Source of the DNA: Paenibacillus xylanilyticus
Lineage (GTDB): Bacteria > Bacillota > Bacilli > Paenibacillales > Paenibacillaceae
DNA length: 64,000 bases
NCBI RefSeq assembly: GCF_009664365.1
Contig: NZ_CP044310.1
Span: 1,933,001-1,997,000, forward strand
Direction of reading: 5' to 3'
Of the stretch, positions 1 through 64,000 are shown one piece after another. The notes beneath the pieces were generated by a model. That model made no database searches, was not told where the DNA came from, and was given only the letters and a program-made list of their open reading frames with translations. A program made the position numbers and the translations under genes. Position 1 is the stretch's first letter. Every line of letters begins with the position of its first letter.

Positions 1-548
1 CGTGGTGTCACACCGAGATTGTATGGGATGAGGAATTGGGCCCTGAAGAAGAGTGTCCGTACTGTCACAATGAACTGAAGGGTTACCGTACGCTGAACAT
101 CAACATTGGTGAAGAAGAGGATGAAGATGAAGTCAGTGATATTTACGATGTGGATGATGCTCAGGACAACGATCAAACCACTGACCTCGCGGCATTGTGG
201 GGAGATGAAGTTGAACTGAAATTGCCTGAGCTGCGAACACTAACCAAATACGCGGACGATGGGAATGATCTGATTCTGTATGAAGAAGGTGTGGAGAAAC
301 AGCTGGATCTGCAGGAAGAAGTACCGGAATGTCCACATTGCCGTGAATTCATGATTCTCGCAGGTACACAAACGTCCACGAAGGACACATTTACTCCTGT
401 AGCTAACGCGGTTTCAAGAACCGATTCCCTGCTGGATGCACCATTTACAGTTCAAATGTATGTCTGCTCCGGCTGTTTCCAAGTTCAATATAGTTTGTCT
501 GAAGATGACCGTCTGCGCCTGATTCAAAATCTGAGCGCCAAGAAGTAA
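1..548 (+). CDS. Cys-rich (zinc-ribbon-like) hypothetical protein, 5' partial
   Basis: The frame is open from base 3 and ends at TAA 546-548; the start lies before the window, so about 181 C-terminal residues are visible. Two cysteine clusters can be seen: WCH followed by ECPYC near the visible N-terminus, and PECPHC plus YVCSGC towards the C-terminus. They flank a very acidic stretch (runs of E and D). This spacing suggests two metal-binding knuckles. I do not recognise a named family and assign no function. A TTG at 36 is an internal codon of the longer frame, not a convincing start, because no RBS precedes it. Confidence 0.75.
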   Translation, partial: WCHTEIVWDEELGPEEECPYCHNELKGYRTLNINIGEEEDEDEVSDIYDVDDAQDNDQTTDLAALWGDEVELKLPELRTLTKYADDGNDLILYEEGVEKQLDLQEEVPECPHCREFMILAGTQTSTKDTFTPVANAVSRTDSLLDAPFTVQMYVCSGCFQVQYSLSEDDRLRLIQNLSAKK

Positions 549-668
549 TTCCCATTCACTGAAAATGAAATATTCCTGAGATTCGTCATGTTTTTCCTCT
601 GCTTGGGGTACGTTAACCCTTAGACTTGCCGCGATGCGCTGGCTTCAAGCGGAATGAGGAGGGAGCAG

Positions 669-1883
669 ATGAAGATATCTCTGGGCCGACAATCCATTCT
701 GCTTCTGGGCGTGAATGGATTGTTTGTGTTAGCCGGAGCTTTGTCGGGGACGTTTCTGAATGTATATCTATGGAAGAGTCGTCCGGACTATGCGATGCTG
801 GGATGGTTTACGGTAAGCCAACAGCTTGCACTTGGATTGACATTCTGGTTAGCCGGTAAATGGGTCAAAGAACATAATAAAATGAGTGCGCTGCGTCTAG
901 GCACGGCATTGTCTGGCATTTTTTATATGCTTGTTCTGTGGGCTGGACCAAGAGCGGTAGATTGGATATGGCCACTCGGCATATTGCTTGGATGTGCTCT
1001 GGGTCTGTTCTGGATCGCTTTTAATGTGGTGTACTTTGAAGTAACAGACCGGGAGAACCGGGACCTGTTCAATGGATGGGTCGGGTTGTTGGGCTCCATG
1101 ACAGGAATCATTGGTCCCTGGTTCTCGGGATTGATTATCTCGAAGATGGCGGATAATTCGGGTTATCGGCTCATTTTTACCGTGTCACTTGTGATATACG
1201 TGATTGCCGTTGTCTTCAGCTTTTTTTTGAAAAAGAGAAAAGTAAGCGGCACCTACCGCTGGTCGGAACCCTGGCAGCAATTATCAAGATCAGGCAGCGA
1301 GTGGAGACCGCTGGGGCTAGGATTGGCTGCTCAAGGTGTAAGGGAGGGTGTATTCGCCTTTCTAATTGCATTGCTCGTTTATGTAGCTACGGAACAGGAG
1401 TATAAGCTGGGTCAATTCTCATTAATTACATCCGCCGTAGCTTTGGTCAGTTATTGGATGGCGGGCAAGTGGTTTAAACCACATTATAGATCAAAAGGTA
1501 TGTTGACGGGGGCAATTATCTTATTTCTCGTTCTTCTGCCTCTCATCTGGAAGGTAAGCTATGGCACGCTTTTAATTATGGGGGTTGGCTCAGCGCTGGC
1601 CATGCCGTTATACATGCTCCCCATGATTGCGGCAGGATTCGACTTGATGGGCATGAGCGGCGAAAATGTGGAGAAAAGGGTTGAACTTGTCGTTTTAAGG
1701 GAGCTCTGTCTGATGACAGGCCGCCTGGCTGGTCTTGCCGTGTTTATCATTATTGTAATCAATGGCCCTTCGCTTCGTACGTTAACCTGGCTCATCGTGG
1801 TTTTGGGAGTTTTCCCATTGGTCGGCTGGTTCTTTATGCGTAAAATGTTAGTAGGGACGGAGCAGGGGAAGCCATCGTCCTGA
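669..1883 (+). CDS. MFS-type membrane transporter
   Basis: A 404-residue, very hydrophobic protein with about 12 predicted membrane segments, the usual size and pattern for the major facilitator superfamily. The first helix (residues ~8-30) is followed by short charged loops, and a long basic central loop near residue 195 (KKRK) separates two six-helix halves. I chose ATG 669 because AGGAGGG at 657-663 sits at correct spacing; the ATG at 654 overlaps that RBS. The substrate cannot be told from sequence. The gene stands alone and converges on the next gene across a shared terminator. Confidence 0.85.
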   Translation: MKISLGRQSILLLGVNGLFVLAGALSGTFLNVYLWKSRPDYAMLGWFTVSQQLALGLTFWLAGKWVKEHNKMSALRLGTALSGIFYMLVLWAGPRAVDWIWPLGILLGCALGLFWIAFNVVYFEVTDRENRDLFNGWVGLLGSMTGIIGPWFSGLIISKMADNSGYRLIFTVSLVIYVIAVVFSFFLKKRKVSGTYRWSEPWQQLSRSGSEWRPLGLGLAAQGVREGVFAFLIALLVYVATEQEYKLGQFSLITSAVALVSYWMAGKWFKPHYRSKGMLTGAIILFLVLLPLIWKVSYGTLLIMGVGSALAMPLYMLPMIAAGFDLMGMSGENVEKRVELVVLRELCLMTGRLAGLAVFIIIVINGPSLRTLTWLIVVLGVFPLVGWFFMRKMLVGTEQGKPSS

Positions 1884-1902
1884 TCCGTTTGGTCACAACC
1901 AA

Positions 1903-1950
1903 AAAAAAGGTGCAGAATCAGGAAACCCACTCCTGATCTGCACCTTTTTC
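1903..1950. terminator. Bidirectional intrinsic terminator
   Basis: Near-perfect stem (AAAGGTGCAG-A-ATCAGGA pairing with TCCTGAT-CTGCACCTTT) with A-run on one side and T-run on the other. It lies between convergent genes and can serve both strands. Confidence 0.9.
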
Positions 1951-1954
1951 TATT

Positions 1955-3175
1955 TTACACGGGGGAAGGTTTAGTGGTTCTGGTCAGAGAGAACAGTTCC
2001 ATGTCTTCGTTATGGCTCCCAGTAATCACATCCGCAATAAGAGATGCAGCAATCATGCTATATACGGTCCCGTTGCCCCCATATCCTTCGATAAAGTAAC
2101 AGTTCGGGTATTCAGGATGAGGACCAATCAGCGGAAGTCCATCATGGGTGCTGCCGAATACCGCTTCCCAGGCATAGTCTATTTCCAGATCCGGAAGTGG
2201 GAAATAGCTAGATACCTTTTTAAGTAAATCCTCACCTCTATGCTCGGCCCGAATCGCACGCTGGTCTTCTCGCGGAATTTCCTCATCGAGACCTCCCGCA
2301 ATAATTCTGCCATCCGGGGTGGTGCGCATGTATAAATATGGACGAGCTGTTTCCCATATCATGCTGTGATTGTACCAGCTGCTAAGATCTTTCAGTGGCT
2401 TGGTTGCAATTGCATAGGTGCTCTTCAGATAAGCGCCACGGTCATTTTTGATCTCCTGAGTCTCGTAACCGGTAGAGAAGATAACCTGCTTGGCACGAAT
2501 TGTCCCGTTCGGAGTGTAACAGAGGACGCCTTCTTCACCATATTCACAATGGATCATCTCCGTCCGTTCATACACTTGGGCTCCTTCTTTTGAAGCAGAC
2601 TGCAGCAGGCCGTGTACCAGCCTATAAGGGTTAACTTCGGCATCTCCATGGGTATACAGTGCCATCGGTTTGCTGAATGGGAAGTTCGCACTAATTTTGT
2701 CCCGGTTCCACAGCTCAACATCGAAGCCATGGGTTTTGAGCGTATGGTATTCTTCTTCCAGAAGAGCGACATCTTCTTCAAGGCTTGCACAGTACAAACT
2801 GTTACGAGGAATATACCATGGATCAAGATCTAGACTCGAAGCCGTCTCTTCTAATTTCTTCATGGCAGTACGGCACAGTTCATAAAAGCGTACCCCACGT
2901 TGTTCACCAAAGGTATTGATACAGGAGGTAAGCGTTTTGTCGTTGGAATATTGAAGTAGTCCGGTGTTTGCCATACTGCTCCCATGACCGATTTCTCTTT
3001 TATCAATAACGACTGTACGCACACCTCTCTCGGTTAATAGTTTGGCGGACAATGCTCCTCCCATACCACCACCGATAATGAGACAGTCACAGGAGATCTC
3101 GCCTTCTAGAACAGGATAACTGTATGAGGATGTGAATGTAGTTGGCCAGAATGTATTGCCATTAATAAGTTCCAT
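1955..3175 (-). CDS. FAD-dependent oxidoreductase, DAO family
   Basis: A 406-residue flavoprotein of the D-amino-acid oxidase/glycine oxidase (DAO) superfamily. The dinucleotide-binding motif GGGMGG lies at residues 35-40 after a beta strand (CDCLII) and is followed by an acidic strand end (VVIDKREIG). Near the C-terminus a second FAD contact region (FIEGYGGNGTVYSM) is visible. Such enzymes oxidise amines or amino acids; the substrate is not evident. There is no signal peptide, so it is cytoplasmic. The RBS GAGGTG precedes ATG 3175 on the minus strand. It is a monocistronic gene, convergent with the transporter. Confidence 0.85.
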   Translation of the reverse strand: MELINGNTFWPTTFTSSYSYPVLEGEISCDCLIIGGGMGGALSAKLLTERGVRTVVIDKREIGHGSSMANTGLLQYSNDKTLTSCINTFGEQRGVRFYELCRTAMKKLEETASSLDLDPWYIPRNSLYCASLEEDVALLEEEYHTLKTHGFDVELWNRDKISANFPFSKPMALYTHGDAEVNPYRLVHGLLQSASKEGAQVYERTEMIHCEYGEEGVLCYTPNGTIRAKQVIFSTGYETQEIKNDRGAYLKSTYAIATKPLKDLSSWYNHSMIWETARPYLYMRTTPDGRIIAGGLDEEIPREDQRAIRAEHRGEDLLKKVSSYFPLPDLEIDYAWEAVFGSTHDGLPLIGPHPEYPNCYFIEGYGGNGTVYSMIAASLIADVITGSHNEDMELFSLTRTTKPSPV

Positions 3176-3274
3176 TATGAATCACCTCGGTTTGGATTGT
3201 TAAATAAGTATACTTTTGCAGGACAAGGTAACAATAAATTCGCATAAACTTTAGGTTAAGGAGGAAAAAAGCAC

Positions 3275-3505
3275 ATGCAAAATACGCAGATGCAGGCGCT
3301 TAGCCCCAAGGAACTGAACTACATTGCGGATTCGATCTCCAATGAAGAAATGCTGATCAAACAGTGTGCAGCAACAGCTTCCATCACACATAACCCGCAA
3401 ATCCAGCAAGCTCTGAATCAGTATGTACGCTCACATGAACAGCATCTGAACACACTCGTCCATGCCCTTCAGCAGCATCAGTCCCTTGCACCAACACAGT
3501 CTTAG
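3275..3505 (+). CDS. Small CotF-like/spore-associated protein
   Basis: A 76-residue helical, Gln/His-rich protein (LSPKELNYIADSISNEEM..., HEQHLNTLVHALQQHQ) resembling the helical ferritin-like domain of coat protein F relatives. RBS AAGGAGGAAAA lies just upstream of ATG 3275. It precedes another CotF-like gene by 38 bp, so the two probably form a sporulation operon. Upstream, CATAAACTT (3243-3251) resembles the -10 of mother-cell sigma factors (CATANNNTA) with one mismatch; I regard this only as a hint. The exact role (coat structural protein or cargo) is inferred from resemblance. Confidence 0.75.
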   Translation: MQNTQMQALSPKELNYIADSISNEEMLIKQCAATASITHNPQIQQALNQYVRSHEQHLNTLVHALQQHQSLAPTQS

Positions 3506-3543
3506 GTAGTCCAAGATATTTTAAATGTATAGGAGGAAACCGC

Positions 3544-3939
3544 GTGTACTCTCAATCTTTGTCATCTGGTGGAAATTTTATGCAGGAGCAGGATCTGCTG
3601 AAGTCGATTCTTGCAGATTTAAGACGAACTTCCCGTGAATATACTACAGCAACGACTGAATCTTCCTGCCCTGTTACCCGCAGAATGTTTACAGATCTGA
3701 CGAACGATACCCTTAGATTGCAAGGAGAGCTGTTTAACCTGATGCAGCAGAACAACATGTATTCTGCTTCTTCCAAAGCCTCTCGGAGCGAGCTGGACAA
3801 ATCGATCCAATCTGCACAACAAACGCAGCAGAAATGTCATCAGTTCATTCAGGAAAAGAATACCCTTTCCAGTCCATATAGCCAGGCGCCTAATGTGCCT
3901 CAGCATCAACCGAATTACGGTAACCCTTATTACATGTAA
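3544..3939 (+). CDS. Spore coat protein CotF-like
   Basis: A 131-residue protein with a helical CotF-like domain (residues ~12-100; QDLLKSILADLRRTSREY, then EGEL-type helices) and a Pro/Gln/Tyr/Asn-rich tail ending NPYYM, a composition common among coat proteins. GTG 3544 is the start because AGGAGGA at 3532-3538 sits 5-6 nt upstream. It is the second gene of a two-gene sporulation unit ending at the terminator at 4009. CotF-family proteins are structural proteins of the Bacillus spore coat; assignment here rests on motif resemblance. Confidence 0.8.
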   Translation: MYSQSLSSGGNFMQEQDLLKSILADLRRTSREYTTATTESSCPVTRRMFTDLTNDTLRLQGELFNLMQQNNMYSASSKASRSELDKSIQSAQQTQQKCHQFIQEKNTLSSPYSQAPNVPQHQPNYGNPYYM

Positions 3940-4008
3940 CCTTTTTGCGAACAGGTTGAAGCACAACCTTAGGAATAAGGATTGAAGCATAGATTGTCCA
4001 GACCATAC

Positions 4009-4043
4009 CACCGCTTGCCTGAATTGAGGGCAGGCGGTTTTTA
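4009..4043 (+). terminator. Intrinsic terminator after coat genes
   Basis: ACCGCTTGCC pairs with GGCAGGCGGT (one G-T wobble), followed by TTTTTAG. Confidence 0.85.
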
Positions 4044-4046
4044 GCT

Positions 4047-4074
4047 TTGCACAGACGTTAAATTCATGTAATAT
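4047..4074 (+). promoter_or_regulatory. Putative sigma-A promoter for the lrp-aminotransferase pair
   Basis: TTGCAC (4047-4052), 16-nt spacer, TAATAT (4069-4074), 49 bp before the Lrp start and just after the upstream terminator. Confidence 0.55.
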
Positions 4075-4122
4075 AAGTATTAATTCATTTTCAGGAACCT
4101 GGATGACGCTGGAGGGAAAGTC

Positions 4123-4623
4123 ATGAAAGATTTGAACGATCTGCAATTAAAAGTTCTGGATCTGCTGAAGGAAGACGCAAGAAGGACTCCGGCGCTGCTG
4201 TCTACACTGCTTGGGGAGTCTGAAGACAAGATCAAGAACGCTGTGGCCCAGCTCGAACAGGACCACGTTATTGTAAAGTATGCCACGGTGGTTAACTGGA
4301 GCAAAATCGACGATGAGAAAGTGACAGCCCTGATTGAAGTACAGATCACACCGGAACGCGGTCGTGGTTTTGAGGGTATCGCCGAACGCATTTATTTGTA
4401 TCCACAAGTGAAATCCGTCTATCTCATGTCAGGTGCATACGATCTGCTCGTAGAAGTAGAAGGTGGCAACCTGCGTGAAGTCGCTAACTTTGTATCAGAG
4501 AAGCTGTCTCCAATTGATTCTGTGCTTTCGACCAAAACCAATTTTATTCTTAAAAAATATAAACAGGACGGGATCATTTTTGAAGACCATCAGGAAGATA
4601 ACCGTCTCATGATCTCGCCGTAA
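4123..4623 (+). CDS. Lrp/AsnC-family transcriptional regulator
   Basis: 166 residues. The N-terminal winged helix-turn-helix (residues ~3-55, LNDLQLKVLDLLKEDARRTP...) is followed by an alpha-beta RAM effector domain (residues ~65-145, with VYLMSGAYDLLVEVEG), the layout of Lrp/AsnC regulators that sense amino acids. RBS GGAGGG 4111-4116. The stop is 13 nt from the next gene, an aminotransferase; the same pairing occurs in Bacillus as yugG-yugH. It probably regulates its own operon in response to an amino acid; the ligand is unknown. Confidence 0.9.
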   Translation: MKDLNDLQLKVLDLLKEDARRTPALLSTLLGESEDKIKNAVAQLEQDHVIVKYATVVNWSKIDDEKVTALIEVQITPERGRGFEGIAERIYLYPQVKSVYLMSGAYDLLVEVEGGNLREVANFVSEKLSPIDSVLSTKTNFILKKYKQDGIIFEDHQEDNRLMISP

Positions 4624-4636
4624 AGGAAGATGTGTC

Positions 4637-5845
4637 ATGATAGTGAATGAACAGACAACAGGGAACAACAAGAAGATGACCTCGTATCTGGCACCTCTGG
4701 TTCAGCAGATACCCCCATCCGGGATTCGGAAGTTTTTCGACCTGGTTGGTGACAACAAGGATATCATTACTCTCGGTGTCGGAGAACCTGACTTTGTAAC
4801 GCCTTGGCATATGCGTGAAGCTTGCGTATACTCCCTCGAGAGAGGTATGACAAGTTATACATCCAATGCGGGAATGCCCAAATTGAGAGAAGCCATCAGT
4901 CATTATCTGGATACTCAATTTGATACCAAGTACGATCCCAAGGATGAAATTATCGTTACGGTTGGCGGTAGTGAGGCGATTGACCTTGCTCTACGTGCAT
5001 TAATTGTACCAGGAGATGAGATTCTCATTCCGGAGCCTTCGTATGTAGCCTATTCACCAATTGCTTCAATTGGCGGAGGGGTTCCTGTGGGTGTCGAAAC
5101 GTATGCCAAGGACCAATTCAAATTGACTGCGGAGTCACTGGAAGCATCGATCACACCGAAGTCCAAAGTGGTGATTTTGTGTTATCCAAGCAATCCGACC
5201 GGTGCGATTATGACGTACGAAGACTGGTTGCCTATTGCAGAAGTCATCAAAAAGCATGACCTGATCGTCATTGCTGACGAAATCTATGCAGAACTGACGT
5301 ATACTCAAAAACATGTCAGCTTCGCTTCGATCCCGGATATGAAGGAGCGCACGATTCTTGTGAGCGGCTTCTCCAAAGCTTTTGCCATGACGGGTTGGCG
5401 GATTGGTTACATGTGCGGTCATCCGGAACTTATCGCAGCCATGTTGAAAATCCACCAGTATACCGTAATGTGTGCTCCAGCGATGGGACAGGTCGCAGCA
5501 CTTGAGGCGTTAACGAATGGACTGGGAGAGAAAGACCGCATGGTCGAATCCTATAATCAGCGCAGACGTCTTATCGTACAGGGATTCCGTGACATCGGCC
5601 TGGATTGCCATGAACCTCAGGGAGCCTTCTATGCATTCCCGAGTATTCAAAGTACGGGCCTGAACTCTGATCTTTTTGCCGAACGTCTCCTGACCGAAAA
5701 TAAAGTTGCTGCTGTTCCTGGTAACGTGTTTGGCCCACAGGGAGAAGGCTTCTTGCGCTGTTCTTACGCCACTTCAGTGACCCAATTGAATGAAGCTTTG
5801 GAACGAATCGGAAATTTTGTTTACAAACTGCAAAAAGAGGGTTAA
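4637..5845 (+). CDS. Class I/II PLP-dependent aminotransferase (YugH-like)
   Basis: A 402-residue fold-type I aminotransferase. Visible features: substrate/cofactor motifs GVGEPDF (47-53), PSNPTG (184-189), the DEIYAEL aspartate region (214-220) and the PLP-binding lysine K247 in SGFSKAFAMTGWRIGY. Length and motifs fit aspartate/alanine/aromatic aminotransferases of subgroup I-gamma. It is the second gene after an Lrp regulator, so it probably serves amino-acid catabolism or biosynthesis under Lrp control. ATG 4637 is preceded by AAAGGAAG; the later in-frame ATG at 4676 has no RBS. Substrate choice cannot be read from sequence. Confidence 0.9.
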   Translation: MIVNEQTTGNNKKMTSYLAPLVQQIPPSGIRKFFDLVGDNKDIITLGVGEPDFVTPWHMREACVYSLERGMTSYTSNAGMPKLREAISHYLDTQFDTKYDPKDEIIVTVGGSEAIDLALRALIVPGDEILIPEPSYVAYSPIASIGGGVPVGVETYAKDQFKLTAESLEASITPKSKVVILCYPSNPTGAIMTYEDWLPIAEVIKKHDLIVIADEIYAELTYTQKHVSFASIPDMKERTILVSGFSKAFAMTGWRIGYMCGHPELIAAMLKIHQYTVMCAPAMGQVAALEALTNGLGEKDRMVESYNQRRRLIVQGFRDIGLDCHEPQGAFYAFPSIQSTGLNSDLFAERLLTENKVAAVPGNVFGPQGEGFLRCSYATSVTQLNEALERIGNFVYKLQKEG

Positions 5846-5989
5846 TAAGAAGTAGGGTGTTTTCGAAAATGTGGACATTTTGCAACTTAGAAAAAAATAA
5901 CTTTCTTTTACTAAATATTGTGATATAATTTCAATTTGAAATATGTTTTTCATATATTTGGAAACTAATTTTCCAAGGAGGGGTTAGCA

Positions 5990-6256
5990 TTGTTTTGTGT
6001 AGAATATGATTTACCGACTAATCGTGGGCAGTACCTGGCTGAAGGCGATCAAGGCGACCGATGGTCGGTGAGACCAGATCACGAATCTTTGCATGACATT
6101 TCCTTGGAAGATGAGATCCACATGCTTCGTCGCAAGATGGAACAGATTTTTATGGAGGAGAAATCCTTTACTTCAGAGATTGTGATTGAAATCAGCAGTT
6201 TATTGGATCTGAAGATCAATGAATATATGAAAGCTAACCCGATAAAAGGCAGGTAA
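5990..6256 (+). CDS. Spo0E-like aspartyl-phosphate phosphatase
   Basis: An 88-residue protein whose C-terminal half (EDEIHMLRRKMEQIF..., then ISSLLDLKINEYM) matches the two-helix Spo0E family, with S-S-L-L-D as the variant of the SQELD signature. Family members dephosphorylate Spo0A-P and so delay sporulation. TTG 5990 is the likely start: AAGGAGGGG (5976-5983) is well placed and there is no suitable ATG. The N-terminal ~35 residues are longer than in minimal Spo0E proteins. A -10-like TATAAT (5924-5929) lies upstream without a convincing -35. Confidence 0.8.
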   Translation: MFCVEYDLPTNRGQYLAEGDQGDRWSVRPDHESLHDISLEDEIHMLRRKMEQIFMEEKSFTSEIVIEISSLLDLKINEYMKANPIKGR

Positions 6257-6291
6257 ATTGATACTTACGAAAACGTTACCCATATTTATGT

Positions 6292-6321
6292 TAAAGGAGG
6301 CCCTTAGGGGTCTTCTTTTTT
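6292..6321 (+). terminator. Intrinsic terminator after Spo0E-like gene
   Basis: AAAGGAGGCCC pairs with GGGTCTTCTTT (with wobbles), followed by T6. Confidence 0.75.
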
Positions 6322-6414
6322 GATGGGTTAAGAAATCTCTTATTTGTAAGGGCTATTTTTTTGCGTGGAACAATTGTGATATATTGTACTAAGGAGACTA
6401 AAGGGGGAACTGGA

Positions 6415-6966
6415 ATGAAGAGATTTTGGGGGCTAACCGCACTCGTATCATTGATTTTTCTGCTCGCTGGATGTGGTGGTAAAGACGGATTTACCATTTT
6501 TATCATTGATAATCAAGGTAATCCATCCGTAATCGGAGAACAGTTACAGGCCAATCTGCAGCAGAAACTGGGTGAGGAACCTAAAGTGGAAGTCATTACA
6601 AGCGCCATGTATGATGTACAGAAGATTATGGTAGAATACGCTGCAGGCAGTCATGATATTTTCATTCTGCCCGAGGCAGATATGAAACAATACGGAAGCA
6701 ATGGTTCCAATATTCCGCTGGATGATACATTTGATCCTGAGAAATATAAGCGTGGTGTATTTGAGGGCGGAGTGTTAGTTGAGGATGGTCAGGGAGACGA
6801 TGGCACCGATATGAAGCAAGAAACCCATCTCTATGGCATCCCACTCGAAGATATGCAGATGTTTAAGGATGTGGAATATGCCGCCCAAAATCTGTTTGCT
6901 ACCATTCCGCTATCGGCTGCCAATGTTGAAGAATCCAAAAAAGTGCTGAAGGCGCTGACAGAATAG
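6415..6966 (+). CDS. Secreted lipoprotein of unknown function
   Basis: 183 residues. A lipoprotein signal (MKRFWG, hydrophobic core, LLAGC) puts the lipidated cysteine at C20. The mature part is acidic, with the look of a periplasmic-binding-like fragment (VEVITSAMYDVQKIMVEYAAGSHD, then DIFILPEAD), but I cannot place it in a named family. ATG 6415 follows AAGGGGGAA; upstream in-frame codons would precede the signal peptide and lack support. It lies 34 bp before the CobU-like gene and may be cotranscribed with it. Confidence 0.75.
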   Translation: MKRFWGLTALVSLIFLLAGCGGKDGFTIFIIDNQGNPSVIGEQLQANLQQKLGEEPKVEVITSAMYDVQKIMVEYAAGSHDIFILPEADMKQYGSNGSNIPLDDTFDPEKYKRGVFEGGVLVEDGQGDDGTDMKQETHLYGIPLEDMQMFKDVEYAAQNLFATIPLSAANVEESKKVLKALTE

Positions 6967-7000
6967 CGTATAAGTATGGTAACTGAAGGAGGGGAGCGGA

Positions 7001-7540
7001 TTGCTGATTACGGTCACTGGCGGGATAGGGAGTGGTAAAACCCGGTTTGCCCTAGGTTATGCAGCTCAAATCAGCCGGGAAGGAATCTATTTATCCACAG
7101 GCGATCATGATCCGGTGATTCCGGAACTGCCATCCGCTCATTATCGAGCCATTTCAGCCGGAAATGGCCATCACCTGACGGAAGTCATTCATCAGATCAA
7201 TCGGGAATCGAATCTGTTTCTGGCTGATCAGCGAATTGTCATAGTGGACAGTCTGACTTCGTGGATGGCTGCCGGATTTAGAGCAACGGATGATCTTGAT
7301 CAACAACGCGTACATACACAACAGCTGCTTGATGCCTTACTATCTTATCAGGGCAAGTTGCTGGTCGTTACCAATGAAATGCAGGGTTCCCTGTATCCAT
7401 CGGAAGAGGAGCGTATTTTTGCCGCAAGGATGGCTTCGGTGAATCGTGCACTGCAGTCTCACTCGGAACGCATGTACATGGTGGTATCGGGACTAGCCAT
7501 TGATCTGAAGAAGCGAGAAGTGCGGTACCACGATTCCTGA
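7001..7540 (+). CDS. cobU: CobU-like adenosylcobinamide kinase/guanylyltransferase
   Basis: 179 residues with an N-terminal P-loop GGIGSGKT (7-14), a Walker-B-like strand IVIVDSLTSW, and the C-terminal CobU pattern VVTNEMQGSLYP ... RMASVNRAL ... MVVSGLAI. CobU phosphorylates adenosylcobinamide and adds GMP in corrinoid salvage. The G-x-x-H kinase/transfer region is less clear, so one activity could be reduced. TTG 7001 is chosen because AAGGAGGGG (about 6987-6995) is correctly spaced. A PduO-type adenosyltransferase lies 1 kb downstream, which fits corrinoid scavenging, but no other cob genes are in the window. Confidence 0.75.
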   Translation: MLITVTGGIGSGKTRFALGYAAQISREGIYLSTGDHDPVIPELPSAHYRAISAGNGHHLTEVIHQINRESNLFLADQRIVIVDSLTSWMAAGFRATDDLDQQRVHTQQLLDALLSYQGKLLVVTNEMQGSLYPSEEERIFAARMASVNRALQSHSERMYMVVSGLAIDLKKREVRYHDS

Positions 7541-7569
7541 GTATAGTAGGTCAAGAAGCCAGGTAAACA

Positions 7570-7612
7570 AAAGCCTCCATAACCACAACCTGTGGTACGG
7601 AGGCTTATTTAT
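7570..7612. terminator. Bidirectional intrinsic terminator
   Basis: AAGCCTCC ... ACCACA pairs with TGTGGT ... GGAGGCTT, between convergent genes (cobU-like and dedA). Confidence 0.85.
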
Positions 7613-7663
7613 ATGGAGTAATATATGATTATGATTACAATTCAGTTGCATAAGACGCGATTT

Positions 7664-8275
7664 CTATTTGCTTTTTTTCATACGTCTGATCCACCAGATC
7701 ACGCAACCAACCACGATAATGGCGAGCAGCGCATATACCACCAGTGAATAGACGTCCATAAAGTGCAAAATATTTTCCCAAGAAGCGCCAAGCGCAGCCC
7801 CAACCAAGACCAAAATAATGTTCCAGGCGAGTGTCCCGATGGTGGTGAAGAGGACGAACAAACCGAATTTCATATTGGACATGCCTGCTGGAATGGAGAT
7901 GAGACTGCGAACAAGTGGCACCATGCGGCAGAATAGTACCGTCCACATTCCATATTTGTCAAACCATGCATCAACACGGTGGATATCTTCTTTTTTGATT
8001 CGCAGAATATGTCCCCAGCGATCTACAATTTTCTCCAGACGCTCTACATCAATCAGCAATCCGATTCCATAGAGAATCACTGCACCCAGCACAGAACCGA
8101 TGGTAGCCGCAATGATAACACCTGGAAGAGTGAGGCTGGTGTACGTCGTCATAAATCCGCCAAAAGGCAAAATAATCTCCGAAGGAATGGGAGGAAATAC
8201 GTTTTCGAGCGCAATAATGAGTGCGATCCCTATGTAGCCGTATTGTTCCATGAAATCGGTTATCCAGTTTTGCAT
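7664..8275 (-). CDS. DedA-family membrane protein
   Basis: 203 residues with about five hydrophobic segments and the DedA/SNARE-associated hallmarks: FPPIPSEIILPFGG near residue 30, GxxxG-rich helix (IGSVLGAVILYGIG) and FCRMVPLVRSLISIPAGMSNM near residue 125. DedA proteins are implicated in lipid (undecaprenyl phosphate, PE) translocation and envelope homeostasis. Start ATG 8275 follows GAGGAG; an upstream extension of 40 residues has no RBS and unlike composition, so I reject it. Monocistronic. Confidence 0.9.
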   Translation of the reverse strand: MQNWITDFMEQYGYIGIALIIALENVFPPIPSEIILPFGGFMTTYTSLTLPGVIIAATIGSVLGAVILYGIGLLIDVERLEKIVDRWGHILRIKKEDIHRVDAWFDKYGMWTVLFCRMVPLVRSLISIPAGMSNMKFGLFVLFTTIGTLAWNIILVLVGAALGASWENILHFMDVYSLVVYALLAIIVVGCVIWWIRRMKKSK

Positions 8276-8502
8276 AATCGTCTCCTCTACTTTTGATTTA
8301 CCTGAATTTGACGTATACTCGGGCAGAGCACGCCAATTCATATATACGTGCAAAGGGTACAAGCGGTTTCTGAAAAAAATGCATTTCCGTATCAAGCAGA
8401 GGTCAAGTATACTGGTTAAGTTGAGATTAGAAGGGCAGGCATATTAAGTATTAACCGATGTTTTGCCATGTGAATGAAATTAAACATTTGGAGGGATTGC
8501 AA

Positions 8503-9078
8503 ATGGGCATCTATACACGAACAGGTGATGAAGGGCAAACTTCGGTCATCGGAGGACGGGTGATCAAAGATGACGACCGCGTTGAAGCTTACGGTACCAT
8601 CGATGAGCTGAATTGTTTTGTCGGCCAGGCAATCAGTCAGATCGATGATACAGAGGGGAAATTCGAGGATTTGCGCGAACATTTGCTGGAGGTTCAGCAA
8701 GAATTGTTTGATTGTGGGTCGGACCTGGCGTTTGTGAAAATCAGCGAAACCAAATACAAAGTGCGGGATGACATGGTCACCCGGCTTGAACAATGGATTG
8801 ATCAGTATGACGCGGAGAACCCGAAAGTGGAACGGTTCATTATCCCGGGAGGCAGCCCGCTGTCTTCAGCGCTTCATGTGTGCCGTACGGTATGCCGCCG
8901 TGCAGAGCGCCGCACGGTAACATTGGGACAGCATACAGATATTAATCCTTCGGTACGCCGTTACTTGAACCGTCTGTCTGATTATTTCTTCGTTGTAGCA
9001 CGGACCGCCAATGCCAGACAGCAGGTGTCGGATATTGAATATGTACGGAGCAAAAAAGTGTTCCGCCGCAAAGAATGA
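8503..9078 (+). CDS. pduO: PduO-type ATP:cob(I)alamin adenosyltransferase
   Basis: 191 residues. N-terminal YTRTGDEGQTSVIGG is the ATP-binding signature of PduO-type enzymes, and the C-terminal CRTVCRRAERR ... YLNRLSDYFFVVAR supplies the second conserved block. It converts cob(I)alamin to adenosylcobalamin. ATG 8503 has GGAGGG ten nt upstream; the upstream in-frame ATG (8458) is unsupported. Its stop overlaps the start of the RluA gene by 4 bp (ATGA), implying translational coupling. Confidence 0.92.
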   Translation: MGIYTRTGDEGQTSVIGGRVIKDDDRVEAYGTIDELNCFVGQAISQIDDTEGKFEDLREHLLEVQQELFDCGSDLAFVKISETKYKVRDDMVTRLEQWIDQYDAENPKVERFIIPGGSPLSSALHVCRTVCRRAERRTVTLGQHTDINPSVRRYLNRLSDYFFVVARTANARQQVSDIEYVRSKKVFRRKE

Positions 9079-10058
9079 GCGGCTATTATTCGCCGATTGT
9101 CTACACCGTTCCCGAACATGAAGATGGCTGGCTGCTGAAAACCGTGCTTCAGCGGCGGCTGCAGGTATCGCGCAAGCTCTTGTCCAGGCTGAAGATCACG
9201 GAGCAGGGAATTATGTTAAATGGAGAACGCGTGTATATCAGCGTGAAGGTATCGGCTGGAGATATCGTGGAGATTCGGATGGAACAGGAGGAATCGGATG
9301 ACATTTTGCCGGAATCCATTCCTTTTTCCATTTTGTATGAAGATGAACATTTGCTTATTGTTAACAAGGATGCCGGCATAATTGTGCATCCGACACATGG
9401 ACACTATACAGGAACGTTGGCGAATGGTGTTGTTCATTACTGGAAGTCCAAGGGAGAGCTTTTCCGGTTTAGACCTATTCATCGTCTGGATCAGGAAACT
9501 TCCGGGGTGCTGGCTATTGCCAAAAATCCATATGTGCATCAGCATGTGTCTGAACAAATGATCGCAGGAACCGTAGATAAAAAATACATTGCGTTTGTGC
9601 ATGGGAGTCCTTCCCCTGAACAGGGGTCCGTTGATGGCGCTATTGATCGTGATCCGGAGGAGCCTCATCGCCGTATTGTTACACCTGACGGCTATGCAGC
9701 AAGAACGTTGTACAGCACGGTAACCCGGTGGGACGGAGGAACTGCTAGTGCAGTCAGCCTGAAGCTGGAGAGTGGCAGAACTCATCAGATTCGTGTACAT
9801 ATGACTTCTATCGGATGTCCGTTGATCGGGGACCGAATGTATAAGACACTACCTGAGGACGAGATTGACGAACAGACAGCTGTCTTGCGGGAAGAACGGG
9901 ATTTGTGGATCGATCGCCAGGCATTGCATGCCTGTGAGCTATCGTTTGTTCACCCACTTACACAGGAACGCATGACGTTCCATGCACCCCTTCCTTCAGA
10001 TATGGCTGAGCTGGAGAAACGTTTAGATAACGAGGCGAAGCCAAGGGAAGAGCTGTAG
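9075..10058 (+). CDS. RluA-family pseudouridine synthase
   Basis: 327 residues: an S4-like N-terminal region (residues ~18-75, SRKLLSRLKITEQGIMLNG) and the RluA catalytic domain with HRLDQETSG, catalytic Asp139. The later conserved LESGRTHQIRVHM motif is intact. Such enzymes isomerise uridine in rRNA or tRNA; the position modified is not predictable here. It is coupled to pduO by a 4-bp overlap, a chance functional pairing as far as I can tell. Confidence 0.9.
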   Translation: MSGYYSPIVYTVPEHEDGWLLKTVLQRRLQVSRKLLSRLKITEQGIMLNGERVYISVKVSAGDIVEIRMEQEESDDILPESIPFSILYEDEHLLIVNKDAGIIVHPTHGHYTGTLANGVVHYWKSKGELFRFRPIHRLDQETSGVLAIAKNPYVHQHVSEQMIAGTVDKKYIAFVHGSPSPEQGSVDGAIDRDPEEPHRRIVTPDGYAARTLYSTVTRWDGGTASAVSLKLESGRTHQIRVHMTSIGCPLIGDRMYKTLPEDEIDEQTAVLREERDLWIDRQALHACELSFVHPLTQERMTFHAPLPSDMAELEKRLDNEAKPREEL

Positions 10059-10252
10059 GGGCCCGAATTACCCTTTGTGAATCCAATTAAGGTGCAGCTG
10101 TGATCCGAGGAGCAGACACTCCTTGTTCCATGTTTTTTTGAAATCGATTTAAACTTATGGCGATGGTATTGATTTAGCTCGACTTTTGGATTTGCGAAGC
10201 AAACCAAGGGAAGAGATAAATCAAAACCGGAGCATTTTAGGAGGAAATTGTC

Positions 10253-10618
10253 ATGAGTAAACTGAAAGTATACCAGTATGCAAAATGCGGAACTTGCCGC
10301 AAAGCAGTAAAATGGCTTGAAGCTCAAGGCCATGAGCTGGAGTTAATCCCCATTTTTGACACACCCCCAACTGAGGCCGAATTAACCGAGCTCATTCAGA
10401 AGAGCGGACTTGAAGTGAAGAAGTTTTTCAATACAAGTGGAGAAGTGTACAAGGAGCAGCAGTTGAAGGACAAGCTGCCTGGCATGTCTGCTGAAGAACA
10501 GATTCGTCTGCTTGCCTCCAATGGCCGTCTGATTAAGCGTCCCATCGTGACAGATGGGGAGCAGGTGACCGTAGGATTCAAGGAAGAGACGTATGAACAG
10601 CAATGGAACAACGTTTAG
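10253..10618 (+). CDS. ArsC/Spx-family thioredoxin-fold protein (YusI-like)
   Basis: 121 residues. The N-terminal CGTC (C12, C15) sits after a beta strand as in the ArsC/Spx/MgsR family, and RLIKRPIV supplies the conserved Arg loop near residue 96. Most Bacillus relatives of this length (YusI-type) are uncharacterised; true arsenate reductase activity is not implied. RBS AGGAGGAAA precedes ATG 10253. The 194-bp gap upstream holds no feature I can name. It ends at a strong terminator. Confidence 0.85.
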   Translation: MSKLKVYQYAKCGTCRKAVKWLEAQGHELELIPIFDTPPTEAELTELIQKSGLEVKKFFNTSGEVYKEQQLKDKLPGMSAEEQIRLLASNGRLIKRPIVTDGEQVTVGFKEETYEQQWNNV

Positions 10619-10666
10619 CAATAGGCTGAGTAACGTGTCTGTCCATTCATAAATGAAGCCGATTAG

Positions 10667-10701
10667 TAGCCCTGAAATGTTCAACATTCAGGGCTTTTTT
10701 G
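10667..10701 (+). terminator. Intrinsic terminator
   Basis: AGCCCTGAA pairs perfectly with TTCAGGGCT, followed by T6. Confidence 0.9.
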
Positions 10702-10725
10702 GCTGAACGATCCTTGGCGGAACTA

Positions 10726-10734
10726 TGCTATAAT
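10726..10734 (+). promoter_or_regulatory. Extended -10 element upstream of the exonuclease gene
   Basis: TGCTATAAT is a consensus extended -10 (TGnTATAAT). A -35 at normal spacing is poor, as is typical for extended -10 promoters. Confidence 0.55.
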
Positions 10735-10792
10735 GATAGAATTAGTTTCGATATTTTATTTGCTATATACAGATAGGAGAGAACAAAATCAA

Positions 10793-11686
10793 GTGAATCA
10801 ACGTAATGAACCTACTTTGTTGCTGGTAGACGGTATGGCGGTGTTGTTCCGTGCATTTTATGCGACATCTGCAAGCGGATATATCAGACGGACAAAGGCA
10901 GGCTTGCCAACCAACGCGGTATACGGATTTATCCGTTATTTCTGGGATGCGGTTCAGACTTTCGGACCAAGTCATGTGGTATGCTGCTGGGATATGGGTG
11001 GCAAGACGTTTCGCGGTGAAGAGTACGCGGCATACAAAGGCAATCGTCCTGAAGCACCGAATGATCTGATTCCCCAGTTTGCATTGATCCGTGAAGTCAT
11101 GGACAGCCTGGGTATTCCGAATATTGGAGCGGAAGGGTATGAAGCCGATGACTGCATCGGTACACTGGCCAAGTATTATACGGAGCAGACGGATATGAAC
11201 GTGATGGTGCTGACCGGCGACCATGATATGCTGCAGCTGATTAATGACCGGACAAGCATTATTATTATGAAAAAAGGCCACGGCAACTACATGGTGTATA
11301 CGCCTGAATCTCTCATGGCAGAGAAGCAGTTGACTCCTCGTCAAATCATTGATATGAAAGGTCTGATGGGAGATGCAAGTGACAATTACCCTGGAGTACG
11401 TGGAATCGGTGAGAAAACAGCTCTAAAACTCGTACAGGAATATGGCACCATTGAGGGTATTCTGGATAATTTGGATAAACTCACGCCATCGGTACGTAAA
11501 AAAATCGAGAATGATCTCGACATGCTGCATCTGTCCCGTAAACTGGCAGAGATTCACTGCGCTGTTCCGGTAGCCTGCGCACTGGATGTATGTGAATTGC
11601 GTCTTGATCCGGATACGGTGATGGACAAGTTCGAACAACTTGAGATGAAGAGCCTGGGCTCTTGGATGGGAGTGGCAATAGGGTGA
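10793..11686 (+). CDS. 5'-3' exonuclease / flap endonuclease, Pol I N-terminal type
   Basis: 297 residues, equal in size to a stand-alone Pol I 5'-nuclease domain (Bacillus YpcP type). Acidic metal ligands are visible: LLLVDGMAVLFR at the N-terminus, EGYEADDCIGTLA and LTGDHDMLQL in the middle, then GLMGDASDNYPGVRGIGEKTA with the helix-hairpin-helix. It removes RNA primers or flaps during replication and repair. GTG 10793 is assigned although AGGAGA (10775-10780) is 12 nt away; earlier in-frame residues overlap the promoter. Its last codons overlap the Shine-Dalgarno of the next gene. Confidence 0.88.
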   Translation: MNQRNEPTLLLVDGMAVLFRAFYATSASGYIRRTKAGLPTNAVYGFIRYFWDAVQTFGPSHVVCCWDMGGKTFRGEEYAAYKGNRPEAPNDLIPQFALIREVMDSLGIPNIGAEGYEADDCIGTLAKYYTEQTDMNVMVLTGDHDMLQLINDRTSIIIMKKGHGNYMVYTPESLMAEKQLTPRQIIDMKGLMGDASDNYPGVRGIGEKTALKLVQEYGTIEGILDNLDKLTPSVRKKIENDLDMLHLSRKLAEIHCAVPVACALDVCELRLDPDTVMDKFEQLEMKSLGSWMGVAIG

Positions 11687-11691
11687 GCAAC

Positions 11692-12798
11692 ATGCAGACC
11701 AAACGTGCCGGTAGAAAGTGGTGGACAGGGGCTATGGCCCTCGTCCTGGCTTTGCCGGTATTACTATCAGGCGCAGTAAGCGCTCCGCAAATAGCTGATG
11801 CAAAAGCGGCAATAAGCACCAAAGTACAGAAAGTAAAAGCAGCAGGACGAAATTTCACCGTACAAACGGTAAGCATTCCCAAAGGAACACCGGTGACTGT
11901 AGGATTAGCCAAGAAACAGGTAGGACAAACGGCAACATTGCCGTCCATTGTAAAATCATATGGTGCTCAAGCAGCCATTAACGGGGCATTTTTTGAAGCG
12001 TATAACGGAGCACCAGATCCTTATGGCATGTTAATAGCAAATGGAAAAGTCATACATATTGGACGATACGGAACAACGATAGGTTTCAAGGAAGATGGAA
12101 CAGCAATGATGGATTCACTTCAGGTAAGTCTTACAGGTAAAGTTACCGATTCAGCAGGTAAGTCACGCAGCTGGTACGCAACATTCATTAACCGTACACC
12201 TTCTGCGAATGCGAGCATATCAATGCTCTATACTCCGGAGCGCGGCCCCAAAGTTGGATTCAAGGGTGGTACTGCAGTTGTGATGGAGAAAGGGATTGTC
12301 ACCAAAAAAGTAGCCAATAACAATGTAGCGATTCCGAAGAATGGATCGGTATTGGTCTTTACGGGCAATCAGAAATCTACTGCAGATCGCTTCTCTGTGG
12401 GTTCGACTGTAGAAATGAACTACAAATATACCAATGCATCAGGCAAAGAGATTCCTTGGGAAGACGTAGTAACTGCTGTTGGTGCTGGTCCTCGTCTTGT
12501 GAAAGACGGTAAAGTCGCCGTGAACCCAACCAGCGAAGGATTCAAGGATACCAAGATTCTGAATGCCTCTGGTGCCAGAAGCGGGATTGCCATCATGGGT
12601 GACGGTTCAGTAATGCTTGCAACTGTGTCGGGAGCCACCATTAAGGAATGGGCGGCAGTCATGCAGAAGCTTGGTGCCAAGCAGGCCATGAACCTGGATG
12701 GCGGAGCTTCCTCGGGCTTGTATGCAGGTGGCAAGATGTTGACTTCACCAGGGCGGTTGTTAAGTAATACACTCGTTTTTGGCAGCTCAGTCCGTTAA
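11692..12798 (+). CDS. Secreted phosphodiester glycosidase (NAGPA domain) protein
   Basis: About 368 residues with a classical signal peptide (basic MQTKRAGRKWW, hydrophobic core, ADAKA cleavage region) and a NAGPA/DUF2233 domain (INGAFFEAYNGAPD, GAGPRLVKDG, ARSGIAI and the hallmark MNLDGGASSGLY). Family members cleave phosphodiester-linked sugars, in Bacillus for wall or exopolysaccharide material; the substrate here is unknown. ATG 11692 is used, with GGTGA (11682-11686) at the stop of the exonuclease as RBS; GTG 11683 is an equal alternative. A paralogue lies at 59468-60532 on the minus strand. Confidence 0.82.
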   Translation: MQTKRAGRKWWTGAMALVLALPVLLSGAVSAPQIADAKAAISTKVQKVKAAGRNFTVQTVSIPKGTPVTVGLAKKQVGQTATLPSIVKSYGAQAAINGAFFEAYNGAPDPYGMLIANGKVIHIGRYGTTIGFKEDGTAMMDSLQVSLTGKVTDSAGKSRSWYATFINRTPSANASISMLYTPERGPKVGFKGGTAVVMEKGIVTKKVANNNVAIPKNGSVLVFTGNQKSTADRFSVGSTVEMNYKYTNASGKEIPWEDVVTAVGAGPRLVKDGKVAVNPTSEGFKDTKILNASGARSGIAIMGDGSVMLATVSGATIKEWAAVMQKLGAKQAMNLDGGASSGLYAGGKMLTSPGRLLSNTLVFGSSVR

Positions 12799-12828
12799 AG
12801 TACTAATTTTATGGGAGGTAACAAGCAC

Positions 12829-13518
12829 ATGACACTCACACCTGATCAACAGTCAGCAGAACGTAATACAGCTGTTCTTGCCATTAATGTGGGCCAGCCT
12901 CAGCCATTGCCTGGCCAGAAGCGTGAAGTGCTAAGCGGCATTGTCAAACTTCCCGTATCCGGCCCGGTTTTCCTGTCATTCACTGGAATGACAGGAGATG
13001 GCCAGGCGGACCTGGAGAATCACGGCGGACCGGATAAGGCTGTATGTGTATACGATTACAGTCGATATTCCGCACTGGAACAACTGATGGAGCGCAAGCT
13101 GGACTGGGGAGCTTGTGGTGAGAATTTAACGGTGGAAGGCTGCTCTGAGGATCAAGTCCGGATTGGTGATATGTATGAACTGGGCGGAGCTTTGGTTCAG
13201 GTTAGCCAGCCAAGACAACCCTGCTTCAAACTCGCTGCCCGGTATGATTTCAAAGAGTTGCCTGTGTATTTTCAGGAAAGCGGCTATACCGGTTTCTATT
13301 TTCGCGTACTGGAGGAGGGAGAAGTCGCTCCTGACTCTCCGTTCAGGCGTATCCGCACAGACCCTGCATCCATGACCGTTCTCGAGGCCAACCGGGTCAT
13401 GCATCAAGGGAAGAAGGATGCAGCCGGCATGCATGCATTACTGGCTATTCCATCGCTTTCGGATAGTTGGAGGCAAACGTTGTTGAAACGTTTGGATAAG
13501 CTGGAGAGCGGGCAGTAG
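12829..13518 (+). CDS. MOSC-domain protein (YiiM-like)
   Basis: 229 residues with the MOSC fold hallmarks: GQADLENHGGPDKAVCVYDY at ~residue 62, GENLTVEG, and the conserved cysteine in VSQPRQPCFKLAARYD. MOSC proteins carry sulfur or act with the molybdenum cofactor; YiiM-type proteins reduce N-hydroxylated bases. ATG 12829 is chosen since GGGAGGTAA lies just upstream; ATG 12811 overlaps that site. It follows the NAGPA gene by 30 bp and could be in the same transcript. No terminator is visible on either side. Confidence 0.85.
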   Translation: MTLTPDQQSAERNTAVLAINVGQPQPLPGQKREVLSGIVKLPVSGPVFLSFTGMTGDGQADLENHGGPDKAVCVYDYSRYSALEQLMERKLDWGACGENLTVEGCSEDQVRIGDMYELGGALVQVSQPRQPCFKLAARYDFKELPVYFQESGYTGFYFRVLEEGEVAPDSPFRRIRTDPASMTVLEANRVMHQGKKDAAGMHALLAIPSLSDSWRQTLLKRLDKLESGQ

Positions 13519-13588
13519 GTTCACAACATATCATCGTCCAGAACCAAAGATGAATTTCACTTTAAACTAACTTGGGAGTGTGACTAAC

Positions 13589-14467
13589 TTGACGATTTTA
13601 GGCGCAATTGAAGCTGGGGGAACCAAATTTGTATGTGGGATTGGAACTGAAAATGGTGAGGTGCTTGAACGGGTAAGTTTTCCTACAACCACACCGGAAG
13701 AAACGATGGCGCAGGTTATCGCTTTCTTTGAAGGCAAAGGGATTGAAGCTTTGGGCGTAGGTTCTTTTGGACCGATTGACCCGATTGAAGGAAGTCCTAC
13801 GTACGGATATATTACAACTACACCGAAGCCTCATTGGGGTCAGTATGATATTATTGGCAAACTCAAGGAACATTTTGATGTGCCGATGACGTTTGATACG
13901 GATGTAAACGGAGCTGCGCTTGGAGAAGCGACCTGGGGAGCAGCACAAGGGCTGGAGAGCTGTCTGTATATCACTGTCGGAACAGGTATTGGTGCCGGAG
14001 CAGTCGTAGGCGGTAAAATGGTTCACGGTTTATCTCATCCAGAGATGGGACATATTATTGTACGCAGACACCCTGAGGATACATATGAAGGCTTTTGTCC
14101 ATACCACGGGGACTGTCTGGAAGGACTCGCAGCGGGACCAGCTATCAATAAACGTTGGGACCAACCGGCGTATGAGCTGCCAGCAGATCACAAAGCCTGG
14201 GAGATTGAGGCACATTATCTGGCGCACGCACTCATGAATTATGTACTGATTCTCACTCCGGAAAAAATTGTGATGGGTGGAGGGGTCATGAAGCAGGAGC
14301 ATCTGTTCCCCATGGTGCGCAGCAAATTGCAGGAGCTGTTAAATGGATATGTTCAGCATCCGGCCCTTCACTCGGGAATCGACGAGTATGTCGTTCCGCC
14401 AGGCCTTGGTGACAATGCCGGTTTGTGCGGATCGCTGGCCTTGGCCAAATTGGCTTTGAACAAATAA
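13589..14467 (+). CDS. ROK-family fructokinase
   Basis: 292 residues: ATP-site GAIEAGGTKFVCG at the N-terminus, catalytic FDTDVNGAALGEATWGAA, GTGIGAGAVV, and the zinc motif FCPYHGDCLEGLAAG characteristic of the fructokinase (ScrK/GmuE) branch of ROK kinases. It phosphorylates fructose or mannose to the 6-phosphate. TTG 13589 fits best: GGGAG 13574-13578 is ten nt upstream and the protein then begins as its family does; GTG 13580 is only two nt from that RBS. No sugar permease adjoins it. Confidence 0.9.
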   Translation: MTILGAIEAGGTKFVCGIGTENGEVLERVSFPTTTPEETMAQVIAFFEGKGIEALGVGSFGPIDPIEGSPTYGYITTTPKPHWGQYDIIGKLKEHFDVPMTFDTDVNGAALGEATWGAAQGLESCLYITVGTGIGAGAVVGGKMVHGLSHPEMGHIIVRRHPEDTYEGFCPYHGDCLEGLAAGPAINKRWDQPAYELPADHKAWEIEAHYLAHALMNYVLILTPEKIVMGGGVMKQEHLFPMVRSKLQELLNGYVQHPALHSGIDEYVVPPGLGDNAGLCGSLALAKLALNK

Positions 14468-14486
14468 TTCAATTGATCACAAGTGG

Positions 14487-14514
14487 TTGACGAATTTTTC
14501 CATTGTGGTAAGAT
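14487..14514 (+). promoter_or_regulatory. Putative sigma-A promoter between fructokinase and HRDC gene
   Basis: TTGACG (14487-14492), 16-nt spacer, TAAGAT (14509-14514). It precedes a terminator by about 30 nt, so a transcript from it would be a short RNA unless the terminator is read through. Confidence 0.45.
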
Positions 14515-14542
14515 ATGAGCAACAGCATACTACGGTTAATGA

Positions 14543-14589
14543 GGAAGCACCTCTCTTGCAATGAATTTGCAGGAGAGGTGCTTTTTTTG
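14543..14589 (+). terminator. Strong intrinsic terminator
   Basis: AAGCACCTCTC-TTGCA pairs with TTGCA-GGAGAGGTGCTT, followed by T7. It ends the fructokinase transcript and lies 60 bp before the HRDC gene. Confidence 0.9.
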
Positions 14590-14648
14590 TTGCCTGGAGG
14601 CGGCTCATCTAACTGTGAATAGGCTGCAATATTAAGGAGGGGAAATCG

Positions 14649-15650
14649 ATGGAAGTCATTTTCATGAACAGATTGTCCAAATTGTCAGGTCAACATGAGG
14701 AACACGCTCAGCTGTGGATTGGTGAGGAGGAAGGTGCCTGGCATCTCGGGTGGAGCCATTATGAGGAAGGAGATCGCGAAGACAGCATCTGGTATGAGGG
14801 GAGCTCCTGGGAAGAACTGCTCCATATTTATCGTCACCAGTTGGCGATTCGAATGAGTGAAGGTTACCGGCCATTGATTCAGGGACTGTTTCATGAGACG
14901 GATGATCTGAAATTACGCAGTTATGGTGGACAGCGTCTTCATTGTTATAGTGAACGCTACGGCAATGAAGAGTTATATGCTGATCTATGCACATGGCGGA
15001 GAAGAAGGGCAGCGTCTGACCGGAAGGCCCCATACTTTATTGCAACGAATCGTTTGCTGCGCATGATCAGTGCATTCGTACCACAAACCATGGAGGAACT
15101 GATGCAGTTACCAGGTGTTGGGGAGAGCAAAGCAAATGAATACGGTCAGGAGTGGATGGAGCTAACAAGCGGAGTAGAGCGTTCTACGGCTTTTCCACTT
15201 GATTGGGTGCAAACGGTATTGTCCGAAGATGAATATGAGAGCTGGTTGTACAAGCAAAAAGAACAGAAATATAAGCAGGAGCTGGACAAGTTCACCACTC
15301 GCAAGCAGGTGCTTGAGGGTATGAAGGAAGGGTATACGCTGGAAGAGATTGTGAATCGCTCCGGACTATCCCGCAGAGAGCTGATTGAACTGCTGGAGAC
15401 ACTCGATACGGAAGGTTATGATACGGATAGCCTCCTGGATGCAGAGCTTGCAGTCATGCCTGAGCAGGAGCAGGAGGCGGTCTGGAGTGCATACGAGGAG
15501 CTGGGAGACAGTTTCCTGAAACCTGTATTACATAGAGTATACGGCGGGGATAAGCCGGTTAGCGGCAATCTGGAGCAAGTGTACGAGAGACTGCGCATGA
15601 TCCGCATTCGATTCCGAAGACATGTAGAAACAGAGCGGAACGCGGGCTAG
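14649..15650 (+). CDS. HRDC-domain protein without helicase, with C-terminal HTH
   Basis: 333 residues. Residues ~109-172 form an HRDC domain (APYFIATNRLLRMISAFVP, then LMQLPGVGESKANEYG), the nucleic-acid-binding module of RecQ helicases and RNase D. Residues ~219-252 look like the helix-turn-helix found at RecQ C-termini (GYTLEEIVNRSGLSRRELIELL). The helicase core is absent, and residues 1-100 match nothing I recognise. A strong RBS AAGGAGGGG precedes ATG 14649. It could be an accessory nucleic-acid-binding protein; function unknown. Confidence 0.8.
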   Translation: MEVIFMNRLSKLSGQHEEHAQLWIGEEEGAWHLGWSHYEEGDREDSIWYEGSSWEELLHIYRHQLAIRMSEGYRPLIQGLFHETDDLKLRSYGGQRLHCYSERYGNEELYADLCTWRRRRAASDRKAPYFIATNRLLRMISAFVPQTMEELMQLPGVGESKANEYGQEWMELTSGVERSTAFPLDWVQTVLSEDEYESWLYKQKEQKYKQELDKFTTRKQVLEGMKEGYTLEEIVNRSGLSRRELIELLETLDTEGYDTDSLLDAELAVMPEQEQEAVWSAYEELGDSFLKPVLHRVYGGDKPVSGNLEQVYERLRMIRIRFRRHVETERNAG

Positions 15651-15688
15651 GCAGCCCATATCGTTTCGAGAGAAGTTTTTGAGTACAG

Positions 15689-15737
15689 AAAAAAAGACGA
15701 AGCTGTTTCTCCCTGAATGGAGTGCTTCGTCTTTTTG
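15689..15737. terminator. Bidirectional intrinsic terminator
   Basis: AAAAAGACGAAGC pairs with GCTTCGTCTTTTT, with inner CTCC/GGAG pairing; it lies between the convergent HRDC gene and corA. Confidence 0.9.
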
Positions 15738-15748
15738 AATGAATACGT

Positions 15749-16684
15749 TCAGATCCAATCTTTTTTGCGGAAAATAAAGAACATGCTCAGGCCAAGGGTC
15801 ACCATCAGGCCAATGACTACAAAATATCCATACTTCCAGTCCAGCTCAGGCATGTTGTTGAAGTTCATCCCATAGATGCCGGTAATGACCGTCAGGGGCA
15901 TGAACACCGTTGTAATGGCGGTAAACACGCGCATGATTTCGTTCGCCCGGTTGGCGATACTGGATTGGTAGGCTTCTCGCAAGTTTCCCATTAGGTCTCG
16001 ATAAGTCTCGAACGTCTCGGATATTTTCACAGCATTCTCATAGATGTCACTGAAGTACTTCTGCAGCTGGTCATCGATGAGACGCAAATCCTTTTTGTTG
16101 AGCGTATTGATGACCTCTTTTTGAGGTCCAAGCACTTTCTTGAGCCACAGAATCTCACTGCGCAGCCCGATAATTTCATTCAAATGGGACTTTTTCGTAT
16201 GCATCAAAATATCTTCTTCCAATTTCTCAATGCGTGCTTCGATCCGGTCGCCGACGGTAAAGTAGTTATCCACAATCAAGTCGACCAACAGATACAGAAG
16301 ACGATCGGGAGTGCTGACTTCCTGTTCCCACAGAATAGGCTTCAAGGTCCGCAGTTCGCTGACCTTCTGCTTCGTAACACTAATGATATAGTGTCTCCCT
16401 AGAAACAGGTTAACCGCACGCAAAAAGATCTCTTCGTCATCAAAACGAATGCTGTTTACGACAATAAAATAATGGCTCTCATAAATTTCAATCTTAGGAC
16501 GCTGCTCTTCATCACTCAAACAGTCCTCTACAGCCAGATCATGCATCATGAACAGCGGCTGAAGTACCGCCAGATCATCAACGTCTGCATCGATCCAGTA
16601 AAATCCCTCAGCTGGTGGCGTTAGCGCCTGCTCAATATCGTCCACCGGGATAAATACACCGTTGTTTACCAACCGGATTTTCAT
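15749..16684 (-). CDS. corA: CorA-family magnesium/cobalt transporter
   Basis: 311 residues, the usual CorA length. A long acidic cytoplasmic N-terminal domain with a coiled helix (ARIEKLEEDILMHTKKSH) is followed by two C-terminal membrane helices; the pore signature YGMNFNNMPE has G-M-N at 272-274 and the tail is basic (FRKKDWI). CorA forms a pentameric Mg2+ channel gated by intracellular Mg2+. AAGGAGTGG precedes ATG 16684 on the minus strand. It has its own promoter and an unusually long leader (separate entries). Confidence 0.93.
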   Translation of the reverse strand: MKIRLVNNGVFIPVDDIEQALTPPAEGFYWIDADVDDLAVLQPLFMMHDLAVEDCLSDEEQRPKIEIYESHYFIVVNSIRFDDEEIFLRAVNLFLGRHYIISVTKQKVSELRTLKPILWEQEVSTPDRLLYLLVDLIVDNYFTVGDRIEARIEKLEEDILMHTKKSHLNEIIGLRSEILWLKKVLGPQKEVINTLNKKDLRLIDDQLQKYFSDIYENAVKISETFETYRDLMGNLREAYQSSIANRANEIMRVFTAITTVFMPLTVITGIYGMNFNNMPELDWKYGYFVVIGLMVTLGLSMFFIFRKKDWI

Positions 16685-16939
16685 CGTTCATCCACTCCTT
16701 CTGCACCCGCCAAACAGGCGGATTTTCATCAATATGGGCGCAAAAAGAACAGATCAGCCGGTCGGCAGCGGAGCCTGGAAGTCAGGACTGCGTTCGCTCT
16801 ATAACCAAACGGAAATAACGTCCCGCTGCCGGCATGCTGATGTCAATTCTCTATGCAGTTTGTCGGAATACGGCTGACAGTCAGGCCTCGGGTCGCCATC
16901 CATTGAATATGTCACCTCTCACATAAGGGTTTGCAACAC
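16685..16939 (-). promoter_or_regulatory. Long structured 5' leader of corA, candidate cis-regulatory RNA
   Basis: From the promoter at 16946-16974 the corA transcript would carry ~255 nt of leader. On the minus strand a 7-bp helix TCAGCCG (16877-16871) / CGGCTGA (16760-16754) encloses an 8-bp helix GGCAGCGG (16830-16823) / CCGCTGCC (16771-16764), with a small CCTG/CAGG hairpin inside. The outer helix is followed by TCTGTTCTTTTTG, like a terminator tract. A further CCGCC/GGCGG hairpin sits just before the RBS. I cannot find the M-box (ykoK) signature, so no known riboswitch class is claimed. Confidence 0.5.
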
Positions 16940-16945
16940 TTGTTT

Positions 16946-16974
16946 AGTATACCGCTGGTACATGGTGCTTTCAA
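16946..16974 (-). promoter_or_regulatory. Sigma-A promoter for corA
   Basis: On the minus strand: TTGAAA (16974-16969), 17-nt spacer, TATACT (16951-16946), near consensus with ideal spacing. Confidence 0.7.
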
Positions 16975-17068
16975 GCGCAAAAATGTGTCTATTTCGCGCC
17001 CTGAAGCAGTGTATGACAGCGATAGACAAACGGTTCCGGCCTACATGAACAGACATAAAACTACATGC

Positions 17069-17097
17069 TTGACGTGAGAGGATTAATGTTTTAAAGT
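17069..17097 (+). promoter_or_regulatory. Sigma-A promoter of the methionine operon
   Basis: TTGACG (17069-17074), 17-nt spacer, TAAAGT (17092-17097), about 40 nt before the S-box. Confidence 0.65.
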
Positions 17098-17140
17098 AGA
17101 CGGTGAAGTACACTAATTACACAATCGAATAAGGCGAAAT

Positions 17141-17265
17141 CTTATCAAGAGTAGGTGGAGGGACTGGCCCGATGAAACCCGGCAACCGGCGGTATACCGC
17201 ACGGTGCTAATTCTTGCAGCGACTAAGTGTCCATTGAGGCACTGTTGTAACTGAGAGATGAGAGA
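17141..17265 (+). promoter_or_regulatory. SAM-I (S-box) riboswitch
   Basis: The classic S-box core is readable: CTTATCAAGAG, GGTGGAGGGACTGGCCC, GATGAAACCCGGCAACC and the closing GATGAGAG strand. The RNA binds S-adenosylmethionine; when SAM is high the downstream terminator forms and the metA-metI-metC operon is off. It lies between the operon promoter and a terminator hairpin. Confidence 0.95.
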
Positions 17266-17286
17266 GGCGCATATCTATTTACATAT

Positions 17287-17320
17287 GACCTTTCTCGGAA
17301 TCCGAGGAAGGTCTTTGTTA
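17287..17320 (+). terminator. S-box-controlled terminator
   Basis: GACCTT-TCTCGG pairs with CCGAG-GAAGGTC, then TTTGTTAT. This is the expression platform of the riboswitch, 185 bp before metA. Confidence 0.85.
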
Positions 17321-17503
17321 TATGCACCGACTTCTCAGCACTGATTTTCGCTATGGAACTTGAGTTTGTCAGGTTAGAGCGTTGCGCTTTTTGCAATTCT
17401 CCACCTATAGACAAGCTCATGGCAGTCTAGAACGATTTTGATGTGGTACACATCAAGCCTGTGATGGCTGCATCTATCTATGCACAAGGAGGAGTTGTAC
17501 ATC

Positions 17504-18421
17504 ATGCCAATTAAAATTCCAGACGCACTGCCTGCCAAGGAAGTCCTCGCAGGTGAGAACATCTTCGTAATGGACGAGACACATGCTTACCAGCAGGATA
17601 TTCGTCCACTACGCATTGCTATATTAAACCTGATGCCTACCAAGGAAACAACAGAAACCCAATTGCTTCGTTTGGTGGGGAACACCCCTATACAGGTCGA
17701 TATCGTTCTGGTTCATCCCAAGTCCCACACATCGAAGAACACGTCACAGGAGTATCTGAATCTGTTCTACAAAACCTTTGATGAGATTGAACACCGCCGT
17801 TTTGACGGAATGATCATTACAGGTGCCCCTGTTGAGCAGATGGATTTCGAAGACGTGAATTATTGGAAGGAAATCCAGGAGATCTTCGATTGGACCAAAA
17901 CCAACGTTACATCGACCATGCACATCTGTTGGGCTTCTCAGGCTGGTCTGTATCATCATTTCGGTGTACCTAAGGTAGCGCTGGAAGAGAAGTGTTTTGG
18001 CGTATTTCCACATACGATCAACAAATCTCACGTACAGCTGCTTCGCGGATTTGATGAAGTGTTCAATGTTCCACATTCCCGTCATACCGAAGTTCGGCGC
18101 GAGGATATTGAGAAAAACGATAACCTCGAAATTTTGGCCGAATCGGAGGAAGCTGGCATTTTCCTCGTTGCCACCAAAGACGGCAAACAAATTTTTGTGA
18201 CAGGGCATGCGGAGTATGATCCATTGTCCTTGAAATGGGAATATGACCGCGATGCATCCAAGGGATTGGATATCGCACTGCCAAAAAACTATTTTCCAAA
18301 TGACGATCCATCCCGTGTTCCTCCGGCAACCTGGCGGGCACATGCAAACTTATTATTCTCTAATTGGCTCAATTACTATGTGTATCAGGAGACGCCTTAC
18401 GATATTGGCCCGCAAATCTAA
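17504..18421 (+). CDS. metAA: Homoserine O-acetyltransferase (MetA/HTS family)
   Basis: 305 residues. Catalytic Cys142 (HICWASQAG), His235 and Glu237 (TGHAEYDP) are all present at the numbering known for this family. Residue 111 is Glu (GAPVEQMDF), the residue reported to select acetyl-CoA over succinyl-CoA, so the product is probably O-acetylhomoserine. This is the first committed step of methionine synthesis. AAGGAGGAG (17486-17494) supports ATG 17504. First gene of an S-box-regulated operon with metI and metC. Confidence 0.95.
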
Positions 18422-18445
18422 TCGAGATTACAGGAGGATACTGCA

Positions 18446-19633
18446 ATGGAAGACAATAAGTTAAAAATCGAAAGCCGCTTGGCTCAAATCGGATCCGTCA
18501 ATGAGCCGGGAACTGGTGCCGTGAATTTCCCCATCTATCAATCAACGGCGTTCCGACATCCAAAGCTCGGGCAGAGCACAGGCTTTGACTACATTCGTAC
18601 GACCAATCCAACACGTAAGGTACTGGAAGAAGCTGCAGCTGCACTCGAATCCGGTGATGCCGGTTTTGCCTGTAGCTCAGGCATGGCAGCGCTGCAAACG
18701 ATCTTCGCCATGTTTGGACAGGGAGATCATCTGATTGTCTCACTGGATCTGTATGGGGGAACGTATCGTCTTCTAGAGCGTATCCTGTCCCGGTTTGGCG
18801 TAACGGCAAGCTACGTGGACACGAATGATTTGGTGGCCATGGAAGACATTCGTCAGCCGAACACCAAAGCTGTATTTATCGAGACGCCAACCAATCCCCT
18901 TATGATGATTACGGATATTGAAGCGGTCAGCTCCTGGGCGAAAAGCCATAACCTGTTGACGATTGTGGACAATACACTGCTGACGCCATTCTTCCAACGT
19001 CCGATCGAGCTCGGAGCAGATATCGTTGTTCATAGCGCAACCAAATACCTGGGTGGACACAACGATGTGCTTGCCGGATTGATTATCACCAAGGGCGAGG
19101 AATTGTCAGCCGAAATGGCATTCCTGCATAACTCCATTGGTGCGGTACTATCTCCAAGTGATTCCTATCAGTTGATGAAAGGCATGAAGACACTCGCGCT
19201 GCGAATGGAGCGACATGAGTATAATTCACTTACCATTGCCAAGTATTTGCTGGAACATCCATCGGTGGGGGAAGTATATCACCCTGGTTTGTCAGATCAC
19301 CCGGGATACGAAGTGCAGAAGAAACAATCTAGAGGAAACACAGGCATCTTCTCTTTCAAAGTTAAAGATGCCCGTTTAGTTGAACCGCTGCTGCGCCATA
19401 TCAAGTTAATTGCTTTTGCCGAGAGTCTTGGCGGCGTTGAATCATTGATGACGTATCCTGCGGTACAAACGCATGCAGATATCCCGCTCGAAATACGCGA
19501 CGCCATAGGTGTCGATGACCGCTTGCTACGCTTCTCCGTAGGAATTGAGCATGCAGAAGATCTGATTGCGGATTTGGGGAATGCCCTGGAAGCTGCGCAG
19601 CGTGAGGTTGAAGGAGGCGTACATCATGAGTGA
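18446..19633 (+). CDS. metI: Cystathionine gamma-synthase / O-acetylhomoserine thiolyase
   Basis: 395 residues, Cys/Met-metabolism PLP family. PLP-binding Lys200 lies in VVHSATKYLGGHNDV; the cofactor phosphate region is SSGMAALQ (77-84) and the active-site Tyr/Arg block is YIRTTNPTR (49-57). It condenses O-acetylhomoserine with cysteine (or sulfide). It follows metA by 24 bp with RBS AGGAGGA, and its end overlaps metC by 8 bp. MetI versus MetY-type choice rests on the neighbour MetC. Confidence 0.92.
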   Translation: MEDNKLKIESRLAQIGSVNEPGTGAVNFPIYQSTAFRHPKLGQSTGFDYIRTTNPTRKVLEEAAAALESGDAGFACSSGMAALQTIFAMFGQGDHLIVSLDLYGGTYRLLERILSRFGVTASYVDTNDLVAMEDIRQPNTKAVFIETPTNPLMMITDIEAVSSWAKSHNLLTIVDNTLLTPFFQRPIELGADIVVHSATKYLGGHNDVLAGLIITKGEELSAEMAFLHNSIGAVLSPSDSYQLMKGMKTLALRMERHEYNSLTIAKYLLEHPSVGEVYHPGLSDHPGYEVQKKQSRGNTGIFSFKVKDARLVEPLLRHIKLIAFAESLGGVESLMTYPAVQTHADIPLEIRDAIGVDDRLLRFSVGIEHAEDLIADLGNALEAAQREVEGGVHHE

Positions 19634-20795
19634 GCAGAACAACAAGCAATCCGAATTGAAGTTTGATACGAAGCTGCTGCATTTTGGTGACGAAGTGGAT
19701 AAAACAACAGGAGCCTCCAGCGTACCGATCTACCAGGCATCCACATTCCATCATTTTGATATCTTTAATCCACCACAGCATGATTACAGCCGTTCGGGTA
19801 ATCCGACACGTCAAGCGTTGGAGGATTACATCACACTGCTTGAAGGTGGAGCTCGAGGATTCGCCTACTCTTCAGGAATGGCTGCAATCTCCAGTGTGTT
19901 CCTGATGTTCTCGGCAGGCGACCATATGATCGTAACAGAAGATGTGTATGGAGGAACATACCGACTGCTCACATCCATTCTTAGCAGAATGCAAATTGAG
20001 ACGACGTTTGTGGATATGACCAATATTGAAGAGGTGAAGGCGGCCATTAAGCCAAATACGAAGGCTGTCTATATGGAGACACCTTCCAACCCAACCCTGC
20101 GGATCACGGATATTGCTGCCGTCACATCCTGGGCACAGGAACATGAACTAATCACCATTCTCGATAACACATTCATGACGCCATATTATCAGCGCCCGAT
20201 TGAGCTCGGCGTGGACATTGTTGTACATAGTGCAACCAAGTTTCTTGGTGGACATAGTGACGTACTTGCAGGACTTGCCGTTGCCCGTACCGAAGAGCTG
20301 GGGAGACAGCTTAAACAGCTTCAAAATGGACTTGGTACCGTACTCGGTGCTCAAGAATCCTGGCTTCTGATGCGCGGCATGAAAACACTTGGAGCGCGTA
20401 TGGCACACAGTGAACAAAGCACGGCGAAGCTGGCCGCCTGGCTAAGCGGACGCAGCGATGTTACCGCAGTATACTATCCTGGACTGCTGGAGCATCCGGG
20501 TCGTGAAGCTCACGAGCGCCAGTCCACGGGTTATGGAGCGGTTGTCTCATTTGACGTAGGTTCGGGTGATCGTGCCAAAGCGGTGCTTAACCGGGTCAAA
20601 CTGCCAATTGTGGCCGTCAGTCTGGGTGCTGTGGAGAGTATTTTGTCCTATCCGGCGATGATGTCTCATGCAGCGATGCCTGCTGAGGTTCGCCTTGAAC
20701 GGGGCATTACCGATGGGCTGCTTCGCTTCTCAGTCGGGCTGGAAGATATCGACGATCTGATTGCCGATCTGGATCAGGCGCTTCAGGAATCATAA
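19626..20795 (+). CDS. metC: Cystathionine beta-lyase
   Basis: 389 residues, a paralogue of the preceding gene with PLP-binding Lys205 in VVHSATKFLGGHSDV and YSRSGNPTR (54-62). It cleaves cystathionine to homocysteine, pyruvate and ammonia. ATG 19626 follows GGAGGCG inside the end of metI and overlaps it by 8 bp, implying coupled translation. Together with MetA and MetI this completes transsulfuration from homoserine to homocysteine; the methyl-transfer step is not in the window. Confidence 0.92.
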   Translation: MSEQNNKQSELKFDTKLLHFGDEVDKTTGASSVPIYQASTFHHFDIFNPPQHDYSRSGNPTRQALEDYITLLEGGARGFAYSSGMAAISSVFLMFSAGDHMIVTEDVYGGTYRLLTSILSRMQIETTFVDMTNIEEVKAAIKPNTKAVYMETPSNPTLRITDIAAVTSWAQEHELITILDNTFMTPYYQRPIELGVDIVVHSATKFLGGHSDVLAGLAVARTEELGRQLKQLQNGLGTVLGAQESWLLMRGMKTLGARMAHSEQSTAKLAAWLSGRSDVTAVYYPGLLEHPGREAHERQSTGYGAVVSFDVGSGDRAKAVLNRVKLPIVAVSLGAVESILSYPAMMSHAAMPAEVRLERGITDGLLRFSVGLEDIDDLIADLDQALQES

Positions 20796-20889
20796 TCATC
20801 ATTTTGAGCTAATAGAGCAATCAATAAATAAGTCTAAAAAAGCTGGAATTATAATAGAATGAATATGTCAATATTTTTACTTAAATTTA

Positions 20890-20918
20890 GGGCACCTTTC
20901 CATAAGGTGCTTTTTTTC
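20890..20918 (+). terminator. Intrinsic terminator of the methionine operon
   Basis: GGCACCTT pairs with AAGGTGC, loop TCCAT, followed by T8. Confidence 0.85.
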
Positions 20919-21176
20919 ACATGTAACCTGTGTTACGATAGACAGAGTACAGAAATGCGATGTTGCCACCAGCACTTGCAAGCGATGCGTCTTATGCATA
21001 GATTCCCAATGAGCCGTTTTTTCAATAACCAGAATGGATCGAAAGGTTCCAATCCATCTAGAATTTCTATTTCTGCACAATCCTTTGGAACCAACCAATC
21101 ATGCACAAGACTGGCATATATACAAGTCGGGACGGATCGTGAACATATTTTCTCTTCATGAGGGAGGCTTTTTACG
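20919..21176 (+). other. mqnC upstream region with small inverted repeat
   Basis: 258 bp between the met terminator and mqnC. It holds an inverted repeat GTAAC-ctgt-GTTAC at 20923-20936, which might be an operator or part of a promoter (TACGAT overlaps it), and an RBS GGGAGG before ATG 21177. I see no riboswitch motif or convincing ORF. Confidence 0.4.
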
Positions 21177-22316
21177 ATGAGTACGGTAGACCGTATCTTA
21201 GATAAAGCTCTTCGGGGCGAACGATTAGACCTGGAAGACACCATTCAGCTATTTGAATCGAATGAAGTCGACAAAATCGGGGCAGCTGCCAATGTTATTA
21301 TGAAGCGTATGCACCCTGAGCCATACAGAACATTTGTCATTGGGCGTAACGTCAACTACACCAACGTGTGTGATGTGTACTGCCGTTTTTGTGCTTTTTA
21401 TCGCAGACCTGGATCAGATGAAGGATATGTATTGCCTGACGAAGTGATCTTCCAGAAAATTCAGGAAACACAAGATGTGAACGGTACTGAGATTCTGATG
21501 CAAGGCGGAACGAATCCCAACCTGCCTTTCAGCTATTACACGGATCTGTTAAAAGCAATCAAAGAACGTTTCCCGAACATTACCATGCACTCCTTCTCAC
21601 CAGCGGAGATTATGAAAATGGTAGAAGTTTCGGATGGTCTTACGCTGGAAGAGGTCGTACGTGCCATTCACGAAGCTGGACTGGATTCCTTGCCAGGTGG
21701 AGGTGCTGAGATTCTGGATGACCGTACACGCCGCAAAATCAGCCGTCTGAAAGGTTCATGGCGCGACTGGATGGACGTTATGCAGACAGCTCACCGGATC
21801 GGGATGAACACAACTGCAACAATGGTGATCGGTTTGGGCGAATCAATGGAAGAACGTGCACTTCACCTGCTTCGGGTACGTGAAGCCCAGGATGAGTGTA
21901 TTGCGAACAAATATGACTCCGAAGGCTTCCTGGCATTCATTCCTTGGACTTTCCAGCCGGATAATACGAATCTGAAACTGGAGCGCCAAACTCCGGAAGA
22001 ATACCTGAAGACGGTAGCGATCAGCCGACTTGTACTTGATAATATCAAAAACATTCAATCTTCATGGGTAACCATGGGTCCTGAAATCGGTAAAAAATCA
22101 CTTGAATTTGGCTGTAATGATTTCGGCAGCACGATGATTGAAGAGAATGTCGTATCCGCTGCGGGTGCTACATACAAAGTCAATATTGGCTCGATTCTTC
22201 AGCTCATTCGTGAGGCGGGTTATATTCCAGCACAGCGTAATACAAGATACGATATCCTGCGCATGTTTGATGAAGAAGAGAATTCGGTGCAGCAAGATTT
22301 TGTCATGCAGAACTAA
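21177..22316 (+). CDS. mqnC: Dehypoxanthine futalosine cyclase (radical SAM, MqnC)
   Basis: 379 residues. The radical-SAM cluster motif CDVYCRFC supplies C65, C69 and C72; the barrel has EILMQGGTNP, HSFSPAEI and DSLPGGGAEI blocks typical of the MqnC/CofH group. MqnC makes cyclic dehypoxanthinylfutalosine in the futalosine route to menaquinone. Other mqn genes are not nearby. The alternative, a MqnE/CofG-type relative, is less likely given the length and the GGGAEI block. Monocistronic, ending in a strong terminator. Confidence 0.88.
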   Translation: MSTVDRILDKALRGERLDLEDTIQLFESNEVDKIGAAANVIMKRMHPEPYRTFVIGRNVNYTNVCDVYCRFCAFYRRPGSDEGYVLPDEVIFQKIQETQDVNGTEILMQGGTNPNLPFSYYTDLLKAIKERFPNITMHSFSPAEIMKMVEVSDGLTLEEVVRAIHEAGLDSLPGGGAEILDDRTRRKISRLKGSWRDWMDVMQTAHRIGMNTTATMVIGLGESMEERALHLLRVREAQDECIANKYDSEGFLAFIPWTFQPDNTNLKLERQTPEEYLKTVAISRLVLDNIKNIQSSWVTMGPEIGKKSLEFGCNDFGSTMIEENVVSAAGATYKVNIGSILQLIREAGYIPAQRNTRYDILRMFDEEENSVQQDFVMQN

Positions 22317-22354
22317 TAAGAGAATTTATCTAAATCTAGATAATAGAATGAAGA

Positions 22355-22393
22355 CCACGGGTTACCCATTGAATGGGTAATCCGTGTTTTTTT
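22355..22393 (+). terminator. Intrinsic terminator of mqnC
   Basis: CACGGGTTACCCATT pairs with AATGGGTAATCCGTG, followed by T7. Confidence 0.92.
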
Positions 22394-22530
22394 GTAGGAT
22401 GCTTGCCATAAGGGGCTATTCCGAGGTCATGAAAGAGTACATATTACGCATATGGCGATATTTTATAATGATATTGAACTGTTAAAATGAAAGAAACGGA
22501 GCCACAGACATGCTGGAGAGGAGCAAGTGA

Positions 22531-23496
22531 ATGAAAAGAAGGATGCTTGGCAGGACCGGTCTCGATGTACCTGTGTTGAGTTTTGGTGCTTCTTCCCTGG
22601 GTTCGGTATTTCGCGATATTGACCGCGAGGAAGGGATTCGTACGGTACATGCAGCTCTGGATGCCGGAATGAACTATATAGATGTGTCACCCTATTATGG
22701 TCTAACCAAGGCAGAGACGGTACTGGGAGAAGCGATACGAAGCCATCCTCGCAGTTCATATATTTTATCAACAAAGGCGGGACGATACGGTGAGAATGAG
22801 TTTGATTTTTCCCGTAAGCGCATTCAGGATAGTGTCAAAGAAAGTCTGGACCGATTGAACACCGATTATATCGATATTCTGTTCCTCCATGATATTGAGT
22901 TTGCACCAGCAGAGATCATTATTGAAGAAGCCTATCCAGCCTTGCTGGAACTGAAAGAGCAGGGTGTCATTCGTCATGCGGGAGTTTGTGGTCTGCCCCT
23001 GCCCTTGTTCGAGAAAGTGCTGCCGCAGATTGATGCCGATGCCATCATCTCGTATTGTCATTATGCATTGAATGATACCTCACTATTGTCCCTGCTGCCG
23101 TTATTGGAAAAAGAGGGAGTTGGCCTTGTCAATGCTTCGCCTCTGTCGATGGGCTTATTAGGTACAAGAGGCACACCCGCCTGGCATCCGGCAGATGAAC
23201 GCGTCAAACAAGTCTGTCTTGAAGCTGCGCAGTTCTGTGCAGAGCAAGGTGTGAATATTGCCAAGCTGGCTGTGCAGTTTGCTACGGCCAATGAACAGAT
23301 CCCAACCACACTGGTGAGCAGCGCAAGTGAAAATAACATCCGTCATAATGCAGAGTGGGTAGATGAACCACTCGATGAAGAGCTTTTGGCAAAGGTACTA
23401 CGTATTCTGGCACCCGTTCATAACATAACGTGGACTAGTGGTCGTCCCGAGTATAACGAACCACAACAGAAAGCAGCGAAGGGGGAACAGGGATGA
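22531..23496 (+). CDS. Aldo/keto reductase (L-fucose/L-galactose dehydrogenase-like)
   Basis: 321 residues of an AKR TIM barrel: LGRTGLDVPVLSFGASSLG at the start, catalytic Asp/Tyr in IDVSPYYG, Lys in LSTKAGRYG and His in DILFLHDIEF. The pattern is closest to bacterial/plant L-fucose or L-galactose dehydrogenases, NAD(P)-dependent oxidation of a sugar hemiacetal. It overlaps the next gene (a zinc alcohol dehydrogenase) by 4 bp, so both probably act in one sugar or sugar-acid pathway. RBS GAGAGGAG precedes ATG 22531. Confidence 0.85.
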   Translation: MKRRMLGRTGLDVPVLSFGASSLGSVFRDIDREEGIRTVHAALDAGMNYIDVSPYYGLTKAETVLGEAIRSHPRSSYILSTKAGRYGENEFDFSRKRIQDSVKESLDRLNTDYIDILFLHDIEFAPAEIIIEEAYPALLELKEQGVIRHAGVCGLPLPLFEKVLPQIDADAIISYCHYALNDTSLLSLLPLLEKEGVGLVNASPLSMGLLGTRGTPAWHPADERVKQVCLEAAQFCAEQGVNIAKLAVQFATANEQIPTTLVSSASENNIRHNAEWVDEPLDEELLAKVLRILAPVHNITWTSGRPEYNEPQQKAAKGEQG

Positions 23497-24506
23497 AGGC
23501 TGTTGTGTGTGAAGAGATCAATCGTTTGACAATACAGGAAACCGACGAACCCATTCGAGCTGAACATGAGGCCATTGTATCAATCAAGCGGATTGGCATC
23601 TGCGGGACGGATCTGCATGCGTATAAAGGCAACCAGCCCTATTTTACCTATCCTCGTATTCTGGGACATGAACTGTCAGGGATCATTGATGACATTGGCC
23701 CGAATACTGCTGGCCTTCAAGTTGGAGATCAGGTAAGCATTATTCCCTATCTGCACTGTGGTCACTGTATTGCCTGTCGAACAGGGAAAACCAATTGCTG
23801 TGCATCTATGCAGGTCATGGGAGTACATGTGGACGGAGGGATGCGCGAAAGAATCAGCGTGCCTGTTTCCCATTTGATTAAGGCGGAAGGACTTACCTTG
23901 GATGAAACAGCGATGGTTGAACCGCTCAGTATCGGTGCTCATGCCGTAAGAAGAGCAGGTGTGCAGCCTGGGGAACAGATTATAGTAATCGGGGCAGGCC
24001 CGATCGGACTTGGTGTCATGGCTTTTGCGAAACAGGCAGGTGCCCGAGTAATCGCCATTGATCGGAACCTGGACCGATTGGAACTAAGCCGCACCTGGGC
24101 CGGGGTAGATGTTGTAATACAGGCAACAGATCAAGTGATGGAGAAGGTTGCTGAAGTGACAGAAGGGGATTACGCTTCAGCTGTATTTGATGCAACAGGT
24201 AATGTACAGTCCATGAATGAGGCCATTCGGTATGTAGCTCATGGTGGACAATTGATCTATGTAGGATTGGTCAAAGCCGATATTACGTTTCATGATCCTG
24301 AGTTTCATAAGCGAGAGATGAGCATATTGGGCAGCCGTAATGCAACGCGTGCGGATTTTGAGCAAGTGATATCGACTTTGCGGCAGAAAAAGCTCAGCAT
24401 GGATGGCTACATTACGCACCGAGAGCCTTTAACTGAGCTTCCTTCCGCTATGGACAAGTGGTTGCTCCCAGATACACATGTAGTTAAAGCTATAGTTGAA
24501 CTGTAA
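23493..24506 (+). CDS. Zinc-dependent medium-chain alcohol/polyol dehydrogenase
   Basis: 337 residues. Catalytic zinc region GICGTDLHAYKG ... GHELSG (Cys37, His/Glu pair), structural zinc cysteines HCGHCIACRTGKTNCC, and Rossmann motif GAGPIGLGVMAFA. Family neighbours oxidise threonine, sorbitol, L-galactonate or similar polyols; the exact substrate is unclear. The start ATG 23493 lies within the stop of the aldo/keto reductase (ATGA overlap), so translation is coupled and a shared pathway, perhaps L-fucose/L-galactonate oxidation, is inferred. Confidence 0.87.
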   Translation: MKAVVCEEINRLTIQETDEPIRAEHEAIVSIKRIGICGTDLHAYKGNQPYFTYPRILGHELSGIIDDIGPNTAGLQVGDQVSIIPYLHCGHCIACRTGKTNCCASMQVMGVHVDGGMRERISVPVSHLIKAEGLTLDETAMVEPLSIGAHAVRRAGVQPGEQIIVIGAGPIGLGVMAFAKQAGARVIAIDRNLDRLELSRTWAGVDVVIQATDQVMEKVAEVTEGDYASAVFDATGNVQSMNEAIRYVAHGGQLIYVGLVKADITFHDPEFHKREMSILGSRNATRADFEQVISTLRQKKLSMDGYITHREPLTELPSAMDKWLLPDTHVVKAIVEL

Positions 24507-24556
24507 AAGTAAGTGTAGGATATTGAAAATAAAGAAAAAGGAATAATTGCAGGAAT

Positions 24557-24614
24557 AAAAAACCTCTCTCTAACCTGAAGTGATATTCTATCACAGGGTC
24601 AGAGAGAGGTTTTT
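24557..24614. terminator. Bidirectional intrinsic terminator
   Basis: AAAACCTCTCTCT pairs with AGAGAGAGGTTTT, with inner CCTG/CAGG pairing, between convergent genes. Confidence 0.9.
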
Positions 24615-24632
24615 GGGGTTCAAGTCGTTGGG

Positions 24633-25538
24633 TCATTTCTCCGGATGGGTGATAATCCCAGCGTGCGGATCAATATGGCGCACAATGGATTTCAACCAGA
24701 TCATCTCCAGAAAGTGAACTTCATAGTACAATGCCCCCGGAATGTGATGAATCCATCCTTCAGCAGGCAATAAGGAAACAGATTCTGAAGAGGGTACAGG
24801 AGATCTGGGTTCCCGTCGCAGACGTTTGCGAACGGCTTTTTCAACCTGCGAGCTTTGGGTAGTCAGAATGTACAATTTGCGAGTGGTCGTAAATCCGCGG
24901 AACGCGATATAGACCGTTTCATATGCAATAAGATAGGCAATAACAGAGTACATCGCTTGATCCCAACCAAAGACAACACCAGCGGCTGTCAGAATCAGCA
25001 AGTTGAGCAGCATGATTATTTTTTCGATAAGCATCCGTTTCCCGCTAAATACTCGTTCAGGTGGCCGGGAGGACGGATCACCGATTTCCAGCGTATCCAG
25101 TGTCCCGCCATACCGCACCACAAGTCCGATTCCAACACCCAGACATAATCCGCCGAACATGGCGGCAGCCAGCGGATGTTCAACTAGAGGCGGCATGGGA
25201 TGAAGCACGATGGCACCAATCGAAAAGACAACCAGACCCAGTACAGTAACGAGTACAAATTTCTTTTGTACCAGCCTGTAGGATAAAAATATAAACGGAA
25301 CATTGAATAAGAACAGGAACAATCCAATTCTCATCTCAGTCCAATGGGCGAATAGAGAAGATAGGCCTGTAATGCCTCCAATAATAATCTTATTGGGATG
25401 CAGGAATAATTCAAGTCCCACGGAGGCCAGAATCCCACCGGCGATCACCAGCAAAAGATTCAGGAAGCGGCGCGTGGATGATATTCTGGTTTTAGCGGTT
25501 TGTGGCACCGGATTAGCCGATATCAGAGGTGCTTTCAT
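24633..25538 (-). CDS. YitT/DUF2179-family membrane protein
   Basis: 301 residues with five or so hydrophobic helices (from residue ~24, LNLLLVIAGGILASVGLELFL) and a soluble C-terminal part carrying KLYILTTQSSQVEKAV, the layout of YitT proteins. Motif LHPNKIIIGGITGLS is typical. The C-terminal domain is DUF2179-like. Function is not established for the family. ATG 25538 follows AAAGGAGGA on the minus strand. It lies 110 bp downstream of khtU, separated by a stem-loop. Confidence 0.85.
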   Translation of the reverse strand: MKAPLISANPVPQTAKTRISSTRRFLNLLLVIAGGILASVGLELFLHPNKIIIGGITGLSSLFAHWTEMRIGLFLFLFNVPFIFLSYRLVQKKFVLVTVLGLVVFSIGAIVLHPMPPLVEHPLAAAMFGGLCLGVGIGLVVRYGGTLDTLEIGDPSSRPPERVFSGKRMLIEKIIMLLNLLILTAAGVVFGWDQAMYSVIAYLIAYETVYIAFRGFTTTRKLYILTTQSSQVEKAVRKRLRREPRSPVPSSESVSLLPAEGWIHHIPGALYYEVHFLEMIWLKSIVRHIDPHAGIITHPEK

Positions 25539-25554
25539 ACGTCATCCTCCTTTG

Positions 25555-25611
25555 TGCGGCTGGCGAGCCATTCTCCCTGGGTTGATCACAGAAGATCGGC
25601 GAGGAGCCGCA
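25555..25611 (-). repeat. Stem-loop before the YitT gene RBS
   Basis: TGCGGCT (25611-25605 on minus) pairs with AGCCGCA (25561-25555), enclosing a smaller CGCC/GGCG pairing. It sits between khtU and the YitT gene, 4 nt from the RBS AGGAGG. A second short repeat, CCTGTTC/GAACAGG at 25627-25641, lies beside it. Neither has a T-tract. Confidence 0.45.
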
Positions 25612-25648
25612 GTTACGATCCTGTGCCTGTTCTGAACAGGTACAGATT

Positions 25649-26887
25649 TTATCCTTCTTTCTGTAAAACCTTCGGTTCTTCTTTCTTCTTCCGAGGATCT
25701 TTGAACTTGAATATTTTATCCAAAATTCTAAACACATGTTTGGACTCTTTGGTTAATAACGGTCCAAGAATGGCCAGAATCAGTACGTACAGTGCGGCAA
25801 ACGGCTGGAGAAGCGGCAAGAGTCCACCGGCTTTACCCATGTTGGCCATGATGATCGAAAATTCACCGCGGGATACAATGGTTAAACCAATATTAGCAGA
25901 AGCTTTTGGAGACAGTCCCGCACTGCGTCCAGCCAGCATGCCTGCCAGGAAGTTACCGAATAGCGTAATCACAACAGCAATCAGAGCCAGCCATACGGCT
26001 TCTCCGCCAAGGGACAGAGGATCAATGGACAATCCGAAGCTGAAGAAGAAGATGGCTCCGAAGAAGTCACGGAACGGCAGGATCAGATGCTCAATCCGTT
26101 TGGCGTGTTCTGTCTCTGCAAGGACCAGACCAACTAGTAATGCACCGATGGCCTCGGCCACGTGAATGGTTTCGGAGAATCCGGCTACCAGGAACAATGC
26201 ACCAAAAATCACAAGTGAAAACAATTCATTGGAGCGTATTTTAAGCAATTTGTTGAGCAGTGGAGTCGCTTTGCGCCCCAGTATGATGACAATAAGCATG
26301 AATCCAAGCGCGATAAGCGCGGATACGATGACGCCTCCGATCGAGGATGAGTCACTGAGCACCAATCCGGATAGGATGGAGATGTACACAGCCAGGAATA
26401 CATCTTCGAACATGATAATTCCAAGAATCATTTCCGTTTCCGGATTGGCAGTACGTTTCAGATCGACTAACACCTTGGCCACGATGGCACTGGAGGATAT
26501 GGTGGTAATCCCAGCAATAACAAGTGCCTCAGCAGGTGGGAAATTGGATGCAAATCCGAAAACTAATCCAAGCGTAAAGTTAATCGCGATATAGATCGAA
26601 CCGCCGACGGCAATGGATTTACCGGATTTGATCAGACGTCCTACCGAGAATTCCAATCCGAGATAGAAGAGCAGGAACAGGATACCAATCCGGCCCATAA
26701 ATTCGATGAAAGGCTGACTTTCAATAAAACGGAAGTCCAGATGCCATATTTTCATGGCATGTGGACCAACTGCCATCCCGATCAGAATGTAAAACGGGAC
26801 GACCGAAAAACGCAATTTGGCAGATAAGAGGCCAGCGGCAGCAATTAGAACGAGCGCCAGACCTACTTCAAAAATCAGATGATCCAT
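25649..26887 (-). CDS. khtU: CPA2 cation:proton antiporter (KhtU-like)
   Basis: 412 residues with about 12-13 membrane helices and the CPA2 signatures (GRIGILFLLFYLGLEFSV, TTISSSAIVAKVL). The charged tail is Lys/Glu rich. In Bacillus, KhtTU is a K+/H+ antiporter whose efflux is controlled by the KhtT subunit. The start ATG 26887 is 4 bp from the stop of khtT, with RBS AAGGGGGTG overlapping it. Its job here is presumably K+ export under c-di-AMP or alkaline stress. Confidence 0.88.
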   Translation of the reverse strand: MDHLIFEVGLALVLIAAAGLLSAKLRFSVVPFYILIGMAVGPHAMKIWHLDFRFIESQPFIEFMGRIGILFLLFYLGLEFSVGRLIKSGKSIAVGGSIYIAINFTLGLVFGFASNFPPAEALVIAGITTISSSAIVAKVLVDLKRTANPETEMILGIIMFEDVFLAVYISILSGLVLSDSSSIGGVIVSALIALGFMLIVIILGRKATPLLNKLLKIRSNELFSLVIFGALFLVAGFSETIHVAEAIGALLVGLVLAETEHAKRIEHLILPFRDFFGAIFFFSFGLSIDPLSLGGEAVWLALIAVVITLFGNFLAGMLAGRSAGLSPKASANIGLTIVSRGEFSIIMANMGKAGGLLPLLQPFAALYVLILAILGPLLTKESKHVFRILDKIFKFKDPRKKKEEPKVLQKEG

Positions 26888-26891
26888 CGAC

Positions 26892-27386
26892 TCACCCCCT
26901 TCCGGTCAGGAGGAGGGATTTGAAGAGTTTCTGTTGGTTGCGCTCGCCAACGGCAACAACGGTAGACTCTGCAGTAATCACGACCTCAGGACCGGGGCTG
27001 ATATGTTTTTTGTGGTTTTTCTCTACAACGGCAATAACCGTTGCCCCAGAGTTTTGACGTACGTCCAGTTCACCGATGGACTTGCCAATGCATCCATAGG
27101 AGGCTTCGACTTTGTACCATTCGATAATTAGATCGTCAAAAGTAACTTCAATATTTTCAAGCTGTTTAGGCTTATAGGTCAATCCGCCAACGATAGCGGC
27201 AATTTGTCTGGCTTCATAATCATCAAGTGTAATCATGGAGATGCTTTGATCCGGATCGTCGTATTCAAAATGGTACATTTCACGCCGTCCGTCATCATGA
27301 ATAATGATCACAATTTTATCTCCACTGCTCGTTTCAATCTGGAACTTCTTGCCGATTCCCGGCAAATCTGTTTCACGTACATCCAT
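26892..27386 (-). CDS. khtT: Antiporter regulatory subunit with RCK_C (TrkA-C) domain (KhtT-like)
   Basis: 164 residues. N-terminal half ([24 protein letters not shown]) is the KhtT-type domain; residues ~75-160 form an RCK_C domain ([33 protein letters not shown]). In Bacillus subtilis KhtT binds c-di-AMP via this domain and gates KhtU. It precedes khtU in the same operon. No KhtS homologue is evident in the window. Promoter not identified; a pair of GTTAAC repeats (27577-27594) lies upstream. Confidence 0.87.
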
Positions 27387-27690
27387 GGATAATATGCCTC
27401 CTTAAATTGAGGGCTGGCCACAGAAGACAGGCTTATTTCCCGAAAATAGAATGATCTGTATTTGGAAGAAACATTAAATGATGCGGGCAAACAGAGCCAG
27501 GTACTCCTGACACACAGCCGTATACATTGAATTTTGAAAGAAATTGGATATGACAAATACAATATCGTGACACACTGTTAACTTTGTCGTTAACTAACGT
27601 TTGCTTAAAGGGTTATAAGTTATGCACAAGTACACCGTCTATTGGACAGAGATGTCTCTATGCATGGCAACCAAACATACGGTGCAACGC
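27387..27690. other. Non-coding region upstream of khtT
   Basis: About 304 bp. The only structure I see is a pair of GTTAAC hexamers six nt apart (27577-27594) in an AT-rich tract. No convincing promoter or ORF. Confidence 0.4.
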
Positions 27691-28095
27691 TTAGTGAAGG
27701 GCGTTTACGTATCTTGGTGCATGAGGGGCGAGGGACAAATACATACTGGTGAATTTAATGGGTAGCAGAAATAATCTGCGCTTAAACAGACAAATCAACG
27801 GTTTAAAGGGCAGACGCGGAGTAGGAATTCGCAGCATCAGCAATAAGGCAAGCACCAAAAATACAGGCTTGTTATTCGTCACTGCAATCAGCTTGACCAT
27901 GACTTGCGAGTATTTGCGGATAGCAGGTTTTTGCTGAGTTTCGGGTATTTGCAATAACACTTCCTTATTGGAAGTGGCATCAACGGATACGCCAACAGCG
28001 GATTCTGTCTGCATCGGAATAGGGAAGCACAACGCTTGGAACAAACACAAAATGATGATAAAAGCACTGCGGAGCATTCTAGGTTGTTGTCTCAT
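27691..28095 (-). CDS. Hypothetical small membrane protein
   Basis: 134 residues with a signal-like N-terminal hydrophobic segment (residues ~9-28, SAFIIILCLFQALCFPI) and a second hydrophobic segment near residue 75-90 (PVFLVLALLLMLRI) followed by basic residues (KRRLFLLPIKF). The minus-strand RBS AGGGGGGAAG lies upstream of ATG 28095. I recognise no family. Codon use and RBS support expression, but no homology evidence is available, so it could be a spurious frame. Confidence 0.5.
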   Translation of the reverse strand: MRQQPRMLRSAFIIILCLFQALCFPIPMQTESAVGVSVDATSNKEVLLQIPETQQKPAIRKYSQVMVKLIAVTNNKPVFLVLALLLMLRIPTPRLPFKPLICLFKRRLFLLPIKFTSMYLSLAPHAPRYVNALH

Positions 28096-28276
28096 TTTGG
28101 CTTCCCCCCTTTTCCGTGAAACATACTGTTATCAAAATAATAACACATTTTTGTCTGAACTCCAAACCTCTTTACAAATATACTGAGAAATGATGACACG
28201 CTTTCCATCAATCCGCTTCGTATATCCCCCTCGGCCTTGCCATATACTTTGAACAGGAAGGAAAGGAGTGATTCTT

Positions 28277-29221
28277 GTGGAGCTGTTCGCCGTATGGACC
28301 GATGTGTCAGGGCAAGAGGAAGCAGATCAATTTTATCGCTGCATCAAAGAAAAAACCAAAGGTTTACATATAAGCAAAAGAGGTTTCCGGCTCACTTTCA
28401 AACATAATGACGGCAAAGCAGCCTGGGTCTGCAGAGGGAATGAAAATCACGTGGATTTTCAGCAGTGGCTGCCTCAGATCAGTGACTTGCTTGCCAAAGG
28501 ACTGGCTGATTTCATTATGGATACCCGGGAGCGCTCCATTGTAGAAAACATGATTTCCAAGGCCTGTTCCGTTATGGATGAATATGAAGTGGAGAAGGTA
28601 CACCGGATCTGCATGCCCTTGTTATTTAACGGTGATCTGGATCAGCCAGGGCTTCGAGAGAAACGGCGCTTAACCCTCGCAAATGGTCTTAGACATGATC
28701 TGGAGGAGGTTCATTTCTTTCACCTGGAAGGCATTCTTCATTTTCGAATGAAGCAATACAAGCAGGAACTGCATGAACTGGTGGAGTACGCACTGGATGA
28801 ATTTTGGATGGATCGCCAATACGAAGAATTCATGGGATTGTTAAAATATTTTGTGTTCTTTCAGGAAGCCAAAGTTCCGTTGGTTCATCTGGTCCACAAA
28901 GGCTCGCATGAATTTCAGGTTCTAGATGCAGGGTTTAACCAGCTCCCTGTACAAAAAGATGAGCAAGTCGTCGTGGAGATGCCTGGTCTTGAACTGGAAA
29001 TGGATATTGAAGACATGATTGTAAGCACACTTATCTCGATATCTCCCGAAAAAGTGATGCTTCATACAAACACACCCGATCTGCCGATTATATCGACAAT
29101 TCGCCAGATCTTCGAGGACAAGGTTCAATTATGCCATCATTGCCCGGAGTGTGAAGTGCTTCGTTCCGGCCTCCTGTCAGGCCTTGACGCAAGTGATCTC
29201 GGCAATTATAATAACTGTTGA
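28277..29221 (+). CDS. ytxC: YtxC-like sporulation protein
   Basis: 314 residues matching the YtxC family in size and pattern (LCHHCPECEVL near the C-terminus, LANGLRHDLEEVHFFHLEGILHFRMKQY in the middle). ytxC precedes thrS in Bacillus subtilis too, which supports the call. Its function in spore formation is not defined. GTG 28277 is preferred: AAAGGAG ends eight nt upstream; GTG 28268 overlaps that RBS. Confidence 0.8.
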   Translation: MELFAVWTDVSGQEEADQFYRCIKEKTKGLHISKRGFRLTFKHNDGKAAWVCRGNENHVDFQQWLPQISDLLAKGLADFIMDTRERSIVENMISKACSVMDEYEVEKVHRICMPLLFNGDLDQPGLREKRRLTLANGLRHDLEEVHFFHLEGILHFRMKQYKQELHELVEYALDEFWMDRQYEEFMGLLKYFVFFQEAKVPLVHLVHKGSHEFQVLDAGFNQLPVQKDEQVVVEMPGLELEMDIEDMIVSTLISISPEKVMLHTNTPDLPIISTIRQIFEDKVQLCHHCPECEVLRSGLLSGLDASDLGNYNNC

Positions 29222-29299
29222 TCCATGAAATAATTAACATGTTTTATGGATGAACTTTTACCAATAAGCAAAAGCGTTGACAAAGACAAGGACCATACG

Positions 29300-29548
29300 C
29301 ACGGTCGGTGCAGAGAGAGGGAACCAGGCTGAAATTTCCTCCGGATGCCACGTTTGGTTTACCCCTTTGTAGCTGCAGTTTTGAAAACGGAGATGAATGT
29401 CATCGTTCCGTGAGTAAGGATATGCCGGGTCATGCCCGTTACCGTCATGCCAATGAGGGCTGTATTTTCAATTAAGAATGAAGCAGCTGAATTAGGGTGG
29501 AACCACGAGTATACAACACTCGTCCCTTTACCGGGACGGGTGTTTTTT
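29300..29548 (+). promoter_or_regulatory. Threonyl T-box leader
   Basis: The T-box core AGGGTGGAACCACG is at 29494-29507, followed by terminator ACACTCGTCCC/GGGACGGGTGT with T6 (29516-29547). Stem I begins near GAGAGAGGGAACC. Uncharged tRNA-Thr binding would favour the antiterminator. An ACC triplet at 29361-29363 is a possible threonine specifier but I could not fix it by structure. TTGACA (29277-29282) lies upstream, but a matching -10 is poor. Confidence 0.9.
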
Positions 29549-29637
29549 GCGTTCTTTGCCAATCAGCAGGAATAGCAATAGATCATCAGTCCATGATGTT
29601 GATGGACAAGGTTACATTTACAGGAGGAATGAGACAA

Positions 29638-31575
29638 ATGGCAGTTAACATTAAACTACCGGATGGTTCCGTACGTGAGTACGCCGATGGCAGCAGTATT
29701 GAGGACGTAGCAGCATCCATTAGCAGCGGATTGCGTAAAAACGCCGTAGCAGGGAAACTGGATGGAATTGTGGTGGACTTGTCGACCAAACTTCACGAGG
29801 GAGCTTTGGTAGAGATCGTAACTTTTGACTCACCAGACGGACTTGAAGTGATGCGTCATAGTACAGCTCACTTGCTCGCTCAAGCTGTGAAGCGCCTATA
29901 TGGCAGCAAAGAGGTTCACCTTGGCGTTGGACCTGTCATCGAAGACGGATTTTACTATGATATGGACCTGGAACACCCGCTTAACCCGGAGGATCTGCAA
30001 AAGATCGAGAAGGAAATGGAACGTATCGTAAGTGAAAACCTGCCAATCGTACGTAAGGAAGTCAGCCGTGATGAAGCAATCAAAACGTTTGAAGAAGTGG
30101 GCGATCCTTACAAGCTCGAATTGATTCGTGATCTTCCGGAAGACAGCGTAATTACCATTTATGAGCAGGGCGAGTTCTTCGATCTGTGCCGTGGACCGCA
30201 CGTACCTTCCACAGGCAAGATCAAAGTGTTCAAATTGATGAATGTCGCTGGTGCATACTGGCGTGGTGACAGCAAAAACAAAATGCTGCAGCGTATCTAC
30301 GGTACTGCTTTTGTGAAAAAGGCTCAGCTGGATGAGCATCTGCACTTCCTGGAGGAAGCTCGTAAACGCGACCACCGCAAGCTTGGTAAAGAGCTTGAAA
30401 TGTTCACGTTCTCCCAATTGGTCGGACAAGGTCTGCCAATCTGGCTGCCAAATGGCGCCAAACTGCGTCGTACGCTGGAGCGTTACATTGTGGATCTGGA
30501 AGAAAGTCTTGGATACCAGCACGTATATACACCGGTTCTCGGTAATGTGGAATTGTACAAAACGTCCGGACACTGGGAGCACTACCAAGAGGACATGTTC
30601 CCTAAAATGGTAATGGATAACGAAGAACTCGTACTCCGTCCAATGAACTGCCCGCACCATATGATGGTGTACAAGTCCAGCATGCACAGCTACCGTGACC
30701 TGCCGATCCGAATTGCCGAGCTCGGCATGATGCACCGGTACGAGATGTCTGGTGCACTGACTGGCTTGCACCGCGTTCGTGCGATGACCTTGAACGATTC
30801 ACACATTTTCTGTCGTCCAGATCAGATCAAGGAAGAATTCGCTCGTGTTATTGAATTGATCCAAACGGTTTACAAGGATTTTGGTATTCATGAATATCGC
30901 TTCCGCCTGTCTTACCGTGATCCGCAGGATACCGAGAAATATTTCCAAAACGATGAAATGTGGGAAATGTCCCAACGCATGCTGCGTGAAGTTGTGGAAG
31001 AACTCGACTTGCCTTTCTATGAAGCAGAGGGTGAAGCAGCATTCTATGGTCCGAAACTCGACGTGCAGATCAAAACAGCACTGGGCAAGGAAGAAACATT
31101 GTCCACCGTACAGCTGGACTTCCTGCTTCCAGAACGATTCGAACTGGAATATGTCGGAGATGACGGTCAGAAACATCGGCCGGTCGTTATTCACCGCGGC
31201 GTAATCAGTACAATGGAACGTTTCACTGCATTCTTGCTGGAGAACTTTGCGGGAGCATTCCCACTGTGGCTGTCTCCTGTTCAAGCAAAAGTCATTCCGG
31301 TATCTGGAAACTTCGACGATTATGCACGTGAAGTGGAAGCGAAACTGAAGCGCGCGGGAATTTCTGCCGAGGCTGATTTGCGCAACGAGAAGCTTGGATA
31401 CAAAATCCGTGAGGCACAACTGGAGAAAATGCCTTATATGTTTGTTGTTGGGGAGAATGAGCGCAGTGCTGAATCTGTGTCTGTGCGTAAACGCGGAGAA
31501 GGCGATCTCGGCATGAAACCTGTGGATGAAATCGTAGCTCAACTGAAAGAAGAAATCAGCACAAGATCAATATAA
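29638..31575 (+). CDS. thrS: Threonyl-tRNA synthetase
   Basis: 645 residues, the bacterial ThrRS length. Order: TGS domain (1-62), editing/SAD domain ([31 protein letters not shown]), class II catalytic core (motif 2 FMNCPHHM with a zinc-type Cys, [19 protein letters not shown]) and the anticodon-binding C-terminal domain ([33 protein letters not shown]). ATG 29638 follows AGGAGGAATGAGACAA. It charges tRNA-Thr and is controlled by the T-box leader. Confidence 0.97.
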
Positions 31576-31590
31576 ATATATGCATTAGAG

Positions 31591-31637
31591 AAAAACCGTC
31601 AGGGCATGGCCTAATCCATGCTCCTGGACGGTTTTTT
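31591..31637 (+). terminator. Intrinsic terminator of thrS
   Basis: AAAACCGTC-AGGGCATGG pairs with CCATGC-TCCTGGACGGTTTT, followed by T6. Confidence 0.9.
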
Positions 31638-31729
31638 GCTATTATTTACGTGCTGGAACCTAGTGGAGTAGAAAATGTATAAGCATTTTGCTTTTTGGAA
31701 AACCTTTGCAGTAAGGGGGAGGTTTTAAA

Positions 31730-32509
31730 ATGAAAAAGCAAAACGCAATGACAACAAAACAATTACGGGTTCTGATTTCAATGATGGTCATCTCCATTGG
31801 GTTGGTATTGTCCTGGAATCAGGCAGAGGCGTATACATTTGAAGAGGAAAATGAAGTAATGCATGTAATCAAACGGGAGAATCAAGCTGCAACGCGCCAT
31901 GTAGAAAGTCAGTCCGAGGTATCGATCCATGATTATGAATACAGTGATCAGGTACAGGTCACGACGATGGTCTATATGGCTTTATTGTGGTCTCCACAGC
32001 CCATTGTCATTCCTAAACCGGATGTCCCAGGCAAGCAGCTTGTACTCGACCCATCCATGCCTGTAATGGCACCGCGCTCAGAACAGGTACTGGGGACTCA
32101 AAAAGTGACCGCAACGGGTTACACGGCAGGTATAGAGTCAACCGGTAAAGGACCGAAACATCCTCAGTATGGTATTACTTACTCCGGAGTGAAGGTACGA
32201 AGAGACAAAGAGACGGTGTCAACCATTGCTGCTGACCCCAAATTATTCCCGCTTGGTTCCATTCTCTATATTCCCGGATATGGTTACGGTATCGTGGCGG
32301 ACACAGGTTCAGCCATCAAAGGTAATAAAATTGACCTTTATTTTCCGACCACGAAGCAAGTGTATAAGGAATGGGGCAAAAAGGACGTCGAGGTACAGGT
32401 GATTAAACAAGGCGACGGAAAATGCACGGAAAAGATGCTGGACGAGTTGTCTGAAGCGATCGATGTGTATAAATCCGTGCCGGATTCATGGTTAGACAAG
32501 GCTGTTTAA
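31730..32509 (+). CDS. Secreted 3D-domain protein
   Basis: 259 residues with an N-terminal signal/anchor (residues ~10-30, [22 protein letters not shown]) and a C-terminal 3D domain (residues ~125-215): [30 protein letters not shown], and the three conserved Asp (IDLYF). The 3D domain resembles the double-psi barrel of MltA-type lytic transglycosylases and YuiC. A role in peptidoglycan remodelling is inferred. RBS GGGGAGG precedes ATG 31730. It is followed by the spore protein gene. Confidence 0.83.
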
Positions 32510-32525
32510 TCTGGGATGTTAAGGA

Positions 32526-32555
32526 TGAATAACTGAAGTGCTCTCTTCACATAAT
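32526..32555 (+). promoter_or_regulatory. Sigma-G-like promoter for the SASP gene
   Basis: GAATA (32526-32530), 18-nt spacer, CATAATA (32549-32555). This fits the forespore sigma-G pattern (GNATR / CATNNTA), as expected for a small acid-soluble spore protein. Confidence 0.6.
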
Positions 32556-32621
32556 ATTGACTGGGGACGAACCCCGCGCAGCAGCAGTGCAGCGTAAATA
32601 TGAAGAGAGAGGTGATTCGTT

Positions 32622-32840
32622 GTGGCTAAAAGAACACAAGGACAAGGGTACCAAACGCCAAACGAGAAGTACAATGAAGAGTTTGGACAAGAAACTGCGG
32701 CAAGCAAAGTGAAGCAATCCCAGCAAAACAAAGTACAAGAAAATTTCCAAACACCTGATGAAAAATACAATGCAGAGTTCGGTGTAGAAAACACTGGACA
32801 AACAGGCCAAGTAGGCCGTGCAGGCAAATTTCAAAAATAA
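32622..32840 (+). CDS. Gamma-type small acid-soluble spore protein
   Basis: 72 residues, rich in Gln, Asn, Lys. Two imperfect repeats, NEKYNEEFGQETAASKVKQ and DEKYNAEFGVEN, follow the gamma-type SASP plan (SspE-like). These proteins are amino-acid stores degraded by GPR at germination. GTG 32622 follows GAGAGAGGTG. A sigma-G-like promoter precedes it and a terminator follows. Confidence 0.85.
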   Translation: MAKRTQGQGYQTPNEKYNEEFGQETAASKVKQSQQNKVQENFQTPDEKYNAEFGVENTGQTGQVGRAGKFQK

Positions 32841-32853
32841 ATAAAGATTCAGG

Positions 32854-32884
32854 CACCCTGGAGCAAACGCTCCGGGGTGTTTTT
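32854..32884 (+). terminator. Intrinsic terminator of the SASP gene
   Basis: CACCCTGGAGC pairs with GCTCCGGGGTG, followed by T5. Confidence 0.88.
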
Positions 32885-33020
32885 AGTTTTTGATAAATTT
32901 TACATTAATATCCTCAGTCCTCCGTCTGGAGACCGAGACGAATTCCATCTGCCGCCGCTGTTATCGAACCCTTGTCTGAGGTACACTGGGTACAGAATAC
33001 AGACGAAGGAGACATGAGCG

Positions 33021-34055
33021 ATGAAACGATCTATGCGAGACCGCTGGTGGGTTGGCATACCGTTGATTGCCGTTGGTGCAATCATTTTGTTTCGGCAATT
33101 GGGTTATGACATTGATATAGGATATATATTTAGAACATATTGGCCGCTGTTTCTAATCTGGTGGGGCGTAAAAGGAGTGACTGAAATTCGTCGCAATGGC
33201 GGTTATGCCATGATTGGACCCGTCATTGTACTAGCTATAGGCGGATACTTCCTGTCACGAAATCTCGGCTGGATTGATTATTCCATGGGTGAGTTCATTC
33301 GTTATCTCATTCCAATCATGTTAATTGGAGGAGGGCTGTTTGTTCTGATTGGGCCTCGTCGCCGGGATCGCAAACATCAGGACAAAATGCAGCCACCACC
33401 GCCGCCTGAACCTTATCAGCCCTTGTCTTCCGAGGACCTGGAAATGCCTTCTTCTTTTGATGAGCAATTCGAAAAGACATTTGGGAAACCCAAACAGGAG
33501 CCTAAAAACTACCATTATGATCCATACGCCAATGCGGCTGAAGATGAATTGCATCAGGGACAGCAGCATAAGAAAAAGCATCATTCTCATTCCCATGGTC
33601 CAGATGGAAACGGGTATGGAAGCCACTATGGTGATGACGGATACGGAAGTGAATATGGAGATTACGGCAACAGAGACACCGTTAACAAATCAGCATTTAT
33701 CGGTGACCTCTATATGGGACAGGAGGTGTTCTCCCTTAAACCAATGAATATCTCGGCGTTTATCGGTGATACGGTCATCGACTTGACGAAAGCCCAAATC
33801 CCTTATGGCGAAACCAAAATCAACATTTCCTCATTTATTGGGGATGTAAAGGTATTCGTGCCGGAAGACATGGATCTGGGAGTCACTGTCACCACGAACT
33901 CCTTTATAGGAGACATGTCGCTGTTGAACCAAAAACGGGGTGGATTCCTCAGCAGTGCCCAGGCGGAAACTTCCCATTACCGGGAAGCAGGAAAAAAGGT
34001 TCGGATCGTAGTAAGTGTATTTATCGGAGACGTCAAAGTAAATAAGGTGGGTTAA
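33021..34055 (+). CDS. liaF: LiaF-like membrane protein with SAFIGD repeats
   Basis: 344 residues. Four hydrophobic segments (residues ~9-110) are followed by a Pro/His/Gly-rich linker (residues ~125-215) and a C-terminal domain with five repeats of S/V-x-F-I-G-D (SAFIGD, SAFIGD, SSFIGD, NSFIGD, SVFIGD) typical of the LiaF beta-helical domain. In Bacillus LiaF inhibits the LiaS kinase until cell-wall antibiotics act. ATG 33021 follows GAAGGAGAC. It is the first gene of liaF-liaS-liaR; liaI and liaH are absent. Confidence 0.9.
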   Translation: MKRSMRDRWWVGIPLIAVGAIILFRQLGYDIDIGYIFRTYWPLFLIWWGVKGVTEIRRNGGYAMIGPVIVLAIGGYFLSRNLGWIDYSMGEFIRYLIPIMLIGGGLFVLIGPRRRDRKHQDKMQPPPPPEPYQPLSSEDLEMPSSFDEQFEKTFGKPKQEPKNYHYDPYANAAEDELHQGQQHKKKHHSHSHGPDGNGYGSHYGDDGYGSEYGDYGNRDTVNKSAFIGDLYMGQEVFSLKPMNISAFIGDTVIDLTKAQIPYGETKINISSFIGDVKVFVPEDMDLGVTVTTNSFIGDMSLLNQKRGGFLSSAQAETSHYREAGKKVRIVVSVFIGDVKVNKVG

Positions 34056-34058
34056 CGC

Positions 34059-35096
34059 ATGATTCGAACGATTCTCAAGGCCAACAAGTGGGAACTGATG
34101 ATGTATTTTGTCCTGACCGGGCTGATTACACTGGGCGGGTTCTACTTGCTGTACGGAGAGGTGTTAATGGGAACAGGACGACAGCGCGCATGGACGTATG
34201 TGGCTGTCGTTGTGCTGGCGACTATAGTTACCGGATATATTGCTGCACTGCGGCTTCAGCGCAAAATCGACCTGCTCGATCTGAATATGCTGAAAGTATC
34301 CAAGGGTAACTTGGCCGTTCGCATGCCTGAGGCAGATGATGCCTCTTTCGGCCGGGTATATCAGGAGTTTAACGTCATGATGGATTCGATTGAGAAAAAA
34401 ATGAGACTGCTCCAGCGTCTGGGCGAGCAGGAAGTGATCGAAAAAGAACAGGCTTCCGAACGAGCGGTGCTTGAAGAACGCAGACGGATGGCGAGGGATC
34501 TGCATGATACGGTCAGCCAGCAGTTGTTCGCCATTCATATGTCAGCGTCTTCCCTGCCCAAACTGCTGGAGATGAATCCGGAGCACGGAAACAAAGTACT
34601 CGACCAATTAATCCAAATGTCGCATATTGCACAACGTCAGATGCGTGGTCTTATTGCGCAGCTTCGTCCGGTGGAACTTGAAGGAAGGGACCTGGCGGAG
34701 GCACTCGATCGATGGTTCCCGGATTATTGCAGACAGAACGGATTAAAGGGAGTGAAAGAGTTGGAACTGGATGGCGGCGTCTCGGATGCCATCGAGCACC
34801 AACTGTTTCTTGTTATTCAGGAGGCCGTCGCCAATGTAGTGAAGCATGCGGAGGCTGGCCTTGTTAGTCTGTCCATACGGGAGAGCGAGCATCAGATCAG
34901 CATGAGCATAAGCGATGACGGTCAGGGCTTCATGCAGCAAGTGGAGCGGCCAGGGTCCTATGGATTGTCCACCATGCGTGAACGGGCAGAAAAGCTTGGC
35001 GGGGATGTCCAGATTATTTCAAAACCGGGAGCGGGAACGACAGTACGGGTGCTTATCCCGAAATTCCCGGATGAACCAGAGGGGGAAACGGAATGA
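34059..35096 (+). CDS. liaS: LiaS-like sensor histidine kinase
   Basis: 345 residues. Two membrane helices (residues ~14-34 and 46-64), HAMP linker, a HisKA_3 dimerisation helix with phospho-acceptor His149 (RRRMARDLHDTVSQQL) and a HATPase domain (VIQEAVANVVKHAEA, ISDDGQGF, GLSTMRERAEKLGG). It senses envelope stress and phosphorylates LiaR. It begins 3 bp after liaF and overlaps liaR by 4 bp. Confidence 0.93.
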   Translation: MIRTILKANKWELMMYFVLTGLITLGGFYLLYGEVLMGTGRQRAWTYVAVVVLATIVTGYIAALRLQRKIDLLDLNMLKVSKGNLAVRMPEADDASFGRVYQEFNVMMDSIEKKMRLLQRLGEQEVIEKEQASERAVLEERRRMARDLHDTVSQQLFAIHMSASSLPKLLEMNPEHGNKVLDQLIQMSHIAQRQMRGLIAQLRPVELEGRDLAEALDRWFPDYCRQNGLKGVKELELDGGVSDAIEHQLFLVIQEAVANVVKHAEAGLVSLSIRESEHQISMSISDDGQGFMQQVERPGSYGLSTMRERAEKLGGDVQIISKPGAGTTVRVLIPKFPDEPEGETE

Positions 35097-35755
35097 CCGG
35101 AAAAGTAAATGTAATGATTGTAGACGATCATGATATGGTGAGAATGGGCTTGAAAACGTACCTGATGCTTGAGCCAACATTTCATGTCATGGGAGAAGCG
35201 GGAAATGGACAGGATGCGCTTAACCAGCTCCGCAAGCTGGATCAAAGTGAGATGCCTGATCTTATATTGATGGACCTGATGATGCCTGTCATGAACGGGG
35301 CCGAGGCAACGCAAGCCATCATGAGTGAATTTCCGGGTTCCAAAATAGTTATGCTTACTAGTTTTCTTGAGGATGATCTGGTGGTGCAGGCCATTGAGGC
35401 GGGAGCCGTCAGCTATGTCCTGAAGACTGTATCTGCTGAAGAATTAATCTATGCGCTTCAGGGAGCCTATCGGGGAATGCCTGTCATGACGGGAGATGTG
35501 TCCCAGGCATTAACCCGGGGGATCAGGCAGCGCACGGCGAGAGAGAACGAATCCGGTCTGACCGAACGGGAGAAGGAAGTTCTTTTGCTCATTGCAGAAG
35601 GCAAAACCAACAAAGATATTGGAGAAGAACTACATATTAGTATCAAAACCGTCAAAACACATGTAAGCAACCTACTAATGAAGTGTGAAATGGATGATCG
35701 TACACAACTGGCCATTTACGCTCATCGTCAGGGTTGGGTGAAGAACAAGGACTAA
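35093..35755 (+). CDS. liaR: LiaR-like NarL/FixJ response regulator
   Basis: 220 residues: receiver with D11, D12 and phosphorylation site D61 (LILMDLMMP), then a LuxR-type HTH (residues ~150-215, LTEREKEVLLLIAEGKTNKDIGEELHIS). It overlaps the kinase gene by 4 bp, indicating coupled translation. It should activate envelope-stress genes; I find no clear LiaR operator in the window. Confidence 0.93.
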   Translation: MTGKVNVMIVDDHDMVRMGLKTYLMLEPTFHVMGEAGNGQDALNQLRKLDQSEMPDLILMDLMMPVMNGAEATQAIMSEFPGSKIVMLTSFLEDDLVVQAIEAGAVSYVLKTVSAEELIYALQGAYRGMPVMTGDVSQALTRGIRQRTARENESGLTEREKEVLLLIAEGKTNKDIGEELHISIKTVKTHVSNLLMKCEMDDRTQLAIYAHRQGWVKNKD

Positions 35756-35818
35756 AATGCTGATTTAACGGGAAAAATGTTCTATTATTGCGTGCTTTTA
35801 TCTCCTTTTTAATTGTTT

Positions 35819-35843
35819 TTAAGGTACGGTTAAGGTTTAAAGT
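35819..35843 (+). promoter_or_regulatory. Direct repeats upstream of the HtrA gene
   Basis: TTAAGGT (35819-35825), TTAAGGT (35830-35836) and TTAAAGT (35837-35843): the first two are 11 bp apart, one helical turn, as in OmpR-family regulator boxes. A poor -10 (TACAAA) follows. Confidence 0.4.
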
Positions 35844-35902
35844 ACAAAATAAGGACAGTTAAAGAATATCTCTTGTGAAAAAGAGATTGGGAGGTAGAAA
35901 GC

Positions 35903-37582
35903 ATGGACGAACGTAATTATAGACCGAACCGTCAAGACGAGGAAGACCAAACAAAGCAAGCGGATAACCGCAATACATCCGGAACGGACGAATCCTCTTA
36001 CTATTATTCTTATGGGCCTTTTCAGTCTGTGAATAATGAAGATACAGCAAGCAGTCATGTAAGTCATAGCAATCGTGAAGAGGGCAATGTACAGATCACA
36101 AGACCCGATCCTGTCAAGCCGCTTCCGATGTATTACAATAATGGATCTTCCGAACAGGCGGGCCGGGGCAACGGAGGCAGCGGTTCCGGAAACGGTGGAG
36201 ATGGTGGCAGCGGTGGTAAAAACGGAAATGGAAACTGGAACTACAACAACCGTAAGCCTCGCTCCTCGGTCAGATCATTATTGTTTTCCTTTATAGCAGG
36301 GATGCTGGTCATTACAGTACTGATGTACACGGCAGACCGCACGAACATGTTTACTCCGCAAGAAGCCTTAACAAGTGCAGAGAAGCAAAGCACAAGTCAG
36401 GAATCGACTTCTACGAATACGGGCAGCAGCAATAATGTAACTGCATCACTTCTGCCAACAGGTAAAGAGGATGTCTCTTCTGTAGTGACGAGCACAAGTC
36501 CTGCGGTTGTAAAGATTGAAACATTGGCTAAGCAGTCCACACGCAGTGGAAGCCAAGGTGGATCCACGATGAGTGATCCGTTATATCAATACTTCTTCGG
36601 TAACGGAGGTAACGGAAGCGGTGGAACGGATAGCAACCAAGGCCAACAGCAGCAGCAGGGAAGCAATCAGCTTGTTCCGCTCGGCATTGGTTCCGGATTT
36701 ATTTTTGACAAAGAAGGATATATCCTGACGAACCAGCACGTTATTCAAGGTGCAGATGTCATTCAGGTTACACTGGAGAACAACAGCAAACCTTACGAAG
36801 CCAAACTGCTGGGAAGCAGCTTCGATCTTGACCTTGCCGTATTGAAAATTGAGAAAAACAGCGGTGACGATGATTTCCCTGTTGCTCCGCTTGGCGACTC
36901 AAACAGCACACAGGTTGGTGAATGGCTTGTTGCCATTGGTAACCCAGAAGGGTTCGAGCATACTGTAACTGCAGGTGTACTGAGTGCCAAAGAACGTACA
37001 ATCAGCATTCCGGACGAAGAAACAGGCAAAACCCGCGAATACAGCCATCTGCTGCAAACCGATGCGTCGATTAACCCAGGTAACTCAGGTGGTCCGCTGC
37101 TTAACCTTAACGGTGAAGTCATTGGTATGAACGTAGCCGTTAGCGCTGATGCGCAAGGTATTGGATTTGCGATTCCTTCAAGCGTCATTTCGGATGCCGT
37201 GAAATATCTGAAAGAAAATAAAGAAGTTCCAAAAGAACCGGTACCGTTCATCGGTGCGTCCCTGATGGCGCTGACGCCTGAAGTAGCGAAACAAATGGGA
37301 ACGGATATTACTGAAGGTTCTGTCGTAGCCAGCACCATCTATCAGTCTCCGGCTTACCAAGCCGATCTGCGTGCCTATGATATCATCACGGGTGCGAATG
37401 GAACGCCGTACAGCACAAGCCAAGACCTGATTGATTTCATCAAAACTCAGGAAATCGGCAGCGAAGTTACGCTGAATGTGGTACGCGATGGCAAGAAGAT
37501 GGATGTCAAAATTAAAATCGGAAACAAAAATGACTATGATACTTCACAAACATCGGATCAACAGCAGCAAACACAACCATAA
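35903..37582 (+). CDS. HtrA/DegP-like membrane-anchored serine protease
   Basis: 559 residues. A long hydrophilic N-terminal tail with Gly/Asn-rich stretch (residues ~85-115) precedes one membrane helix (~125-142). The trypsin-like domain has catalytic His279 (TNQHVIQG), Asp310 (DLDLAVLKI) and Ser395 (NPGNSGGPLL); a PDZ domain covers ~430-545. Such proteases clear misfolded secreted proteins. In Bacillus htrB sits beside cssRS and the lia genes, matching the gene order here. The tail is longer than usual. Confidence 0.92.
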   Translation: MDERNYRPNRQDEEDQTKQADNRNTSGTDESSYYYSYGPFQSVNNEDTASSHVSHSNREEGNVQITRPDPVKPLPMYYNNGSSEQAGRGNGGSGSGNGGDGGSGGKNGNGNWNYNNRKPRSSVRSLLFSFIAGMLVITVLMYTADRTNMFTPQEALTSAEKQSTSQESTSTNTGSSNNVTASLLPTGKEDVSSVVTSTSPAVVKIETLAKQSTRSGSQGGSTMSDPLYQYFFGNGGNGSGGTDSNQGQQQQQGSNQLVPLGIGSGFIFDKEGYILTNQHVIQGADVIQVTLENNSKPYEAKLLGSSFDLDLAVLKIEKNSGDDDFPVAPLGDSNSTQVGEWLVAIGNPEGFEHTVTAGVLSAKERTISIPDEETGKTREYSHLLQTDASINPGNSGGPLLNLNGEVIGMNVAVSADAQGIGFAIPSSVISDAVKYLKENKEVPKEPVPFIGASLMALTPEVAKQMGTDITEGSVVASTIYQSPAYQADLRAYDIITGANGTPYSTSQDLIDFIKTQEIGSEVTLNVVRDGKKMDVKIKIGNKNDYDTSQTSDQQQQTQP

Positions 37583-37609
37583 CTTGAATGGTAGTTCGAG
37601 ATTCAGAAG

Positions 37610-37644
37610 AGCGGAAGGGTTTGAGGGCCCTTTCGCTTTTTTTG
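37610..37644 (+). terminator. Intrinsic terminator of the HtrA gene
   Basis: AGCGGAAGGG pairs with CCCTTTCGCT (one wobble), followed by T6. Confidence 0.85.
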
Positions 37645-37770
37645 TCCTAATGAAGGCATCATTACAGATACCGAGCAAAAGCTTGGAGAAGCGAAAAATG
37701 CGGCCAAGATGCAGACTTCGCTTCTGGCTGTTACAATGAGATTAAAATGTGAGAATAAAGGAGAAAGACC

Positions 37771-38460
37771 ATGCGCTCAACTATTTTGATTGTGGATGAT
37801 GATGAAAAAATCGTGTCCATGCTCCGCCGGGGGCTGGCGTTTGAAGGTTATGAGGTACAGACTGCTTCCAATGGGGCTGAGGGTCTCAGTAAATTGATGG
37901 ATAAGGAACCGGATGTAGTCGTGCTGGATGTGATGATGCCTCAGATCGACGGTTTCGAAGTATGTCGCCGATTAAGGGAAGCCGGAAGCAAAGTACCTGT
38001 GCTTATGTTAACCGCGAAGGACGAGGTTCAGAGCCGGGTGACCGGTCTGGATACCGGAGCGGATGATTATCTGGTGAAGCCATTCGCTCTGGAAGAATTA
38101 CTTGCTCGTGTCCGGGCCTTACTGCGTCGCAAATCAGATATTGCAGAAACGCCGGATAACCGGCTCGTCTACGAAGATATTATATTGGATAATGACTCAC
38201 GTGAAGTGCTGCGTGACGGGAAACGTCTTGAGCTGACAGCGAAGGAATTCGAACTATTGAACTTGTTTATGCAAAATCCGAAAAGAGTACTCTCACGTGA
38301 TCTGATCATGGATAAGATCTGGGGCTATGATTATAGCGGGGAGTCAAACGTACTGGAAGTATATATTGCGATGCTCCGGCAAAAAACGGAAGAGTATGGA
38401 GGCAAACGCTTAATCCAAACGATTCGGGGAGCGGGTTATATTCTGAGAGGTGACTCCTGA
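37771..38460 (+). CDS. OmpR/PhoB-family response regulator
   Basis: 229 residues: receiver with acidic triplet D9-D11, phosphorylation site D53 (VVVLDVMMP) and the K in LVKPFALEELL; winged-helix Trans_reg_C domain from ~130 to 225 (LELTAKEFELLNLFMQNP, IQTIRGAGYIL). It lies 1 bp upstream of its kinase gene. By gene neighbourhood (lia genes, HtrA) it could correspond to CssR, but the kinase does not resemble CssS strongly, so I leave the symbol empty. Confidence 0.92.
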   Translation: MRSTILIVDDDEKIVSMLRRGLAFEGYEVQTASNGAEGLSKLMDKEPDVVVLDVMMPQIDGFEVCRRLREAGSKVPVLMLTAKDEVQSRVTGLDTGADDYLVKPFALEELLARVRALLRRKSDIAETPDNRLVYEDIILDNDSREVLRDGKRLELTAKEFELLNLFMQNPKRVLSRDLIMDKIWGYDYSGESNVLEVYIAMLRQKTEEYGGKRLIQTIRGAGYILRGDS

Positions 38461-38461
38461 C

Positions 38462-39922
38462 ATGTCCATTCGGTTAAAACTAACCGCATGGTATTCTGGC
38501 ATCTTGGCAGCTGTGCTTATTTTTTGGGGTGTCGTAATCTATGCCTTTGTTTATTTCAATACGTATCAGGAAGTCGAACAGCAGCTAAAGTCGAAGAGTG
38601 CGCGTATTACAGACCAGATCGGAGTTAACCCGTTATCTCAGACGCTTGATCTGGACCCATTTACCGAAAGTCAGCTGCAGGAAGCCCAAATTTACATCCA
38701 ACTCTGGGATTACCAAAGTCAGTCTGGCAAAATCTCCGGAAACATGGAGAAGGTTCGCATCCAATTCCCGGTTTTGAAAACGAATGAAATCCTTGAAAAA
38801 CGTGGGATATCCAAGATATATGTGAATGGTACACCATTCCTGGTCAATCAGCAGCCCTTGTCTCTCCAGGGAACCAATGAAATTAGGGGGCTTCTTCAGG
38901 TCGGTGCCAATGTAAGTTCACAGGAACGATTGCTGGAGGCACTGCTTAACATTCTGATCTTTGGCTGGCTTGTGGCCATGGCACTGGCCATTACTTCAGG
39001 TCTCATTCTTGCCCGCAAATCGATGCGCCCTCTCGTCAACGTCATTGATGCAGCCAATCAGATTCAATCTGGTGACGATCTGAGTGTCCGGATACAATAT
39101 ACAGGTCCCAAGGATGAAATCGGCCGCCTGATTGAAACGGTGAATAACATGCTCGAACGGACAGAACTGTCCTTCCGAGGCCTGGAGGAGACCAATGCTG
39201 CTCAGCGCAGATTTGTGTCCGATGCCTCTCATGAGCTGCGTACACCTTTGACCACCATTCGAGGGAATGTTGATTTCCTGAAAAAGCTATGGGATCAGGA
39301 AGGGAATGACCGACCGAATCTGGACGAGGAAACCGTCAAGGAGATGTCGCTTGAAGCGATTGAAGACATGGCGGATGAAGGCAAACGCATGAGCAGGTTG
39401 ATTAGTGACATGCTGTCACTGGCAAGGGCCGATACTGGACAGAAAATAGAACTGAATCCGATTCCGCTGCAAATTTTGGTGCAAGAAGTAGCTCGCAGAG
39501 CACATTTTCTGGATCACCACGCGGAATGGCGGGTTGGCGATTTATCGATTTTAAATGGAATTTATGTGAACGGCAGCAAAGACTATCTACAGCAGATGCT
39601 CTTTATTTTCATAGAAAATGCGTTCAAATACACTCCGGACGGATCGGTAACGCTTGACGCCATCCTATACAAAGGGCAGGTTGGTCTCCGGATCAGTGAT
39701 ACGGGAATCGGTATGGATAAGGATGAGGTGCCGTTTATCTTCGATCGTTTCTATCGTGCGGATGAATCCCGCGGCGCTACACCGGGCATTGGACTTGGGT
39801 TATCCATCGCTAAATGGATTATTGAGGAGCATATGGGCTCTGTTGAGGTCGTGACCAGACGCGGTGAAGGAACGACTTTCATCATCTGGATGCCAGTTGT
39901 CTTTGCTCCACCTATCGAATAA
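38462..39922 (+). CDS. Sensor histidine kinase (HAMP-HisKA-HATPase)
   Basis: 486 residues. Membrane helix ~10-32, extracytoplasmic domain ~35-155, second helix ~160-184, HAMP ~185-240, HisKA with phospho-His257 ([17 protein letters not shown]), N-box [15 protein letters not shown] and G-boxes ISDTGIGM and GIGLGLS. GAGAGGTGA (38444-38452) spaces well to ATG 38462; the GTG at 38450 lies in the RBS. Resembles YkoH-type kinases. The ispH promoter lies in its last codons. Confidence 0.92.
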
Positions 39923-39931
39923 AGGTATAAT
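39903..39931 (+). promoter_or_regulatory. Sigma-A promoter for ispH inside the kinase gene
   Basis: TTGCTC (39903-39908), 17-nt spacer, TATAAT (39926-39931). It overlaps the kinase stop codon. Confidence 0.65.
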
Positions 39932-39989
39932 AGACTGGACTGCAATTACATCGGCAGTGATGCTGAAAAAGAAAGCGGGTGGCAACCAA

Positions 39990-40943
39990 GTGGAAGTACT
40001 GCGAATTTCGCCGCGAGGGTATTGTTACGGAGTTGTGGATGCCATGGTATTGGCACGTCAGGCAGCACGTAATCTTGATTTACCACGGCCTATATATATA
40101 TTGGGTATGATTGTGCATAACAAACATGTGACGGATTCCTTTGAAGATGAGGGCATCATTACACTGGATGGTCCGAACCGGATGGAAATCCTGAGTCAGG
40201 TAGAGAGCGGTACGGTCATCTTTACGGCCCACGGTGTATCTCCTGAGGTGCGCAAGATGGCACGGGATAAAGGGCTCACTACAGTAGACGCTACATGTCC
40301 GGATGTAACCAAGACGCATGACCTGATCCGGGAGAAAACGGCTGAAGGTTATCAGATCATCTATATCGGCAAAAAGAATCACCCTGAACCCGAAGGGGCT
40401 ATAGGAGTTGCGCCTGACCAGGTGCATTTGATTGAGAAGGAAGAAGAGATTGATGCACTGAATGTGCCGGCTGGCAAGATTCTCATTACCAATCAGACGA
40501 CGATGAGCCAATGGGATATCAAACACATCATGAGCCGCCTTCTGGAGAAATTCCCGGGCGCTGAAATTCATAACGAGATCTGTCTGGCTACACAAGTTCG
40601 TCAGGAAGCTGTGGCTGAGCAGGCCGGTCAGTCTGATCTGGTTATCGTTGTGGGTGACCCGCGCAGTAACAACTCGAATCGGCTTGCACAAGTCTCGGAA
40701 GAGATTGCGGGTGTAACGGCCTACCGGGTATCAGATGTGTCCGAGATCAAGCAGGAATGGCTGAAAGGGGTAAACAAGGTAGCCGTAACTTCAGGTGCCT
40801 CGACGCCGACTCCGATCACGAAGGAAGTTATCAGTTATCTGGAGCAATATGAGCATGATCAACCGGAGACGTGGGAAATCAAGCGTACCGTCAACATGAG
40901 CAAACTGCTGCCCCCAGTGCGGGAGAAGACCCGCACAACGTAA
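39990..40943 (+). CDS. ispH: 4-hydroxy-3-methylbut-2-enyl diphosphate reductase
   Basis: 317 residues. Conserved cluster cysteines C12 (PRGYCYGV), C103 (DATCPDV) and C198 (NEICLATQ) bind the 4Fe-4S cluster; His43 (MIVHNKHV) and His81 (TAHGVS) are substrate-binding. Last step of the MEP isoprenoid pathway to IPP and DMAPP. GTG 39990 gives the usual N-terminus; ATG 39960 would add ten residues without support from the family pattern. Confidence 0.93.
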
Positions 40944-40954
40944 CAAAAATCGAA

Positions 40955-41005
40955 GAATCCTGTGCTGCAGTCCTGAATTTGGGCATGCGGCACAGGATTT
41001 TTTTG
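40955..41005 (+). terminator. Intrinsic terminator of ispH
   Basis: AATCCTGTG pairs with CACAGGATT, followed by T6. Confidence 0.87.
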
Positions 41006-41028
41006 TATTAAGCACACCCGTAGTCATC

Positions 41029-41057
41029 TTGACGAGAATGGCTGACTATGATATATT
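41029..41057 (+). promoter_or_regulatory. Sigma-A promoter for the DAHP synthase gene
   Basis: TTGACG (41029-41034), 17-nt spacer, TATATT (41052-41057). Confidence 0.7.
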
Positions 41058-41074
41058 TACTTTAGTGGATAAAA

Positions 41075-41100
41075 GCTTAAAAGCGAACAAGCGTTTAAGC
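41075..41100 (+). repeat. Inverted repeat in the DAHP synthase leader
   Basis: GCTTAAAAGC-gaacaa-GCGTTTAAGC, one mismatch in ten. It begins ~11 nt after the predicted transcription start, so it could be a repressor operator or a leader hairpin. It has no T-tract. Confidence 0.5.
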
Positions 41101-41179
41101 GCGACAGAACTTTTAATTATAATCAGATGCACATCGAAACAGTTGGGTGCTCTCATACAAGGAAGGATGGGAATTAATT

Positions 41180-42244
41180 ATGATCGTTATTGCAGGTAAG
41201 GCAACACCGGAGGAACAGATTCAGGATATCGTCGCTGTGATTGAAAAGGAAGGGCTTCAGGTGCATATCTCCCGCGGAGAAGATCGTACCATTATCGGGT
41301 TGATTGGCAAGGTGGAACCTAAAATGCAGGAACATCTTCGTCAAATGAAAGGTGTAGAGAATGTCGTAAGAATCTCGAAGTCCTACAAGTTGGCCAGCCG
41401 TGACTTCCACCCTGAAGACACAGTCATCTCCATTAAGGGAGTGGATATCGGCGGAAAAGAACTCGTCGTTATGGGTGGACCATGTGCGGTTGAATCTGCT
41501 GCCCAAATTGATGAAATTGCCGGTCTCGTGAAAGCTGCTGGTGGCCAGGTCCTGCGCGGTGGTGCATTTAAACCTCGTACCGGTCCTTACAGCTTCCAGG
41601 GAACAGGTGTAGAAGGGCTCATCATGATGGCTGAAGCTGGCAAGAAACATGATCTGCTGACCATCACGGAAGTCATGACTCCGGAATACGTGGATATTTG
41701 TGCGGAGTACGCGGATATTCTGCAAGTCGGTACTCGGAATATGCAAAACTTCGATTTGCTGCGCAAGCTGGGCGAATGCGGCAAACCCGTATTGCTGAAA
41801 CGCGGCTTCAGTGCGACTTACGATGAGCTTCTGAACGCAGCTGAGTACATCCTTGCCGGCGGCAACCCTAATGTAATGCTCTGCGAGCGCGGCATTCGTA
41901 CGTTTGAGTCCTATACTCGCAATACGCTCGATCTGTCGGCGATTCCTGTGCTGCAGTCTCTTAGCCATCTGCCTGTCATTTCCGATCCTAGCCATGGTAC
42001 AGGACGCCGTGAACTGGTAGAACCGATGACGAAAGCTTCTGTTGCTGCTGGTGCCAATGGACTGATCATCGAGATGCACACAGATCCAGACAACTCCATG
42101 ACAGGCGACGGAGTACAATCCCTGTTCCCTGACCAATTCGCCAACTTGCTTCAGGATCTGGAGAAACTCGCTCCAATCGTGGGCAAAACGTTTAATACAG
42201 CCAAACAACCTGCCGAGTTTTTCCCGGCAAGAGTGGGCGTCTAA
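41180..42244 (+). CDS. aroF: 3-deoxy-7-phosphoheptulonate (DAHP) synthase, type I-beta
   Basis: 354 residues. An N-terminal ferredoxin-like regulatory domain (residues ~1-70, MIVIAGKATPEEQIQDIV) precedes the TIM barrel: VMGGPCAVES, LRGGAFKPRTGPYSFQG, LLKRGFSATYDELLNAAEY, SDPSHGTGRRELVEPM and the metal ligand region IIEMHTDPD. It condenses PEP with erythrose-4-phosphate, the first shikimate step. ATG 41180 follows GGAAGGATGGG; the upstream ATG/GTG at 41147 is unsupported. A sigma-A promoter and an inverted repeat precede it. Confidence 0.95.
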   Translation: MIVIAGKATPEEQIQDIVAVIEKEGLQVHISRGEDRTIIGLIGKVEPKMQEHLRQMKGVENVVRISKSYKLASRDFHPEDTVISIKGVDIGGKELVVMGGPCAVESAAQIDEIAGLVKAAGGQVLRGGAFKPRTGPYSFQGTGVEGLIMMAEAGKKHDLLTITEVMTPEYVDICAEYADILQVGTRNMQNFDLLRKLGECGKPVLLKRGFSATYDELLNAAEYILAGGNPNVMLCERGIRTFESYTRNTLDLSAIPVLQSLSHLPVISDPSHGTGRRELVEPMTKASVAAGANGLIIEMHTDPDNSMTGDGVQSLFPDQFANLLQDLEKLAPIVGKTFNTAKQPAEFFPARVGV

Positions 42245-42268
42245 TCTTATAGTTAGCCAAAATACAAT

Positions 42269-42324
42269 CGGGCATTTCCCCTCATTTCATTCTTGAGAAT
42301 GAAGGAGGGGGATGTCCGGTTTTT
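42269..42324 (+). terminator. Intrinsic terminator of the DAHP synthase gene
   Basis: A long hairpin: CGGGCAT, CCCCTC and TTCATTC pair with GAATGAA, GAGGGG and ATGTCCG, followed by T5. Confidence 0.85.
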
Positions 42325-42491
42325 CATATCAAGTAGGCATTGAATACATTTATTAATCAATAGTGATAAGAAACATTTATGATGTAATGTTTTTCCCATG
42401 TTTTAGGATGTTATTACGCTTACTTTACCGCATTAACTCGGTTAAATGTATATTAAATACGTTGTTAAGTGAATTTATTGGATTTATAAAA
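42325..42491 (+). other. AT-rich upstream region of glnA
   Basis: About 167 bp of AT-rich sequence with several TGT-like half-sites but no second complete GlnR/TnrA box and no ORF. The regulatory elements proper lie at 42492-42566. Confidence 0.4.
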
Positions 42492-42508
42492 TGTAAGTAT
42501 AGCTAACA
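42492..42508 (+). promoter_or_regulatory. GlnR/TnrA-type operator upstream of glnA
   Basis: TGTAAGTATAGCTAACA matches the consensus TGTNAN7TNACA exactly. Its centre is about 73 bp before the predicted transcription start. A degenerate half-site TTACA (42526-42530) lies nearer the promoter. Confidence 0.75.
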
Positions 42509-42536
42509 TAGTCGCAAAAAATACCTTACATAAGTA

Positions 42537-42566
42537 TTGACGATGTCATGTTTAAGAAATTATAAT
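42537..42566 (+). promoter_or_regulatory. Sigma-A promoter for glnA
   Basis: TTGACG (42537-42542), 18-nt spacer, perfect TATAAT (42561-42566). Confidence 0.75.
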
Positions 42567-42646
42567 GACGACAGAAAAAAATTCGAATATGGACATTTTC
42601 TTTCGTGGGGTTGTTTATTGTTCGGAATATTTGGGAGGACGAATAC

Positions 42647-44071
42647 ATGTCGGTTGAAAACGTATTGAAATCAATTCAAGAGAACAACATCGAGTGGGTA
42701 GATTTTCGTTTTGTAGATTTAGCTGGTCGTGCACATCACATCTCGTTGCCAGCTTCGGCTGTTGATGCAGACACATTCGTAAATGGAGTAGCTTTTGACG
42801 GTTCTTCTATCCAAGGTTTCCGTGGAATCGAAGAGTCCGATATGGTTATGATGCCAGATCCTGAAGCGACTTATGTCGATCCGTTCACTGCACACCCTAC
42901 ATTGAATGTTATGTGTGATATCTTCACACCAGATGGCGAGCGCTATGAGCGCGACCCACGCAGCATCGCTGTTAAAGCTGAAGCTTTCCTGAAAGAGAGC
43001 GGTGTAGGTACAGCGGCATTCTTCGCACCTGAGTCCGAATTCTTCATCTTCGACGATGTACGTTATGAGAGTGGTACAAACAGCTCTTCCTACTACGTTG
43101 ATTCCGAAGAAGCCTCTTGGAACACGAACCGCAAGGAAGAAGGCGGCAACCTGGGCTTCAAAGTTCGCACAAAAGGCGGATATGTACCAGTAGCACCAGT
43201 GGATACTCAACAAGATATCCGTAGTGAAATGTGTCGTCTGTTGGAAGAAGCTGGCCTGTCGATCGAGCGTCATCACCACGAAGTGGCAACCGCTGGTCAA
43301 GCCGAAATCAACTTCCGTTTTGATACGTTGAAGAAAACAGCAGATAACCTGCTTGTATACAAATACATCGTGCATAACACAGCACGTCAATATGGCAAAG
43401 TAGCTACATTCATGCCGAAACCATTGTTCGGTGATAATGGTAGCGGAATGCACGTTCACCAATCCATCTTCGATGGCGATTCCCCATTGTTCTACGACAA
43501 AGCGGGATATGCAAACCTGAGCGAAATGGCTCTGCACTACATCGGAGGAATTCTGTACCATGCACCAGCTCTGATCGCGTTGACTAACCCAAGTACAAAC
43601 TCATTCAAACGTCTTGTACCTGGTTACGAAGCACCGGTAAACCTGGTTTACTCCAAAGGTAACCGCTCTGCAGCAGTACGTATCCCGGTTGCAGCTGTGA
43701 CACCTAAAGGTTGTCGTATCGAGTTCCGTACGCCTGACTCTACTGCTAACCCTTACCTGGCATTCTCCGCAATGCTGATGGCGGGTCTGGACGGAATCAA
43801 ACGCAAAATCAACCCAACTGAGCTTGGTTACGGTCCACTCGACAAAAACATCTATGACTTGTCGGATGCTGACAAAGAAAACATCCGCAGCGTTCCAGCT
43901 TCCCTGGAAGAGGCGCTTGATGCTCTGGCAGCAGACAACGAGTTCTTGACTGAAGGCGGCGTATTCACGAAAGAATTCATCGAGAACTACATCAACCTCA
44001 AACGTGATGAAGCAAAAGCTGTAGCTATTCGCATTCATCCGCACGAGTACAGCCTTTACTTCGATTGCTAA
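42647..44071 (+). CDS. glnA: Type I glutamine synthetase, GSI-beta-like
   Basis: 474 residues, longer than the ~444 of typical Firmicute GSI-alpha and close to the enterobacterial GSI-beta. Motifs: FDGSSIQGF, catalytic/metal region PESEFFIFDD, HHHEVATAGQAEI, MPKPLFGDNGSGMHVHQS, and the arginine block NRSAAVRIP. The adenylylation-loop tyrosine is kept as Tyr403 (DKNIYDLSD). It makes glutamine from glutamate, ammonia and ATP. ATG 42647 follows GGGAGGACG. No glnR or glnE adjoins it. A perfect GlnR/TnrA box lies upstream. Confidence 0.95.
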   Translation: MSVENVLKSIQENNIEWVDFRFVDLAGRAHHISLPASAVDADTFVNGVAFDGSSIQGFRGIEESDMVMMPDPEATYVDPFTAHPTLNVMCDIFTPDGERYERDPRSIAVKAEAFLKESGVGTAAFFAPESEFFIFDDVRYESGTNSSSYYVDSEEASWNTNRKEEGGNLGFKVRTKGGYVPVAPVDTQQDIRSEMCRLLEEAGLSIERHHHEVATAGQAEINFRFDTLKKTADNLLVYKYIVHNTARQYGKVATFMPKPLFGDNGSGMHVHQSIFDGDSPLFYDKAGYANLSEMALHYIGGILYHAPALIALTNPSTNSFKRLVPGYEAPVNLVYSKGNRSAAVRIPVAAVTPKGCRIEFRTPDSTANPYLAFSAMLMAGLDGIKRKINPTELGYGPLDKNIYDLSDADKENIRSVPASLEEALDALAADNEFLTEGGVFTKEFIENYINLKRDEAKAVAIRIHPHEYSLYFDC

Positions 44072-44100
44072 TCCGATCGAAACAAGTGTACCTACAATTT

Positions 44101-44133
44101 AAGCCTCCGGGACTCGCTCTCGGAGGCTTTTCC
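44101..44133 (+). terminator. Intrinsic terminator of glnA
   Basis: AAGCCTCCG pairs with CGGAGGCTT, followed by TTTCC. Confidence 0.85.
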
Positions 44134-44218
44134 ATGAATGGATGATGTAGTACGTTAACTTTGCAGGGTGATAAAGTATTTTGATGACCCTAATTGCCCG
44201 CTTCAGTGCTTATTGCCC

Positions 44219-44247
44219 TTGATGCGGATAGGGAATACTGATATCAT
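44219..44247 (+). promoter_or_regulatory. Sigma-A promoter for serC
   Basis: TTGATG (44219-44224), 17-nt spacer, TATCAT (44242-44247). Confidence 0.6.
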
Positions 44248-44300
44248 AGCGATAATATTTACTTCATATGTAAGCTACGGATGGAAAGGGCGGGGGAAAA

Positions 44301-45389
44301 ATGACAAAGAGAGCGTATAATTTTAATGCAGGACCAGCGGCACTGCCACTGGAGGTTTTGGAGCGTGCGCAAGCAGAATTTGTTGATTTTCGTAACACAG
44401 GCATGTCGATTATGGAGATGTCTCACCGTGGGGCAGTGTACGAGTCCGTACATAATGAAGCTCAGGAGCGTTTGCTGTCGCTCTTAGGCAATCCGAAGGG
44501 GTACAAGGTACTATTTCTTCAGGGCGGAGCGAGCACCCAGTTCGCGATGCTGCCGATGAACCTTCTCGGGGCAGGCCAAACTGCAAGCTATGTCATGACA
44601 GGCAGTTGGGCGAAAAAAGCGTTGTCTGAAGCAAAGCTGGTTGGTGAAACCCACATTGCAGCTTCTTCCGAGGCTGATAAATACATGAAATTGCCTGATG
44701 TATCGAACCTGAGTTTGCCTGACCGCACAGCTTATGTACATCTGACATCCAATGAAACGATCGAGGGTACACAGTTCAAGTCTTTCCCGGACACGGGATC
44801 TGTACCTTTAATTGCTGACATGTCGAGTGATATTTTCTGTAAACCATTCGATCTTAATCAGTTTGGCATGATTTATGCAGGTGCACAGAAAAACCTTGGA
44901 CCATCCGGGATTACAGTGGTAATTGCTCGGGAGGAGCTGGTAAGCGAATCGCCTAAAACGATTCCAACGATGCTTCGTTACAGCACACATACCGAAAACA
45001 ATTCCCTATATAATACCCCGCCTTCTTTCTCTGTTTACATGGTCAATGAAGTTCTGAAATGGATTGAAGAACAAGGTGGACTGAAAGGGATCGAACAAAA
45101 GAACATCAAGAAAGCGGAATTGCTCTATAATACAATAGATTCCTCAGGCGACTTCTATCGCGGCTGTGTTGATGCTGCAGACCGTTCCCTGATGAATGTG
45201 ACATTCCGCCTTGCTTCGGAAGAATTGGAGAAACAATTCATTAAGGCTTCCGAACAGGAAGGGTTCGTTGGATTAAAAGGACACCGCAGTGTTGGAGGCC
45301 TTCGTGCATCCATCTACAATGCAGCGCCTTATGAGAGTGTTAAGGCACTGACAGACTTTATGAGCCACTTTCAGAAGACAAATGGATAA
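44301..45389 (+). CDS. serC: Phosphoserine aminotransferase
   Basis: 362 residues. N-terminal YNFNAGPAALPLEVLERAQ and MSHRGAVYESVHNEA are SerC hallmarks; PLP-binding Lys197 lies in YAGAQKNLGPSG; the C-terminal GLKGHRSVGGLRASIYNA closes the substrate site. It converts 3-phosphohydroxypyruvate to phosphoserine (serine synthesis) and can serve PLP synthesis. GGGCGGGGGA precedes ATG 44301. Monocistronic. Confidence 0.96.
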   Translation: MTKRAYNFNAGPAALPLEVLERAQAEFVDFRNTGMSIMEMSHRGAVYESVHNEAQERLLSLLGNPKGYKVLFLQGGASTQFAMLPMNLLGAGQTASYVMTGSWAKKALSEAKLVGETHIAASSEADKYMKLPDVSNLSLPDRTAYVHLTSNETIEGTQFKSFPDTGSVPLIADMSSDIFCKPFDLNQFGMIYAGAQKNLGPSGITVVIAREELVSESPKTIPTMLRYSTHTENNSLYNTPPSFSVYMVNEVLKWIEEQGGLKGIEQKNIKKAELLYNTIDSSGDFYRGCVDAADRSLMNVTFRLASEELEKQFIKASEQEGFVGLKGHRSVGGLRASIYNAAPYESVKALTDFMSHFQKTNG

Positions 45390-45439
45390 ATCTTAGGGGA
45401 AAGGATGAGAGGCCTTAGCCTTCCAATCTAGCCCTTCCA

Positions 45440-45475
45440 GAGCCTTCCACATTGACGTGTGGGAGGCTTTTCTTT
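45440..45475 (+). terminator. Intrinsic terminator of serC
   Basis: AGCCTTCCACA pairs with TGTGGGAGGCT (one wobble), followed by TTTTCTTT. Confidence 0.82.
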
Positions 45476-45526
45476 AGAATTAGAGGATTGCAACAGAAAC
45501 ATGAACTTAAAGGAGATTGAACACAT

Positions 45527-45991
45527 ATGGCTTTGCATATCGTTCTGGTTGAACCGGAGATTCCCGCGAATACCGGCAATATTTCTCGCACCTGCGCGGC
45601 TACGGGAACCCATCTGCACCTGGTTCGCCCACTCGGGTTTCGGACGGATGATGCTACCTTGAAGCGGGCTGGTCTGGATTACTGGCATGCAGTTCACATT
45701 GAATATCATGATTCATTCGCAGAGGTTCAGGAAAAGTATCCGGAGGGTCGCTTTTTCTACGCAACCACGAAGGCGAAGAACAACTATAGCGATTTTACGT
45801 TCCAGGATGAAGATTTTTTGGTTTTTGGCAAAGAGACCAAAGGACTACCTCCTGAATTAATTGCTGCCAATCCGGAAACTTGCATGAGAATGCCCATGAC
45901 AGGTGATGTACGTTCATTAAACTTGTCCAATTCGGCGGCAATTATCGTATATGAAGCATTGCGACAATTGAATTTCCCGGGCTTGGATTGA
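45527..45991 (+). CDS. trmL: tRNA (cytidine(34)-2'-O)-methyltransferase
   Basis: 154 residues of the SPOUT superfamily. VEPEIPANTGNISRTCAATG at the N-terminus and the knotted SAM-binding C-terminus (VFGKETKGLPPEL, MRMPMTGDVRSLNLSNSAAIIVYEALRQ) are the TrmL/CspR pattern. It methylates the wobble ribose of tRNA-Leu. AAAGGAG precedes ATG 45527. Monocistronic. Confidence 0.95.
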   Translation: MALHIVLVEPEIPANTGNISRTCAATGTHLHLVRPLGFRTDDATLKRAGLDYWHAVHIEYHDSFAEVQEKYPEGRFFYATTKAKNNYSDFTFQDEDFLVFGKETKGLPPELIAANPETCMRMPMTGDVRSLNLSNSAAIIVYEALRQLNFPGLD

Positions 45992-46110
45992 TCCAAATTC
46001 GCGTTCAGGTGCTTGTTAGAATTCGCTAAAAAAACATTTTTCAAAAAAAAGGACAAAAAATGTTTATTTCCAGCAGGATTCGACAAAATCTTGGCGAATC
46101 TTTAAACATA

Positions 46111-46122
46111 GTACAATTGTAC
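46111..46122 (+). repeat. 12-bp palindrome upstream of the AbrB-like gene
   Basis: GTACAATTGTAC is a perfect palindrome containing a -10-like TACAAT. It lies 41 bp before the start codon; it could be an operator or just part of a promoter (TTGGCG, 15-nt spacer, TACAAT). Confidence 0.45.
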
Positions 46123-46162
46123 CTAGAAATTTAGAGTAAGATAGGAGAGGTGTGCCGTAGCT

Positions 46163-46417
46163 ATGAAGCCAGCTGGAGTAGTTCGCAAAGTTGACCAATT
46201 GGGTAGGATCGTATTGCCTAAATCTTTGCGTAAAAGGTATCAAATGAATGAGGGAGATCCTGTAGAGATCTTAGTACAAGGGGACCATATCATTCTGGAG
46301 AGATACCGTCCAAAATGTATTTTCTGCGGATCAATGGAAGAAGTCAATGAGTTCAAAGAGCGTTACATATGCGCACAATGTCTAGATGAAATGACCCAGC
46401 TTCCACAGCACGGGTAA
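46163..46417 (+). CDS. AbrB-family regulator with four-cysteine C-terminus
   Basis: 84 residues. Residues 1-50 form the swapped-hairpin AbrB DNA-binding domain (GVVRKVDQLGRIVLPKSLRK). The C-terminus differs from classical AbrB: C52-x2-C55 and C70-x2-C73 (CIFCG ... ICAQC) form a likely zinc knuckle in place of the AbrB tetramerisation domain. AbrB proteins are transition-state regulators. RBS AGGAGAGGTG lies 11 nt upstream. Targets unknown. Confidence 0.88.
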   Translation: MKPAGVVRKVDQLGRIVLPKSLRKRYQMNEGDPVEILVQGDHIILERYRPKCIFCGSMEEVNEFKERYICAQCLDEMTQLPQHG

Positions 46418-46424
46418 GTAAAAT

Positions 46425-46471
46425 AAAGAAGTATCATGACCGATAAAGGCATGATACTTCTTTTGTTTTTT
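46425..46471 (+). terminator. Intrinsic terminator of the AbrB-like gene
   Basis: AAAGAAGTATCATG pairs with CATGATACTTCTTT, followed by TGTTTTTT. Confidence 0.88.
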
Positions 46472-46506
46472 CAAAAAGTTTTGAAAAACTACAATAATTT
46501 ATTATG

Positions 46507-47436
46507 CTATGGAGTTGCTTGATGGTTACTTTCAAGATGGGGAAGGATATCAGACCAGATCAGGTCCAAAATCCCCTGCATGTTCAATTCGTCACTACTA
46601 ACGGCAACTACAGCGTCCAGTTCGGGCAGGACCACGCATAGTTGACCATAAGCGCCATCAGCACGGTATGCATTATGAGAACATAGCCAAAATTGATATC
46701 CGTATCCTTGTCCCCAATCCCCTTCACCCGGCGTTGTTATCTGGCGAGTTGTTGCTTGGTCTATCCATTCCGCAGGAACCAGCTGACTGCCGTTCCAATA
46801 GCCCTTCTGAAGCAAGAACTGTCCGAACCGGCCTAATTCCTCATTTGTAAGCTTTAAGCCCGCACAGCCTAATGTAATGCCCAGTGGAGAGGTTTCCCAT
46901 TCGACGTTATAAATCTCCAGCGGATCAAACAGTCTGGGAATCAGATAATCTTTTACGGTCTGGCCCGAGGCTGCCTGAAACATTGCCGAGATCATAAAAG
47001 TATCGGCACTGCTGTATGTAAATGCCTCGCCAGGGACTCTGTCGATTGGAAGTGACATGTAATATTTAGCCCAATCTTTCTCCGCAAGCGTGGCCCGTTC
47101 CTCCGCCCAGAGCACAGGCACATCATGCCCTGAAGACATCCGCAGCAGATCATACAGTGTGAGATCCGCAGGAGAGAATGCTGTTTGGTCCGGCGCTGGT
47201 GTTGGCCATGTGAAGTATTCTCCCAGTTTGGATTCGAGCGTAAATATGCCTTCTTCGAGTGCCAATCCTACAGCCATGCAGGTAAACGACTTACTGATCG
47301 AATGCTGTAAGCGCCGCTTATCCTCAGTCCGATCCCACATTCCACGTGTTTCTCCATGCTGCAGCACACGAACTGAAAGTACGTTTAATTGCTGAGCCTC
47401 AATATGTTGAACAAAGCGTTGAACAATGCTGGACAT
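46507..47436 (-). CDS. Class C beta-lactamase-like serine hydrolase
   Basis: 309 residues of the beta-lactamase/PBP4* family (esterase EstB-like). The S-x-x-K motif SISKSF (residues ~47-52) and the YSS triad (FTYSSADTF, ~142) are present; a C-terminal HxG-like block is degenerate. No signal peptide, so it acts in the cytoplasm as esterase or amidase, not as a secreted lactamase. AAAGGATG precedes ATG 47436 on the minus strand. It is divergent from the carbohydrate operon and separated from it by 466 bp. Confidence 0.85.
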   Translation of the reverse strand: MSSIVQRFVQHIEAQQLNVLSVRVLQHGETRGMWDRTEDKRRLQHSISKSFTCMAVGLALEEGIFTLESKLGEYFTWPTPAPDQTAFSPADLTLYDLLRMSSGHDVPVLWAEERATLAEKDWAKYYMSLPIDRVPGEAFTYSSADTFMISAMFQAASGQTVKDYLIPRLFDPLEIYNVEWETSPLGITLGCAGLKLTNEELGRFGQFLLQKGYWNGSQLVPAEWIDQATTRQITTPGEGDWGQGYGYQFWLCSHNAYRADGAYGQLCVVLPELDAVVAVSSDELNMQGILDLIWSDILPHLESNHQATP

Positions 47437-47479
47437 AATAACATCCTTTCATTAAAAAAGACGACATTTTAGGGCTGGT

Positions 47480-47489
47480 GAAACGTTTC
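47480..47489. repeat. LacI-like palindrome GAAACGTTTC
   Basis: Perfect 10-bp palindrome with central CG, 44 bp before the serine hydrolase start codon. It shares the GAAACG half-site with the two operators of the carbohydrate operon. Confidence 0.4.
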
Positions 47490-47554
47490 CGTAATCTGGA
47501 ACCAAAATCAGAAATTATGTTAGTACAATCCGAAGGTGATGTCAATGAAAGATG

Positions 47555-47568
47555 TGCAAACGGTTACC
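47555..47568 (+). promoter_or_regulatory. Possible cre (CcpA) site
   Basis: TGCAAACGGTTACC fits the cre pattern TGNNARCGNWWWCA except for the last base. It lies ~100 bp before the operon promoter. Confidence 0.35.
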
Positions 47569-47667
47569 AAAAGGGTATATTATCACAAATAAAGTGCCTT
47601 TTGACGCAAATTTACACTTGAATAAGAAGTTTTTTGAGAAAATAACGCGAAATTTGTAAAAAGGTTA

Positions 47668-47697
47668 TTGACAGGATTTACTCATCGGGATTATGAT
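47668..47697 (+). promoter_or_regulatory. Sigma-A promoter of the carbohydrate operon
   Basis: TTGACA (47668-47673, consensus), 18-nt spacer, TATGAT (47692-47697). The first operator begins 6 nt after the -10. Confidence 0.75.
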
Positions 47698-47703
47698 TTA
47701 TTC

Positions 47704-47727
47704 GAAACGATTCGAAGAAATCGCTTC
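47704..47727 (+). promoter_or_regulatory. Operator copy 1 of the carbohydrate operon
   Basis: GAAACGATT-N6-AATCGCTTC, arms 8/9 complementary. It covers the predicted transcription start. Likely target of the LacI regulator at 58104-59120. Confidence 0.65.
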
Positions 47728-47780
47728 CAAGTAAGAAATGCTGTTTTTAAGTCCATGTGAATCAACGTTAGCTATGTTTT

Positions 47781-47804
47781 GAAACGATTCGAGAAAATCG
47801 TTTC
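47781..47804 (+). promoter_or_regulatory. Operator copy 2 of the carbohydrate operon
   Basis: GAAACGATT-N6-AATCGTTTC, arms perfectly complementary, same spacing as copy 1 and 77 bp from it centre to centre. It lies within the 5' leader. Confidence 0.65.
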
Positions 47805-47902
47805 GATAACCTAGTAGATTACGGGGGAATGGGAAGAAGTCACAGCGGAAAAGCAAGAGTAGAGAAAGTACAGGCAACAGCTGATGATGAAAGGGGTTCC
47901 AT

Positions 47903-48667
47903 ATGGCACACATCACGATCGAAACCGGATCGCCTACGTTATGCATGAACACAAGCATACACGTAGTGTCCAGTGACTCCGGAGAGACTTCAGGCGGTAC
48001 GCTATATCTGCTGCATGGGGCAGGCGATAATGCGAGTACCTGGCAGCGATTGACTACAATCGAGATGTACGCTGCACAATATGGCTGTACGGTCATTATG
48101 CCAGAAGCGAACCGAAGCTACTACACCGATATGGAGTACGGCCTGAATTACTTCCATTACATTACTCAGGAGCTGCCCGAGTTTTGCAGACGTCAGCTCA
48201 ACCTGAACACGGATCCCCAGAAGACTTACATTGCGGGATTGTCCATGGGAGGATATGGGGCTCTGAAGTGTGCGCTGACTTATCCCGAACGTTATCGCAA
48301 AGTGGTTTCTTTATCCGGAGTAACCGACATTCAGACCAGGCTTCATGATCCCAATATGCCACCAGGTATGATCAAGGAAATGAAAGCGGTTTTTGGAGAA
48401 CGGTTACAGGTAAAGCCCGATCAGGACATTTACGCGCTGTCAGCCAAATTGTTGGAAGAGGGCAGACCTTTGCCGGATGTGCTGAGCTGCTGCGGTGAAA
48501 GTGACCCATTTATCGAAATGAACCGCAGATTCGCCGAGTACATGCAGGGAACTGCCTATCATTTCCGGTACGTTGAATCTCCGGGAGCTCATGAATGGAG
48601 ATTTTGGGAGCAGCACCTGAGAACCATGTTTGATTTTCTGTATAACGACAAGACCAAAGTAGAGTGA
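47903..48667 (+). CDS. Esterase, alpha/beta hydrolase (CE1/EstA-like)
   Basis: 254 residues of the esterase-D/tributyrin-esterase type. Catalytic Ser114 in AGLSMGGYGALK, Asp in CCGESDPFIEMN and His in GAHEWRFWEQH; oxyanion LLHGAGDNASTW. No signal peptide, so intracellular. As first gene of a glucan uptake operon it probably removes acyl groups from imported oligosaccharides; this is inference. AAAGGGG precedes ATG 47903. Its stop overlaps the region of the next gene's RBS. Confidence 0.88.
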   Translation: MAHITIETGSPTLCMNTSIHVVSSDSGETSGGTLYLLHGAGDNASTWQRLTTIEMYAAQYGCTVIMPEANRSYYTDMEYGLNYFHYITQELPEFCRRQLNLNTDPQKTYIAGLSMGGYGALKCALTYPERYRKVVSLSGVTDIQTRLHDPNMPPGMIKEMKAVFGERLQVKPDQDIYALSAKLLEEGRPLPDVLSCCGESDPFIEMNRRFAEYMQGTAYHFRYVESPGAHEWRFWEQHLRTMFDFLYNDKTKVE

Positions 48668-48678
48668 GGAGATGCAAA

Positions 48679-49638
48679 TTGAAACCTGCAGCCGAAGGAC
48701 CTAGCAAAAAGCTGAAGGGAAACCTGAGAGGAAATTCGCTCTGGAGTGAAATCTGGAAGCACAGAATGACGTACACCCTGCTTATCCCGGGGCTTGTCTG
48801 GCTAATCTTATTCGCCTATCTGCCAATGGGCGGCCTGTCACTGGCATTTAAGGATTACAAGGCGAACCTGGGGATCTGGGGAAGTCCTTGGAGCGGATTT
48901 GAGAACTTCAAATACGTGTTCCGGGATCCAACGTTTATTGACGCGGTATGGCGGACATTGTATATCAACATTTTGAAGCTGATTATTCAATTCCCATTCC
49001 CGATTATATTGGCCCTGTTACTGAACGAACTGCGGATGCGTAGAGGGAAAAAGTGGTTCCAAACGATTCTTACGTTCCCTCACTTCCTTTCATGGATTAT
49101 CGTATCCGGGGTTGTCATCAATGTGCTGGCGTATGACGGATTGGTGAATAGCACGCTAGCATTGCTTGGATTGCCAACGATTAACTTCCTGGGTTCCGAA
49201 TCCAACTTTGTACCGATGCTTCTGTTAACAGATATCTGGAAATCAAGCGGATGGAGTGCCATCATCTTCCTCGCTGCGATCTCGGGTATCGATCAGGATC
49301 AATACGAATCCGCACAGATCGATGGAGCTTCACGGTTACAGCAAATGTTCCGCATTACGCTGCCGAACATCCTGCCGACTATCACCGTTATGTTTATCCT
49401 GTCTGTCGGTGGATTGATGTCATCCGGTTTCGATCAGATCTTCAACTTGGCGAATGCCGCAACCAAAAATGTATCGGAAGTACTCGATGTGTATATTTAT
49501 CGGATTACGTTCCAATCATCAACCGACTTCTCGTTCTCGACTGCGGTCAGCTTGTTCCGTTCCCTCGTGAATATGGTCTTGCTGCTCCTTGCTGACAGAT
49601 TTGCGAAGCTGCTTGGCGGAGATGGATTGTTCCGATAA
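48679..49638 (+). CDS. ABC transporter permease, LplB type
   Basis: 319 residues with six membrane helices and the EAA-like cytoplasmic loop YESAQIDGASRLQQMFRITLP. Matches the first permease of CUT1-type oligosaccharide importers of the LplB/YtcP group. TTG 48679 fits AGGAG 48667-48671; the GTG 48664 would precede the RBS. It begins 11 bp after the esterase stop and forms a heterodimer with the next product. Confidence 0.92.
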   Translation: MKPAAEGPSKKLKGNLRGNSLWSEIWKHRMTYTLLIPGLVWLILFAYLPMGGLSLAFKDYKANLGIWGSPWSGFENFKYVFRDPTFIDAVWRTLYINILKLIIQFPFPIILALLLNELRMRRGKKWFQTILTFPHFLSWIIVSGVVINVLAYDGLVNSTLALLGLPTINFLGSESNFVPMLLLTDIWKSSGWSAIIFLAAISGIDQDQYESAQIDGASRLQQMFRITLPNILPTITVMFILSVGGLMSSGFDQIFNLANAATKNVSEVLDVYIYRITFQSSTDFSFSTAVSLFRSLVNMVLLLLADRFAKLLGGDGLFR

Positions 49639-49656
49639 GAAAGGAGGAAAAATGTA

Positions 49657-50562
49657 ATGAGCAAGAAAGCTAACAAAAAATCGAAGATTGGTACAGAACG
49701 AATGACGCTTCTGGATTACGTTATCTTCGCCATCTTACTTGTGCTTGCCCTGATGATTCTGATTCCGTTCTGGAATGTCATCATGATCTCGTTCGCCACT
49801 CAAAAAGAGTATGCGGACAATCCAATGCTAATGTTCCCAAAAGAATTCACCTTTGATTCCTATAAGGCGCTGTTCGCTGACGGAAGCATCCTGACGGGGT
49901 ACAAAAATACATTGATCCTGCTGGTGATTGGCTTGCCTCTCAGTATGTTCCTGACTACGAGCATGGCGTATGGACTAAGTCGCAGCAAATTTCCATTTAA
50001 GAAATTTATCTTTTTCCTAGTGCTGTTCACCATGATCTTCAATGGTGGTATCGTACCACTCTACCTGATCATGAAATCTCTTCATCTGACGGGATCGCTA
50101 TGGTCCGTTATTCTGGCGGGAAGCTTCAGTGCATTTAACATGATCCTGATGATGAACTACTTCTACACACTGCCGGAATCCTTAATGGAGTCAGCTCGAC
50201 TGGATGGTGCAGGGGAGTGGAGAATACTGTTCTCCGTCGTTCTTCCGCTGGCTACACCAATCATTGCTACCATCACGCTGTTCTACGGCGTGGCATATTG
50301 GAACAGCTGGTATGATGCAATGATCTTCCTGCGAAAGGCGGATCAGTTACCACTGCAAAACGTACTGCGGACCATTATCGTCGAATCTCAGACGAATGCT
50401 TCCAACGCATCCAGCGTGGATGCAGCCGGAGCCGCATCCAAATTCTCCACAGGGATGAAGATGGCAGCCGTATTTGTCACAATGGTTCCAATTATGTGCT
50501 TCTTCCCGATGCTGCAAAAGCATTTTGCCAAAGGGGTATTAACAGGGGCTATCAAGACCTGA
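49657..50562 (+). CDS. ABC transporter permease, YtcP type
   Basis: 301 residues with six membrane helices and the EAA loop LMESARLDGAGEWRILFSVVLPLATP. It is the second permease of the importer. AAAGGAGG precedes ATG 49657. No ATPase gene is in the operon; CUT1 importers of this type usually share a MsmX-like ATPase encoded elsewhere. Confidence 0.93.
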   Translation: MSKKANKKSKIGTERMTLLDYVIFAILLVLALMILIPFWNVIMISFATQKEYADNPMLMFPKEFTFDSYKALFADGSILTGYKNTLILLVIGLPLSMFLTTSMAYGLSRSKFPFKKFIFFLVLFTMIFNGGIVPLYLIMKSLHLTGSLWSVILAGSFSAFNMILMMNYFYTLPESLMESARLDGAGEWRILFSVVLPLATPIIATITLFYGVAYWNSWYDAMIFLRKADQLPLQNVLRTIIVESQTNASNASSVDAAGAASKFSTGMKMAAVFVTMVPIMCFFPMLQKHFAKGVLTGAIKT

Positions 50563-50616
50563 TTATACACATAGGATTTTGAGTCAAAAATTCTAACAAA
50601 ACCATGGGGGTAAAAC

Positions 50617-52212
50617 ATGAAAACGAAGAAGAAGCTATCTGTACGATCACTCTTTGCCATCACCCTTAGTGTAGTCATGCTGATGGTGACCGCTTGTTCA
50701 AGCGAAGGTGCTTCGGGAAGTAACGAGAAAGACGAAAACGGAAACTACAAAGATAAGCTGGATATTTCCGTAGCAAGTACGATTCAACTGAAAGATGGCC
50801 AAATGGATAATGAGTTCCACAAATACTGGATGGACAAATTCAATATCTCTTGGGATTACAACTTCGTAGAGTGGGATTCATGGGGCGAGAAGCTTCGTCT
50901 GTGGATCAACTCCGGTGACCTTCCTGACGTAGCCAGCTGGAACTATGTTCACGGCGATGCCATGAACTACATCGACCAAGGTTTGCTCTACAAATTCCCG
51001 GATGACTGGAAAGAGCGCTGGCCTAACGTGGCGGCAGCTTACAAGCTGACTGGCCTTGGAGAGAAGCTGGAAGAATTGAAAGGCGGTACGTACATTCTGC
51101 CTAGACCTGTATATTTTGAAAACAAACCGGCAGATCCGCTGGTGAACCAAATTGGTGTCATTGCACTGCGTAAAGACTGGGCAGAAGCCGTTGGGTTCGA
51201 ATTGAAAGATGCTTATACAACTTCCGAACTGATGGAGTACGCACAACTGGTTAAAGACAAGGATCCAGGTAAAGTTGGAAACAAACTTGTTCCTTTGTCC
51301 TACAACGCTGATGATGCATTGACAAACATCGTTGTTGCCAACAGCGAGCATGCTCGTGTGGAATCTGCTTTCTACAAAGGTGAAGATGGCAAATATCACT
51401 GGGGTCCTGCAGATCCTGAAACGCTTACAGGTTTGAAACTGATGCAAGAAGCTTATCAAAAAGGCCTGCTTAACCCTGAGTTCTATACTTGGAAAAACAG
51501 CGAAGGCAGCGACAATTTCAGAGTTAACGGTGTAGCTGCTGTGACAAGCCTTGGCGGTCTGGCATCTTACAGACAAGATATGGATACTCAAATGAAGAAA
51601 AACCTCGGTGTTGATAGCGATGAGCTGGTTCACACAGCGATCGTTGTAGGCGACGATGGCAAGTATCGTAACCTGGAGCAAGTAAACTACTGGTCCGCGA
51701 CGATCTTCTCCCCGGATATCAGCGATGAGAAATTCGAGCGTATCATGGATCTGATGGACTACTCCATCAGTGAAGAAGGACAACTGCTTCTGAACATGGG
51801 CTTCAAAGACAAAGACTGGAAATATGGCGAGAACAACGAATTGGTAAGCCTGTTGCCTGAAGGTACTACGCTGGAAGATAAATATCCAAGCCGTTTCGAA
51901 GGTTTGTACCTGCTGGGTGACGATTTCAGCATGATTAACCCGGCGATCAAGCAAGAATATCGTGACAGAGCGGTTAAACACTTCCAAGATAAAGCGAAAC
52001 TCGGAACTGAGGGCGGTGCACTCGCTACCTACGATTGGGATGTTCAATTGTATGATTCCAAAGCGAAAAACCAGGCTACATTTGAATACCAAAACGAGTA
52101 TGCCAACCTGATTCTGAAAAGTGGCGATCTGGAAGCCAACTGGAAAGAATGGGTGAACAGCAAAATGTCACTGGTTCAACCAGTTCTGGATGAGCTGAAC
52201 AATCTGAAGTAA
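50617..52212 (+). CDS. Oligosaccharide-binding lipoprotein of an ABC importer
   Basis: 531 residues, long as is usual for the LplA-type binding proteins. Lipobox VTAC with lipidated Cys27; mature protein with extracellular solute-binding fold (FNISWDYNFVEWDSWGEKLRLWINSGDLPDV). Aromatic-rich binding face suggests glucan ligands. Based on the GH3 and GH94 neighbours, beta-1,2-glucan (sophoro-) oligosaccharides are the inferred ligand. It lies 54 bp after the second permease and is followed by a hairpin that may raise its dosage relative to downstream genes. Confidence 0.92.
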   Translation: MKTKKKLSVRSLFAITLSVVMLMVTACSSEGASGSNEKDENGNYKDKLDISVASTIQLKDGQMDNEFHKYWMDKFNISWDYNFVEWDSWGEKLRLWINSGDLPDVASWNYVHGDAMNYIDQGLLYKFPDDWKERWPNVAAAYKLTGLGEKLEELKGGTYILPRPVYFENKPADPLVNQIGVIALRKDWAEAVGFELKDAYTTSELMEYAQLVKDKDPGKVGNKLVPLSYNADDALTNIVVANSEHARVESAFYKGEDGKYHWGPADPETLTGLKLMQEAYQKGLLNPEFYTWKNSEGSDNFRVNGVAAVTSLGGLASYRQDMDTQMKKNLGVDSDELVHTAIVVGDDGKYRNLEQVNYWSATIFSPDISDEKFERIMDLMDYSISEEGQLLLNMGFKDKDWKYGENNELVSLLPEGTTLEDKYPSRFEGLYLLGDDFSMINPAIKQEYRDRAVKHFQDKAKLGTEGGALATYDWDVQLYDSKAKNQATFEYQNEYANLILKSGDLEANWKEWVNSKMSLVQPVLDELNNLK

Positions 52213-52218
52213 CATTCT

Positions 52219-52263
52219 GAACCCGGTGCGCGGTCTCTCCCCGAACGCAGCCGGGTTCTTTAT
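52219..52263 (+). terminator. Intercistronic hairpin, possible weak terminator
   Basis: GAACCCGG pairs with CCGGGTTC (52251-52258), followed by TTTATTTC. It may reduce readthrough into the GH3 gene. Confidence 0.5.
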
Positions 52264-52293
52264 TTCAACAGTATGTAGTGGAGGATAACGGAT

Positions 52294-54459
52294 ATGAATA
52301 ATGAGCAGTTGCTTGACCTGGTCAAACAGATGACGCTGGAGGAGAAAACGGCGCAGCTTCTTCAATTGACCGCCAATTTTTACGAAGGGACAGATGCCCA
52401 AGGCCAGATTACTGGACCGATGGAAGAAATGGGGATCACAGAGCAATCTGTCGTTGCCAGTGGCTCCATCCTGGGCTTGTCAGGCGCACAGGCCATTATT
52501 GATGTACAACAAGCCTATCTGAAAAAAAGCCGTCTCGGTATTCCGCTGTTGTTTATGGCGGATGTCGTGCATGGTTTTAAAACGATTTTCCCGATTCCAC
52601 TGGCGATTGGGTGTTCATGGGATACGGATTTGGCTGAGAAAAGTGCAGAAATTGCTGCACGCGAATCCGCAGTATCCGGTTTGCATGTAACATTTTCCCC
52701 AATGGTGGATCTGGTACGTGACCCACGATGGGGCCGCGTGATGGAAACGACAGGCGAAGATCCGTACCTCAACAGCCTGTTTTCGGCGGCTTTTGTACGT
52801 GGGTATCAGGGCGACAGTTTGAAGGATGATCCAGATCGTCTCGCTGCTTGCGTTAAACACTTTGCAGCATATGGTGCTGCTGAAGGCGGACGTGACTATA
52901 ACACGGTAGATATGTCCGAGCGCAATCTGCGTGAGTATTATTTGCCAGCATACAAAGCAGCCCTGGATGCAGGTGTCGAAATGGTGATGGCTTCGTTCAA
53001 TACAGTCGATGGCATCCCAGCAAGCGGTAATGAAAAGTTGATGCGTGACATTTTACGTGACGAGTGGGGCTTCGATGGTGTATTGATCTCGGATTGGGCT
53101 TCCATCCGCGAGATGATTGCGCATGGTGCAGCTGAAGATGATCGTGAAGCGGCATACCGTGCCATTCGCGCAGGCGTGGATATCGAGATGATGACCCCTT
53201 GTTATGTTAATCATCTGCCTGAGCTGATCCAGAGCGGTGAAGTGGAAGAGAAGCTTATCGATGAAGCTGTACTCCGTATTCTGCAGCTCAAAGAAAAACT
53301 GGGATTGTTCGACAATCCACTCCGTGCCGCTGACCCGGAACGCGAGCGCGAGATTGTATTCTCGAAGGAACATCGTCAGGTATCCTACGAGCTGGCAACC
53401 AAATCGGCTGTTTTGCTGAAAAATGATAACAGTGTACTTCCGCTTCAGCCGGAAGCGAATATCGCATTGATCGGGCCTTTTGCCCAGAGTGAAGACATTC
53501 TCGGCTGGTGGTCTTGTGAAGGCGTGAAGGCGGATGCTGTCAAGCTGGGAACGGCACTGCAGGACCGTCTGCAGCATGGACAGGTTCACATGGCCCAAGG
53601 AAGTGGCGTTCATACGATTACCTCCGAACAAATCGCTGAAGCCATGGAAACGGCGAGCAAAGCAGACCTTATCGTTCTGGCTCTGGGTGAAGATTCTGAA
53701 ATGAGCGGTGAAGGTGGTTCGCGTACCGATATTCGTCTGCCAGCAGCTCAGCTTGAACTCATCAAACAGTTGAAGACGACAGGTAAACCGATAGCTAGCG
53801 TGATTTTTAATGGTCGTCCTTTGGATCTGCACGGTGTGTTTGAAGAATCTGATGCCGTTCTTGAAGCGTGGTTCCCTGGTAGTGAAGGCGGAGCAGCAAT
53901 TGCAGATGTTCTCACAGGCGTAGTGAATCCATCGGCACGTTTGACGATGTCATTCCCGCAGTCCGTCGGTCAGATCCCGGTGTATTATAACCACTTCAAT
54001 ACAGGACGCCCTCTGAACCCGGAGAAAACGGAAGAACGTTATGTTTCCAAGTACATTGATAGCCCGAACGATCCACTGCTTCCATTTGGTTATGGCTTGT
54101 CATATACCACATTCGAATATGGTGATCTGGAAGTGTCCAGCCAGGAGATGACTGCTGATCAACCGATCAGCATCCAGATTCGTGTAACGAATACCGGACA
54201 GCGCGCAGGTGTGGAGACGGTTCAGCTCTATGTGCGTGATGTAACAGGTGAGGTAGTACGTCCAATGCGTGAGCTGAAGGGCTATACGAAACTCGCACTT
54301 GAGCCTGGCGAGAGTGGTACGGCTACATTTACGTTAAATGAGGAACAACTTCGCTATCATCATTCCGATCTGTCTTATCGCAGTGACAAAGGCACATTCC
54401 AGATTTTTGTCGGTCCTAACAGCCGCGATACGCTGGAAAGCACGTTCAAGTTGGTTTAA
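52294..54459 (+). CDS. GH3 beta-glucosidase
   Basis: 721 residues: GH3 barrel (residues ~1-330) with FSPMVDLVRDPRWGR, KHFAAYG and catalytic nucleophile Asp267 (GVLISDWAS); GH3 C-terminal domain with GEDSEMSGEGGSRTDIRLP; fibronectin-III-like domain at ~630-720. No signal peptide: intracellular. GH3 partners of the beta-1,2-oligoglucan phosphorylase in Listeria hydrolyse sophorose, so cleavage of the final beta-1,2-disaccharide is the inferred role. RBS TGGAGG precedes ATG 52294. Confidence 0.93.
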   Translation: MNNEQLLDLVKQMTLEEKTAQLLQLTANFYEGTDAQGQITGPMEEMGITEQSVVASGSILGLSGAQAIIDVQQAYLKKSRLGIPLLFMADVVHGFKTIFPIPLAIGCSWDTDLAEKSAEIAARESAVSGLHVTFSPMVDLVRDPRWGRVMETTGEDPYLNSLFSAAFVRGYQGDSLKDDPDRLAACVKHFAAYGAAEGGRDYNTVDMSERNLREYYLPAYKAALDAGVEMVMASFNTVDGIPASGNEKLMRDILRDEWGFDGVLISDWASIREMIAHGAAEDDREAAYRAIRAGVDIEMMTPCYVNHLPELIQSGEVEEKLIDEAVLRILQLKEKLGLFDNPLRAADPEREREIVFSKEHRQVSYELATKSAVLLKNDNSVLPLQPEANIALIGPFAQSEDILGWWSCEGVKADAVKLGTALQDRLQHGQVHMAQGSGVHTITSEQIAEAMETASKADLIVLALGEDSEMSGEGGSRTDIRLPAAQLELIKQLKTTGKPIASVIFNGRPLDLHGVFEESDAVLEAWFPGSEGGAAIADVLTGVVNPSARLTMSFPQSVGQIPVYYNHFNTGRPLNPEKTEERYVSKYIDSPNDPLLPFGYGLSYTTFEYGDLEVSSQEMTADQPISIQIRVTNTGQRAGVETVQLYVRDVTGEVVRPMRELKGYTKLALEPGESGTATFTLNEEQLRYHHSDLSYRSDKGTFQIFVGPNSRDTLESTFKLV

Positions 54460-54520
54460 TGAATGCGAGTTATGGCAAGTGAGTGATTGGATTTTAGCAT
54501 AAAAATGCAGTGAAGCTGCA

Positions 54521-54558
54521 CTGCCTTCTTCATGCTGCTTGGCAGGGGAAGAAGGCAG
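54521..54558 (+). repeat. Intercistronic hairpin before the GH94 gene
   Basis: CTGCCTTCTTC (54521-54531) pairs perfectly with GAAGAAGGCAG (54548-54558), 4 nt before the RBS AGGAGG. No T-tract. It may stabilise mRNA or affect translation of the GH94 gene. Confidence 0.6.
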
Positions 54559-54569
54559 GATAGGAGGAT

Positions 54570-57500
54570 ATGGATAGATACATGAATACGATGACTAGAT
54601 CGCAAATCAACATTCAAGCTGGCGAGCTGAACTTCACATTCTGGGAGAGCGGTGATCTGTTCCAGGCAGTAAGTGGACAGGCCATGATCAATCAATTAAT
54701 GACAAGCCCGGTAGACGGGTCCATGAATAATCTCTATTTGCGTTTTCATGACGAATCCAGTATTCGTTATGTCCCAATGCTCGGCATCCATTCCGAGAGC
54801 CAGGTTCATCACGACGGAGACCGACTGGTGTGGGCAGGAAATGCAGAAGGTGTGACTTATCAGGTTGTTTTTGCACCGTCAGCTCGGGGAGTCTGGTTCT
54901 GGGATGTAACGGTTAACGGCCACGGGGAAAAAGTGGATGTCATCTACGGCCAAGACATTGGCATAGCTGACCCCGGAGCGGTACGAAGCAATGAAGCCTA
55001 TCTTTCGCAATATATCGATCATGCCGTATTTGAGGATGACAAATGGGGGTATGTCGTAGCATCCAGGCAAAATCAACCGCAGGGCGGGGTATTTCCTTAT
55101 GTGCAGCAGGGATCTCTAACTCGTGCTACGGGGTATTCAACCGATGGATTCCAATTCTTTGGCTTAAGCTACAAGGAAACGAATATTCCGGAAAGCCTGC
55201 TTAAACCCTCGCTCGCAAATGAAGTATATCAATATGAATTTGCATATACAGCCCTTCAGTCAGAAACTGTGGTTTTGAATGGCGAAGCCCGCTTTGTATT
55301 CTATGGCCTGTTCCAGGCGAATCATGCGGCAGCCATTAAGGAACTGGAGTATAAGGATGTTGTGGAGCAAGCCTGGAACGAATATGAAGCGAAAAGTACA
55401 GGGAACGGAGCTGCTGAAGCTAGCTCTGCCAACGCTTTGCCTAAAGTTTCCTTGAACCCGACTCTGGGTGAGCCGCTTCGTACTTTGGCTATGTCTGATG
55501 ACGAAGTGAATGCCCTTTTCCCGGCTTCAACCAGACAACAGGAAGAACGTGCCAATGGCGAACTGTTGGCATTTTTCACAGACACTTATGAGCATATCGT
55601 CCTCAAGGAAAAGGAAATGCGCGTGGAGCGTCCGCATGGTCATATTTTGATGAGCGGAAACAATGTGAAACTGGGCGAGAATGTAATTACGACGACTTCC
55701 TACATGTACGGTATTTTTAACTCACACATCGTTGTGGGCAATACGAACTTTAACAAAATGATGAGCAATGCCCGCAGTGCGCTGAATATCGCGAAATCCT
55801 CCGGTCAGCGGATCTACGTAGAGATGGACGGAATCTTCCATCTGCTCACCATGCCGTCTCTCTTCGAGATGGGCTTCAACTATGTGCGCTGGTATTACAA
55901 AACGGATCAGGACACGCTGATTGTCACGAACTATACAACACTGGATACTCCTGAAATACGTTTGCATGTGAAATCGGAAAAAGGAATCGCTTATCGCTAC
56001 CTGATCACCAATCAGATCACCATGAATGTGAATGAGTATGAATTGCCTGCCCGTGTCACCGAACAGAACGGTGAACTTCGCATTAAGGCGAATACGGACA
56101 GCCTCAGCGCCAAGGAATACCCGAATCTGGAATATCGCATGTCTGTGAGCGGAGCGGGAGTCAAAGTTGGCGATGAGACCCGACTGGCGAGTGGTGTGAA
56201 TTCGGGTGACGGATCCATTTTCACCTTGCAGCTGGGGAGTACGGCTGAATGGACAATGACCATTCAAGGCCTGCTTGAAGGAGAGAGTGTGGTGTTGTCT
56301 ACACGCAGCTTCGAGGAGGAAGTCGATGCTTATCGTGCCTTTTATGCGAAAGTCATGAATGGGTTCCATCTGTCGCGTCCTGGGAAGCCGAATGCAGAAG
56401 AGCTGTTCAAGGTCAATGCGCTTGCATGGTGGTATACCCATAATATGCTGGTCCATTACTCCGTTCCGCACGGTTTGGAGCAATATGGCGGCGCAGCTTG
56501 GGGTACACGGGATGTATGTCAGGGGCCGGTCGAATACTTTATGGCTACGCAAAAATATGAACAGGTCCGCGATATTTTGAAAATGGTGTATTCGCACCAG
56601 TATGAGGATGACGGCAACTGGCCGCAATGGTTCATGTTTGACCGTTACTTCAAAATTCAGCAGGAAGAGAGCCATGGGGATATCATTGTATGGCCGCTTA
56701 AAGTACTGAGTGACTACCTGATTGCAACCAAGGATTACTCCATTCTGGATGAAGAGGTTCCTTACACCGTTAAACATGGTTTCCATTTTAGTGAAGAGAA
56801 AGCATCGGTGCTGGAACATGCGCAGAAAGAGCTCGAATATATCCGCAGCCACTTCCTGCACGATACATTCCTTTCCTCGTATGGTGATGGAGACTGGGAT
56901 GATACACTTCAACCCGCGAATGCCCAACTGAAACAGTATATGGTCAGCAGCTGGACCGTTGCCCTTACGTATCAAACACTGAGCCAGCTATCCAGAGCAC
57001 TTGTGCCTGTGAAGCCGGAACTAGCGGCAGAATTAAGCAGCATGGCTGCAGGGGTGAAAAAGGACTTCAACAAATATATGCTGGATACCGACGTTATTCC
57101 TGGTTTCGTATATATGGAAGATCCAGAGCAAGCCAAGCGGATGCTGCATCCGGATGACAGCGAGACTGGCATTCAGTACCGTCTGCTGCCGATGACACGC
57201 AGCATGATTGCGGAGCTTCTGGAGCCAGAACAAGCAGCGTCTCACTATCGTTTGATTAAGGAAAAATTGTTCTGCCCGGACGGCGTGCGGCTTATGAACC
57301 GCCCAGCCCAATACGATGGAGGGGTAAGCACTCATTTCAAACGTGCTGAACAGGCGTCCAACTTCGGTCGTGAAGTTGGTCTGCAATATGTGCATGCACA
57401 TATTCGCTACATTGAAGCCATGGCGAAACTTGGTAATCCCGAGGAAGTATGGAACGGCCTTGGCATCATCAATCCTGTGGGTATTCAGCAAGTCGTGCCT

Positions 57501-57953
57501 AATGCGGATCTCCGCCAGAGCAATGCTTACTTCAGCAGTTCTGATGGTAAATTTAACAACCGCTACGATGCGCAGGAGCAGTTCGATAAGCTTCGCACAG
57601 GTGAGGTTCAGGTAAAAGGCGGCTGGAGAATCTATTCCAGCGGACCAGGGATTTACATGAACCAACTGATCTCGAACGCACTGGGCATTCGTCAAGAGGA
57701 AGAGGATCTCGTCATTGATCCCATCCTTCCGGCAAGTCTGGACGGCCTGCACTTTGATTTCCAATATAACGGAAAGAATGTGACCTTTGTCTATCATCTT
57801 GGTGGAGAAACGGTACAACGTGTGCTGCTGAACGGCAAGGAACTGGAGACGACGAGACTGCAGCAGCCTTATCGTCAGGGGGGACTGCGTATTTCGCGTA
57901 CAACCCTTGAGCAAGGTCTGGCCGAAGGTAACGTGATCGAGATTTACAGCTAA
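54570..57953 (+). CDS. GH94 phosphorylase, 1,2-beta-oligoglucan phosphorylase-like
   Basis: 1,127 residues. The C-terminal part is a GH94 (alpha/alpha)6 catalytic domain: GTRDVCQGP, DGNWPQWFMFDRYFK, and GDGDWDD (773-778), whose last Asp778 aligns with the general acid of GH94. The extra ~500 N-terminal residues (beta-rich) match the length of the 1,2-beta-oligoglucan phosphorylases; cellobiose-type enzymes are ~800. It would release glucose-1-phosphate. No signal peptide. Start uncertain: AGGAGG (54562-54567) is only 2 nt from ATG 54570 and 14 nt from ATG 54582. Confidence 0.88.
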   Translation: MDRYMNTMTRSQINIQAGELNFTFWESGDLFQAVSGQAMINQLMTSPVDGSMNNLYLRFHDESSIRYVPMLGIHSESQVHHDGDRLVWAGNAEGVTYQVVFAPSARGVWFWDVTVNGHGEKVDVIYGQDIGIADPGAVRSNEAYLSQYIDHAVFEDDKWGYVVASRQNQPQGGVFPYVQQGSLTRATGYSTDGFQFFGLSYKETNIPESLLKPSLANEVYQYEFAYTALQSETVVLNGEARFVFYGLFQANHAAAIKELEYKDVVEQAWNEYEAKSTGNGAAEASSANALPKVSLNPTLGEPLRTLAMSDDEVNALFPASTRQQEERANGELLAFFTDTYEHIVLKEKEMRVERPHGHILMSGNNVKLGENVITTTSYMYGIFNSHIVVGNTNFNKMMSNARSALNIAKSSGQRIYVEMDGIFHLLTMPSLFEMGFNYVRWYYKTDQDTLIVTNYTTLDTPEIRLHVKSEKGIAYRYLITNQITMNVNEYELPARVTEQNGELRIKANTDSLSAKEYPNLEYRMSVSGAGVKVGDETRLASGVNSGDGSIFTLQLGSTAEWTMTIQGLLEGESVVLSTRSFEEEVDAYRAFYAKVMNGFHLSRPGKPNAEELFKVNALAWWYTHNMLVHYSVPHGLEQYGGAAWGTRDVCQGPVEYFMATQKYEQVRDILKMVYSHQYEDDGNWPQWFMFDRYFKIQQEESHGDIIVWPLKVLSDYLIATKDYSILDEEVPYTVKHGFHFSEEKASVLEHAQKELEYIRSHFLHDTFLSSYGDGDWDDTLQPANAQLKQYMVSSWTVALTYQTLSQLSRALVPVKPELAAELSSMAAGVKKDFNKYMLDTDVIPGFVYMEDPEQAKRMLHPDDSETGIQYRLLPMTRSMIAELLEPEQAASHYRLIKEKLFCPDGVRLMNRPAQYDGGVSTHFKRAEQASNFGREVGLQYVHAHIRYIEAMAKLGNPEEVWNGLGIINPVGIQQVVPNADLRQSNAYFSSSDGKFNNRYDAQEQFDKLRTGEVQVKGGWRIYSSGPGIYMNQLISNALGIRQEEEDLVIDPILPASLDGLHFDFQYNGKNVTFVYHLGGETVQRVLLNGKELETTRLQQPYRQGGLRISRTTLEQGLAEGNVIEIYS

Positions 57954-58052
57954 AAATGGTAGAAGAACACTGGGGTAACAGGGATCGAAAGATGATTCTG
58001 TAACCGGAGTGTATCAGATAAGGGTTAGTCCGTTTACCAACTATTCAAGAAG

Positions 58053-58079
58053 TCAGGTCCTCCAGCCCGGAGGGCCTGA
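58053..58079 (+). repeat. Intercistronic hairpin before the LacI gene
   Basis: TCAGGTCCTCC pairs with GGAGGGCCTGA (one G-T wobble), loop AGCCC. No T-tract. It precedes the regulator gene by 24 nt. Confidence 0.55.
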
Positions 58080-58103
58080 TGAAATAACAGGGGAGCGAAG
58101 ATT

Positions 58104-59120
58104 GTGGTCAGTATCAAGGATATCGCCAAAAAGGCGGGGGTTTCAATCTCCACCGTGTCTTATGCGCTGAATGGCAGCAATAAAGTGACAGATGAGACCA
58201 GCTCCAAAATTTTGGCCATTGCCAAAGAGCTGAACTATGTTCCGAACGCTGCCGCTCGTACGTTGAAGAAAAGGGAGTCCAAAATTCTTGGTGTATTTCT
58301 GACAGACTTTAGCGGAGATGTATACGGGGATTTGCTTAGTGGAATGAAGACAGTTTGCAACGCTCAGGGCTATGACTTGATTGTCTGCAGTGGCAAACAG
58401 TCCCACCGGATGCTTCCGGAGCGAATGATTGATGGGGCGGTTATACTCGATCATACGTTTGCCAGCGAGGAGCTGCTGCAATATGCCGATCGGGGACATA
58501 AAATTGTCGTTCTGGACCGAGAGCTTCATCATCCGAATATCAATCAGGTACTGCTGGATAACAAGGCAGGAGCTACACTGGCGATGGAACATCTGATCGA
58601 GCAGGGACATACGAAGATATATGTCGTAACTGGTCCGGAGGGTTCATTTGACTCGGCACAACGGATGAAAGCGGTAAGACAAGTAACCGAGCGGGAAGCA
58701 AATGTGGAATGGATCGAGATTGTAGGAGACTTTGAGAAAAGTGGCGGAGAGCAGGCCGCTGAGTTAATTATTCAAGAGTATACGAGACCGGCTGCGGTAT
58801 TCTGTCTCAATGACGAGATGGCTATTGGTCTGTGTAATCGCTTGGCCGAAAGTGAGCTGCAGATTGGCCGGGATATTGATGTCATCGGTTTTGACAACAT
58901 TGAACTGAGCAAATATGTTCAACCAAGGCTGGTCACCATTGACTATTCCAAAAGGAAATGGGGTTCCCTTGCAGCGGAGCAGTTAATCAAAATTATTGCC
59001 GGAGAACCGGTGGATCATGAACGAATCTACGTTACATTGGTGGAGGGTGGTTCAGTTTGCAGACAGGTTCCAGAAGATATCCCATTGCCTATTCGCCATG
59101 AACGGGTGGTTAGCTCTTGA
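58104..59120 (+). CDS. LacI-family transcriptional regulator
   Basis: 338 residues: N-terminal LacI HTH (VSIKDIAKKAGVSISTVSYALN) with hinge (AARTLKKRESKILGVFLTDF), then a periplasmic-binding-like ligand domain. GTG 58104 follows GGGGAGCG. It is the last gene of the glucan operon and the obvious candidate to bind the two GAAACGATT-N6-AATCG(C/T)TTC operators, with an oligosaccharide or glucose-1-phosphate inducer. Confidence 0.93.
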   Translation: MVSIKDIAKKAGVSISTVSYALNGSNKVTDETSSKILAIAKELNYVPNAAARTLKKRESKILGVFLTDFSGDVYGDLLSGMKTVCNAQGYDLIVCSGKQSHRMLPERMIDGAVILDHTFASEELLQYADRGHKIVVLDRELHHPNINQVLLDNKAGATLAMEHLIEQGHTKIYVVTGPEGSFDSAQRMKAVRQVTEREANVEWIEIVGDFEKSGGEQAAELIIQEYTRPAAVFCLNDEMAIGLCNRLAESELQIGRDIDVIGFDNIELSKYVQPRLVTIDYSKRKWGSLAAEQLIKIIAGEPVDHERIYVTLVEGGSVCRQVPEDIPLPIRHERVVSS

Positions 59121-59188
59121 TGCGAGAGGATGACTACGTCAGTTGTATCATCACAAATAGCTTCAACGATGTCAGTGCTGTACCCCGA

Positions 59189-59234
59189 GAGACAAGGCTT
59201 AGAAGAATTACAGCATTCTTTTAAGCCTTGTCTC
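59189..59234 (+). terminator. Long hairpin ending the glucan operon
   Basis: GAGACAAGGCTTA ... AAGAAT pairs with ATTCTT ... TAAGCCTTGTCTC. The T-tract is short, so it may also act as a 3'-end stabiliser. Confidence 0.7.
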
Positions 59235-59250
59235 TTGGTATATGAACACA

Positions 59251-59280
59251 ATAAAAAAGCCTCTCACAAGGAGAGGCTTG
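59251..59280 (-). terminator. Terminator of the 34-residue gene (minus strand)
   Basis: AAGCCTCTC pairs with GAGAGGCTT around loop ACAAG, with a T6 tract on the minus strand just after the hairpin, 5 nt past the stop of the small gene. Confidence 0.8.
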
Positions 59281-59284
59281 GCCA

Positions 59285-59389
59285 TTAAAGGCCCTTGGTT
59301 TTGTCGTTGTTGTAGGCTGCAGTGAAAATGCCTGTCATGAACAAAGCAAGTACAATTGCAATAATCCAGAATGTCAATGAGAACGACAT
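59285..59389 (-). CDS. 34-residue membrane miniprotein
   Basis: ATG 59389 to TAA 59285 on the minus strand encodes MSFSLTFWIIAIVLALFMTG followed by 14 residues ending NNDKTKGL: one membrane helix and a short polar tail. AGGAGGTG (59404-59397) precedes ATG with 7-8 nt spacing, a -10-like TATAAT lies at 59432-59427, and a terminator follows by 5 nt. Too short for standard ORF calls. I recognise no family; other small membrane proteins modulate transporters, oxidases or proteases. Confidence 0.72.
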   Translation of the reverse strand: MSFSLTFWIIAIVLALFMTGIFTAAYNNDKTKGL

Positions 59390-59467
59390 ACACTTGCCAC
59401 CTCCTGTACATTTAGCACTTTCTTCTATTATAACCAATAAAGGAAGAAAAGGAATGCCTATACAGAA

Positions 59468-60532
59468 TCATTTGTAAAATAAAAAGTGAGTAGGTACAGG
59501 TCTGAGATTGCCGTCTGATGGATTGTTCACAACCCGATTGTTCAGGATTAGCGAGGAGGAGCCGCCGCCATCCAGATTGTAGGCATCCACTACGCCAAGT
59601 TTGTATAGACGACCCTGAAGCTCTTCTAGAGTCGCACCAGAGCTTCCGCTTTCGTTATATCCATCCACGACGATAATAAGCAGCTGATCATCCTTGTAAT
59701 TGCCAATTACGGTACGTGGAGCCCTCTTGGGCGAAACCTTCCACTTAGCAGGAATGGCTGTTTTCTTGCCATTCTGAAGCAGGACAGGTACAAAAGTTGC
59801 ACCGAACTGTGGTTTGAGGCGGTCCAGGGAGTTTTTATCAAAAAATTTGCCGCCTACCAGTTTGCCCGTATCGTTAAGTCCTACAAAAAACAGATCCTTG
59901 AAACTGGCTTGGAAGCCGTTCACATATTTACCGTCCATGACCGTTGTGCTGAGCGGGTATCGTTTGCCACCGCTATCCGCGAATCCGCCTGCATTAATTC
60001 CGGCGATTGCGCCATTTCGCTTAACGGCCTGCATGGTTGTCTCGGCCTTTCCAGGTTCACTGCTCATGGCCATTTTCATGGCCGTAGGGTTCTTCAGTTT
60101 AACTTTCATTGCGTAACCCTTATATGTGCCAGGGTTCACTCGATAGAGTTCAATTGTAAGCCGGTCACTGTTAACCCGTTCAATGGGAACGCCGAGCTTG
60201 GACGAAATACGCTGGTTGTATATCGTTTCCGGACGTGCGGCTTGTGCCGACGCCGATTGAACAATGGTAGACATCGTACTGGTCGTACGATTATACAGCT
60301 CTGTCGTTCTTTTAATAGAAGAAGAAGTTTGAACGGCAGCTTCCTTGGCCCCAGCAAGCTCCTGGCGTATAGCCTGGGTCTGGGGAGTAATCGTTTCCTC
60401 TGACAGTCCGGAATGAATCAAATCCCCGGGTTCAAGCGGGGGGCGAAACAGCAGCAAACAGATGATCAATCCAATAAAAGGAGCAAGTGCAAGCATAAAA
60501 AAACGATTAACCTGTTTTACGGGTGTAATCAT
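59468..60532 (-). CDS. Membrane-anchored phosphodiester glycosidase (NAGPA) protein
   Basis: 354 residues. N-terminal signal anchor (residues ~11-29, FFMLALAPFIGLIICLLLF), a helical linker (~45-95) and a NAGPA domain (GAIAGINAGGFADSGG, DGYNESGSSGATLEELQ, hallmark YNLDGGGSSSL). Paralogue of the protein at 11692-12798 but anchored rather than cleaved. Overlaps the following coiled-coil gene by 4 bp on the minus strand, suggesting that both work together at the membrane. The substrate, perhaps a wall or exopolymer phosphodiester sugar, is not known. Confidence 0.85.
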   Translation of the reverse strand: MITPVKQVNRFFMLALAPFIGLIICLLLFRPPLEPGDLIHSGLSEETITPQTQAIRQELAGAKEAAVQTSSSIKRTTELYNRTTSTMSTIVQSASAQAARPETIYNQRISSKLGVPIERVNSDRLTIELYRVNPGTYKGYAMKVKLKNPTAMKMAMSSEPGKAETTMQAVKRNGAIAGINAGGFADSGGKRYPLSTTVMDGKYVNGFQASFKDLFFVGLNDTGKLVGGKFFDKNSLDRLKPQFGATFVPVLLQNGKKTAIPAKWKVSPKRAPRTVIGNYKDDQLLIIVVDGYNESGSSGATLEELQGRLYKLGVVDAYNLDGGGSSSLILNNRVVNNPSDGNLRPVPTHFLFYK

Positions 60533-60939
60533 TTGAGCAGGTCCATCTTTTTCTGGAGGGTTTCCAGTTGCTTTTTGACTTCGCTCAGCTGGGTGTACAA
60601 TTTATTGCTGTTATCCGTTTTGTCGCTTGCATTATCCTTAGTAAACGTCAGCAGCTCGTTGAAGGATTGAACTTGTCCCTGCAGGTCGGCTACTTCCTTC
60701 GATATCGTTGTTAGCTGATTTTCATAGTCCGCTTTTAGCGCGGCAATCTGCTGCTGATTATGGGCCTGAATCTGACTAAGCATCTGCTTCTGAAGATGGT
60801 TACTATAGTAGTAGGTTCCCACAACTCCCAGTGCAATGAGAACAATCCACATGACCAGAAAAAGCTTGACTGAAGATCCGGCCTTGCCTTTGGCGCTCCG
60901 GGTGTGATGGATGTCAGAAGGTTGAGCAGAAGGTTTCAT
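60529..60939 (-). CDS. Membrane protein with coiled-coil
   Basis: 136 residues: a basic N-terminus, one membrane helix (~27-45, LFLVMWIVLIALGVVGTYYY), then a long coiled coil (~50-135, LKADYENQLTTISKEVADLQGQVQ ... LYTQLSEVKKQLETLQKKM). ATG 60939 follows AGGAGTG on the minus strand. Its stop overlaps the start of the NAGPA gene by 4 bp. I recognise no family; its partner gene suggests a scaffold or assembly role in the envelope. Confidence 0.75.
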   Translation of the reverse strand: MKPSAQPSDIHHTRSAKGKAGSSVKLFLVMWIVLIALGVVGTYYYSNHLQKQMLSQIQAHNQQQIAALKADYENQLTTISKEVADLQGQVQSFNELLTFTKDNASDKTDNSNKLYTQLSEVKKQLETLQKKMDLLK

Positions 60940-61367
60940 ATCATCACTCCTGGTTATAAATAGTTTAAAAAATACCAATCCTCATTCTATCATGCCACTA
61001 TTGATTACGCAAAAATGAAATTCTTTAAGTAATAGGATAAAAAGAGATTGCATCGGATGGAAGTCCTAGGATACAATTTCTTATAGATGCAATAAGTAGG
61101 AACTTTGGGCAGGATTTTCGACCTTTTTAGCTAGAGATGCAGGAAAATTATACTATATTTTGCATGAGTGAGGCATATATATTGCAATGTCATGATGCAG
61201 TTTTTGTGAAATAAAGCAGTTGTATGGCTGTTCATCCATTTATTCATCATATTTCGACATCATTCGACTTTGCTTCTTCTATACGTGGACTGTCGCAAGT
61301 ATGGTGATAGAATCAAGGCAAAAAAGTAGAAAAGTATTTGTCCAATACATAACCAGGGGGAACAATC
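60940..61367. other. Divergent intergenic region (428 bp)
   Basis: AT-rich region between the NAGPA operon (minus) and the ComA-like regulator (plus). A weak plus-strand promoter TGGACT-N16-TAGAAT (near 61287-61315) is the only element I can suggest. No ComA-box (TTGCGG-N4-CCGCAA) or ORF. Confidence 0.35.
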
Positions 61368-62024
61368 ATGAAAAAAGTATGGCAGGTGGTCATCGTAGAT
61401 ATCCACCCCACCAGCATGCTGGGTACCAAATTGATATTGGAAGAGCAGCAGGATTTACTTGTACGGGGAATGACCTCAACAGGTACAGAAGGACTAGAAT
61501 TGGTGAAGATCCATCAACCCGATCTTATTCTAATGGACTATCGGCTTCCTGAAGGGCAAGCAGATCCATATATTACTCAGATGAAGAATGCATCCGTGCA
61601 TAGTCATGTTATTATTTTGACCGATGAAGACAATGTGAAGTTGTTTCGTCATCTTATGGGTCTTGGTGCAAGCGGCATGCTGTCGAAGCAGGCTTCCCCT
61701 AGCCAGCTGATTCACCTTATCTCCGGGCTGCGGGAGGGATGCGTATCCATTCCAATTTCCTGGCTTACAAGTACGGAATGGGCTCAGCCGACTGACTCTC
61801 CAGGAGAAGAATTTCTGGTGGAACTGACAGAAACCGAAACTTTTATCATGGAAAGAATTGTTCAGGGCGTAACCTATGATAAAATAGCCAGTGAGATTAA
61901 CGTCAGCCGACGTTCCATTGATAACTATCTGCGCAAAATCTATGTGAAGCTGGATGTAAGCAGCCGCGCACAAGCTATTGAACGCTATGCCTTATATGCG
62001 AGACAGGCCAAGACGCTATCCTGA
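61368..62024 (+). CDS. ComA-like orphan response regulator
   Basis: 218 residues. Receiver with D11, phosphorylation site D57 (LILMDYRLP), Thr (ILTDEDN) and Lys (MLSKQAS); the second acidic residue of the usual D-D pair is Ile12 (VDIHPTS). C-terminal LuxR-type HTH (~150-210, LTETETFIMERIVQGVTYDKIA). It resembles ComA in layout (VDxHPxxMxGTKxILE). No histidine kinase adjoins it. RBS GGGGGAA precedes ATG 61368. Confidence 0.85.
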   Translation: MKKVWQVVIVDIHPTSMLGTKLILEEQQDLLVRGMTSTGTEGLELVKIHQPDLILMDYRLPEGQADPYITQMKNASVHSHVIILTDEDNVKLFRHLMGLGASGMLSKQASPSQLIHLISGLREGCVSIPISWLTSTEWAQPTDSPGEEFLVELTETETFIMERIVQGVTYDKIASEINVSRRSIDNYLRKIYVKLDVSSRAQAIERYALYARQAKTLS

Positions 62025-62164
62025 AAACCGTTCTTCATTTATAAAGGTGCAGGATTTGAATCAGGAGGCGGGTCCAATCGTCATATTCGGCGCTCAGCAG
62101 GAATAGGTTGAAGTGGTTGTGGACTGCGAGCACAGTTCGGAATTGATGAAAGGGGAACGGACCG

Positions 62165-63388
62165 ATGAAATATTTCTTCGCCTCCCGTACAAACAGGCTG
62201 TTGTCTTCACCACTCCGGGATATTCGTGAAATGTCTGGCCGGGATTATTTCATTTCTCTGGCCGAAGAGTTACCTGCAGAGGAATTATTTCCGTTCAAGC
62301 TGCTGGAAGAAGCAGCCGTATCTGTATTCAGTTCTGGGCCATCTGCTCTTCAGTATGGTGAGCCAGGAGGCTACAGGCCTCTGAGAGAGTGGCTGGACAC
62401 CGACTGGAATATCCGAAAAGACATACGTACAGTGCCAGAACAGATTTTATTAACCACAGGAACCCAGCAGGCAATTGATTTGGTGATGCGTCTGCTGCTG
62501 GAGCCAGGGGATTCCGTATTGGTAGAACACCCTACCTCTCCGGGTTGTCTTGAAGTTTTGGAAATGCAAGGGGCCAAAATTGTGCCTGTCCTTGGCGATT
62601 CAGACGGCATATTGCCAGATCTATTGGAGCACCACATGCAGCAGCTTAGACCGAAGCTGCTTTTTGCTGCGCCAAGCTTCTCGAATCCGACGGGCGTGCT
62701 GTGGTCCATGGAACGGAGAGAGGCTGTGCTTGATCTGTGCTCTCGTTACGGGGTTTTGCTTGTTGAGGATGACTCGTATGGAGAGCTCCACTTCGACGGT
62801 CTGGAGACGGCAGACTTCTATCGCAGGTTTCCTTCGTTATTTGCGCTAGATACTGCTGATCAAGGCGGGCATGTACTATATATTGGTTCGTTCAGCAAAA
62901 CGGTTGCACCTGCACTGCGCACGGGCTGGGCCGCAGGACATCCTGCCTTGATACAAGCCATGGCTTCAGTCAAGCGGATTGCAGATGGACAGTCCAGTCC
63001 AATGAATCAGCGGTTATTATATCAGCTGCTCGCCCAGTCTCCATTTAAATGGAGTGACCATCTCTCCATGCTAAACCGGGAGTACAAAATCAGACTGAAG
63101 CTGATGCTTGAGCTGCTCAAAAGGCCTGGATGGAAAGGGGTTCAATATACCATTCCCAAAGGAGGCATGTATCTGTGGATTCAACTTCCCGAGGGGTTGG
63201 ATAGCGGAGCACTGCTCAAAGTGGCACTTTCCAAAGGTGTGTCCTTTCTGCCAGGTTCTCTCTGCTCCACGGGTGTCCAGGATCACCGCCACATTCGATT
63301 GAATTTCAGTCATCCTGGACGCGACGAGCTGCTGCTGGGCATGAACCTGATCAGTGAAGCCATCTCAGAATTCACTGCTCGCAATTAG
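62165..63388 (+). CDS. PLP-dependent aminotransferase (class I/II)
   Basis: 407 residues with PLP motifs: GTQQAIDLVMRLLLEPGD, PSFSNPTG, DDSYGELHFDG, and the lysine in IGSFSKTVAPALRTGW. The N-terminus (LQYGEPGGYRPLREWL) is typical of 2-aminoadipate/LysN-type aminotransferases and of the aminotransferase half of MocR regulators; no DNA-binding domain is present here. Substrate unknown. AAAGGGGAACGG precedes ATG 62165. Confidence 0.9.
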   Translation: MKYFFASRTNRLLSSPLRDIREMSGRDYFISLAEELPAEELFPFKLLEEAAVSVFSSGPSALQYGEPGGYRPLREWLDTDWNIRKDIRTVPEQILLTTGTQQAIDLVMRLLLEPGDSVLVEHPTSPGCLEVLEMQGAKIVPVLGDSDGILPDLLEHHMQQLRPKLLFAAPSFSNPTGVLWSMERREAVLDLCSRYGVLLVEDDSYGELHFDGLETADFYRRFPSLFALDTADQGGHVLYIGSFSKTVAPALRTGWAAGHPALIQAMASVKRIADGQSSPMNQRLLYQLLAQSPFKWSDHLSMLNREYKIRLKLMLELLKRPGWKGVQYTIPKGGMYLWIQLPEGLDSGALLKVALSKGVSFLPGSLCSTGVQDHRHIRLNFSHPGRDELLLGMNLISEAISEFTARN

Positions 63389-63513
63389 CAGCATGATACA
63401 GAGAGCGAGAGTGGGCTTTCTTCAAAAGAAAGTGAGATCTGCAATTCCTAAGTAAATAGATGAAATTTTGTTGAACAAATAAAAAGAGTTCATAACCCAA
63501 AGTAATTACCTTA

Positions 63514-63542
63514 TTGCATCCACTAACATTTTTATATATAAT
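63514..63542 (+). promoter_or_regulatory. Sigma-A promoter for the azoreductase gene
   Basis: TTGCAT (63514-63519), 17-nt spacer, TATAAT (63537-63542). Confidence 0.7.
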
Positions 63543-63636
63543 ATGTATTAATGAGTTGTTGTTTTCTTTATATATGTTGTATTCAACGCGATTTCAGGAG
63601 AAACACTCATATATTTTAATTAACGGGGGAACGAAC

Positions 63637-64000
63637 ATGTCCAACATTCTATTTGTAAAAGCAAACGACCGTCCTGCGGATCAAGCAGTCAGCGTAAAAT
63701 TGTACGATGCATTTCTGAGCGCATACAAAGAATCTCACCCAGGTGACACCATCACTGAGTTGGATCTCTACAATACAGATATCCCTTACTACGGTAACAC
63801 TGTAATTACAGGTGGATATAAAGCAGCTAACGGTATCGAAGCAACTGCTGAAGAGCAGCAAGCTGCTGCACTCGCAGCACAATTGCAAGATCAATTCCTG
63901 GCAGCTGACAAAGTAGTATTTGCATTCCCACTGTGGAACTTCACTGTTCCTGCACCACTGGTAAACTACATTTCCTACCTGAGCCAAGCTGGCAAAATGT
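63637..64000 (+). CDS. azoR: FMN-dependent NADH azoreductase, 3' partial
   Basis: The window ends after 121 residues. MSNILFVKANDRPADQAVSV, the ELDLYNTDIPYYG stretch and FAFPLWNFTVPAPLVNYI match the AzoR flavodoxin-fold family; the FMN phosphate loop follows the first strand. It reduces quinones and azo bonds with NADH. CGGGGGA precedes ATG 63637 and a sigma-A promoter lies ~95 bp upstream. The C-terminus lies outside the window. Confidence 0.88.
   Translation, partial: MSNILFVKANDRPADQAVSVKLYDAFLSAYKESHPGDTITELDLYNTDIPYYGNTVITGGYKAANGIEATAEEQQAAALAAQLQDQFLAADKVVFAFPLWNFTVPAPLVNYISYLSQAGKM

What the first reader, a model, noticed from the sequence alone, without database searches (positions are those of the whole stretch)
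47903..59120. Putative beta-1,2-oligoglucan utilisation operon with a 1,127-residue GH94 phosphorylase
An ABC importer without ATPase, a GH3 beta-glucosidase, a GH94 enzyme of oligoglucan-phosphorylase length and a LacI gene occur in one operon. The GH94 has ~500 extra N-terminal residues and keeps GDWDD. Established knowledge: in Listeria innocua a GH94 1,2-beta-oligoglucan phosphorylase, a GH3 glucosidase active on sophorose and a binding protein for sophoro-oligosaccharides form one system. Inference: this operon imports and phosphorolyses beta-1,2-glucan fragments, for example from rhizobial cyclic glucans.
Basis: partly seen in the sequence, partly recalled or inferred. Interest (0 to 1): 0.7.

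Follow-up and report, generated by a model that had tools for sequence, protein, structure and literature searches.

The report
Beta-1,2-glucan operon with two esterases
A Paenibacillus-like genome carries a gene set of the kind known from Listeria for eating beta-1,2-linked glucose chains, here with two extra esterase-type genes and a shared DNA switch sequence, so it would likely strip acyl groups off such chains before breaking them down, a step that my literature searches did not turn up.

Summary
In detail: 47903-59120 encodes esterase, two permeases, binding protein, GH3, a 1,127-aa GH94 and LacI. [quoted passage not shown] the GH3 is closest to Lin1840. The binding protein is not a Lin1841 relative, and nothing points to cyclic glucans. 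Three things were missed. (1) The first gene is a cytosolic PF00756 esterase; such esterases lie beside SOGP, co-oriented, in 51 of 108 distinct SOGP loci, in two separate clades. The window's clade occurs in 47 of 245 family genomes, all 47 with SOGP. (2) A beta-lactamase-family serine hydrolase (46507-47436, minus) is divergently placed next to it in 47 of 47. (3) An operator, TCGAAACGWTTCGA, lies between them; 95 of 108 SOGP loci have it with at most one mismatch (189 sites, 1.4 expected), and it links the operon to a second SOGP locus of this genome. In 17 of the 47 genomes the operon lacks SOGP but keeps an operator, with SOGP elsewhere. Best model: import, deacylation, phosphorolysis, glucosidase. 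Deacylation and the acyl group (succinyl or acetyl) are inferred.

The parts
46507..47436 (-). beta-lactamase-family serine hydrolase (PF00144), divergent partner of the operon; likely esterase or acyl transferase, no signal peptide seen by reading
   Evidence: only NCBIfam hit at 0.001: NF045925 3-succinylated cholic acid synthase, 196 bits, cut-off 800; relatives in 57 of 151 loci scanned, near-identical loci included; S46, K49, Y141, S142, S143 in 57 of 57 rows; 47 of 47 clade-I esterase genomes
47517..47545 (-). predicted promoter of the divergent gene (TTGACA-17-TAACAT)
   Evidence: 2 promoter-like sites found against 1.6 expected, so weak alone
47668..47697 (+). predicted operon promoter (TTGACA-18-TATGAT), four bases before operator 1
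   Evidence: weak alone
47702..47715 (.). operator 1, TCGAAACGATTCGA, predicted LacI-family site over the likely start of transcription
47779..47792 (.). operator 2, TTGAAACGATTCGA (one mismatch)
47903..48667 (+). cytosolic alpha/beta-hydrolase esterase (PF00756), clade I; triad S114-D201-H230
48664..49638 (+). ABC sugar permease
49657..50562 (+). ABC sugar permease
50617..52212 (+). solute-binding lipoprotein of the large AlgQ/FusA-like kind, not Lin1841-like
   Evidence: contrast
52294..54459 (+). GH3 beta-glucosidase, closest solved relative Lin1840
54570..57953 (+). [quoted passage not shown]
58104..59120 (+). LacI-family regulator, predicted to bind the operators

Best explanation
By sequence this is a Listeria-type SOGP gene set for beta-1,2-gluco-oligosaccharides, joined to two serine-hydrolase genes that likely remove acyl esters from the imported sugar before phosphorolysis. 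Proposed order: a binding lipoprotein and two permeases, with an ATPase encoded elsewhere, would bring linear and probably acyl-decorated beta-1,2-gluco-oligosaccharides into the cell. The PF00756 esterase and the divergent beta-lactamase-family hydrolase would take off acyl groups (succinyl or acetyl, both reported on natural beta-1,2-glucans) that would otherwise block the phosphorylase subsites. SOGP would then phosphorolyse chains of three or more units to glucose 1-phosphate, stopping at sophorose, which the GH3 would split to glucose. A LacI-family repressor would hold the unit and a second SOGP locus shut through the operator TCGAAACGWTTCGA. Shown here: gene content, family membership, residue conservation, gene linkage, operator distribution. 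Inferred: transport substrate, deacylation, repression.
For: SOGP: four domains, 1,021 bits to LpSOGP over residues 13-1122, 16 of 16 LpSOGP ligand residues in the window protein, each conserved in at least 107 of 108 SOGPs (residues from PMC5309861, passages). GH3: Lin1840 best at 768 bits, D270/E473/R572 equivalents kept (PMC4757417, passages). Esterase link: co-oriented in 51 of 108 distinct SOGP loci and in many gene orders; with added homologues, clades I and II are separated by other rows. Clade I: 47 of 245 family genomes, all 47 among the 145 with SOGP (chance 4.9e-13 without regard to kinship); 30 in one operon with SOGP, 17 apart; all 17 apart are the same operon lacking SOGP, with an operator upstream. 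Beta-lactamase-family partner divergent at 330-1,556 bases in 47 of 47. Operator: 189 sites with at most one mismatch in 95 of 108 SOGP loci against 1.4 expected; own genome 7 places, 5 at the two SOGP loci. In clades I and II Arg146 is in 60 of 60 and Tyr73 in 59 of 60 esterases (10 of the 60 from operons lacking SOGP); in 11 unlinked paralogues 0 of 11 have Arg146 and 11 of 11 have Phe73. Natural beta-1,2-glucans bear succinyl and, in some species, acetyl groups (PMC11842490, passages).
Against: No substrate was tested. 57 of 108 SOGP loci show no such esterase, so deacylation is not always needed (stretches are limited to about 8-23 kb, so some may be missed). One weak esterase-like hit on the opposite strand in L067 was dropped by my 100-bit limit. 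L068, a SOGP-linked esterase outside both clades, has Ile at position 146. Saccharibacillus operons (such as L104, L117) lack both hydrolases; L126, L134, L135, L235 and L237 have the beta-lactamase-family gene without the esterase, and L236 only a short esterase piece. Three genomes without a SOGP match still carry the beta-lactamase-family gene (G465, G496, G501), in other surroundings without operator. The nearest solved esterases (FphF, EstA, 4rgy) belong to no beta-1,2-glucan system that I know of (recalled). Tyr73 with Arg146 also occurs in 5 of 25 further homologues, one of them in clade I, four of unknown context. 13 of 108 SOGP loci lack the operator, and exact sites occur in 3 of 19 genomes without SOGP_N. 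The genomes are related, so counts are not independent.
Confidence: 0.6

Rival explanations
1. A plain Listeria-type beta-1,2-gluco-oligosaccharide operon; the two hydrolases are neighbours with an unrelated or general ester-cleaving role.
For: 57 of 108 SOGP loci do without the esterase; the nearest solved esterases are of general EstA/FphF type; SOGP and GH3 alone would suffice for undecorated chains.
Against: 47 of 47 clade-I genomes have SOGP and the divergent partner; separate second recruitment in clade II; the operators lie in the shared upstream region.
Confidence: 0.25
2. The substrate is an acylated sophoroside from plants, yeasts or other microbes (flavonoid sophorosides, sophorolipids), not a glucan.
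For: Such compounds carry acyl esters and a beta-1,2-linked glucose pair (recalled); Lin1840, the closest solved GH3, prefers sophorose (PMC4757417, abstract passage).
Against: SOGP needs three or more glucose units (PMC5309861 abstract, PMC4757417 passage), and all 16 ligand residues are kept; sophorosides have two.
Confidence: 0.1
3. The GH94 acts on another beta-glucan (cellodextrin, laminari-oligosaccharide, chitobiose) and only looks like SOGP.
For: None found; GH94 as a family holds such activities.
Against: SOGP domains; of four solved-structure hits LpSOGP has 1,021 bits and the next 29; 16 of 16 ligand residues.
Confidence: 0.04

Closest known systems
Listeria innocua lin1838-lin1843 beta-1,2-glucan cluster (Lin1839 SOGP, Lin1840 GH3, Lin1841 binding protein)
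   Same: LacI, SOGP, GH3 and three transporter genes in the same order by locus number (PMC3960220, one passage); GH3 closest to Lin1840
   Different: Binding protein of another kind; extra PF00756 esterase and divergent PF00144 hydrolase, neither named in the one passage on the cluster that I read; strands in Listeria were not checked
Lachnoclostridium phytofermentans SOGP, PDB 5h3z
   Same: Full-length similarity, all 16 ligand residues
   Different: Gene surroundings not compared
FphF (6vh9), EstA (2uz0, 4rot) and 4rgy esterases
   Same: Fold (TM 0.80-0.90 on the query); catalytic triad assigned from conservation
   Different: About 29-37% identity in the structural alignments; not known to belong to a beta-1,2-glucan operon (recalled)
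BAS-suc, 3-succinylated cholic acid synthase (beta-lactamase family; PMC11749272, passages)
   Same: Only NCBIfam model hit by the divergent gene at 0.001, E 8.9e-58
   Different: 196 bits against a cut-off of 800, so not that enzyme; a lead for succinyl chemistry only

Membership tests
[quoted passage not shown]
   all four above cut-off
SOGP (GH94 1,2-beta-oligoglucan phosphorylase) | LpSOGP ligand residues N138, Y141, Q621, G623, A626, R630, D631, W758, D760, R907, R916, E917, Y922, H924, Y1004, S1005 | tested here: met
   16 of 16 (list from PMC5309861, passages; chain numbers read as paper number plus one)
SOGP (GH94 1,2-beta-oligoglucan phosphorylase) | Phosphorolysis of chains of three or more units, not sophorose | not testable with these tools
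   needs an assay
Listeria-type beta-1,2-glucan cluster | GH3 of the Lin1840 kind with D270, E473, R572 | tested here: met
   residues from PMC4757417, passages
Listeria-type beta-1,2-glucan cluster | Binding protein homologous to Lin1841 | tested here: not met
   no match by sequence at E up to 1; binding proteins of two other SOGP clusters match at 380 and 522 bits
Listeria-type beta-1,2-glucan cluster | SOGP, GH3, ABC permeases and LacI together | tested here: met
FphF/EstA-type esterase (PF00756) | Fold and Ser-Asp-His triad | tested here: met
   (TM 0.90 to 6vh9); S114, D201, H230 in the conserved positions
FphF/EstA-type esterase (PF00756) | Ester cleavage and acyl preference | not testable with these tools
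   needs an assay
BAS-suc equivalog NF045925 | Score above the curated cut-off of 800 | tested here: not met
   196 bits
Class C beta-lactamase-family serine hydrolase (PF00144) | SxxK and YxS motifs | tested here: met
   S46, K49, Y141, S143 in 57 of 57 rows; motif names recalled

The most novel reading that the evidence does not exclude
Paenibacilli run a two-esterase de-succinylating pathway for decorated beta-1,2-glucans of other bacteria: an alpha/beta-hydrolase and a beta-lactamase-fold deacylase unmask imported oligosaccharides for SOGP, under a class-wide operator TCGAAACGWTTCGA. It would be the first known enzyme set that removes acyl decorations from beta-1,2-glucans, and the decoration would then act as a shield against ordinary SOGP users.
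Probability: 0.35. Interest if true: 0.72.

Novelty: new variant of a known kind. Interest (0 to 1): 0.52.

Why it matters
Natural beta-1,2-glucans are often acylated (PMC11842490, passages), while the phosphorylase and glucosidase work that I looked at used plain oligosaccharides. A dedicated deacylation step, if real, would explain how soil bacteria eat the natural, decorated forms, give enzymes to edit these glucans, and suggest what the decoration protects against. The operator gives a ready-made search string for further members of the regulon.

Tried and rejected
An importer of the Listeria kind was rejected for the binding protein; its model is only moderate (pLDDT 75.6) and its nearest folds include both acidic-sugar (AlgQ, chondroitin) and neutral-sugar (FusA, NgtS) binders, so it says nothing firm about charge.

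A single origin of the SOGP-linked esterases was considered: the first tree had no outgroup and could not decide; with 25 more homologues clades I and II stay apart. The surroundings of those 25 were not looked at, and some of the forks between are weak.

GH144 by its Pfam domain PF10091: none in the own genome. GH162 and GH192-194 were not searched. SOGP_N was found in 7 of 398 genomes drawn across the phylum, all 7 of the window's own class, so spread beyond Bacilli could not be studied. The exact operator also lies in 3 of 19 genomes without SOGP_N; in G053 the exact site lies inside a GH35 gene on another contig than SOGP. Two own-genome sites lie inside coding regions.

Rows dropped: 122 SOGP loci were cut to 108 by near identity of SOGP; of 374 related loci the tool kept 80; esterase hits under 100 bits were left out (one of 36.8 bits; L067); L068 was kept out of clades I and II. 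Of the 42 SOGP places, one is the window, 40 were fetched and the own second copy.
Full report
What is there. The seven genes of the finding are present and co-oriented at 47903-59120. Pfam identifies an Esterase-family alpha/beta hydrolase, two ABC permeases, a GH3, a protein with SOGP_N, SOGP_2nd, GH94 and SOGP_4th domains, and LacI; the binding protein hits no Pfam family at 0.001. It has a lipoprotein-like start (LMVTAC; sequence reading).

The phosphorylase. The best solved relative is LpSOGP, 1,021 bits over residues 13-1122; the next of four hits has 29 bits. The residues that PMC5309861 (outline and passages seen) lists for glucose 1-phosphate, phosphate and sophorose binding are all kept in the window protein, 16 of 16, and each in at least 107 of 108 SOGPs aligned here. 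The third GH94 match of the genome, a 794-aa protein with the ordinary GH94 domains, is clearly different.

The glucosidase. The GH3 has Lin1840 as best solved relative at 768 bits and keeps the equivalents of D270, E473 and R572 (residues from PMC4757417, passages). R572 is shared with other members of that clade (same source), so it is consistent, not specific.

The importer is not Listeria's. The binding protein of the window does not match Lin1841 at E up to 1. Those of two other SOGP clusters, L137 and L036, match Lin1841 at 380 and 522 bits. The window type is a large binding protein near AlgQ, chondroitin and FusA binders (model pLDDT 75.6).

A second SOGP locus. The genome holds a second SOGP (69% identical) at C1:5972643-5975963. 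Next to it lie another PF00756 esterase (37% to the first) and another LacI (41%). This led to a survey.

Survey of SOGP loci. PF21958 was found in 35 of 299 genomes of the class, 42 places. With 80 named loci (the best 80 of 374) this gave 122 SOGP loci, the window among them, and 108 after removing near-identical SOGPs. A PF00756 esterase of at least 100 bits lies within 12 kb in 51 of 108, on the SOGP strand in all 51, in gene orders such as E-P-P-Y-3-S-L (window type), L-E-S, P-P-L-E-3-S, P-P-E-3-S, L-E-3-S and P-P-3-S-L-E (E esterase, P permease, Y window-type binding protein, 3 GH3, S SOGP, L LacI). A weaker hit in L067, on the opposite strand, was dropped by that limit.

Two esterase clades. 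SOGP-linked esterases fall into clade I (the window's) and clade II (that of the second locus), plus one long-branched row, L068. With 25 further homologues, the fork that holds clade I with three others is supported 100/99, other sequences stand between the clades, and clade II is nearest to unlinked paralogues (99/86); some forks between are weak. This speaks for two recruitments. Ser114, Asp201 and His230 are conserved. In the 60 rows of clades I and II (46 and 14; 10 of the 46 from operons lacking SOGP) Arg146 is present in 60 and Tyr73 in 59; of 11 unlinked paralogues none has Arg146 and all have Phe73. L068 has Tyr73 but Ile146. 5 of 25 other homologues, one of them in clade I, have both. 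An arginine is what a carboxylate-bearing acyl group such as succinyl would need, but I could not place it in the pocket.

Co-distribution. In 245 genomes of the family, clade I esterase (E up to 1e-70) occurs in 47 and SOGP (E up to 1e-100) in 145; all 47 have SOGP (same draw and handles; hypergeometric 4.9e-13, which ignores kinship). In 30 the esterase is within 12 kb of SOGP on the same strand; in 17 it is not. I fetched all 17: each is the same operon, esterase-permease-permease-binding protein-GH3-LacI, without SOGP, while SOGP sits elsewhere in the genome. So SOGP can be supplied in trans and the esterase stays with the operon.

The divergent hydrolase. A beta-lactamase-family gene, 46507-47436 on the minus strand, faces the operon across 466 bases. 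Its relatives were found in 57 of 151 loci scanned, near-identical loci included, and in 47 of 47 clade-I genomes, divergent, 330-1,556 bases away. SxxK and YSS are invariant in 57 of 57 rows. It occurs in 53 of 245 genomes (E up to 1e-90); 50 have a SOGP match, 3 do not, and in those 3 it lies in other surroundings without operator. Its only NCBIfam hit is the bile acid succinylating enzyme BAS-suc, far below the cut-off (PMC11749272, passages). That is a lead only. I make no claim about antibiotics.

The operator. The intergenic region holds TCGAAACGATTCGA at 47702 and TTGAAACGATTCGA at 47779. A promoter-like TTGACA-18-TATGAT ends four bases before the first (two promoter-like sites found against 1.6 expected). 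In this genome TCGAAACGWTTCGA with up to one mismatch occurs at 7 places: two here, three at the second SOGP locus, and two inside coding regions. Across the 108 SOGP loci there are 189 sites with up to one mismatch in 95 loci against 1.4 expected from a first-order model. All 17 SOGP-less operons carry at least one. Exact sites occur in 25 of 35 genomes with SOGP_N and 3 of 19 without; the one in G053 lies inside a GH35 gene. Among the 13 SOGP loci without a site, five have a clade II esterase and no LacI found upstream of SOGP (L040, L136, L138, L139, L141).

Mechanism. Established knowledge and the cited papers give: SOGP needs three or more units and leaves sophorose; Lin1840 prefers sophorose. 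Natural beta-1,2-glucans carry succinyl, and in some species acetyl, groups (PMC11842490, passages). From linkage, two recruitments, a divergent second hydrolase and operators in the shared region I infer that imported oligosaccharides are acylated and are deacylated in the cytosol before phosphorolysis. The esterase has no signal peptide by sequence reading.

Print. I searched for esterase + SOGP, 2-glucan + LacI + phosphorylase + esterase, sophorose + LacI + operator, Paenibacillus + 2-glucan + sophoro, 2-glucan + succinyl + esterase + phosphorylase and oligoglucan phosphorylase + LacI. No title or abstract start in these listings describes esterases in SOGP clusters or this operator. Of the papers listed I saw passages of PMC12102758 (esterase once, as a CAZy class), PMC3960220 and PMC4757417; the others, PMC6987092 and PMC5827456 among them, I did not open. 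The library holds open-licence papers only.

Limits. Related genomes are not independent. No activity was tested. The core reading, an SOGP operon, I hold at about 0.9; the added deacylation step at about 0.55; succinyl as the group at about 0.35.

Noticed in passing
L206:10011-10024 (genome C1:229010-229023): An exact TCGAAACGTTTCGA lies inside a domain-permuted GH3 gene (L206:9215-11998); a further exact site in a similar sequence is present in each of the 14 other same-genus genomes examined. It sits in a 25-base invariant run (next longest 9), and 5 of 5 third codon positions in it are invariant against 23% over the 15-row alignment. It may be an intragenic operator and a third regulon member.
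   Followed up: partly
L222:9001 (G046) and L223:9001 (G260): Two genomes without SOGP carry the exact operator just before a LacI gene; in L222 the operon goes on with two binding proteins, permeases and an ordinary 827-aa GH94. L223 was not annotated further.
   Followed up: partly
L040, L136, L138, L139, L141: SOGP clusters with a clade II esterase but no operator; upstream, on the opposite strand, lie three genes of 436-461, 536-591 and 589-617 aa that I did not annotate, perhaps another regulatory or binding system.
   Followed up: no
window 59468-60532 (-): A phosphodiester glycosidase (NAGPA, PF09992) follows the operon; relatives lie in 31 of 151 loci scanned. It seems a syntenic neighbour, not part of the unit.
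   Followed up: no
L236:3169-3654: In G418 the esterase is only a short open piece (180 bits) in an otherwise complete operon with divergent hydrolase and operator.
   Followed up: no
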